From assembly GCA_007124045.1 (NCBI GenBank), contig SLFX01000142.1, positions 1-41,053 on the forward strand: a stretch of 41,053 bases of DNA, read 5' to 3'. This DNA comes from Candidatus Delongbacteria bacterium (GTDB taxonomy: Bacteria > UBA4055). Below are positions 1 to 41,053 of this stretch, piece after piece (position 1 is the stretch's first letter; the number at the start of each line of letters is the position of its first letter). The notes beneath the pieces were generated by a model that was given only the letters and a program-made list of their open reading frames with translations, was not told the DNA's origin and made no database searches. Position numbers and translations under genes: made by a program.

Positions 1-375
1 CGCATTCCTGTTTATATCACATCCCGTGCAGTCAATGCCGGCCTCTTCACAAACATCGAGAAAAAACCCGAGTCCTGAACCGATGTCAAGGATTTTAAGT
101 TTCCGCCGTTCCTTTTCCGTATATTCAAGTACTTTCTTAAGCTGATCTCGAAATCTTTTTTTCTGATATTTTTCCTGTTCGAGATAAACATCCTCTGCAT
201 TATAACTGCCGTCAACGCTCTTTAAATAATCATCATTGCAGAGAGGATCGCACCAAAGCAGACCGCATTCTCTACATTCGAGAACTTTATAGCTATAACC
301 CCTGCCGTAAAATATTCCTTTTGAATCCTTTCCGCAGAATTCGCAGTAATCCTGATTGAAGCAGGTCTTTTCCAA
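1..375 (-). CDS. SAM-dependent class I methyltransferase with N-terminal zinc-ribbon-like Cys motif (partial, runs off window start; TTG start)
   Basis: Manual minus-strand translation: (M)EKTCFNQDYCEFCGKDSKGIFYGRGYSYKVLECRECGLLWCDPLCNDDYLKS...RRKLKILDIGSGLGFFLDVCEEAGIDCTGCDINRNA. Two CxxC pairs and SAM motif I (ILDIGSGLGFFL). TTG start directly abuts the ribBA stop. Absent from the supplied ORF track. Confidence 0.8.
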   Translation of the reverse strand, partial: MEKTCFNQDYCEFCGKDSKGIFYGRGYSYKVLECRECGLLWCDPLCNDDYLKSVDGSYNAEDVYLEQEKYQKKRFRDQLKKVLEYTEKERRKLKILDIGSGLGFFLDVCEEAGIDCTGCDINRNA

Positions 376-1590
376 CTATCTGCTGTCCTTTGTGCTTTCA
401 AGTATGAGATGACCCATTTTGTCTCTTTTGGTTTTAAGATAGTATTCGTTCTCCGGTTTGGAACAGATCTCTATCGGGACTCTTTCAACATTAGACAGTC
501 CGTAACCTTTTATTCCGACTATTTTCTTCGGGTTATTGGTCATGAGTCTTATATTTCTGACTCCGAGATCAACAAGTATCTGCGCTCCTATTCCGTAATC
601 TCTCAGGTCAGCAGCATAGCCGAGCTCTTCATTAGCCTCAACAGTGTCCAATCCGCTATCCTGAAGGTGATATGCCTTGATCTTGGCCCTTAAGCCTATT
701 CCTCTACCTTCCTGTCTCATATAAATTAGTACGCCTCTTCCCTCTCTGGAGATCATCTCCATTGCATTGTGAAGCTGGTCGCCGCAGTCGCATCTCGCAC
801 TTCCGAAAACATCTCCGGTCAGGCATTCGGAATGCACCCTTACAAGAACAGGTTCTTGCGTGTTCAAATCACCTTTAACGAGCGCGATATGCTCCTGATC
901 ATCAGTTTTTGAAATGTAATACCTGATCTCGAACTCACCGTAAGCAGTTGGAAGTTTTGCAACAGTTTCGCACTCTATAAGTTTCTCACTCTTTCTCCGG
1001 TACGCAATAAGATCCTGTATCGTTCCCATTTTTATACCGTGCCGTTTTGCGAATTCCTTAAGGTCGGGATATCTGGCCATACTTCCGTCGTCGTTCATGA
1101 TCTCGCATATCACTCCCGAAGGATCAAGGCCGGCAAGTCGGGCGAGATCGACTGCTGCTTCCGTGTGTCCCGCTCTTACAAGGACTCCTCCGTCTTTGGC
1201 TATAAGAGGAAACATGTGTCCGGGTTTCGCGAAATCCTCGGGACGGGATGCAGGATCAAGCAGCGCTATTATGGTCTTGTATCTGTCGAATGCTGATATG
1301 CCGGTAGTGGTCCCATGCCTGTAATCTATTGAGACCGTGAAGTTCGTGTGTTTCGATTCAGTATTCCTGTCCGTCATCAGTTCAAGTTCTTTCAGCTTTG
1401 CCGTCTCCTCGGTCACGGGCATACATATAAGTCCTCTGGCGAATTTTGTCATGAAATTAACGGCCTCGGGGGTTATTTTTTCCGCCGCTATGACTATATC
1501 ACCCTCGTTTTCCCTGTTCTCATCATCGAGCAGGATTATCATCTTGCCATGTTTAATGTCATTTATTAGCTCTTCTGTTGTGCTGAACAT
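376..1590 (-). CDS. ribBA: Bifunctional 3,4-dihydroxy-2-butanone 4-phosphate synthase / GTP cyclohydrolase II
   Basis: Rib[17 protein letters not shown] and [14 protein letters not shown]; Rib[32 protein letters not shown]. Confidence 0.96.
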
Positions 1591-2223
1591 TTAGTATCCC
1601 AAATCTGTTAGTTTTTCAATTGTAACCCCTTCAGTTCGGGGTTTTAAAAATTTTTCTATATATCTTCCGATAATATCTGTCTCAATATTGATGTTATACC
1701 CTGTTTTCCAGTTTTTTACCGTAGTGTTCTTTTCTGTATGAGGTATTACAGCTACTCTGAATTCTTCGTCCTTAACTTCCGCTACTGTCAGGCTGATACC
1801 GTCAAGACAGACCGATCCTTTTGCCACTATGTACGATGAAGTTGCTATGTCGGTCTTTATCCAGAACTCTTTGCCGTTTTCTCTCGGAATTATTCTGATA
1901 ATTTTCCCCGACCCGTCAACATGTCCCTGAACTATATGGCCGTCAAGTTTTCCATCAGCTCTGAGAGCAGGTTCGAGGTTGACTTCATCTCCCGGCTTAA
2001 AACCGTTGATATTTGTTCTCGACACAGTCTCTCTGACAGCCTGTACCGTAAACCCTTTTTCGCTTTTCGAAACAACCGTAAGACATACACCGTTCACGGA
2101 TATCGAATCATCAACTTCCGATTCTTTGCACACCTTTTCAGAAGTCAGACTGATCAAATAACCGTCTGCTGAACGGGTGATGTTTTTTACACTGCCTATT
2201 TCTTTTATGATCCCGGTAAACAT
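1591..2223 (-). CDS. ribE: Riboflavin synthase alpha subunit
   Basis: MFTGIIKEIGSV start, internal duplicated lumazine-binding domains (SVNGVCLTV / CLDGISLTV), GHIVQGHVDG. Confidence 0.95.
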   Translation of the reverse strand: MFTGIIKEIGSVKNITRSADGYLISLTSEKVCKESEVDDSISVNGVCLTVVSKSEKGFTVQAVRETVSRTNINGFKPGDEVNLEPALRADGKLDGHIVQGHVDGSGKIIRIIPRENGKEFWIKTDIATSSYIVAKGSVCLDGISLTVAEVKDEEFRVAVIPHTEKNTTVKNWKTGYNINIETDIIGRYIEKFLKPRTEGVTIEKLTDLGY

Positions 2224-2999
2224 TATTCCCCGCTTTCAGAAGAAATCTTCTCCCGTTCGGTTTCTCTTCTGTTCTTATCGAGCAGGTTAGTAAAAACACC
2301 CGAAAGAACAAACAGTGTCATTATTGGAAAAAGTAGCGACATCTTAAGCTTGACTATCAAGATAACAGATACAATAACCGCCAGTATCTTAATCTGTCTC
2401 ATAATGTAATTTTCGCCTTTTTTAAAAAGAAGAGGAAATCCATGATATTCTATCCTGGATATCATCAGGTATGAAACCGCAACCGATGTAAATGTAAGCC
2501 ATTTAAAATGTATTATCTCGCCGTACTGCTCTAATTCAAAAAGTACAAATGAAATAATTGTCAGAGCCGCTGCCGGAGAAGGAAGTCCGCTGAAAGACTT
2601 TTTTACATTGTGGTCAACAAGCTCGGAATTGTACCTTGCCAATCTTATACTTGCAAAGAGGAGAGGCATAAAAGAAAATATTAGAATAAAATGACTTAAG
2701 TCCTCAATTCCCGGATATTTAGATATATAAACATTTTTGTAGAGCATAAACATAAGTATCGAAGGCGCCATTCCAAAAGTTATTACATCCGCAAGGGAAT
2801 CGAATTCAACTCCAAAATCCGAAGTACTCTTGACCAATCTTGCAACTTTGCCGTCAAGTGCATCACATATGCCGCCGAGAATAACAAAATAACATGCCCA
2901 GAGATAGCTTCCCTGTATTGAAAATGTAACAGACCAAAAACCGAAAAACATATTTCCTATGGTCAACGAATTCGGAAAAACCGCCATTCTTTTTCCCAT
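2223..2999 (-). CDS. pssA: CDP-diacylglycerol--serine O-phosphatidyltransferase
   Basis: CDP-alcohol phosphotransferase motif DALDGKVARL...FGVEFDSLAD (DGxxAR..G..[FL]D...D), multiple TM helices. Confidence 0.92.
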   Translation of the reverse strand: MGKRMAVFPNSLTIGNMFFGFWSVTFSIQGSYLWACYFVILGGICDALDGKVARLVKSTSDFGVEFDSLADVITFGMAPSILMFMLYKNVYISKYPGIEDLSHFILIFSFMPLLFASIRLARYNSELVDHNVKKSFSGLPSPAAALTIISFVLFELEQYGEIIHFKWLTFTSVAVSYLMISRIEYHGFPLLFKKGENYIMRQIKILAVIVSVILIVKLKMSLLFPIMTLFVLSGVFTNLLDKNRRETEREKISSESGE

Positions 3000-3008
3000 A
3001 AAATACTC

Positions 3009-3692
3009 CTAACTGAAAAATTCTCCAAGAACGGTTTGTCCCGCCTTCACCCTGTCTCCGACTTTTACTGTCAGATCACACTCCACAGGCAGTATAAGGT
3101 CAACTCTGGATCCGAATTTTATCAGACCAAGCTTTTGACCCTGTTCGACTTCGTCACCGATATCTGCATAACAAACTATCCTTTTTGCAATAAGTCCGGC
3201 TATCTGCTTGACAGTCACCATGTTTTCCCCCGACCTGATACCTATTATAGTCTGCTCATTATATTCGGATGCTTTATCATTCCAGGCTGCCATAAACTTG
3301 CCTTTTTTGTAATTCAGATGCTCAACTTTGCCTTTTACCGGATATCTGTTGACATGGACATCAAAAACATTCATAAATATTGAAACTATCTGGGATTCTT
3401 CCATCCTGTATTCCTCATCCAGATAGTTACCGACATTTATTACTTTCCCGTCGGCAGGAGAAATAATTGCCCTTGTGTTCTCCTCCTCCATATCAATATA
3501 TCTGTCAGGGTCTCTGAAAAACCAGAACGAGAAAATAAAAACCAACATAAAAAACAGCGCTGCTGCAATAAGTCCATACAGTATAATTTCGTGGTGTTTC
3601 CACTGTGTGAAAACCAATATGAGACTCAATAAAAAAACCATCAAAAGTTTCTTTATTACGCTTCCGCTTCCAGTTGCCAGCTTATATGACAT
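3009..3692 (-). CDS. psd: Phosphatidylserine decarboxylase (short/archaeal-type)
   Basis: ISPADGKV, MNVFDVHVNRYPVKG, self-cleavage-site context KFGSRVDLILP. Confidence 0.92.
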   Translation of the reverse strand: MSYKLATGSGSVIKKLLMVFLLSLILVFTQWKHHEIILYGLIAAALFFMLVFIFSFWFFRDPDRYIDMEEENTRAIISPADGKVINVGNYLDEEYRMEESQIVSIFMNVFDVHVNRYPVKGKVEHLNYKKGKFMAAWNDKASEYNEQTIIGIRSGENMVTVKQIAGLIAKRIVCYADIGDEVEQGQKLGLIKFGSRVDLILPVECDLTVKVGDRVKAGQTVLGEFFS

Positions 3693-3703
3693 ATCTACCC
3701 CTG

Positions 3704-4858
3704 TTATTGTTTTATTTTGAATGATTCAAGTATGAGGTTAAGCCTCTTATAATCTCCGTTTCTGTACACAACGAAATCAACATTATCTCCTACCTTGTAG
3801 TCCCTTATCTCCATCAAAGCTCTGCCCATATCATGAAAACTGTTTATTCTTACATTGTCAACCGCTATTATAATATCGCCCTCAATAAATCCGGCCTTTC
3901 CTGCAGGACTTTCCTCCTGTATTTCTTCAACGAAAACACCTTTGATCATTCCGGCTTGGTCATGATAATTAGAAAGTTTTGCGAATCCGAAATAAAAATC
4001 CCTGTCCACATAGCCTTTTTCAATGAGTGTCATAGCTATATCTTTTACCTTCATTATCGGTATGGCGAAACCTATTCCTGTACTGCCGCCTTCTTTTGCG
4101 GAATATATCATAGTGTTCATTCCTATGACTTCCCCTTTGGAGTTAGCCAGCGGCCCACCTGAATTTCCGGGATTTATAGACGCATCGGTCTGTATCATTC
4201 TCTCATAGAAATGCCTGTCCGCTGGACTGTATCCAAAACTTATATTGACACCCGAAACCACACCTACAGTTATCAGGGGCTGATTAACATACTCGAAAAG
4301 ACCGTAAGGATTCCCGAATGCTATAACCCATTCTCCTATCGTTACTTCAGATGAGCTTTTTGGAACCGTATAGAGATGATCTCCGGCATCGATCTTTAGG
4401 ACCGCAATGTCACTTCTTTCATCGGATCCTATTATCTCTGCTTCATACTCCCTTCCTTCTGTTGTAGTTACCAGTATCCTTTTCGCATTAATTATGACAT
4501 GATGGTTGGTTATTATATATCCTTCCGGAGAAAAAACAAACCCGCTTCCCATGCTGGGAACTATCCTGCTTCTGAATTGCGGAGGAAAGAAGTTTGAAAA
4601 GAAAGGATCGTTGTCAAATGGTGTGCGAAGTTTCTCTTTTTTAGTTTTAAGGACATTAATGCCTACCACTGCGGGACTTACTTTTTTCACAGCCAGTGTT
4701 ATAGCACTTTCCCTGTCCTGATTTATAATTTCAGAGATCGAAATCCTTTCGTTATTGCCTGAAGTTATTATGTTTTTACTCAGTCCGAGAAAAAAAAGTA
4801 TCGCTGCTATCAGCAGTCCTGTGAGGATACCGTGTATGAAATATTTAAAAGGCTGCAT
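3704..4858 (-). CDS. Trypsin-like periplasmic serine protease with PDZ domain (DegP/HtrA family)
   Basis: Catalytic triad contexts NHHVI, RSDIAVLKI, GNSGGPL; C-terminal PDZ; N-terminal TM/signal anchor. Confidence 0.92.
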   Translation of the reverse strand: MQPFKYFIHGILTGLLIAAILFFLGLSKNIITSGNNERISISEIINQDRESAITLAVKKVSPAVVGINVLKTKKEKLRTPFDNDPFFSNFFPPQFRSRIVPSMGSGFVFSPEGYIITNHHVIINAKRILVTTTEGREYEAEIIGSDERSDIAVLKIDAGDHLYTVPKSSSEVTIGEWVIAFGNPYGLFEYVNQPLITVGVVSGVNISFGYSPADRHFYERMIQTDASINPGNSGGPLANSKGEVIGMNTMIYSAKEGGSTGIGFAIPIMKVKDIAMTLIEKGYVDRDFYFGFAKLSNYHDQAGMIKGVFVEEIQEESPAGKAGFIEGDIIIAVDNVRINSFHDMGRALMEIRDYKVGDNVDFVVYRNGDYKRLNLILESFKIKQ

Positions 4859-4894
4859 ACCCGCTCTTTATCTCTCTCTTTTAATACGGTTACA

Positions 4895-4923
4895 AATATA
4901 AGTCGCGACTGCTGTTTTTTCAA
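4895..4923 (-). promoter_or_regulatory. Candidate promoter TTGAAA-N17-TATATT for the degP-psd-pssA-rib run
   Basis: Plus-strand AATATA 4895-4900, 17-nt spacer, TTTCAA 4918-4923; the spacer contains the 10-bp palindrome AGTCGCGACT (4901-4910). Confidence 0.55.
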
Positions 4924-5002
4924 TAAGAAAATCAATAATATTCCGATTAAAATAGTTTTGGAAATTCATAAACTTTTTATTTAAATTTAGGGTTGTAAAA
5001 TT

Positions 5003-7015
5003 ATGGAGTTCGAAATGAAGAAAGATTTTAAAGCTCAGATACTCGAAGGAATACCCTCGGAACTTCCCGAAGTTCAGCCTTACGACAAAACTATAAACCA
5101 TGCGCCGAAAAGAAAAGATATTCTTAGCAAAGACGAGAAAAAGCTCGCATTGAAGAACGCTCTGAGATATTTTGACAACAAACATCATAAGATACTTGCG
5201 CCGGAGTTTCTGGATGAGCTCAAGACTTTCGGCAGAATATACATGTACCGCTTCAGACCAACCCATAAAATTTACGCCCGTTCGATAGAAGAATTCCCGC
5301 ACAGATCGAAGCAAGCCGCAGCGATAATGTTAATGCTTTCAAATAATCTTGACTACGCCGTGGCTCAGCATCCTCACGAACTGATAACCTACGGCGGGAA
5401 CGGGGCAGTTTTTCAGAACTGGGCGCAGTACAGGCTGACGATGAAATACCTTGCCGAAATGACCGATGAGCAGACCCTCGTAATGTATTCCGGCCACCCG
5501 ATGGGGCTTTTCCCCTCTCACAAGGATGCACCGAGGGTCGTTGTCACGAACGGGATGGTTATTCCGAACTATTCCAAGCCTGACGACTGGGAAAGGTTCA
5601 ACGCGCTGGGAGTTAGTCAGTACGGACAGATGACCGCCGGATCTTTCATGTATATCGGCCCTCAGGGTATCGTCCACGGCACGACCATCACCGTGCTCAA
5701 CGCAGGCAGGAAGATCGGAAAATCGGGACTCGGCGGGAAGCTGTTCGTATCGTCAGGTCTGGGAGGGATGAGCGGAGCGCAGGCGAAGGCGGCAGTGATA
5801 GCCGGAGCGATCGGAGTTATAGCCGAGATCAACCCGAAGGCCGTTCATACCAGGCACTCCCAGAACTGGGTTGACGAGGTTTATGAAGATCTGAATAAAC
5901 TGATCAAAAGAATAGAAAAGGCGAAAAAAAATAAAGAAGCGGTTTCCCTCGCTTATCAGGGCAACATTGTTGACCTCTGGGAAAAATTCGTTGAAGAAGG
6001 AATGCATGTTGAGCTCGGATCTGACCAGACATCTCTTCATAATCCGTGGGCAGGCGGATACTATCCTGCGGGGCTCTCCTATGAAGAATCGAACAAAATG
6101 ATCGCGAACGATCCTGAGAAGTTTAAAAAGAAAGTTCATGATAGCCTCAAAAGACAGGTGAACGCCATAAACAAACTGACAGCGAAAGGCATGTATTTCT
6201 TCGATTACGGCAACGCTTTCCTGCTTGAAGCATCGAGAGCGGGTGCGGACATTATGAAAAAAGACGGAAATTTCAAATACCCCTCTTATGTTCAGGACAT
6301 AATGGGCCCGATGTGCTTCGACTACGGTTTCGGACCGTTCAGATGGGTATGCGCATCGTCAAAGCCGGAGGATCTCGACAAGACGGACCTGATAGCTCTG
6401 AAAGTGCTTGAAAAACTCGCAAAAAAAGCGCCTGCGGAAATTACTCAGCAGATGCAGGATAATATAAGGTGGATAAGAGAAGCCAAAAAGAACAAAATGG
6501 TGGTCGGGTCGCAGGCTCGTATCCTCTACGCCGACGCGGAAGGCCGTATCGAGATCGCGAAGGCCTTCAACAGCGCGATCCGGAAGGGCGAAATATCTGC
6601 GCCGGTCGTGCTCGGCAGGGACCATCATGATGTTTCGGGAACGGATTCGCCCTACAGGGAAACATCGAACATTTATGACGGTTCGCGCTTTACCGCCGAT
6701 ATGGCTATCCACAATGTGATAGGCGACTCTTTCAGAGGCGCGACCTGGGTATCTATCCATAACGGCGGCGGCGTCGGCTGGGGCGAGGTGATCAACGGCG
6801 GGTTCGGCATGGTGCTTGACGGCTCAAAGGATTCTGAAAGAAGACTCAAGTCAATGCTGTTCTGGGATGTGAATAACGGAATATCGAGAAGAAGCTGGGC
6901 AAGGAACGAGGGAGCCGTATTCGCGATAAAACGGGCAATGGAGTCGAACCCCGGCCTTAAGGTCACTCTGCCGAATATCGCTGACGATAAGCTTATAGAC
7001 GGACTTGTAAAATGA
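5003..7015 (+). CDS. hutU: Urocanate hydratase (long ~670-aa form)
   Basis: YSGHPMGLFPSHKDAPRVVVTNGMVIPNYS, GVSQYGQMTAGSFMYIGPQGIVHGTTITVLNAGR, DYGFGPFRWVCASS, GSQARILYADAEGR. Confidence 0.93.
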   Translation: MEFEMKKDFKAQILEGIPSELPEVQPYDKTINHAPKRKDILSKDEKKLALKNALRYFDNKHHKILAPEFLDELKTFGRIYMYRFRPTHKIYARSIEEFPHRSKQAAAIMLMLSNNLDYAVAQHPHELITYGGNGAVFQNWAQYRLTMKYLAEMTDEQTLVMYSGHPMGLFPSHKDAPRVVVTNGMVIPNYSKPDDWERFNALGVSQYGQMTAGSFMYIGPQGIVHGTTITVLNAGRKIGKSGLGGKLFVSSGLGGMSGAQAKAAVIAGAIGVIAEINPKAVHTRHSQNWVDEVYEDLNKLIKRIEKAKKNKEAVSLAYQGNIVDLWEKFVEEGMHVELGSDQTSLHNPWAGGYYPAGLSYEESNKMIANDPEKFKKKVHDSLKRQVNAINKLTAKGMYFFDYGNAFLLEASRAGADIMKKDGNFKYPSYVQDIMGPMCFDYGFGPFRWVCASSKPEDLDKTDLIALKVLEKLAKKAPAEITQQMQDNIRWIREAKKNKMVVGSQARILYADAEGRIEIAKAFNSAIRKGEISAPVVLGRDHHDVSGTDSPYRETSNIYDGSRFTADMAIHNVIGDSFRGATWVSIHNGGGVGWGEVINGGFGMVLDGSKDSERRLKSMLFWDVNNGISRRSWARNEGAVFAIKRAMESNPGLKVTLPNIADDKLIDGLVK

Positions 7016-8184
7016 AGTACGATTTCGATAAGGGAATAGACAGGCGAAATACCTCCTGCGTGAAATGGGACATGAACAGTATCATTTTCGGCAGAGAGGA
7101 TGTTCTTCCCCTATGGGTCGCGGACATGGACTTTGAAGTCCCGCCCTGCGTGACCGAAGCGATCCTCAAAAGAGCCTCTCACCCGGCATACGGCTACACT
7201 TTTTATCCGGACAGTCTGTATGAAGCCGTAATGACCTGGGAGAAAAACAGGCACGGCTGGACAATAAAAAAAGACTGGATCGCGTTCGTATCCGGCATAG
7301 TCCCCGCGATCAACTTCCTCATAGACTGCTTTACAAAAGAAGGCGACGGGATCGTTATTCAGACGCCGGTATATCCGCCCTTCATAACAAGCTGTAACAG
7401 CCAGAACCGCAAACTTATAACAAGCCCGTTTATCATAAAGAACGATCAGTATGAGATTGACTTTTCCGACCTGGAAAATAAACTTTCAGGCGCAAAAATG
7501 CTTATTCTTTCAAACCCCCACAATCCGCTTGGAAGATGCTACAAAAAAGACGAACTTCTCAGGATCGGAGAACTGTGCCTGAAGCATAAAGTGATCCTTG
7601 TGAGCGACGAGATACATCAGGATATCGTTTTTTCCGGAGCAGAACATATCTGTACAGCCTCGATATCGGAAGAGATATCCGATATTACAGTAACACTTAT
7701 CGCACCTAGCAAGACCTTCAACATTCCCGGGCTCGGCATGTCCGCCGCGGTTATCGAAAATAAAGAGATTTACGATAAATTCGTGTGGTATCTCAGGAAT
7801 AAAGTTCATAATCAGGTCAATATCTTCGGGATAACGGCCGGCGAAGCAGCTTACAGAGGCGGCGGGGAATGGCTCGATGAGCTTCTTATTTACCTTGAAG
7901 CCAACAGAGATTTCGCGATGGAATTTATAGGCAAAAATATACCTTTTATCAAACCTGTCAAACCAGACTCGACCTATCTTATGTGGCTTGATCTTACCGG
8001 ACTTAACCTTGTGCACAGTGAACTGGAAAACCTGCTCGTAAAAAAAGCCGGGATCGGACTTTTTTCCGGAATTCTTTTCGGAGATGAGGGGAAAGGTTTT
8101 ATGAGGCTTAATTTCGCCTGCCCGCGTTCAACTCTGATAAAAGGTCTTGAAATGATCAGATCTGCTTTCGATCATCTGGCATGA
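7012..8184 (+). CDS. PLP-dependent MalY/PatB-type C-S lyase (cystathionine beta-lyase-like aminotransferase fold)
   Basis: PLWVADMDFEVPP..V, SNPHNPLGR, SDEIHQDIVF, PSKTFNIPGLGMSAAV (PLP Lys context). ATGA overlap with hutU. Confidence 0.88.
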   Translation: MKYDFDKGIDRRNTSCVKWDMNSIIFGREDVLPLWVADMDFEVPPCVTEAILKRASHPAYGYTFYPDSLYEAVMTWEKNRHGWTIKKDWIAFVSGIVPAINFLIDCFTKEGDGIVIQTPVYPPFITSCNSQNRKLITSPFIIKNDQYEIDFSDLENKLSGAKMLILSNPHNPLGRCYKKDELLRIGELCLKHKVILVSDEIHQDIVFSGAEHICTASISEEISDITVTLIAPSKTFNIPGLGMSAAVIENKEIYDKFVWYLRNKVHNQVNIFGITAGEAAYRGGGEWLDELLIYLEANRDFAMEFIGKNIPFIKPVKPDSTYLMWLDLTGLNLVHSELENLLVKKAGIGLFSGILFGDEGKGFMRLNFACPRSTLIKGLEMIRSAFDHLA

Positions 8185-8663
8185 AGAAGCATTTTCTCGG
8201 ACGGAGTCTTATAAAAAATAAGCTTTTCCTGAATACCTGAGATAATTTTCTCCAGGATACCTCCCCTTCTTGCGTGTGCTATAAACAAATCGTCTGATAA
8301 AAAAATTATGAGTTTATTCCTGAGTTCAGCGGAAAAATGAAAGTAATCAGAAACTTTCGAGTATGAAGGATAAACAATAAGTAACCTGCCTTCTGATACC
8401 GATCTTTTCACATCTTCTCTCAAACTACCTCTTAGTGGTTTCGAAAGAACTAGAATAATTCTCGATCTTCCGTTAATCAGCTGACGGAAAGCCTTTTTCT
8501 CAACATCTGAATGATGCCCTATAACTACACATTCATTTTTGTCTTTCTGTTCCGCTATCCATTTTCCAGTTCTGTCAGCAGAGTATGACGGTAGATTTCT
8601 GGAACTGAGAAAACCGACTTTTCTTTCTTTCAGTATCTCCTGATTTCCGTGGTAACTTAGCAT
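8172..8663 (-). CDS. Small DprA/SLOG-superfamily-like Rossmann protein
   Basis: VGFLSSRNLPSYSADRTGKWI... FSAELRNKLIIFLSDDLFIAHARRGG resembles the DprA-like (SMF) pattern; AAAGGAGG RBS upstream of ATG. Confidence 0.55.
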   Translation of the reverse strand: MLSYHGNQEILKERKVGFLSSRNLPSYSADRTGKWIAEQKDKNECVVIGHHSDVEKKAFRQLINGRSRIILVLSKPLRGSLREDVKRSVSEGRLLIVYPSYSKVSDYFHFSAELRNKLIIFLSDDLFIAHARRGGILEKIISGIQEKLIFYKTPSEKMLLHAR

Positions 8664-8886
8664 TTGATGCCTCCTTTTTTAATTTCAACGGTAATATAAA
8701 AGAGCAAAGGCTCAAATAGTGAGCCCCAAAGAAATAATTAAAAAAATATTCCGGATTGTCATAGAAGGCAGTAAAACATGTCACTATCTGATAATAATCC
8801 TTCTTTTTTATGCCTGAATATTGTTTGGCTCTATTTTTGCAATAAGATAATTTTTAAAATTCTAATTTGAAATAAAGGAGTCAAAA

Positions 8887-10830
8887 ATGGCAAAAAGCAC
8901 CATGAAATTCAAAACCGAAGTGAGTCAGCTTCTCGAACTGGTAACACACTCTCTCTACTCCAACAAAGAGATATTCATAAGAGAACTCGTCTCCAACGCC
9001 TCCGATGCTCTGGACAAACTGAGGCTTGAAGGATTGAGAAACAAAAAAATACTTGAGAACAACACGGACTTCAGGATCAACATTAACTTCGATAAAGATT
9101 CAAAGACAATTACGATATCGGACAACGGTATAGGTATGAATAAAGACGAGGTCATAGAGAACATCGGCACCATCGCAAAGTCAGGTACAAAGGAATTTCT
9201 GGCTAAGCTGAAAGATCTGAAATCGAAAGACAAAAATGCCGACACGGATCAGCTAATCGGACAGTTCGGAGTGGGATTCTATTCTGCATTCATAGTTTCT
9301 GAAAGGATAGTTATAAACACAAAAAAAGCGGGAAGTGAAGAACCTGCAGTCAGATGGGAGTCAGACGGCAAGGAGAAGTTCACGATTGATGAAAGCGACA
9401 GGACGGAAAGGGGCACGGAGATAATCCTATATCTGAACAAGGAAAATGAGGATTTCGCTTCAGAGTGGAAGATTAAAGATATTGTGAAAAAATACTCCGA
9501 CTACATTTCCTACCCTATTATGATGACCGTTCAAAGGGAGGAAAAACCAAAAGACAAGGACGGAAAAGAGATCGAAGACGCTCCATCAGTCACAAAATAC
9601 GAGGATCAGACTCTCAACTCTATGAAAGCGATATGGCAGAAGGATAAAAAAGATGTAAAAGACGAAGAATACAAAGAATTCTACAAACACATTTCGCATG
9701 ACTGGGAAGAGCCGCTCGAAAAGATACATTTCGGTGTAGAGGGAGTTCTTTCATACAAAGCTCTGCTTTATATTCCCAAAAAAGCTCCGTACGACCTTTT
9801 CATGCGTGAATCAAAAATCGGTGTAAGCCTCTATGTGAAAAATGTTTTCATCATGGACGATAATAAGAATCTGCTGCCGGAATACTTCAGGTTTATAAAA
9901 GGTGTGGTGGATTCTGCCGACCTTCCTCTTAATGTGTCGAGAGAGATACTTCAGGAAGACAAAATGCTTGAAAAGATCAAAACGAACCTCGTCAAAAAAA
10001 TTCTTGATGCGCTTAAGAAGATGAAGGAAAAAGAACCTGAAAAATACCTTGAATTCTATGAATCATTCGGAAAAGTGATCAAGGAAGGTCTATATACAGA
10101 TTTCGAGAACAAAGAAAAGCTGGCCGATCTGGTAATGTTCGAATCTTCAAAAACAGAAAAAGGAAAGCTTACAAGCCTTAAAGAATATGTATCAAGGATG
10201 CCTGAAGGTCAGAAAGATATTTACTTCATAGCCGGAGAAAAAAGAGAAGTCTTAGAAAATTCTCCACATCTGGAAAAATTCAAAGCTAAAGATTTTGAGG
10301 TTCTTTTCTTTACCGACCCGATAGATGAGTTTATAACGAACAACCTGACCGAATATGACAAAAAGGAGATCAAGTCCATAGGAAAGGGAGAGATAGATCT
10401 CGGTGAAGACGAATCCGCTAAAAAAGAGAAGGAGAAGGCATCGAAAAAGTTCAAATCCCTGCTGGAAGCTATGAAAGAAAGCCTCAAGGAGGATGTAAAA
10501 GAAGTCAGAGTGTCAGACAGACTGACTTCAAGTGCGGTATGCCTGGTTTCTGAGGAGCACGGGATGACCCCGCAGATGGAGAAAATGTTCAGGGCTATGA
10601 ATCAGGAAGTGCCGAAAACAAAAAGAATACTCGAGATCAACCCGAACCATCCTGTATTTGACAACCTTAATTCAATATACGATGCTGACAAAGAGGATGC
10701 GAGAATAAAAGATTATTCCGAACTGCTGTTCGATCAGGCACTTCTGGCGGAAGGAGTAATGCCCAAAGATCCCGTAAAATTTGCGCATAAAATGGCTGAC
10801 CTTATGGTCATGGAATCAAAGCAGAAATAA
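8887..10830 (+). CDS. htpG: Molecular chaperone HtpG (Hsp90)
   Basis: [67 protein letters not shown]. Confidence 0.98.
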
Positions 10831-10846
10831 AAGTTGCTTAAACAAT

Positions 10847-10873
10847 AAAGGCCTCAGATTTTGAGGCCTTTTT
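10847..10873 (+). terminator. Rho-independent terminator downstream of htpG
   Basis: Perfect 10-bp stem AAAGGCCTCA / TGAGGCCTTT with 5-nt loop, followed by TT. Confidence 0.9.
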
Positions 10874-10922
10874 CGTTTGAGTACAGTTTTTGATTGCATA
10901 AGAACATTTCTTTTCTTAATTT

Positions 10923-12110
10923 ATGCAAAATCAGAAAGGAGTTATGGTGATAAACGATTCTTATGAAACGAACAGCGTGTGTATAACAACTCTTTTACTC
11001 CTCACATTATGCCTGTTCGCATTGACCGGATGCGTAAAAAAGGAAAAGGCCTACACAGTTGAGGTTAGAAACGGTGTTGAGATAGTCAGGAACAGAAATA
11101 TAGAGTCAGCACCGGATCTGAAGCTGGACTTGAAACTTATCACAAAAATATCCTTGGATAAACTCGCGTTGCCGGAAGGCGTCCCCGCTTTAAACTCCTT
11201 CAACAAAGCTGTTGCTGATTACGATGGCAATATTTACATCTCAAATCAGGAAAACGCTACAGTATTCAAGTTCGATCCGTCAGGGAATTATTTAAAATTC
11301 TTTCATCGCCAGGGGCAGGGGCCCGGTGAAAGCCGTTTTATTGATGACATTTTAATTATTGAGAGTAAGGTTTATGTTGTGGGTGAAAACGGAAAAGTTT
11401 CTGTTCATAAAACAAATGGCGATTTTGTCATACAAAACAGGCTCTTTGGGGCAAGATACATGATAAATAAGCTAACTTACTCTGACGGAAGAATATTCTG
11501 CAGGACGGCAGAGCGATCATATGATTTTGAGAGAAATAAAACAAATTACACTTCGGTTTTATACCTTCTGGATAATGACAACATCGAAAATTATACTGAG
11601 ATCATGAGATTTGAAGCTGCCGAAGATCTTACCAACTACAGGTATCTTATGGGTAATGATCATCGGCAGACTGTGTTTGGAGCAAGCAATGTGTATGTCG
11701 AGGATCTAAGCTTCACAAATTACGCTGTAGATGTATATGATATTAGCGAAAAAAAGATCAGACGGATCGAAAAACAAACGAGAAGAATTGAATGTTCCGA
11801 CGATTTCAAGTCCGAAGTTCAAAAGATAGACGAATTAGTTCCTCAGGTCAAATTTATAGCAGACTACATGAAGCAGATATTAGGTCTTCATACAGATAAG
11901 AATGGAAATCTTTGGGTCAAGCCCGCAATTGAGGGTATGGGTGTAGATCATCAGCATTTTGACATATTCAACAATCAGGGAATTTTTCTTAAAAGAATTG
12001 AATTACCTATACCGGACAGTTTTAAGATGTTGTTTTTCGACAAAAACAAGCTTATCGTAACAGATAGAGAGAATTTAATAGTAAAAGTTTTTGAATATGA
12101 GTTTTTTTAA
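10923..12110 (+). CDS. 6-bladed beta-propeller-like lipoprotein
   Basis: Lipobox LFALTGC; repeated NHL-like strands (VFKFDPSGNYLKFFHRQGQGPGE, LHTDKNGNLWV, FDIFNNQGIFLKRIEL). True start may be 10944 (ATG) or 10947 (GTG). Confidence 0.7.
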   Translation: MQNQKGVMVINDSYETNSVCITTLLLLTLCLFALTGCVKKEKAYTVEVRNGVEIVRNRNIESAPDLKLDLKLITKISLDKLALPEGVPALNSFNKAVADYDGNIYISNQENATVFKFDPSGNYLKFFHRQGQGPGESRFIDDILIIESKVYVVGENGKVSVHKTNGDFVIQNRLFGARYMINKLTYSDGRIFCRTAERSYDFERNKTNYTSVLYLLDNDNIENYTEIMRFEAAEDLTNYRYLMGNDHRQTVFGASNVYVEDLSFTNYAVDVYDISEKKIRRIEKQTRRIECSDDFKSEVQKIDELVPQVKFIADYMKQILGLHTDKNGNLWVKPAIEGMGVDHQHFDIFNNQGIFLKRIELPIPDSFKMLFFDKNKLIVTDRENLIVKVFEYEFF

Positions 12111-12128
12111 CTTGCTAAGGAACCCAAT

Positions 12129-12542
12129 ATGCCTAAAATGACGACTACCTATATAGGGGACCTTAAAACGGAATGTCTCCATCACCTTTCGGGGCACAAA
12201 ATAACCACAGACGCACCACCCGACAACAACGGGAAAGGCGAATATTTTTCGCCAACCGACCTTTTCACAGTATCAATACCATCGTGCATACTGACCATAA
12301 TGGGTATGGTCGCGCAGACGCAGGGATTTAGCATTGAGGGAGCCGTAGCGGAAACAGAAAAAGTCATGTATAAAGACCCCAGAAGAGTAGGCGAAGTGCA
12401 CATAATCATAACTTTCCCGCACAACGACTATACCGACAGGCAGAAAAGAGCCCTCCAGCAGGTCGTGGACACATGCCCGGTCTCATCCAGCCTCAGATCC
12501 GATATGATAAAAAAGGTCGAAATGAAGTATAAGGGCGAGTGA
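12129..12542 (+). CDS. OsmC/Ohr family protein
   Basis: EYFSPTDLFTVSIPSCILTIMGMVAQTQG; VVDTCPVSSSLR redox-Cys context. Confidence 0.9.
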   Translation: MPKMTTTYIGDLKTECLHHLSGHKITTDAPPDNNGKGEYFSPTDLFTVSIPSCILTIMGMVAQTQGFSIEGAVAETEKVMYKDPRRVGEVHIIITFPHNDYTDRQKRALQQVVDTCPVSSSLRSDMIKKVEMKYKGE

Positions 12543-12543
12543 G

Positions 12544-13038
12544 ATGACAAACATCCGGATTTTTGAAGATAAAGATAAAGCTGATATTACTCAACTTATA
12601 GCGACTTTCAGAGTGGAACTGGCAAGTCTAAAAGATATTAAAAATGAAACCGATATAGCTAACGCAAAAGAAGAATTACAGGATTATATAAATTGCAAAT
12701 ACCCAATATTCGTAGCAGAGAATAAAGATAAATTAATAATCGGATATATAGTTTGCAAGGTTGAAAGCGAAGTCGTTTGGGCAGAATCACTATATGTCTT
12801 ACCGGAGCATAGAAGAACCGGAATAGCTTCTTTACTTTTTAACGAAGCGGAAAAATTGGCTCAGAAATATGGTAACGATACTGTTTATAACTGGGTGCAT
12901 CCGAATAACCGCAGAATGATTAAGTTCTTAGAGGAAAAAGGGTATGATGTACTTAATCTCATAGAAATTCGAAAATCCCGAAAAGGAGAAACAAACTCAA
13001 AGAAAATAAAAGTCGATGATCATGAATTTAAATATTGA
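12544..13038 (+). CDS. GNAT family N-acetyltransferase
   Basis: VWAESLYVLPEHRRTGIASLLFNEAEKLAQKYG (motif A), C-terminal FLEEKGYDVLNLIEIRK. Confidence 0.9.
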   Translation: MTNIRIFEDKDKADITQLIATFRVELASLKDIKNETDIANAKEELQDYINCKYPIFVAENKDKLIIGYIVCKVESEVVWAESLYVLPEHRRTGIASLLFNEAEKLAQKYGNDTVYNWVHPNNRRMIKFLEEKGYDVLNLIEIRKSRKGETNSKKIKVDDHEFKY

Positions 13039-13088
13039 TTCAACTAAAAAATCAGATATTAATAAAAATAAATTAAATTCTGACGATT

Positions 13089-13910
13089 ATGAAAGCCAAG
13101 ATCAAATTTATAAAAGACATCAAAAAGTTCGGGGAAAACCAGCTCGGACTGAAGTTCGGAGGTTCGTTCTCGAGGATGGCTAAAGGTTCGTTTTCATGCA
13201 ACTGGGTTTATGCATGTTATAAGAATAAAATGGAATCTGTTTTCGGTGATGACCGGCCGTTCGAGTTTTATCCGGATATGGATGAAGCACTTGAGAGGCA
13301 GAAGGAACTGGATAAGAAAAAGTATGATACTTATTTTTATCATGCCGAGGCACACGGCGGAGGAAAATGCCCGATAACGAAAGAAATGCTCGAGTCTGAC
13401 AGAGCGAGGCAGTGCTATGTTGTGCTTCATGAGGCGTGGCACACGACTTCAAGCATAAACGGTCATAATTTTCCGTACCCTTTCGAAGAATCTTCAGGCA
13501 GAGTGGTCGGATTATTCGGAGGCATAGAGTTCGCTAAATATCTTAAGGATGACGAACTCTTAAAGATCACGACCGATCAGGAAGCCGCATGGTCAATGTT
13601 TGCGGATTTTGTCAATGATAGCTACGAAAGGTTAAAGAAACTTGAAGAAAAGAAAGCTGCATCAGCGCAATTTTCAAAGCTAAAAAAAGAACTGAACCTT
13701 AAAGCCTCCGAGCTTTATAATAAAGTGCCTGATTCGTGGGAAAAGTCCGAGTTGAAAAAGAAGATTAACAATGCCTTCATTTTAAGATATCATGATTACA
13801 CAGTTCACTATCCGCTTGCGAAGAAAACATATTTGAAAAGCGGTTCGCTGAAGTCAGCGATGGAAAATTACTCAAAAATGTTCAAAATACCATCTACGCA
13901 TGATTCCTGA
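13089..13910 (+). CDS. Putative HEXXH zinc metallopeptidase-like protein
   Basis: VVLHEAWHTTSSINGHNFPYPFEESSGRVVG contains HEAWH plus a downstream Glu-rich EES segment; C-terminal KINNAFILRYHDYT helices. No signal peptide seen. Confidence 0.6.
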   Translation: MKAKIKFIKDIKKFGENQLGLKFGGSFSRMAKGSFSCNWVYACYKNKMESVFGDDRPFEFYPDMDEALERQKELDKKKYDTYFYHAEAHGGGKCPITKEMLESDRARQCYVVLHEAWHTTSSINGHNFPYPFEESSGRVVGLFGGIEFAKYLKDDELLKITTDQEAAWSMFADFVNDSYERLKKLEEKKAASAQFSKLKKELNLKASELYNKVPDSWEKSELKKKINNAFILRYHDYTVHYPLAKKTYLKSGSLKSAMENYSKMFKIPSTHDS

Positions 13911-14841
13911 GCTTGAGCTCGAGTGGGTGCGGGTTCAGATAGAGCTGATCGGCAAGATATTCGGGTTTATATTTTCTGACATAATGATTTAGAAGAGTGA
14001 TGGGGACGATCTGCGGGACGAGTCCGTCGTGATATTTTGTTATAACTTCGTTAAGCTCGGCTTTTTCATCGGTGGTGAGGTCATTTTTGAAATATCCCAT
14101 TATGTGCTGGAGAACATTTGTGTTCTTATTCCTCGTAGCTGAAAGTTTCAGATACTTTGAAAGAAGCTCGAGGTAGTTGTCGTAAACTTCGTTTATGGGA
14201 AAATTCTTAGCTCCGGCGACAAGCTTGCCGAGCTCTTTAAGACCGGCGGGTGAATGCGACATTATCAGATATTTGTGTGCGGTATGGAACTTAACCAGCT
14301 CGCCGACAGTCTTTTTTCTGCACAGAAGTTCATTCCACCTTTGGAACACAAATATCCGCTCGATGAAATTCTCCCTAAGGTTGTCGTCATTCAGCCTGCC
14401 TTCCTCTTCAACCGGAAGGCAGGGGAATTTTTTCATGAACATGTCTGCAAAAATTCCGACGCCGGTCTTCTGCGAATAGCCTTTTTCGTTATAGACTTTA
14501 ACGCGCTCCATTCCTGAAGAAGGCGAGTTTGCTTTAAAAACAAAGCCGCAGAGCCTTTTTCCCGCCAGATCTTCCAGCACTGGCTCCGCCCATTTTTCCA
14601 TCTGCGGAGTTATATCCTTACCTGTTTTCTGTGTCAGAAGCCTGATACTCCCGTCAACACTCACAAGCCGCATGGCCTCGCGGGGTATCGGAAGTCCGCA
14701 CTCATGCTCGGGACAGACCGGGACAAAATCCACGAATTTTCCGAGAACATCTCTTAAAAATCTGTCGAGTTTATGACCTCCGTCGTACCTGACATTGTTT
14801 CCGAGAAGGCAGGAACTGATGCCGATAACTGGTTTTTCCAT
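13894..14841 (-). CDS. DUF523 + DUF1722 (YbgA-like) fusion protein
   Basis: N-term IGISSCLLGNNVRYDGGHK..., CPEHECGLPIPREAMRL (DUF523); C-term LVKFHTAHKYLIMSHS...LGKLVAG (DUF1722). Confidence 0.9.
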   Translation of the reverse strand: MEKPVIGISSCLLGNNVRYDGGHKLDRFLRDVLGKFVDFVPVCPEHECGLPIPREAMRLVSVDGSIRLLTQKTGKDITPQMEKWAEPVLEDLAGKRLCGFVFKANSPSSGMERVKVYNEKGYSQKTGVGIFADMFMKKFPCLPVEEEGRLNDDNLRENFIERIFVFQRWNELLCRKKTVGELVKFHTAHKYLIMSHSPAGLKELGKLVAGAKNFPINEVYDNYLELLSKYLKLSATRNKNTNVLQHIMGYFKNDLTTDEKAELNEVITKYHDGLVPQIVPITLLNHYVRKYKPEYLADQLYLNPHPLELKLRNHA

Positions 14842-14849
14842 AAAAAATC

Positions 14850-15749
14850 CTATTTTATTGTATATCCGACAGAAAATGAATGACTGTTACCCATAGCATC
14901 ATCTGAAAAAGGAGTGAAAGAATAATCGATAATTATGTCGCTCACAATAAAACCCAGCCCGAATGAATATGGAGAGCCTTCGTTATGCGCCCTATAACCT
15001 GACCTTAAAAACGCCTTGTTCTGGTATGCAAGTTCTAAACCGGAATAATTCTCGGTCTTTTCATCATTTAACAGATACCTGGTGCTGTTCGCAATACTGA
15101 AAGAAAAATATTCGGAAACTTTTAGAGTGTAGCCTGCTCCGGCAAGAAAATCAAACGGGAGATCGGTTCTTTTGTCACCAAGTTTTCCCATTCTGCCGTA
15201 ATTATTCAAAGAAAGGCCTAGTCTCAGACCATCGATCAGGGTGCATTTTCGGTAAATGCCGAATGATGATGCATAACCGTATGAATCTTCAAATTCTATC
15301 TTCTCAAAGAGGTATTTTCCGCTTACTCCTGCATAGAGCCCGTCGAATATCTCATAGGCATAGCTAAGCGAAAAGATCATATTTCTTGAGTCGAATTCGT
15401 ACATCGGGTCTTCTGAAGGTATATCTCTGCCCTCCATGCCTCCTATACTCAGATACTCGATTTTCATTCCCAGAATATGCCTGTTCTCACGATATGATGA
15501 ACTGATATGTGTAACATCACCCTTTTCAAAAAGAGAAGTATATGCCGCTTTTACAGTAAATTTATTGTCTTTCGCTATTGAGGCGGGGTTAAAAGACTGA
15601 TTTTCGGGTGTTGATCCGAAAAGGTAATATGTCTGCGCCGTTGATATCACCGGGGGGGATTTTTCAGTTCTTAAAAAATAAAATCCGCTGTTCGCACAGA
15701 GAGCCGAAGTAACGGTTAATGAGGAGAATAAAATGATCATTTTTATCAT
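14850..15749 (-). CDS. PorV/PorQ-like outer-membrane beta-barrel protein
   Basis: Signal peptide; FNPASIAKDNKFTVKAAYTSLFEKGDVTHISSSY; alternating beta-strand pattern, terminal SFSVGYTIK. Confidence 0.65.
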   Translation of the reverse strand: MIKMIILFSSLTVTSALCANSGFYFLRTEKSPPVISTAQTYYLFGSTPENQSFNPASIAKDNKFTVKAAYTSLFEKGDVTHISSSYRENRHILGMKIEYLSIGGMEGRDIPSEDPMYEFDSRNMIFSLSYAYEIFDGLYAGVSGKYLFEKIEFEDSYGYASSFGIYRKCTLIDGLRLGLSLNNYGRMGKLGDKRTDLPFDFLAGAGYTLKVSEYFSFSIANSTRYLLNDEKTENYSGLELAYQNKAFLRSGYRAHNEGSPYSFGLGFIVSDIIIDYSFTPFSDDAMGNSHSFSVGYTIK

Positions 15750-15774
15750 CTTTTTACCCTTTTTGATTTTAAGT

Positions 15775-16734
15775 TCAGAAGAAGAACCTCCAGGAAAGAG
15801 AATGCGGATCGTTCCTTGTGATACCTTCGTTAGTGTATGCGTAATCGAATATTATTTTTTTCCCGGCGGCAAAGAACTTGTATCCGAGACCGAATGATAG
15901 CTGTCCCGATACCGTTCCTGTCCTGAGCATTATACCGCTTTTGTTCTCGAAATCCTTTTTCCACTCAATGCCTGCTCCGTATCCTGATGTTTTGAAATCA
16001 AATGTATTTGTTTCAAAGTGAAATCCCAGGTCCGGATTAAAAACAGGTATCCAGGAGATTCCGGCCGAATATGATATCGGGAAATAGTCAGTTGAAGCTG
16101 AGCCGTCTGACCATACTCTTGAACTGTCCCATGAATTCTTGCCCTTTATATTCCTCGCAGAAAGCCCGACTGTAAAACCTTCCGTTCCGGGAGGATGCAG
16201 AACAATACCGGTATCATAAGCAAAGGTAAGTGATGACACAGTCTCGCCTGCCGAATCGAATTCAGGAAGTCTGGTCCATAATATTTTTGCAGATACTCCG
16301 GCGGATAGGTATTCCTTCGGCATAATCCCGAAGCTTAAATAAAAGAGATTCTCGTTATAGGAATAAGTGGCGAACTGTACTCCGCCCCTGTCCCTTCCTT
16401 CAATACCGCCCGTTCCTGTATATAACAATCCGAGTGAGAGAGAGGCTTTTTCTCCCGCACTCTGCGAATACAACAGATAAGCGAACTTCCTGTCCAGGGA
16501 AAGTATTTTCATCCCTGTCAAAATCTGCCTTTCTCTGACAGATGAAAGCGTGGCAGGATTAAAGAATACTGAAAATGCAGATGATGTGTCAGCAACAACT
16601 GCCCTGCCAAGGCTCTCTGATCTGGCATCCAGTCCGTATCTGAGAAAAGCACCTGCCTGTCCCGAAGTTTCAGAAGCTTCGGTTTTGAAAAACAATAACA
16701 GTATTAGATAGAATATTATTATCGCAGTTTTCAT
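15775..16734 (-). CDS. PorV/PorQ family outer-membrane protein
   Basis: MKTAIIIFYLILLLFF signal, GQAGAFLRYGLDARSESLGRAVVADTSSAFSVFFNPATLSSV. Start moved from 16923 to the ATG at 16734, because the upstream 63 aa lie out of frame inside the preceding gene. Confidence 0.8.
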   Translation of the reverse strand: MKTAIIIFYLILLLFFKTEASETSGQAGAFLRYGLDARSESLGRAVVADTSSAFSVFFNPATLSSVRERQILTGMKILSLDRKFAYLLYSQSAGEKASLSLGLLYTGTGGIEGRDRGGVQFATYSYNENLFYLSFGIMPKEYLSAGVSAKILWTRLPEFDSAGETVSSLTFAYDTGIVLHPPGTEGFTVGLSARNIKGKNSWDSSRVWSDGSASTDYFPISYSAGISWIPVFNPDLGFHFETNTFDFKTSGYGAGIEWKKDFENKSGIMLRTGTVSGQLSFGLGYKFFAAGKKIIFDYAYTNEGITRNDPHSLSWRFFF

Positions 16735-16747
16735 TCGTCCCGCCGTT

Positions 16748-18214
16748 TCATTCAAATATAAGTATCTTATTCCAGGCTTCGCCGCCGTCATATTTAATGA
16801 CATAGAAATAGACACCGTTAGATACAGTTCTTCCGAACTCATCCCTGCCGTCCCAGACCAGATATCTTTCTCCGGGACCAAACGGGCTTGATTCTGTAAC
16901 TGATTTAACTTTCTCCATAGCAAAATTATAGACAGTGCAACTTACATTCGAAGATCTTTTGAGTTCAAACTGCAGTTTTACTTCACCGAATTTCACAGGA
17001 GAAAAAGGATTGGGATAGGCATAAGTTCTTCCGGATGAATCTTTTGAGGGCATATATGCCTCGATAATTTCCCAGTCGTTTCCGTCATTGTAACTGACCG
17101 CCATTCCTGAACCCGTTCCGACAAACATGACGCTGTTCTGATATTCAAAAGAGAAAACTCTGTCAACCCTTACATAATCTCTCTTTCTTTCCGACCATGC
17201 ATTGATAATGTACTTCTCCCAGTATTTACCGCCGTCATTTGACTTCCATAACCCGCTGTCGCTGCAGGCATAAACTTCATTGCCTCTGAACCCGAAATTG
17301 TATACCTTTTCGCCGGGAAGGCAGTTATACCATGTTTCTCCGTCATCATAAGTATATGAAACCCCCGTGGATTCTGCAAAGGATTCAGCCACCCATGTAG
17401 CTGCAAAAACATATTCTTTTTCAGCGTCCGTGTTGTAATGTGATCCTATCGCAGTAACGAAGTTTCCTGTTAATCCGTCAGAATATGTAAATTGTACCCA
17501 TTCTCTGCTATCGTGTACGACATTGTAGTTTACTGACAGATTTATGCCTTCCGCCGTACCTACCCATAATTTATCTGAATCAGTAATATGAACCGAGAAC
17601 ATTCTCTGGTTCATATATCTCAGAGGATCCCATTCTCTTCCGTCACAGGTCAGAGTGATCCAGTTTTGTCCCTGATCGCCGCTGTACTGCAAAGACTGAC
17701 CGAAACATGCCATCCATATTCCGCCGTGCGGATCACACTCTATATCATAGGTAAGGCCCTGAACAGCAGTTATACCCGGCTGAGGAAAATACTGCCATGT
17801 TCTGCCTGAATCAGGAGTCATGTGAACTCCGGTTCCGACAGGAAGAAAAACATTGTCATTTACAAGAAAGGTATCAGCGGCAGTTGTCATCCAGATGTTA
17901 CCGTTTGGATCAGCTGCTATAGCACTGGATCCACCCCTGCCCGGCACCGAATTTCTCCATTTTAAACCTTCTTCATACCTCTCCGTGTTATATATAAGCG
18001 AAAACCCTGTTCCCGTAGCAGCAAAAACAGCAGTATCAGGCTCCGATCCATTTTTACTCTGTATAATATCCAGTATAAAATTCGCTCCCGGTCTGTCGGT
18101 CTCAACATATTCTTTTTCCGAATGTTCCGAAAAGAAAAGCGGACTTGACGGAAACGCCTGAAGCAGATCAGCGGCTGCCCAGGAAAGGATCAGGATAAAT
18201 ATATAAATTTTCAT
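16748..18214 (-). CDS. Secreted beta-propeller (BNR/two-component-regulator-propeller-like) protein with FlgD-Ig/T9SS-like C-terminal domain
   Basis: Repeats such as SPDSGRTWQYF, SGDQGQNWITL, TYDDGETWYNCL, SNDGGKYWEKY, SYNDGNDWEII; C-term YPNPFSPVKFGEVKLQFEL...VWDGRDEFGRTVSNGVYFYVIK. Confidence 0.85.
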   Translation of the reverse strand: MKIYIFILILSWAAADLLQAFPSSPLFFSEHSEKEYVETDRPGANFILDIIQSKNGSEPDTAVFAATGTGFSLIYNTERYEEGLKWRNSVPGRGGSSAIAADPNGNIWMTTAADTFLVNDNVFLPVGTGVHMTPDSGRTWQYFPQPGITAVQGLTYDIECDPHGGIWMACFGQSLQYSGDQGQNWITLTCDGREWDPLRYMNQRMFSVHITDSDKLWVGTAEGINLSVNYNVVHDSREWVQFTYSDGLTGNFVTAIGSHYNTDAEKEYVFAATWVAESFAESTGVSYTYDDGETWYNCLPGEKVYNFGFRGNEVYACSDSGLWKSNDGGKYWEKYIINAWSERKRDYVRVDRVFSFEYQNSVMFVGTGSGMAVSYNDGNDWEIIEAYMPSKDSSGRTYAYPNPFSPVKFGEVKLQFELKRSSNVSCTVYNFAMEKVKSVTESSPFGPGERYLVWDGRDEFGRTVSNGVYFYVIKYDGGEAWNKILIFE

Positions 18215-19370
18215 TTCCGCTCCGTTTGGAATATTTCAATTCTTCCCTTACAAAAATCAGGACACCTTCTAAAACCGGACTAAGATTATTCACTTTATCC
18301 CTCGCTGTTATTTCAAAAGGATATACTGCTTCCTGATTAGAACTTCCGACCTGAAAACTGATCGTATATATGCCGTCATCTTTTATCCTGTCTCCGCTTG
18401 CAGAACTGCCGTTGTCTCTCATAATACCTGTATAGCTAAGAGAAGGTATCCTGAAAACAACAGCATCAATGTCCTGACTTTCAAGATGTCCCTGGGGGTC
18501 GTTAACATTCACTTCGACTCCGAAAGTGACCGGATCTTCTCCTGAATGCGGAAGATACACTGTGTCCGGGTAAACGAGATTGTAGAGCGAAGGCGCTCCA
18601 TTTTCAATATAGATATCATCTATAATTAAAATATCCGTCTCCCCGTACATGTCCGTAGCTGTAAATTCGAAAGAATATAGTCCTTTCAGACCGGAAGCAA
18701 AAGTCGAATCGGCAAAAATAACAAAATCAGCCATTGGGCTTTCCCTCTCATAACTGAATGTTTTGGAACTGATATCGTTGATAATCTTCAGATCAAGTAT
18801 CTGATTATCATTTATACCCTGACTGTCATTATCCGGATCTTCAACTTTTACAGTTATCGGGAATGTCGGAAATCCGGACTTTAAAGTATCTCCATGAAAA
18901 ATACCGTCAACTTCCTCTATAACAGGTGCTGTATTAGCCCTGATTCTGACAGTTTTATCATAATAGAAATCATCGAGTTTTCTGTCATAAAGATTTGTTG
19001 TAACCGTTAAAACCCAGTCACCTTCAGCCAGAAAATCGTAGGAATTTATCCCTCCTGACCAAATATTGTTAGATGCTGCCAAATCGTTCCGGAGAGAATC
19101 ATCCGAAATCCCGTCATCATAAAGCTCCATTTCAACTACTTTATCGCCTAAAGAGAATTTGGCTGAAACAAAAAAACCTTCGCTCTTCATATAATTTGTA
19201 TCGATCCTGATTTTGTAATGGTAAACTTTATCTATACCGAACTGAATCATTACAGGTATGACCGATCCGGAATACGCCGGCTCCGCATATTTTTCATCAA
19301 GAAGATCCGGGGCAACGCTTCTGCTGCATGATATTACTATAACACATGCTGTCAGCATCAAGACTACCAT
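18168..19370 (-). CDS. Lipoprotein with tandem Ig/choice-of-anchor-like repeats
   Basis: Lipobox-like VIVISC; repeated KVEDPDNDSQGINDN / VNDPQGHLESQ and VVEMELYDDGISDDSLRND / GIMRDNGSSASGDRIKDDGIYT. C-terminus YIYPDPFLGSR. Start codon uncertain (see findings). Confidence 0.75.
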   Translation of the reverse strand: MVVLMLTACVIVISCSRSVAPDLLDEKYAEPAYSGSVIPVMIQFGIDKVYHYKIRIDTNYMKSEGFFVSAKFSLGDKVVEMELYDDGISDDSLRNDLAASNNIWSGGINSYDFLAEGDWVLTVTTNLYDRKLDDFYYDKTVRIRANTAPVIEEVDGIFHGDTLKSGFPTFPITVKVEDPDNDSQGINDNQILDLKIINDISSKTFSYERESPMADFVIFADSTFASGLKGLYSFEFTATDMYGETDILIIDDIYIENGAPSLYNLVYPDTVYLPHSGEDPVTFGVEVNVNDPQGHLESQDIDAVVFRIPSLSYTGIMRDNGSSASGDRIKDDGIYTISFQVGSSNQEAVYPFEITARDKVNNLSPVLEGVLIFVREELKYSKRSGNENLYIYPDPFLGSR

Positions 19371-19414
19371 ATGTTTAAATTTTATATAAATAAAACCTCC
19401 CGGAAAAAGTGCTT

Positions 19415-19443
19415 AATATACGATTTTTCTTTTTCATTGTCAA
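19415..19443 (-). promoter_or_regulatory. Sigma70-type promoter TTGACA-N17-TATATT upstream of the Ig-like lipoprotein cluster
   Basis: Plus-strand AATATA 19415-19420, 17-nt spacer, TGTCAA 19438-19443. Confidence 0.65.
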
Positions 19444-19573
19444 TCGTACATTTATTTAACATCATGACTGTATCTAAGTTCAAAAATAGCTCTGTTCCGA
19501 CAATAATTGAGGTTGCTCAACCGTTAAAATTTTTGTATTTTTCACGGATAATTATTTAAAGGTTCTCAGATTA

Positions 19574-20950
19574 ATGCATCTGCTGGATGAAATAGAATCG
19601 GTAATGAAGGAGGGATTTATTGATATAAGTCCCGAAACAAGGTATGTTTTCAAAGCTGATACGACCAAATTTTCAGGCATTCCTGAAATAGTTGTTAATG
19701 TAAAACTTGAAAGTGAAGTTTCATCGGTTCTGGCTATTGCTTCAAAACATAACATAAGTGTAACAGCAAGGGGAACAGGGACAGGTATGAGCGGTGGTGC
19801 CGTACCGATAAAAGGCGGCATTCTTTTAAATTTTGAGAATATGAACAGAATTAAGTCTATTGACAGAAAAAAAAAGCTGGCTTTTGTTGAACCCGGTGTC
19901 GTAACTGACCGGTTAAGAGCCGAAGCGTCAGAATACGGTCTCTTTTATCCTCCTGATCCTTCAAGCAGCGCAGTTTCCAGTCTGGGGGGCAATTTTGCTG
20001 AGAATGCCGGTGGACTCCACTGTGTAAAATACGGCGTAACTTCCCGCTATGTTAAGGGTTTCAAATTCGTTGACAGCACGGGTGATATTATATCCTGCGG
20101 ATCAGCTTATGAAAAGACATACTTCCCGGGTTCTTTTGTAATGATAGGTTCTGAAGGCACACTGGGTATAGTAACAGAGATCGCTCTTGAGCTGATAGAC
20201 AAACCTCCTGTGCACGATACTTACATAACATATCATAATGACCTTATGAGTGCAGTTTCTACATCCATAAGAATAAGCAATTCTCCGGTAATGCCATCTG
20301 TAATGGAATTGATCGACAAAGAGGCTTTATTGGCTGCCAGAGAATATTCCGATATTTTTCTTCCCGAAAACACCGAAGCCGTACTGATAATAAAGACTGA
20401 TTCCCAATACCTTCCCGATCTGATAGAACGATCTCTTATCCTTGAAAAAATTCTTTCTTCTATGAAGGTACCTGAATGGAATAGAGCCGAAAACACCGCT
20501 GAAGAGGAATCATTCTGGGATTTGAGAAAGGCTGTTTCTTCATCTATTAAACGGATTGCCCCGGATAAAATGAATGAGGATGTGACCGTCCCTGTTACTT
20601 CCTTGTTCGAACTTATAGAATACACAAGATCGGTTTCTGAAAAATACGGCCTCAGGATAGTTGTTTACGGACATTCCGGCGATGGAAACCTTCATGTTAA
20701 CATACTATATGACAGAAAAAACGACACAGAACTGAATAACGCAAGACTCGCATCTGAAGATATTTTCAAAAAATCAGTGGTTCTGGGAGGCAACATAACA
20801 GGTGAGCATGGTATAGGACTTTCCAAAAAAAGTTTTTTGAGTATTCAACTTTCAAAAAATGAAATATCTTTTATGAAAAAGATAAAAAAAGCTTTCGACC
20901 CGGATAATATTCTCAATCCGGATAAGATTTTTAATATGTCAAAAGGATAA
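19574..20950 (+). CDS. FAD-linked oxidase (GlcD/D-lactate dehydrogenase-like)
   Basis: VTARGTGTGMSGGAVP, PPDPSSSAVSSLGGNFAENAGGLHCVKYGVT, VYGHSGDGNLHVNI, GGNITGEHGIGLSKK. Confidence 0.93.
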   Translation: MHLLDEIESVMKEGFIDISPETRYVFKADTTKFSGIPEIVVNVKLESEVSSVLAIASKHNISVTARGTGTGMSGGAVPIKGGILLNFENMNRIKSIDRKKKLAFVEPGVVTDRLRAEASEYGLFYPPDPSSSAVSSLGGNFAENAGGLHCVKYGVTSRYVKGFKFVDSTGDIISCGSAYEKTYFPGSFVMIGSEGTLGIVTEIALELIDKPPVHDTYITYHNDLMSAVSTSIRISNSPVMPSVMELIDKEALLAAREYSDIFLPENTEAVLIIKTDSQYLPDLIERSLILEKILSSMKVPEWNRAENTAEEESFWDLRKAVSSSIKRIAPDKMNEDVTVPVTSLFELIEYTRSVSEKYGLRIVVYGHSGDGNLHVNILYDRKNDTELNNARLASEDIFKKSVVLGGNITGEHGIGLSKKSFLSIQLSKNEISFMKKIKKAFDPDNILNPDKIFNMSKG

Positions 20951-20952
20951 TA

Positions 20953-23171
<2,219 letters not shown>

Positions 23172-23185
23172 TATTAGGAGGTCTT

Positions 23186-23767
23186 ATGGATCCGCTTACA
23201 AAAAAAACTCTTCAGAAACACCTGGCTGTGTTTCTTGCGATATTATCGGTTTTGTCAATATATCTTTTCTACATTGATAAAAGGCTGTATGTCTGGATAT
23301 TTTTCTCGCTATACACGCTTCTGACGATAATTCTTCACTATTACTATGTTTCTGTACAACGGGTAAGATTGGCACAGATGGTAAAAAAAGAAGAGGATAT
23401 GCTCAAACAGAAAGAAGAGTCGGAATCAAAAACAAAATACCTGAAGACTTTGAGGAAGAAAAAGATAATGGAAGAGCAGACCAAGGCTGTTCATGCGTTG
23501 GTTATTGCACAAAATCATAAGATAAATTCTCTGCTCAACGGTATAATCGGATATTGTTCTATCCTTAGTAACAAGATAAATAAGAGCAGTTTGGAAAACA
23601 AAGAATCAATAGTTAATATCGTGAAAAAGATAAAAACCAGCGGTGATTCGATCAATAAAATGATGAAAGATTTCGACAACCCGGACAATCAGGTTATAAA
23701 GGAGATTTTTGATACAAAAGAGTATCTTGACCTTGAGAAAGAATACCTTGAGAAAGATATTGTTTAA
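23186..23767 (+). CDS. Membrane-anchored coiled-coil protein with an isolated HisKA/DHp-like helical segment (no ATPase domain)
   Basis: Two N-terminal TM helices, charged coiled coil, then ALVIAQNHKINSLLNGIIGYCSILSN resembling the DHp H-box; ends without N/G boxes. AGGAGG RBS. Confidence 0.55.
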   Translation: MDPLTKKTLQKHLAVFLAILSVLSIYLFYIDKRLYVWIFFSLYTLLTIILHYYYVSVQRVRLAQMVKKEEDMLKQKEESESKTKYLKTLRKKKIMEEQTKAVHALVIAQNHKINSLLNGIIGYCSILSNKINKSSLENKESIVNIVKKIKTSGDSINKMMKDFDNPDNQVIKEIFDTKEYLDLEKEYLEKDIV

Positions 23768-23770
23768 TTC

Positions 23771-23799
23771 TTGCATTTACAACAATTATTTCTTATCTT
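23771..23799 (+). promoter_or_regulatory. Candidate promoter TTGCAT-N17-TATCTT immediately upstream of the KamA-family ATG
   Basis: -35 23771-23776, spacer 17, -10 23794-23799; ATG at 23807. Confidence 0.5.
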
Positions 23800-23806
23800 C
23801 GCAGTC

Positions 23807-25357
23807 ATGAAGAATACAAAAGAAAAGTCATATTCATTCCTTTACAATCCCAGACATTACAGTGAGATAGAGCTTTGGAAAAATATTACTGATGATGAAT
23901 GGTATGATCCTCTCTGGCAACTGAGAAATTCAATAAGAACAGTTGATCAGCTCAGAAAGGTGATCAGATTAAATGATCATCAGGCATTTGAGATAAACAG
24001 TGTGATAGAAACTCTTCAGAAGGAAGGCAAGGAACCTTTCAGGATCACTCCCTATTACGCATCTTTGATGAGTAGAGACCCATTCCATCCGAAACTGCTT
24101 GAGGGAGACAAAGAACACCGGAGACTTGATCCAGTATTCTGGCAGAGTGTGCCTACTCCTGCCAATACTCTTTTTCCGAACGCCGGGAAAGAAGGAGCAA
24201 TGTCAGAGGGAAAAAGAACTTATGGTTCGGCGTACCAGAGATACCCGAACAGAGTCGCACTTTTTGTTGCTGAGAACACAAGCTGCGCCTCTTACTGCGT
24301 GCACTGCCAGCGGGCAAAGTCGCTCGACACTACTACAGATGTAAACCTGAACGAACTCAACAAAGGACTGTACTACATTAGCTGCAACAAAAATGTGGAT
24401 GAGGTTCTCGTTACGGGCGGCGATGCGTTGAGGATAAGCGAAAAAAGGCTTAAATATGTACTTGAGGAACTCAGTAAAATAGATCATATCCGTTCTATCC
24501 GTATAGCTACCAGAGTTCCGGTTGTTCTGCCCATGGCTGTTACCGGAAACATATTGAAGCTGATAAAGTTATCCGCCAATAAATATACTCAGGGACCTGA
24601 AAAATATGTGTATTTCATGACTCATATAAATCATTATCAGGAGATAACCGAAGATCTTTTTCAAGCAGTAAAACTGATAAGAAATCACGGGTTCACTATC
24701 AGGAATCAGACTGTTCTTTTAAATCATGTGAACGATTATTACAAAACTCTCGCCGAGACATTCAGGCGAATGTTTTGGGTCGGAGTCCATCCGTACTACC
24801 TTCTGCAGTGCCACAAAGAGAAGGGTATCTGCCACTTCATTACTCCTGTTCAAATAGGTGAACTTTATATGAAACACCTTCAGGGATGGGTATCGGGCGT
24901 TACAAGGCCCAGCTACGCCGTCAACATAGAGGGCGGGGGCGGAAAAGTCCTTCTTATGCCCTCCGGTTACGATCTGATGGGCAAAAAAATCTTCGATATC
25001 GAGAAAAAAATATCCGAGAGTTTTGCTACTATCCAGACATGGGACGGAAAGATTATAGCTAATTATGAAGCGCTTGGCAGAGCTACGAAAGATGAATATG
25101 ATGAAGCTGTTAAAAGAATGGACAGATTCATAGGCAGAAAAGGAGTTTTTGTGCCCAAGATCATTATTGTTGATGAAAAAGGTAACAGGATCGAGACGAC
25201 CAACAGAACAAGAATGCCGAATGTATCATGCTTAAAAAAGACATATCTTCTTAATTACGAAGCCGTCAAAGGGGAACTTCCGCTTAATAACCCAAACGAC
25301 ATTTCAGATATGCTTGACAAAGGCTTTGTAAAATCAAAATTTTCTAAAAACAGCTGA
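23807..25357 (+). CDS. KamA family radical SAM protein (lysine 2,3-aminomutase-like)
   Basis: CASYCVHCQR (CxxxCxxC), VLVTGGDALRIS, SIRIATRVPVVLP, HPYYLLQCH, GGGGKVLLMPSGY. ATG at 23807 (MKNTKEKSYSF) preferred over the track TTG start at 23771. Confidence 0.88.
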   Translation: MKNTKEKSYSFLYNPRHYSEIELWKNITDDEWYDPLWQLRNSIRTVDQLRKVIRLNDHQAFEINSVIETLQKEGKEPFRITPYYASLMSRDPFHPKLLEGDKEHRRLDPVFWQSVPTPANTLFPNAGKEGAMSEGKRTYGSAYQRYPNRVALFVAENTSCASYCVHCQRAKSLDTTTDVNLNELNKGLYYISCNKNVDEVLVTGGDALRISEKRLKYVLEELSKIDHIRSIRIATRVPVVLPMAVTGNILKLIKLSANKYTQGPEKYVYFMTHINHYQEITEDLFQAVKLIRNHGFTIRNQTVLLNHVNDYYKTLAETFRRMFWVGVHPYYLLQCHKEKGICHFITPVQIGELYMKHLQGWVSGVTRPSYAVNIEGGGGKVLLMPSGYDLMGKKIFDIEKKISESFATIQTWDGKIIANYEALGRATKDEYDEAVKRMDRFIGRKGVFVPKIIIVDEKGNRIETTNRTRMPNVSCLKKTYLLNYEAVKGELPLNNPNDISDMLDKGFVKSKFSKNS

Positions 25358-25361
25358 CCTT

Positions 25362-26288
25362 TTACTTTCCGGAGTATTTTTTCAAATCCGAGACAGGCAG
25401 ATCGAAAAGAAGAAAATCCCCTTCGGATTCCCAGCTTTTGAAATTTTGCTCTTTAAAAAGATTTGAAGCTTTTTTATCTTTGGGGTTTATCACAACACAA
25501 ATACTTTCTTTTTTCATTGAATACGATATCTGTTTTGCTTTTTGAAAAAGCTCTTTGAAATATTTCGGATCATCCGCCTCCATCATGCTTATGAAAAGAT
25601 CTTCCTTCTCCCTTTCCGAATAGAGAAATAATCCTCTTATACTTCCTTCCTTTTTCAAAACAACACATCTTCCCTTCTCGATATACTCCACCCTGATCAT
25701 ATCGTCTTCAAATGGCCTGATAACCCACGAATGACAAAGACCGTGAGGATTATTCTTTTTCCACTCAGATCTGTTAATGTAGTCCATCACATCAGACACA
25801 TTATAAGATACTTCTGCTGTATTCTTCATGTACTTAGGAATATTCTTCAAATTCGGCAGCCTGTATGATTTATGGTCATACCTTCCGAGTATCCTAAAAC
25901 CCATCTTTGAAAAAAGCCTTATTGAAGAATCATTCCTGAAATATGTCGCAAAACGGACTGTTTTAACCTTACTGTCATTTGCAAGACTGCAGAGTATATG
26001 ATGCGTAAGAAATCTGCCAATTCCCTTAACCTCTACACTCATATCTTTTCTCAGACCTTCTATCCATGCGTCATTAGGAGTCAGCATAGAAAGTTTTTCA
26101 AAACCGATCAGCCTGTCGTTTTTATCAACAGCCGCAATGAACATTCCTTTTGGGTCATTCACCCATGATTCATAAACCAGAGGCATATAATCATGGCCGT
26201 CCCATATATTTCTGACGATCCTTTCCATTTCCGGTCTGTCGGAAAGCTTCATTTCTCTTATCTTCAGATCATTAACATCAAGTTTCAA
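25362..26288 (-). CDS. GNAT family N-acetyltransferase (two-domain, ~308 aa)
   Basis: DLKIREMKLSDRPEMERIVRNIW; SVEVKGIGRFLTHHILCSL...RLFSKMGFRILGRY. Confidence 0.85.
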   Translation of the reverse strand: MKLDVNDLKIREMKLSDRPEMERIVRNIWDGHDYMPLVYESWVNDPKGMFIAAVDKNDRLIGFEKLSMLTPNDAWIEGLRKDMSVEVKGIGRFLTHHILCSLANDSKVKTVRFATYFRNDSSIRLFSKMGFRILGRYDHKSYRLPNLKNIPKYMKNTAEVSYNVSDVMDYINRSEWKKNNPHGLCHSWVIRPFEDDMIRVEYIEKGRCVVLKKEGSIRGLFLYSEREKEDLFISMMEADDPKYFKELFQKAKQISYSMKKESICVVINPKDKKASNLFKEQNFKSWESEGDFLLFDLPVSDLKKYSGK

Positions 26289-26845
26289 TGTTTCACCTTT
26301 TTGCTTAGTTTTTTAGAATATTCATCAATTGAAAAAACATACTGCATTTTTAACCTTTCCGGTCTTGATTCGTCTCCGATCACTTTTTTCTTCCGTGATT
26401 TCTTACCTACAGATATCAGGGCTATAACATCCCATTCTTCCGGTATTGAAAGCATTTTTTTTATTTTACGAACGGAAAATCCGGCTATAGCATGAGTAGC
26501 GAGGCCCATTTCAGTAGCTCTTAAGAGCATTTGCCCCACAGCAAGACCTGTGTCGAACTGATAATAGTACCTGTCCCTGATAACGCAGTCGAGATCCTTT
26601 TTTGAGATGACAGCTATAATGCAGGATGAATCAAACATCCATTCATTACCTTTGCTGATCGCGTCTCTAACCACATCAAGTTTTTCAGAAGACCTTATGA
26701 AAATAAATTTCCACGGCTGGTTATTGTAGCATGAAGGAGCGAAACTTGCAGCCTTTGCGAGCTCTCTTATTATTTCGTCGTTTATCTCAACCGGCTCAAG
26801 AGCTCTGTATGATCTTCTCTTTTCGATCGCTTTTTCAACTTTCAT
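26285..26845 (-). CDS. Nitroreductase family protein
   Basis: AIEKRRSYRALEPVEINDEIIRELAKAASFAPSCYNNQPWKFIFI; MGLATHAIAGF. Confidence 0.93.
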   Translation of the reverse strand: MKVEKAIEKRRSYRALEPVEINDEIIRELAKAASFAPSCYNNQPWKFIFIRSSEKLDVVRDAISKGNEWMFDSSCIIAVISKKDLDCVIRDRYYYQFDTGLAVGQMLLRATEMGLATHAIAGFSVRKIKKMLSIPEEWDVIALISVGKKSRKKKVIGDESRPERLKMQYVFSIDEYSKKLSKKVKH

Positions 26846-28358
26846 CTTTTACCCCGTACAGTTTATTTACAAGATAGTTTATCTTTTTTTCAGAATTACT
26901 GTAACAAATATCAGTTGCCGTCATTCTCCTGACCAGCGAATCTATTTTTTTTATTATATTCATATCAGGATCTTTTGGGAAAGGTAATTCTTCCAATGCA
27001 GACTTTAAAACTTTAATCCCGGGAAATTCAGCTTTGTAAATCCTGACGATAATTTCAGAATTCAAGATCGCCATTACCGACATGATCGTGTAACCCGGAA
27101 GATCAGGTATGAGGATATTCGCACTGTTGAGAGACAAAAAACCTGATCTGTCATAAGCAAAAACGGGTTTTGATGAAATAAACTTGTAAAAAAGCTTTTC
27201 TCTACCGAAAATCATGTTCTTCGGCACCTGCTGCATTCTATCGAAATCATCTGAAAGATAAACATGGTCGCCTCCTATCCTGTAAGGCATGATATTTTTA
27301 CCTGTAACAGTTCGGTGGATATGTTTTTTTGTTTTCTTTTCAGACACGAAAACAGAATTATTCCCTGTTACGATACCTAGGCTCCACTCCGCTCTGTTTT
27401 TTAAAGTTATATGAGGAATTTCGAATATTTTTTTCACAAGTACTCTTTCTGTCTGCGAATTATATATATCGAATTTATTATACTTTCCATTTAGAAGATC
27501 AGATTGTAAAAGATACATGTTACATGAATTATTAACAGTATGGTCGTCAGAAGGTTTTTTTTTCTTCATGTCAATCCTTACAGCTTCTGTAAAAACCCCC
27601 GGAAATATCCTCCCGTAATTTTTTATTTTCAAAATCGAGGTTTTTTTTAAAATAAAATCTCGTAATTCTGAAAACCTTTTTACCGTTAAAACAGATTCAG
27701 GAAGAATGAAAGACATTATACCGTCTTTTTTAAGAACATTAAAAGATTTGCGTATAAAATATTCCAGTGAATCTTTTGATTTAGAATCCGGATATATCTC
27801 CTTTAAGTATTTAACCGCATCTTTTGAAAAATGAGCCCCCCATGGCGGATTAGTGAAGATAAAATCGAATTTTTTGCCGGTATCAACTGTCAGAAAATCG
27901 GCATTTGATATCATGCATTCATATCCGGCCAGATTTAGTTCCTTTTTCGTTTTTTCTGCTGCCGACAGATCAGTTTCATAACCGTAAAGTCTTACCGAAT
28001 TGCCGTATTTTTTTGCAGCAGTGCTCAAAAATACTCCCGAACCGCAGCACGGATCACAAAAAAGAGATCCTTTTCGAATATCATAATCGTTTATTATCTC
28101 GCATACAATATTTTCCGGAGTATAAAAAGAACCGTTTAGTGCCTTGTAAGCATTGTCAGAAAATTTTTTATTGGCTCTTGATCTGAGTTTCCCTAAGTCT
28201 CCGGATCTTAAAGACCGTATCGTGTTTTCAATACCGGAAAAACCTGACCCTTCCCTGCGCAGAATACCTGATTTTGACCAGTTATGTACCGTAGCCTGCG
28301 AAACAAGAAGGCGGTCAGCAGCGTCCTTTACGGAAATATCTTCGTGAGAACTCTTCAT
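26835..28358 (-). CDS. N6-adenine DNA methyltransferase with N-terminal MerR/excisionase-like HTH and TaqI-like target-recognition C-terminus
   Basis: HTH ISVKDAADRLLVSQATVHNWSKSGIL; motif I LFCDPCCGSGVFL; motif IV FTNPPWG; FSLNSANILIP-type TaqI-like TRD segments. ATG at 28358 gives an ATGA overlap with the queH stop (track start 28385 probably too long). Confidence 0.85.
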   Translation of the reverse strand: MKSSHEDISVKDAADRLLVSQATVHNWSKSGILRREGSGFSGIENTIRSLRSGDLGKLRSRANKKFSDNAYKALNGSFYTPENIVCEIINDYDIRKGSLFCDPCCGSGVFLSTAAKKYGNSVRLYGYETDLSAAEKTKKELNLAGYECMISNADFLTVDTGKKFDFIFTNPPWGAHFSKDAVKYLKEIYPDSKSKDSLEYFIRKSFNVLKKDGIMSFILPESVLTVKRFSELRDFILKKTSILKIKNYGRIFPGVFTEAVRIDMKKKKPSDDHTVNNSCNMYLLQSDLLNGKYNKFDIYNSQTERVLVKKIFEIPHITLKNRAEWSLGIVTGNNSVFVSEKKTKKHIHRTVTGKNIMPYRIGGDHVYLSDDFDRMQQVPKNMIFGREKLFYKFISSKPVFAYDRSGFLSLNSANILIPDLPGYTIMSVMAILNSEIIVRIYKAEFPGIKVLKSALEELPFPKDPDMNIIKKIDSLVRRMTATDICYSNSEKKINYLVNKLYGVKDES

Positions 28359-28963
28359 TCTGCCGATCTTGCGGAAAATTCGCATCCGCAGTAGTCCTGC
28401 CTGTAAAGGTCATACTCTCTACTGATATCCAAAGATTTTTTAAAGCCGTTCTTTTTCTTGAAATCGGTATGAAGATATTTTATTTGGTAAATGCCGGAAT
28501 AATGGGCACCGATCTCATTGATTCTGATTGAGTCTTTATGGGGACTTATAGTTAAAGTAGTAGCAAAATAATCAAACTTTAAATGTTGAGCTTTTTCAGC
28601 GGTTTTAGACAACCTGAGTTCATAGCATCTTGAACACCTCTCCCCTCTTTCCACATCATTTTCAAGACCAAATGAGCAATTTGCAAAATCAAGTGGGGAA
28701 TATCTCTCGTAAATAACATTTATTTTTTTGTCTGTATCGTATTCTGACATAAATCTACTGAGCTCATCTTTTCTCCTGTTATGCTCACTTTCAGGATAGA
28801 TGTTCGGATTATAGAAATAAAGCGTCGTGTCAAAATAATCCGATACCGCATCCGAGGCGTATGAAGAGCATGGAGCACAGCATGTGTGAAGAAGAAGTTT
28901 CGGTCTTTTTCCGGTTCTTTTTACAGCTTCCAACTCTTCTGTAAATTTTTTAAAATGGTCCAT
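28355..28963 (-). CDS. queH: Epoxyqueuosine reductase QueH (DUF208)
   Basis: LLLHTCCAPCSSYASD, YFYNPNIYPESEHNRRKDEL, RCSRCYELRL, FATTLTISPHKD. Confidence 0.94.
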   Translation of the reverse strand: MDHFKKFTEELEAVKRTGKRPKLLLHTCCAPCSSYASDAVSDYFDTTLYFYNPNIYPESEHNRRKDELSRFMSEYDTDKKINVIYERYSPLDFANCSFGLENDVERGERCSRCYELRLSKTAEKAQHLKFDYFATTLTISPHKDSIRINEIGAHYSGIYQIKYLHTDFKKKNGFKKSLDISREYDLYRQDYCGCEFSARSAE

Positions 28964-29718
28964 TATTTTAACTCCGTAAGAATCTCGTATCCGTTCGGCA
29001 TTACCAGAACTGTATGCTCAAACTGGGCAGACAGGGATCCGTCTTTGGTTGTCACCGTCCATCCGTCCGATTTAGAGGTAATCACTTCATAACCGCCCAT
29101 ATTGATCATCGGCTCTATTGTAAAGCACATTCCGGGTTTAATTCTTATCCTGCCCTGTGAGGTATAAAAATGATAAACATGAGGATCTTCATGAAAATCG
29201 GATCCTATACCGTGCCCTCCATAGTCTCTTACTATTGAATATCCGAATTTTGTTACATACCTCTCTATAGCTTTACCTATTTCGGAAAAATATGAGTTTG
29301 ATTTAACTGCACCAATTCCTCTATACATTGCTTTTTCCGCTCTTTCGACAAGGAGTCTGACTGACTCGGGCGCATCTCCGACAATAAATGTTTTTGAAGT
29401 ATCTCCGTGATAACCTTCGACGATGACTGTTATATCAACATTCACAATATCGCCGTTCTTTAGTTCGACTTCCTGAGAAGGGATGCCGTGACAGACAACA
29501 TTATTTACAGATGTGCAAATGCTTCTGGGATAACCTCTGTAGTTCAAAGGTGCCGGTCTTGCACCGTTTTTGACTATAAACTCATGACACAATGCATCAA
29601 GTCTTCCTGTAGTTTCACCATCTGCAACAAAAGGGGAAATATAGTCTAAAACCTGAGCGGCAAGCTTTCCGGCTTTACGCATTTTCTGTATTTCTTCCCT
29701 GTTCTTTATCTTTATCAT
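28963..29718 (-). CDS. map: Methionine aminopeptidase type I
   Basis: MIKIKNREEIQKMRKAGKLAAQVL, YRGYPRSICTSVNNVVCHGIPS, DYGGHGIGSDFHEDP, FTIEPMI. Confidence 0.97.
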   Translation of the reverse strand: MIKIKNREEIQKMRKAGKLAAQVLDYISPFVADGETTGRLDALCHEFIVKNGARPAPLNYRGYPRSICTSVNNVVCHGIPSQEVELKNGDIVNVDITVIVEGYHGDTSKTFIVGDAPESVRLLVERAEKAMYRGIGAVKSNSYFSEIGKAIERYVTKFGYSIVRDYGGHGIGSDFHEDPHVYHFYTSQGRIRIKPGMCFTIEPMINMGGYEVITSKSDGWTVTTKDGSLSAQFEHTVLVMPNGYEILTELK

Positions 29719-29726
29719 TCAATAGC

Positions 29727-30191
29727 TTATATCTGTTTGAAAAGATCCGCCATTTCTATTGCGGAAAGCATTGCATCCCATCCTTTATTTCCGGATTTTG
29801 TTCCGGCTCTGTCTATCGCCTGTTCCACAGAATCTGTTGTCAGAACACCGAATATGACCGGGATTCCGCTTTTGAGACCGGCATGGGCCACACCTTTTGA
29901 AACCTCGGCCGATACATATTCGAAATGTGGAGTACTTCCTCTTATTACCGCTCCGAGACACACCACAGCATCGTATTTACCTTTTGAAGCAAGTTTCTGA
30001 GCAGTAACCGGGATCTCGAAAGCTCCGGGAACCAGTACGAGTTCAAGATCATCTCCTGAACCGCCGTGCCTGATAAAGCAGTCTTCCGCTCCGCCTATAA
30101 GCTTATTTGTGATCAGTTCGTTGAACCTCGATCCAACAACAGCTATCTTCAAGCCGTCCGCCTTAAGCTGCCCGTTGACAGTTTTCATCAT
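29727..30191 (-). CDS. ribH: 6,7-dimethyl-8-ribityllumazine synthase
   Basis: [65 protein letters not shown]. Confidence 0.97.
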
Positions 30192-30202
30192 ATCCTCCGT
30201 TA

Positions 30203-31789
30203 TTAGTTAATATTTTTCTGATTCTGAGCTACCGGAACCTTAATTATAAAAGTCGTTCCGGCTCCGACTTCGGATTCAATTGTTATTTCAGCCCCGTATG
30301 GTCTCAAAAGTGTTCTTACGCTGTCAAGTCCTATTCCGGTTCCTGTGGGTTCATCGCCCCTTGCATCTTTAAACTTTGGTTTAGTAGTAAAAAAAGGTTC
30401 AAAAATTTTAGATCTTATTTTATCAGGTATCCCTTTACCTGTATCCGCGATACTTATCTCTATTGATCCTTCTGAATATGAAACGGATATATTCATTTTT
30501 CTTATATCTGAGTCCCACATGGAATCAATTGCGTTTTTTAATATGTTCACGAAAACCTGTGAGAAGTCTGAATACAAACCGTATATTAGAGGGACATCTT
30601 TTTGAATACTTATCTTTTTTTCCACTTTGTTTTTGAAGAACTGATTGGACAGGAGGAATTCAAGCTCCTGTTCCATTACAAGTCCGAGATTAAGAGTTTC
30701 CCTGGTCAATGACTGCTGATCCCTTGCTTTCGACATCAAATTTTTGATTATTCCTGAAAGCTTACTTACTGACTGGTCTATAAGCTCAAAAAACTTCATT
30801 ATATCATCAATGCTTTGTAGTATGCTTTTATCGCCCCCATATTTTTCAGAAAGTAATTCCCTGAATTTTATAAGCCTGGAATGCTGGAGCTGAGCACTGC
30901 TTTTTATTCCCGTCAGTGGAGTACTCATATTATGGGCAACACCCTGTAGCATCATGCCAAATTCCGCGAGCCGGGACTGATTTTGTACCTGAAGAGCAAA
31001 AGATTTATTTTCTGACTCCAGTTTCTTCTGTTCTCTCATGTCTCTACCTATACCGAGGCTGCCAATGACATTACCGTTGTGAACAAGATTTGATATCGAA
31101 AGATGTATGGGTATCTCTTCGCCGTTCTTAGCCATGTAAAGCACTTCTCCGGAAAACTTACCATCTTTATCCAGAGACTTAAAAAGCGCTTTTATATTAT
31201 CCTCCTGCTCCTTGTTTTTTACAAGAAAATCTGCTATATGCCTTCCTTTCATTTCATCTGAACTGTATCCGAGTATAGTTCTCAGAGATGAGTTCACGCT
31301 GTTTATTCTTGCCTTTTTATCTGTTGCATATATAGTGTACAGTTCTGTCAGGGAGTTATAAATAGACATAAAAAGAGAGTTTACTTCCGAATCTTCGGAC
31401 CTGGTACTGAAAGGACTGAACTTTATAAATAATCCGACTATGTTGTTTCCTTCATCAAGAACCGGATTCAGTTTAACAGATACCGTTACAGCTCTGCCTT
31501 TGTAGTCACTAAGGTCTAATCTTACAAGTCCCTCTTTGAATTTTTTAGCAAGAGCGTTTCTTACAATATTCTGAAACTTTACCTTGTCTCTTTCATGAAC
31601 AGAATCAATTATATTGTTCCCGAAAAGTAATTTTCTCTGGCTGTTCATAAGTTTACAGAATTTCAGATTACAGTCCACAATTTTAAAATAGCTGTTGATC
31701 TCCACAAAATAATCTTGTGCAATATCAATATAATCCTGAACTACAGAACCTTTTCTCAGATATAATTCTTTAAGTTCAATCATCGTCAC
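30203..31789 (-). CDS. Soluble PAS-PAS sensor histidine kinase
   Basis: PAS ([16 protein letters not shown]...[17 protein letters not shown]), H-box [14 protein letters not shown]-box [11 protein letters not shown]-boxes [10 protein letters not shown] and GTGIGLDSV. No TM helix seen. Confidence 0.93.
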
Positions 31790-31796
31790 TCCTGTT

Positions 31797-33305
31797 CTAT
31801 ATTAAAGCTCTTCCCGTCATTTCAGGAGGTAGTTTCAAACCCATTATTTTTAAAACAGTTGGTGCAATAGAGGCCAGATTACCGTCTGAGATATCGTAGC
31901 CTTCCTTCAAGATCATAAAAGGCACCCTGTTCTTTGTGTGAGCAGTAAAAGGTACATTATTTTCCATCATTGATTCTGCGTTCCCGTGGTCTGCAGTTAT
32001 TATCATAGTATATCCGCTTTTTAAGGATTCTTCATACAGCCGGCCTACGCATTCGTCAACAGTCTCAACTGCTTTCACCGCAGCATCAAATATTCCGGTA
32101 TGCCCCACCATATCACAATTTGCCAGATTCAAAACCAAAAGATCATATATCTGTTCCGACATTTTTTTGCAGGTCGTTCCGGTCACTTCAAAGGCTGACA
32201 TTTCCGGTTTGAGATCATATGTTGACACCTTGGGAGAAGGAATAAGTATTCTGTCTTCTCCGGGAAAGGACATTTCATTTCCGCCGTTAAAAAAAAATGT
32301 AACATGAGCATATTTTTCTGTTTCAGCTATCCTGAGCTGCTTTAATCCGTTTTTTGATATCTCCTCGCCGAGAATGTTTTCCAGATGCTGTTTGGGGGAT
32401 ATTACACTGAAATCAAAATCTTCCCTGTATTCTGTCATAGTGAGGAAGTCCAAATCAAGTTCCGGAGTTTCGAAAGGAAGTTTTTCAAGAGAGTTCAGAG
32501 CTATTGAAAGTTCCCTTGCTCTGTCGGCGCGAAAATTAAAAAAAACAACTGAGTCTCTTTTTTTGATCGTAGCTAAAGAAGTGCCGTTCTTAACAACCTG
32601 CTGAGGAAAAATAAACTCATCGGTCACACCCGAAGCATAGGATTTTTCGATTATTTCTGCCGCACTTATGCTCGACGCATTTTTATTCTGTACCGTCAGG
32701 CAGTCATACGCTTTTTTTAGCCTTTCCCATCTTTTATCACGATCCATCGCATAATACCTGCCGGAAACTGAGGCTATCTGCGCACCATAAGAATCGGCGA
32801 AACCCTCCAATGACTTCAGGAAACCCGCCCCGCTTTGCGGAGGAGTATCCCTGCCGTCGGTAAAAACATGGATGTATATTTTTTTCAGTCCCGCCTCTGA
32901 TGCCGAGCGGATAAGCTCATAAAGGTGGGGAAGTGAAGAGTGTACATCTCCATCCGATACCAAACCCATCAAATGCAGGGAAGATCCTTTTTCTGCTGTT
33001 TTTTTATATAGATCCGCCAATGCGGGATTATTGCCGAATTCACCGTCCCCGATCATTTTGTTTATACGGCCGATGTCCTGAAACACTATCCTGCCGGCAC
33101 CGATGTTCAGATGCCCTACTTCACTATTACCCATTGTTCCCTCGGGTAATCCGACTTCATAACCTGAACATACAAGTTCTGAAAACGAGAATTTTCTGAG
33201 AAAACGGGATATATTAGGCTTAGAGGCCTTTGCGACAGCATTATATTCAAAATCTCTACCGTTTCCGTAGCCGTCAAGAATGCATAATAAAACTCTTTCT
33301 TTCAT
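31797..33305 (-). CDS. gpmI: 2,3-bisphosphoglycerate-independent phosphoglycerate mutase
   Basis: VLLCILDGYGNG, GNSEVGHLNIGAGR, FTDGRDTPP, FNFRADRARE, NCDMVGHTG, TADHGNAE. ATG at 33305 chosen over 33320. Confidence 0.96.
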   Translation of the reverse strand: MKERVLLCILDGYGNGRDFEYNAVAKASKPNISRFLRKFSFSELVCSGYEVGLPEGTMGNSEVGHLNIGAGRIVFQDIGRINKMIGDGEFGNNPALADLYKKTAEKGSSLHLMGLVSDGDVHSSLPHLYELIRSASEAGLKKIYIHVFTDGRDTPPQSGAGFLKSLEGFADSYGAQIASVSGRYYAMDRDKRWERLKKAYDCLTVQNKNASSISAAEIIEKSYASGVTDEFIFPQQVVKNGTSLATIKKRDSVVFFNFRADRARELSIALNSLEKLPFETPELDLDFLTMTEYREDFDFSVISPKQHLENILGEEISKNGLKQLRIAETEKYAHVTFFFNGGNEMSFPGEDRILIPSPKVSTYDLKPEMSAFEVTGTTCKKMSEQIYDLLVLNLANCDMVGHTGIFDAAVKAVETVDECVGRLYEESLKSGYTMIITADHGNAESMMENNVPFTAHTKNRVPFMILKEGYDISDGNLASIAPTVLKIMGLKLPPEMTGRALI

Positions 33306-33309
33306 CGTG

Positions 33310-34086
33310 CTAATACCCAAAGTAGATAGTTGCCCTATAGATCAGTCCGGAAATATCAAGATCCGGAACATTCCTTACCGACTCGAAACCGTAGTTTATT
33401 TCACTCTTGTCGGAAAACATACCGTAAATGTAACCGACTGATGCTCCGGCAGCAACTCGGGGTGACGCAAAAAACCTTACACCGTTCTCGGCCTCAAAAA
33501 CATAGACCCCTGTAGTGTATTTCACAGATCTGTTATACCTGCTCAACAATCCGCTGCCAGGATCAAAAGAATCCCACATCTCTTCAAATGTCTGGTCGCC
33601 GTAATCCTGACTTATGATGATACTGGGTCTTCCGTAAGAAGCTCCGAAAGCTCCGAAAAATTCTAATTTTCCCGCCAGTACCTTTCTGTAGCTGAGTGAC
33701 AGACCGAATCTCGAAAAAGCAGATTCTACTGATCTGTCAAGTTTGATATCGTTTTCAACACAACAATACTGATATTCGACAGTCCCTATTTTTCTTTGTA
33801 CCTGTCCGCCCCTGAGATACTTTATTCCTATTCCCAATGCGGGGTTAAAAAAACCGTGAAGTTCAAAGCCGTAAGATAAATAATTTTTATCCGCCTCATC
33901 GAGACCGAACGATTTAAGATATCCACTCAAATCATACATAAAAGAAGGAGAATAAGTTGAAAAAACGCTAATATAACCGTTTTTAAAGCCTGCAGACTGA
34001 CCTCTTCCTGCCGGCAAAGGTCGCGAGTTGGATTGAACCGGAAACATAAGCATGAAAACTATTAATGAATAAAATCTTATGGTCAT
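33310..34086 (-). CDS. Predicted outer-membrane beta-barrel protein
   Basis: N-terminal hydrophobic signal, alternating aromatic beta strands, terminal ATIYFGY. Confidence 0.55.
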   Translation of the reverse strand: MTIRFYSLIVFMLMFPVQSNSRPLPAGRGQSAGFKNGYISVFSTYSPSFMYDLSGYLKSFGLDEADKNYLSYGFELHGFFNPALGIGIKYLRGGQVQRKIGTVEYQYCCVENDIKLDRSVESAFSRFGLSLSYRKVLAGKLEFFGAFGASYGRPSIIISQDYGDQTFEEMWDSFDPGSGLLSRYNRSVKYTTGVYVFEAENGVRFFASPRVAAGASVGYIYGMFSDKSEINYGFESVRNVPDLDISGLIYRATIYFGY

Positions 34087-34115
34087 TTTCGTTACCGCCT
34101 TTTAATTCAGACCTC

Positions 34116-34144
34116 ATTATAAATGATTTTGAAATAATTATCAA
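34116..34144 (-). promoter_or_regulatory. Sigma70-type promoter TTGATA-N17-TATAAT for the nine-gene minus-strand run
   Basis: Plus-strand ATTATA 34116-34121, 17-nt spacer, TATCAA 34139-34144. Confidence 0.6.
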
Positions 34145-34166
34145 CAAAATTTCTGTCTTTTTTATA

Positions 34167-34196
34167 TTGATTTATCATTCACTTTTGTCTTATATT
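34167..34196 (+). promoter_or_regulatory. Candidate promoter TTGATT-N18-TATATT for the SPOR lipoprotein
   Basis: TTGATT 34167-34172, spacer 18, TATATT 34191-34196. Confidence 0.45.
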
Positions 34197-34251
34197 TACA
34201 AGTGTGATGTATTATTCGTTGCACATACAGGATAATTAAACGGAGGTTGGC

Positions 34252-35217
34252 ATGCTTAAAACAGCAGTGGCAGCATTATTAACCCTATTAACATCTCTGG
34301 TTTTTCTGTCATGCGCCCCCGGTGCAGGGGTGGCTGAGAGCAGATTTGCGCCGGATGACCCGACACACAAAATAGTTCGGGAAGAAGATCTTTCCAGAAG
34401 AGAAATGATAGACGGATACAGGATAAGGGTGGCCGCTGTGGACACCGAAAGAGAAGCTCTTGAAATAGAAAAGCAGGTAGCTGAAGCTATTCAGGAACCT
34501 ATCTACATTGAGTTCATTGTCGATAAATATATGGTGTACGCCGGTGATTGCCAGGACAGAGATGAAGCAAACGAACTTCGGGATAAAATTTCTGCAATGG
34601 GGTTTCAAAGAGTTTATTCTGTACCGAGAAAGGTTTTCAGAAAAACCGAACCACCAAAGATAGTCTCACCGGTCTCCTCTGCACCCAGAACTGCACCGGA
34701 GGCAACTCAGGATATAAATGAACGCTTTGATCAGCTTATCGGTTACCGTGTCCAGATATTTGCAGCCCGCGATAAAAGTAATGCCGAAAGAGTGCGTTCG
34801 TCGGCGATGAGAGACATTCGCGAAAGAATATATGTAGTACTTGCCGATGACAATCTTTATAAAGTGCAGGTCGGTGACTATTTGGCAAGAATAGATGCAG
34901 AAAAGATGCGTGATAAGCTGAGATTGAACCCCAACTATTCCGATGCATTTATCCAGAATACATTTATTTTTCATGAATCTGCTCAGGACACCGGTCGTTT
35001 TTATATTCAGGTAGGTGCTTTTTCGACCAGGCAGTCAGCAGAAGACTTTATAAGTACAAGTCTTAATCCGCGCGGACACAGCAATACATTGATCCATTTT
35101 GATGATAACACGCACAAGGTCCTCGTGGGGGGGTATTCTACAGAAACCGAAGCTTCGTCTGTAAGAGAAACTCTGAAGAACAGCGGCTTTGAGGGTGCCT
35201 GGATAATAAGAAAATAA
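34252..35217 (+). CDS. Lipoprotein with three tandem SPOR-like repeats
   Basis: Lipobox LVFLSC; YRIRVAAVDTEREAL..., YRVQIFAARDKSNAERV...YKVQVGDY, FYIQVGAFSTRQSAEDF...HKVLVGGYSTETEA. Confidence 0.8.
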   Translation: MLKTAVAALLTLLTSLVFLSCAPGAGVAESRFAPDDPTHKIVREEDLSRREMIDGYRIRVAAVDTEREALEIEKQVAEAIQEPIYIEFIVDKYMVYAGDCQDRDEANELRDKISAMGFQRVYSVPRKVFRKTEPPKIVSPVSSAPRTAPEATQDINERFDQLIGYRVQIFAARDKSNAERVRSSAMRDIRERIYVVLADDNLYKVQVGDYLARIDAEKMRDKLRLNPNYSDAFIQNTFIFHESAQDTGRFYIQVGAFSTRQSAEDFISTSLNPRGHSNTLIHFDDNTHKVLVGGYSTETEASSVRETLKNSGFEGAWIIRK

Positions 35218-35277
35218 GATGTTGCTGATATATACTCATTGCCATGATACTGTGTTGAAAAAATCTTGGAAATTTTT

Positions 35278-37119
35278 ATGAATCTTCGTTATTTGTGCTT
35301 TGTCCTGCTTTTGCCTATGCTTATTGTCCCGGGTATAGTTTTTGACCCTGAAACAAGTATAGCGATATCGACAGTTTTTGAAAGAGATGATTATGTTCCG
35401 GGTGAAGAATTTAAAATGATAATTTCCCTTTCTGTTCCGGGGGGTTATCATATTACCGGTGGAGAGCTGTTTTATTTTGATACAGAAAACTTTCCTGAAC
35501 TCAATTCTGAAGCAATTCTGCTTTCAGGACAAATGCTGTACAGAGATGAGACTGTTTTCGCTGGAGATGTCTTATATGTTTTTGAAGGCATCTTTCCGGA
35601 AGAAAAGGACCGGAGTATTTATTTAGGTTATCAGATATGCAACGAGATAGAGGATTTCTGTTACATCCCTGTTAATAGAATCGTTAACGTCGATTTCAAC
35701 AATATTGATGCCTCAATGTTCGCTTACAGCGTTTTACAAACTGTAGTTGATACCGGCAGCGGAAATATAGAGGGTGATTATTTCACATTTGAAGAAAAAC
35801 TTGCCGGCATGTTCAGAGGCAGATCATCATGGTCATTGATAGTTTTTATCCTGGCTTTTATCGGAGGTTTTCTGACAAGTCTCACACCCTGTGTCTATCC
35901 AATAATTCCTGTAGTCATAAGTTATATGGGAGCAAAATCTGATAATAAAAAAAGTGCGGGGTTTTTTCTTTCTCTGTTTTTCGTTTCAGGACTGGCTTTA
36001 ACTTATACCACCATCGGCCTTCTGGCTTCTTTTTTCAGCGGTGTCTTCGGTATAGGTGATTTTGCAGCCCATCCTGTGATCAGAATCTTTATTGCGTTAG
36101 TTTTTACTATACTCGCTTTGAGCATGTTCGGTTTCTGGGATATGACATTTCTATCATCAGAAAATCAGACGGGTCTTATGAATAAGGGCAAAAAAAAGAA
36201 AGGTATCGCAGGGGCATTATTTATTGGAATGGTTAGCGGACTGATAGCGGCTCCGTGCGTTGGTCCGGTACTGGCAGTTCTTCTAATACATGTGGCTAAT
36301 GCCGGAGATGTCCTTTACGGCGGGCTCCTGTTCCTCACTTTCTCATTGGGTATGGGTATTCTTTTTATTGTTATTGGTACTTTTTCCGGTGCTGTTTCCG
36401 CACTGCCCGGTTCAGGTGTATGGATGATAAAGGTTAAAAAGGTCTTCGGTATTCTGATGATGGCAGCTGCTGTATATTTTATCAAGCTTTCAATCCCGGA
36501 ACCACTTTATTTCGCTATTGTATCATTGCTTTTGTTTATGCTTGCCGGTTTTCTTGGCGCATTTTCAGGATTTAATAATAAGAATGCCGGCATTGCGGAT
36601 TATCTTGGTAAATCTTCCGGACTTCTGGTCTTGACGGCTGCATTTATTTTTTCGGTAAAGACAGTTTCTGTGTTTACAGACATTCCTTTTTCAAGCAGTG
36701 TTTATGTAAATCCTGTACATAAAACAGAGGGCGTTGAATTTATAAAAACCGATAATGATATGTCAATAATTGAAAAAGCTGTAGAAAAAGCGCATGAATC
36801 AGATAAGATGATCTTGGTTGACCTTTGGGCAGAATGGTGCAAGAATTGCATTGAGCTTGACAGAAGAACATGGTCCGACCCGAAAGTCTACAATTATATT
36901 AATGAACATTTTATTCCGGTAAAACTTGATTTTACAGATAACAGAAGCCCTTTCTCGCGAAAGTTTATTGATAAATACAAAGATTACGGTTCATCTAATC
37001 TGCCTCTGATACTTTTTCTGGATAAGGAAGGAAGAGTCGTTGATACGGTTGTAGGTTTTCTGAATGCCGAAAGAATGCTGAACAGATCGTCTAACATATA
37101 TGAAAAATACTCAAAATAA
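35278..37119 (+). CDS. dsbD: DsbD-type thiol:disulfide interchange protein with C-terminal thioredoxin domain
   Basis: FIGGFLTSLTPCVYPIIPVVISYMG, GLIAAPCVGPVLAVLL, C-term VDLWAEWCKNCIELDRRTWSD. Confidence 0.92.
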   Translation: MNLRYLCFVLLLPMLIVPGIVFDPETSIAISTVFERDDYVPGEEFKMIISLSVPGGYHITGGELFYFDTENFPELNSEAILLSGQMLYRDETVFAGDVLYVFEGIFPEEKDRSIYLGYQICNEIEDFCYIPVNRIVNVDFNNIDASMFAYSVLQTVVDTGSGNIEGDYFTFEEKLAGMFRGRSSWSLIVFILAFIGGFLTSLTPCVYPIIPVVISYMGAKSDNKKSAGFFLSLFFVSGLALTYTTIGLLASFFSGVFGIGDFAAHPVIRIFIALVFTILALSMFGFWDMTFLSSENQTGLMNKGKKKKGIAGALFIGMVSGLIAAPCVGPVLAVLLIHVANAGDVLYGGLLFLTFSLGMGILFIVIGTFSGAVSALPGSGVWMIKVKKVFGILMMAAAVYFIKLSIPEPLYFAIVSLLLFMLAGFLGAFSGFNNKNAGIADYLGKSSGLLVLTAAFIFSVKTVSVFTDIPFSSSVYVNPVHKTEGVEFIKTDNDMSIIEKAVEKAHESDKMILVDLWAEWCKNCIELDRRTWSDPKVYNYINEHFIPVKLDFTDNRSPFSRKFIDKYKDYGSSNLPLILFLDKEGRVVDTVVGFLNAERMLNRSSNIYEKYSK

Positions 37120-37128
37120 GGAGATATT

Positions 37129-37449
37129 ATGAGCAGTGCACTTAAAGTAACCGGTTCGACTTTTGAAAACGAGGTCATTGGATCCGATAAACTTACAATT
37201 GTGAAATTCGGAGCCGTCTGGTGCGGCCCCTGCAAAAAAATGGATCCCATTATTGATGAGATCGCATCGGACAATCCTGATGTAAAGATAACTGCTGTAG
37301 ATATAGATACGGACGGAGCAATAGCTTCTGAATACGGCATACTTTCCGTCCCAACAACACTCTTTTTCAAAGGCGGCAAGGTAATGTCATCTATTACCGG
37401 ACTTGTCCCGAAAGCAAAACTTCAGGAAGAAATTGAGCGGTTCAAATAA
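37129..37449 (+). CDS. trxA: Thioredoxin
   Basis: VKFGAVWCGPCKKMDPIIDEIA; cis-Pro SVPTTLFFKGG. Confidence 0.93.
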   Translation: MSSALKVTGSTFENEVIGSDKLTIVKFGAVWCGPCKKMDPIIDEIASDNPDVKITAVDIDTDGAIASEYGILSVPTTLFFKGGKVMSSITGLVPKAKLQEEIERFK

Positions 37450-37468
37450 TAGTATCCTGATTTGAGTA

Positions 37469-38020
37469 CTACTCTTTAAAGCTTTCGACTGTATAAACTT
37501 CAACGACAGGCTTGTTTTCAGTAAGATAATTTGCAGGCAATCCGGCTTTTATGCAAAGGTGTGCAAGAAATTCGTCCTGTTCAGGGAGTTGATCCCATAC
37601 CTGCGGAAGAAAAGTTGAATTACCCGAAGAACTTTGAATGTAAACTCCGTGACTGCCGGGAATGATTTTTGTTTTAAGATCAGAGTAATTGGTATATACG
37701 ATCTCCTTTCTGGCAGAAAGAACGGAAATTTCGATCCTGATCCTTTCTAATTCTGACTCTGAAACAGGGCGAAAACGCGGATCTTTAAAAGCTGCGTTCA
37801 GTGAATTATGGAACACATCGGAATAAAGAGGTCTGTATGCTTCCAAAGTTCCTATACACCCCCTAAGTTTACCGCCCGATTGTAAAGTAACGAATGATGC
37901 ACCATTTTTTATAAGATCTTCAGGCGGATTAACCGGAAGAGTTGCGGATCCTGTTCGTAAAAAATCTGTTATTGCTTCTCTCGAAAGAAACAACATATAT
38001 TTTCTTAAATCTTTGTCCAT
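37469..38020 (-). CDS. AMMECR1 domain protein (AmmeMemoRadiSam protein A-like)
   Basis: FVTLQSGGKLRGCIGTLEAYRPL; FKDPRFRPVSESELERIRIEISVLS; GVYIQSSSGNSTFLPQVWDQLP. Confidence 0.92.
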   Translation of the reverse strand: MDKDLRKYMLFLSREAITDFLRTGSATLPVNPPEDLIKNGASFVTLQSGGKLRGCIGTLEAYRPLYSDVFHNSLNAAFKDPRFRPVSESELERIRIEISVLSARKEIVYTNYSDLKTKIIPGSHGVYIQSSSGNSTFLPQVWDQLPEQDEFLAHLCIKAGLPANYLTENKPVVEVYTVESFKE

Positions 38021-38023
38021 ACA

Positions 38024-39655
38024 TCAATATCCCAAAATTTTCCGGTACCGTTTGTTATCTCTCAGTATTTCCGCCGCCCTGATTATCACATTATCTGTAC
38101 GATTAGATATCCTGTACCTTTCTTCGCTGCCCCATTTGAAAACAGAAAAATCTTTCTGAAGTTCTGTCCTGATGTCTTCTGTATGTTTATCGAACAATTC
38201 ATGAACACGCTGTTTCATCAGACCGGCGGCAGATCGAACATGTTGAACGATCTCATCATCATATCCGTTATCGTCAAAATATTTCAATAAACTGTCGGAA
38301 AGATACTCGCCCCTTGTTCTATACCCTGATCCAATATTATCAAGGTATTCTCTAAACTCATTCAGAATACGATCGTCAACTTCGCCGTCATATTCCCGAT
38401 CCTGATTAAGTTCCGTAAAATGATATAAGAAGTCCGTAAAATGATTATTCATACGCAAATATTGAATATACTCCGGAGTCCGTCGTGATTTGATTTCGAT
38501 ATCGGGTATAACACCCATTTCAGAAGCAACTTTTCTTTTATTAATAAGAGTATTAAAAAAAACTGTATCTTTTTCCGCCTTTAAATTTTTATCATCCTCA
38601 ATTATATCCTTCTGTATCTGTCGGCCACTGGGAGTATAATATCTTCTTACTGTCATTTTAAGATTTCTTCTGTCGTGATTTCCCACATCGAAAAGCTGCT
38701 GAACAAGTCCTTTTCCAAAAGTCTGTTCTCCAATAATAACCGCTCTGTCATGATCCTGTAATGCACCTGCAAATATTTCAGACGCCGAAGCACTTGATCC
38801 GTTGATAAGAACAACTAAAGGTATCTCAGTATCAAGAGGTGTCATGTATGTGGTATATTCATTGTCTATTGTTTCACCGCGACCGCGAGTGAAAACGACC
38901 AGACTTCCTCTCGGTAAAAAACCACTTGTCAGTCTGACAGCAGAATCGAGAAGCCCTCCCGGATTGAATCTCAGATCTACTATCATGGATGAGGCACCTT
39001 CTGATATGAGTTTCTCAAAATGTCTGACAAAATCGCTATAGCTGGTAGCCGTAAACTGAGTGAGCTTTATATAACCGATACCGTCATCCATCAATTCTGA
39101 ATAAGGAATGTTCCTGACATTAATATTTTCTCTGACAAGATTGAAATCAAGCGGTCTCTCAGACCCTATACGATTTATTTTGAGATTCACTCTGCTCCCT
39201 TTTTCACCCCTTAGATGAGTCGAGGCATCTCTCACTGTCATTCCTGATGTACTTTTTCCGTCAATAAATATTATCTGATCACCTGCTCTCAATCCTGCTC
39301 TGGAAGCGGGGGTGTCATCCATTGGGGAAATTACGGTGAGTGTTTTTTCCGGACCGCTGGTTCCGAGGAAAATGCCCAGTCCCCCGTATGTTCCCGTGGA
39401 AAGCTCATTGAAATGGTCAAGCTCTCTATCGCGAAGCAATACTGTGTAGGGATCTGTTGTAGAAAGCATTGCTCTGATACCTTCATTCATCATTTTCTCA
39501 ATATCTGCAGTATCAACATAATTTTCATTAAAAGTCATCATGACATCAAAAAAAAGTCTTATATTGTCGGAAAGTTCTCTGTAGTAGTCTGAAGTTTTTT
39601 CTGAGCTTTTCACGATGGTAACTGTCAATAATGTGAATAGGATAATTCTTTTCAT
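38024..39655 (-). CDS. S41 family C-terminal processing peptidase (CtpA/Prc) with PDZ
   Basis: DPYTVLL, PDZ ASRAGLRAGDQIIFIDG, DLRFNPGGLLDSAVRL, INGSSASASEIFAGALQDHDRAVIIGEQTFGKGLVQ. Confidence 0.94.
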   Translation of the reverse strand: MKRIILFTLLTVTIVKSSEKTSDYYRELSDNIRLFFDVMMTFNENYVDTADIEKMMNEGIRAMLSTTDPYTVLLRDRELDHFNELSTGTYGGLGIFLGTSGPEKTLTVISPMDDTPASRAGLRAGDQIIFIDGKSTSGMTVRDASTHLRGEKGSRVNLKINRIGSERPLDFNLVRENINVRNIPYSELMDDGIGYIKLTQFTATSYSDFVRHFEKLISEGASSMIVDLRFNPGGLLDSAVRLTSGFLPRGSLVVFTRGRGETIDNEYTTYMTPLDTEIPLVVLINGSSASASEIFAGALQDHDRAVIIGEQTFGKGLVQQLFDVGNHDRRNLKMTVRRYYTPSGRQIQKDIIEDDKNLKAEKDTVFFNTLINKRKVASEMGVIPDIEIKSRRTPEYIQYLRMNNHFTDFLYHFTELNQDREYDGEVDDRILNEFREYLDNIGSGYRTRGEYLSDSLLKYFDDNGYDDEIVQHVRSAAGLMKQRVHELFDKHTEDIRTELQKDFSVFKWGSEERYRISNRTDNVIIRAAEILRDNKRYRKILGY

Positions 39656-40275
39656 AATATATTTCTCTTTTTCATCTCAAATAATATACTTTTAAAAACA
39701 AGATCAGGCGTTAATGATCCGTCTATCAAACAGAACCGGTGCGGCTCTTTTTCGAGAATATTCATGAAACCCTCCCGGGTCTTTCTAAAAAATTCCTTTC
39801 CGGCTTTTTCCATTCTGTTCAGCTTTTCATTTCTTGATATCACCCTTGAATAAGCTTTCCCCGGTTCAACATCTATAAAAAAAGTAATATCAGGATAATA
39901 TTTTTTTTCGCAGGTCGCATATGAATTCAATAGATCAATAACCTGATGCCCAAGCTCCCTTCCATAACCCTGATATGCCATAGTAGAATCCACATACCTG
40001 TCGAGAATGACGGTTATACCTTTTTCGATAGCGGGAGCAATTCTTGAACGCACTATCTGAGCACGACTCGCGATATATAGAAGAAGTTCAGTTTCCGGAA
40101 AAACATGTTCTTTAGTATCATCAAGAAGAAGTTCCCTGATCTTTTCAGCAAAAAGGTCCCCTCCGGGTTCTCTGAAAACTTCGCATTTTATACATTTCGA
40201 ATCAAGATGAGATTTCAAAAGATTGATCTGGGTTGATTTGCCGGATCCGTCAAGACCTTCAAATGATATAAGCAT
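39652..40275 (-). CDS. tmk: dTMP kinase
   Basis: ISFEGLDGSGKSTQINLL (P-loop), FREPGG, DRYVDSTMAYQG. Confidence 0.96.
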   Translation of the reverse strand: MLISFEGLDGSGKSTQINLLKSHLDSKCIKCEVFREPGGDLFAEKIRELLLDDTKEHVFPETELLLYIASRAQIVRSRIAPAIEKGITVILDRYVDSTMAYQGYGRELGHQVIDLLNSYATCEKKYYPDITFFIDVEPGKAYSRVISRNEKLNRMEKAGKEFFRKTREGFMNILEKEPHRFCLIDGSLTPDLVFKSILFEMKKRNIL

Positions 40276-40293
40276 TATAGTTTTTTCCGGTTA

Positions 40294-40797
40294 TTATTCG
40301 TTTAGCGGCATTTTAACTCTTATTACATCGGGTACGATTATTGTTCTGTATATACCTCTCTGAGTTAGGGATTCCTGGAACTCTAAAGCCTCCGGCCTTG
40401 TTCTGAATTTACCTATCCTTATTCTGTAAAAGGGTCTCTCAAAAATCAGAAGAACATTATCTTCTCCGTAGTTGTCAACATACATAGACTCTCTGATCTT
40501 GGCTTCATTTATATCCTCACTCATAAAAACCTGTACCCTGAAACCATTTATATCTTTGTAAACACTGTCGGCTTCGGCCGTTTCCGTTACTGCATACCTC
40601 TGTTCGAACAATTCGGGTATATCATTTTTGGCATCAATTTTCAAATCTCTGAAAACAGATCTGCTATCAGTATATCCACCTGAAGGTATAAATCCCCTTG
40701 ACATCTCCGATCTTACTACAGATGAGTTCAGCAGGAAAAGGGGGGTAACCGTAACTAAAAAAACAATTATCTTCATCATAGGATTAGTAGTACTCAT
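40294..40797 (-). CDS. SPOR domain protein
   Basis: Signal peptide; NGFRVQVFMSEDINEAKI...YRIRIGKFRTRPEALEFQESL. Confidence 0.75.
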   Translation of the reverse strand: MSTTNPMMKIIVFLVTVTPLFLLNSSVVRSEMSRGFIPSGGYTDSRSVFRDLKIDAKNDIPELFEQRYAVTETAEADSVYKDINGFRVQVFMSEDINEAKIRESMYVDNYGEDNVLLIFERPFYRIRIGKFRTRPEALEFQESLTQRGIYRTIIVPDVIRVKMPLNE

Positions 40798-41053
40798 TTT
40801 TTAACATATTCAGTTCTTCAATAAGATCCGCCTTGATCTTAAGGATTTCATCTCTGTATGAATTCAGATTCTCGGCATATTTATAATTTTTCGGTTCTTC
40901 TTTCGATTTTTTATAATAATAGAATATCTCCTTCTTGGCGCATGATGAGGCATATTTAAATCTCGCATGGGCCAGATCAACGAGCAGATCATAATTCTCG
41001 TTATCCTCATCAACGAGTTTAGTTGCATCATCCATTTTCTTTTTGTATTCACC
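40784..41053 (-). CDS. Helical, TPR/coiled-coil-like protein (partial, runs off window end)
   Basis: Frame remains open to the window edge (GEYKKKMDDATKLVDED...AHARFKYASSCAKKEIFYYYKKSKEEP). Confidence 0.55.
   Translation of the reverse strand, partial: GEYKKKMDDATKLVDEDNENYDLLVDLAHARFKYASSCAKKEIFYYYKKSKEEPKNYKYAENLNSYRDEILKIKADLIEELNMLKNEYY

Follow-up and report, generated by a model that had tools for sequence, protein, structure and literature searches.

A DNA methyltransferase (MTase) encoded directly behind queH in Candidatus Delongbacteria is probably a lineage-conserved orphan N6-adenine enzyme that descends from a restriction-modification (R-M) ancestor and serves a chromosomal function. 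In the course of events that we propose, an ancestral type II R-M system consisting of an MTase with a fused HTH and a PD-(D/E)XK nuclease would have lost its nuclease, and in the ancestor of several Delongbacteria genera the remaining MTase would have become established after queH, within an operon of housekeeping genes. There, it would be produced via translational coupling with queH, bind its target through its TaqI-like C-terminal domain, and, at its NPPW motif, transfer a methyl group from SAM to the N6 of adenine. The resulting mark would probably be chromosomal and might act in gene regulation or in the timing of replication or repair, as for Dam, CcrM, and CamA. We prefer such a chromosomal role over its rivals because solitary MTases that are conserved across related species are common, and regulatory sites often stay unmethylated by them (PMC4752239).

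The gene, its operon, and the protein

The analysed DNA, a stretch of 41,053 nucleotides that we call the window, belongs to a Candidatus Delongbacteria MAG (G000) of 2.0 Mb in 184 contigs that is 95% complete. The features that concern us are the following:

31797 to 33320, minus strand: gpmI-like gene (name from the initial annotation; synteny, 59-64% identity)
30203 to 31789, minus strand: PAS histidine kinase (HATPase_c and PAS domains; synteny)
29727 to 30191, minus strand: ribH-like gene (name from the initial annotation; synteny, 73-79% identity in relatives)
28963 to 29718, minus strand: map, methionine aminopeptidase (PF00557; within the conserved gene order)
28355 to 28963, minus strand: queH, epoxyqueuosine reductase (PF02677, E 9e-63)
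26835 to 28358, minus strand: gamma-class DNA N6-adenine MTase, solitary, 507 aa (predicted from Pfam, PADLOC, phmmer, and the model)
28161 to 28358, minus strand: N-terminal MerR/excisionase-type winged HTH with a conserved L-x-x-RANK linker, residues 1-66 (HTH_17, model, conservation)
28026 to 28055, minus strand: motif I DPCCGSGVFL, SAM binding, residues 102-111 (sequence)
27837 to 27851, minus strand: motif IV NPPWG, catalytic, residues 170-174 (sequence; invariant in 33 relatives)
26982 to 27308, minus strand: TaqI-like target recognition domain (TRD), residues 351-459 (PF12950 TaqI_C, E 2e-18)
26285 to 26845, minus strand: nitroreductase-family gene downstream of the MTase (PF00881)

The MTase reading frame runs on the minus strand from the ATG at 28358-28356 to a TGA ending at 26835, and its start codon overlaps the queH TGA (28357-28355) in an ATGA arrangement at 28358-28355, as the initial annotation had described. 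An alternative ATG at 28385, within queH, would add nine residues; we favour the start at 28358 because the starts of the orthologues lie within 0-15 bases of the queH stop. The 3′ end of the MTase overlaps the start of the nitroreductase gene by 11 bp, and these two overlaps embed the MTase in a tight gene run. The claimed order of gpmI, histidine kinase, ribH, map, queH, MTase, nitroreductase, and GNAT holds for the genes that were scanned. Likewise, the claimed absence of a restriction endonuclease nearby agrees with a PADLOC search of 20 neighbouring proteins, none of which matched a defence gene at E<=1e-5. The low GC content that had also been pointed out is real in that the MTase, at 35.7% (GC3 32.9%, with 40.6% for the window), is the lowest in the operon. 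Nevertheless, it makes a weak argument, as the histidine kinase (36.7%) and queH (37.4%) are close to it; map stands at 41.0%, and an open reading frame at 23186-23767 has 34.2%, so that the MTase is a minimum of its operon and not an outlier. A horizontal origin is thus unsupported by base composition.

Pfam places three domains in the protein well above cut-off, namely N6_Mtase (residues 72-226), Eco57I (139-249), and TaqI_C (351-459), while PADLOC assigns it to MTase_II (PDLC03356, E 2e-79) and phmmer matches it to M.TaqI (E 3e-13). Within motif I, D102, P103, C105, G106, G108, and F110 are invariant in 33 relatives. The order of the parts, with motif I (102-111) followed by NPPW (170-173) and TaqI_C (351-459), is that of the gamma class of DNA amino-MTases, and, judging from what is known of these families, the enzyme would methylate the N6 position of adenine in DNA. 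The HTH is less obvious, given that its HTH_17 match (residues 9-34, E 6e-4) falls under the Pfam cut-off of 27 bits. However, an AlphaFold2 model with a mean pLDDT of 87.8 (about 77-80 in the HTH) contains helices at residues 10-17 and 21-29, a two-strand wing (34-36 and 39-41), and a further helix at 43-52, and the linker residues L58, R61, A62, and N63 are invariant in the 33 relatives. We consider the HTH to be real despite its score because of this helix-helix-wing-helix arrangement and its conservation in relatives from other phyla. Thus, the HTH, the two motifs, and the TaqI-like half proposed initially are all present, and the structure prediction that had been suggested as a check supports the first of them.

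Several other identities were considered for this protein and rejected. A type IIG R-M enzyme would carry a nuclease domain, and the 507-aa chain holds only the HTH, MTase, and TRD. The match to PglX/BrxX of BREX reaches 70 bits against a cut-off of 500, and those proteins have about 1200 aa; the match to MADS2 is weak or partial and far under its cut-off.

Conservation and selection within Delongbacteria

We compared 13 genomes of the family, all of them MAGs and including G000; the locus is shared by named relatives that comprise Candidatus Delongbacteria MAGs and bacterium UBP11_UBA4055. The MTase lies directly behind queH in nine of the 13 (G000, G001, G003, G004, G006, G008, G009, G011, and G012), which represent five genera (g1, g2, g4, g5, and g7). 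The survey of relatives that the initial annotation had called for thus found the same arrangement beside queH and map well beyond a single strain. In fact, wherever a linked map-queH locus was assembled (nine genomes), the MTase follows queH, and the order ribH-map-queH, or a longer one, is shared upstream as far as the contigs reach; the contig of G001 ends within the gene, so that only its start is present, and that of G011 begins at queH. As for the other four genomes, both map and queH are missing from G007 and G010, meaning that the locus is absent from the assembly, and G002 and G005, which make up the other two genera, have map and queH on different contigs with no MTase there. The nearest MTase homologues in the latter two have 34-35% identity, another location, and a place in another part of the tree. 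All full-length Delongbacteria orthologues form one clade (SH-aLRT 100). At nine of 13 genomes, the gene is kept in more than half of the related species, which is the level used to define orphan MTases (PMC4752239), and it is most likely a conserved orphan MTase, as far as gene content and order can tell. Just upstream of the conserved run, the genomes G012 and G006 (genus g7), and only these, encode a protein of about 743 aa with a MAKKRSYSVDFKKEVIGYAQLHNII-like start (L027 16018-18246 and L028 6373-8607).

The steady partner of the MTase is queH, since g4 and g5 retain the nitroreductase and GNAT genes downstream, whereas G012 lacks them at this place. This adjacency in nine genomes, together with a tgt gene in the same window (as read from position and sequence), could suggest an enzyme that modifies tRNA or rRNA and is tied to queuosine biosynthesis. 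We regard this as very improbable, given that TaqI_C is a DNA specificity domain accompanied by Eco57I, that the best folds are those of DNA MTases bound to DNA, and that other relatives lie beside restriction enzymes or other genes rather than queH. The link to queH looks operonic only, as had been surmised.

Selection was estimated from a single pair of genomes, G008 and G011, with ratios taken from the printed dN and dS values. For the MTase, dN/dS was 0.067/0.532 (0.13), practically that of queH (0.072/0.616, 0.12), and the values by part were 0.048/0.409 (0.12) for the HTH, 0.091/0.613 (0.15) for the catalytic part, and 0.056/0.517 (0.11) for the TRD. All three parts are under purifying selection. 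Among Delongbacteria, MTase distances track RibH distances (Mantel r 0.79) and, less closely, those of Map (0.61) and QueH (0.54). In the weakest comparison, G009 (L033) with G012 (L027), both MAGs, Map is 94% and QueH 86% identical but the MTase only 51%, and inheritance is therefore best read as not strictly vertical, with at least one in-place replacement of the MTase allele. Such replacement would also fit a diversifying, defence-like evolution.

Relatives, the missing nuclease, and the HTH

A scan of GTDB species genomes, from which we took the 80 best relatives, found the MTase family in Spirochaetes, Bacteroidales, Patescibacteria, Clostridia, Melainabacteria, Alphaproteobacteria, and others, and most of these 80 proteins carry the HTH. 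Plasmid and phage collections contained almost no relatives (one on an Acetobacter plasmid and a partial one in a Thermus phage). At 23 of the 80 loci, the MTase is accompanied by a protein of about 245 aa that is homologous between the loci and is encoded, almost without exception, immediately after the MTase. It has an invariant D-x(n)-E-V-K pattern and is recognised by PADLOC as REase_II (PDLC03414, E down to 7e-117). A search for Pfam or NCBIfam families and PDB sequence matches gave nothing for it, leaving PDLC03414 as its only assignment, and its model weakly resembles PD-(D/E)XK nucleases, with NhoI and I-Ssp6803I as weak fold matches. Among the R-M relatives, MTase and nuclease distances agree (Mantel r 0.85). 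MTases with a nuclease occur at scattered positions in the MTase tree, requiring 14 changes by parsimony, and seven of the 13 members of the sister clade of the Delongbacteria MTases (support 98) have the nuclease. This tree is most simply read as an old R-M family in which the nuclease was lost repeatedly, and parsimony also allows repeated gain instead. The Delongbacteria MTase would most likely descend from a type II system of an HTH-MTase and this nuclease, with the nuclease lost.

A profile of the PDLC03414-type nuclease detected all five positive controls; it found nothing in the 13 family MAGs at E<=0.01 and nothing in G000, a 95% complete MAG, even at E<=10. A complete type II system with this nuclease was accordingly rejected for these genomes, and the cognate endonuclease elsewhere in the genome that the initial annotation had warned of did not appear in G000 as a homologue of this family. 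The second MTase match in G000, on contig C72 (L002 608-2972), is a type I HsdM-like protein of 516 aa and no paralogue of the queH-linked enzyme; a 274-aa protein of the DUF1016/YhcG kind, judged by eye, follows it, and the contig ends there, so that no further part of a type I system is seen.

These results bear on the possibility that the MTase protects the chromosome when R-M systems with its own specificity enter, as a kind of anti-restriction or "vaccine", rather than placing a regulatory mark. R-M versions of this family are common in many phyla, and the evolution of the MTase is faster than that of the adjacent genes and seems to include in-place replacement, as would suit such a role. 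Nevertheless, steady household use is suggested by the operon position, which is fixed in five genera, and by a dN/dS about as low as for queH, and the threat is not visible in the family, where none of the 13 genomes shows a PDLC03414 nuclease. We thus consider protection unlikely, though it is the strongest competitor of the chromosomal function that we prefer.

It is also conceivable that a nuclease of another kind lies elsewhere in the genome, so that the MTase is half of a split restriction or defence system, and there is a reported case (PMC4752239) of a type II system whose R and M genes are separated by at least 36 kb. The footprint of such a nuclease might be the near-absence of ACGT from G000, where 206 kb contained 7 sites although 287 were expected, the window has a single one (at 35687), and coding sequences have 6 against 319 expected once synonymous codons had been redrawn. 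No enrichment is seen for ACAT and ATGT (0.96), a result that argues for selection against ACGT and not for 5mC deamination; the depletion looks like strong restriction-type selection rather than codon choice or deamination of C. Genome-wide, we counted AACGTT in place of ACGT, with the reversed sequence as a control, and found 4 sites in the 2 Mb of G000 compared with 464 in the control. However, this depletion does not follow the MTase, since G004 has an orthologue and no depletion of ACGT (26 sites against 31 expected), while G002, which has no syntenic MTase, is depleted (48 AACGTT against 1253 in the control). Counts of AACGTT vary strongly even within genera (10 in G003, 85 in G007, and 417 in G010; 372 in G004, 81 in G008, and 67 in G011). 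Furthermore, solitary MTases alone do not deplete sites. We therefore find a split system quite doubtful. A search for the target through avoided palindromes, in five genomes with the cognate type of nuclease and in the pooled nuclease loci, gave no A-containing motif that was consistently avoided beyond controls.

The initial proposal took the HTH of a solitary MTase as a sign of directed or autoregulated methylation. This argument is not supported, given that the same HTH is fused to MTases of R-M pairs and is by itself uninformative on regulation. Its presence in plain type II R-M pairs implies that it predates nuclease loss, and it is an old trait of the MTase family across phyla and not in itself the mark of a regulator. 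Autoregulation of its own promoter is also unlikely, because the MTase has no intergenic region of its own in the window (its ATG lies within the ATGA shared with queH) and because the regions upstream of R-M relatives yielded no shared operator or inverted repeat. Inverted repeats were seen at single loci only (L045/L047 and L051, p about 0.016). Most likely, the HTH gives extra DNA binding, in the form of affinity or a preference for place. Its former role in R-M relatives may have been repression of the R-M promoter, by analogy with M.SsoII, whose N-terminal HTH represses the MTase promoter (PMC3978073). A more specific proposal is that of a regulatory MTase peculiar to this phylum, whose fused HTH would steer methylation to chosen chromosomal places, combining a DNA binder and an epigenetic writer in one polypeptide that is expressed in step with housekeeping translation via its coupling to queH; we deem this version improbable.

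Comparison with known systems

The R-M pairs of its own family (PADLOC PDLC03356/PDLC03348 MTase_II with PDLC03414) are close to the Delongbacteria enzyme and have the same HTH, RANK linker, and arrangement of catalytic part and TRD. They differ in the nuclease directly downstream and, at most of the loci inspected, in an intergenic region upstream of the MTase, both of which are missing in Delongbacteria. MTases of the M.SsoII/M.EcoRII type likewise carry a DNA-binding HTH at the N-terminus (PMC3978073), but they belong to the 5mC class, with a 434-repressor-like HTH and their own promoter and operator. In contrast, the Delongbacteria protein has N6_Mtase, Eco57I, and TaqI_C domains with a MerR/excisionase-like HTH, and no promoter or operator of its own is visible; given that the 5mC MTase domain is absent, an M.SsoII-type identity was rejected. 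NruI/Sbo13I was also discarded as a precedent for an HTH-MTase, as M.NruI is a 267-aa protein with a DPPY motif, and what is annotated as an HTH there belongs to a putative nuclease.

CamA, the orphan adenine MTase of C. difficile that recognises CAAAAA (PMC8187626), is likewise gamma-class, solitary, and lineage-conserved, with a monomeric-type layout in which the catalytic half is followed by the TRD. It is the best structural match in the PDB to our model (E 3e-31, followed by M.BseCI and M.TaqI), yet the identity is about 19% over the structural alignment, and phmmer gave no match between the two at E<=1, so that the likeness is one of fold only. Moreover, the Delongbacteria family has the added N-terminal HTH, and CamA is kept within one species, while the Delongbacteria MTase is found across genera.

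Other members of the MTase family also occupy fixed positions. In Bacteroidia, MTases without a detected HTH (L083, L091, L092, L094, L095, L098, L100, and L104) lie beside a tsaB-like gene on the opposite strand, with no nuclease, and are probably another independent solitary lineage. In two Spirochaetes (L046 6055-9350 and L054 2870-6097), a solitary HTH-MTase follows a pyrC-like (dihydroorotase-like) gene with gaps of 20 and 0 bases, inside a household run. Together with the Delongbacteria genes behind queH, these point to a path of origin in which a widespread pair of HTH-MTase and nuclease has lost the latter, apparently more than once. A family that exists both with and without the nuclease makes the role of the HTH directly testable.

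The orphan MTases surveyed by SMRT sequencing by Blow et al. in 2016 (PMC4752239), as well as Dam and CcrM, are similarly solitary and conserved above the species level, with the difference that their activity and motif were measured while the Delongbacteria enzyme is known from sequence. Enzymes of this kind are thus already known, and the Delongbacteria example adds a member, extending the solitary adenine MTase lineages to a little-studied candidate phylum without studied methylation.
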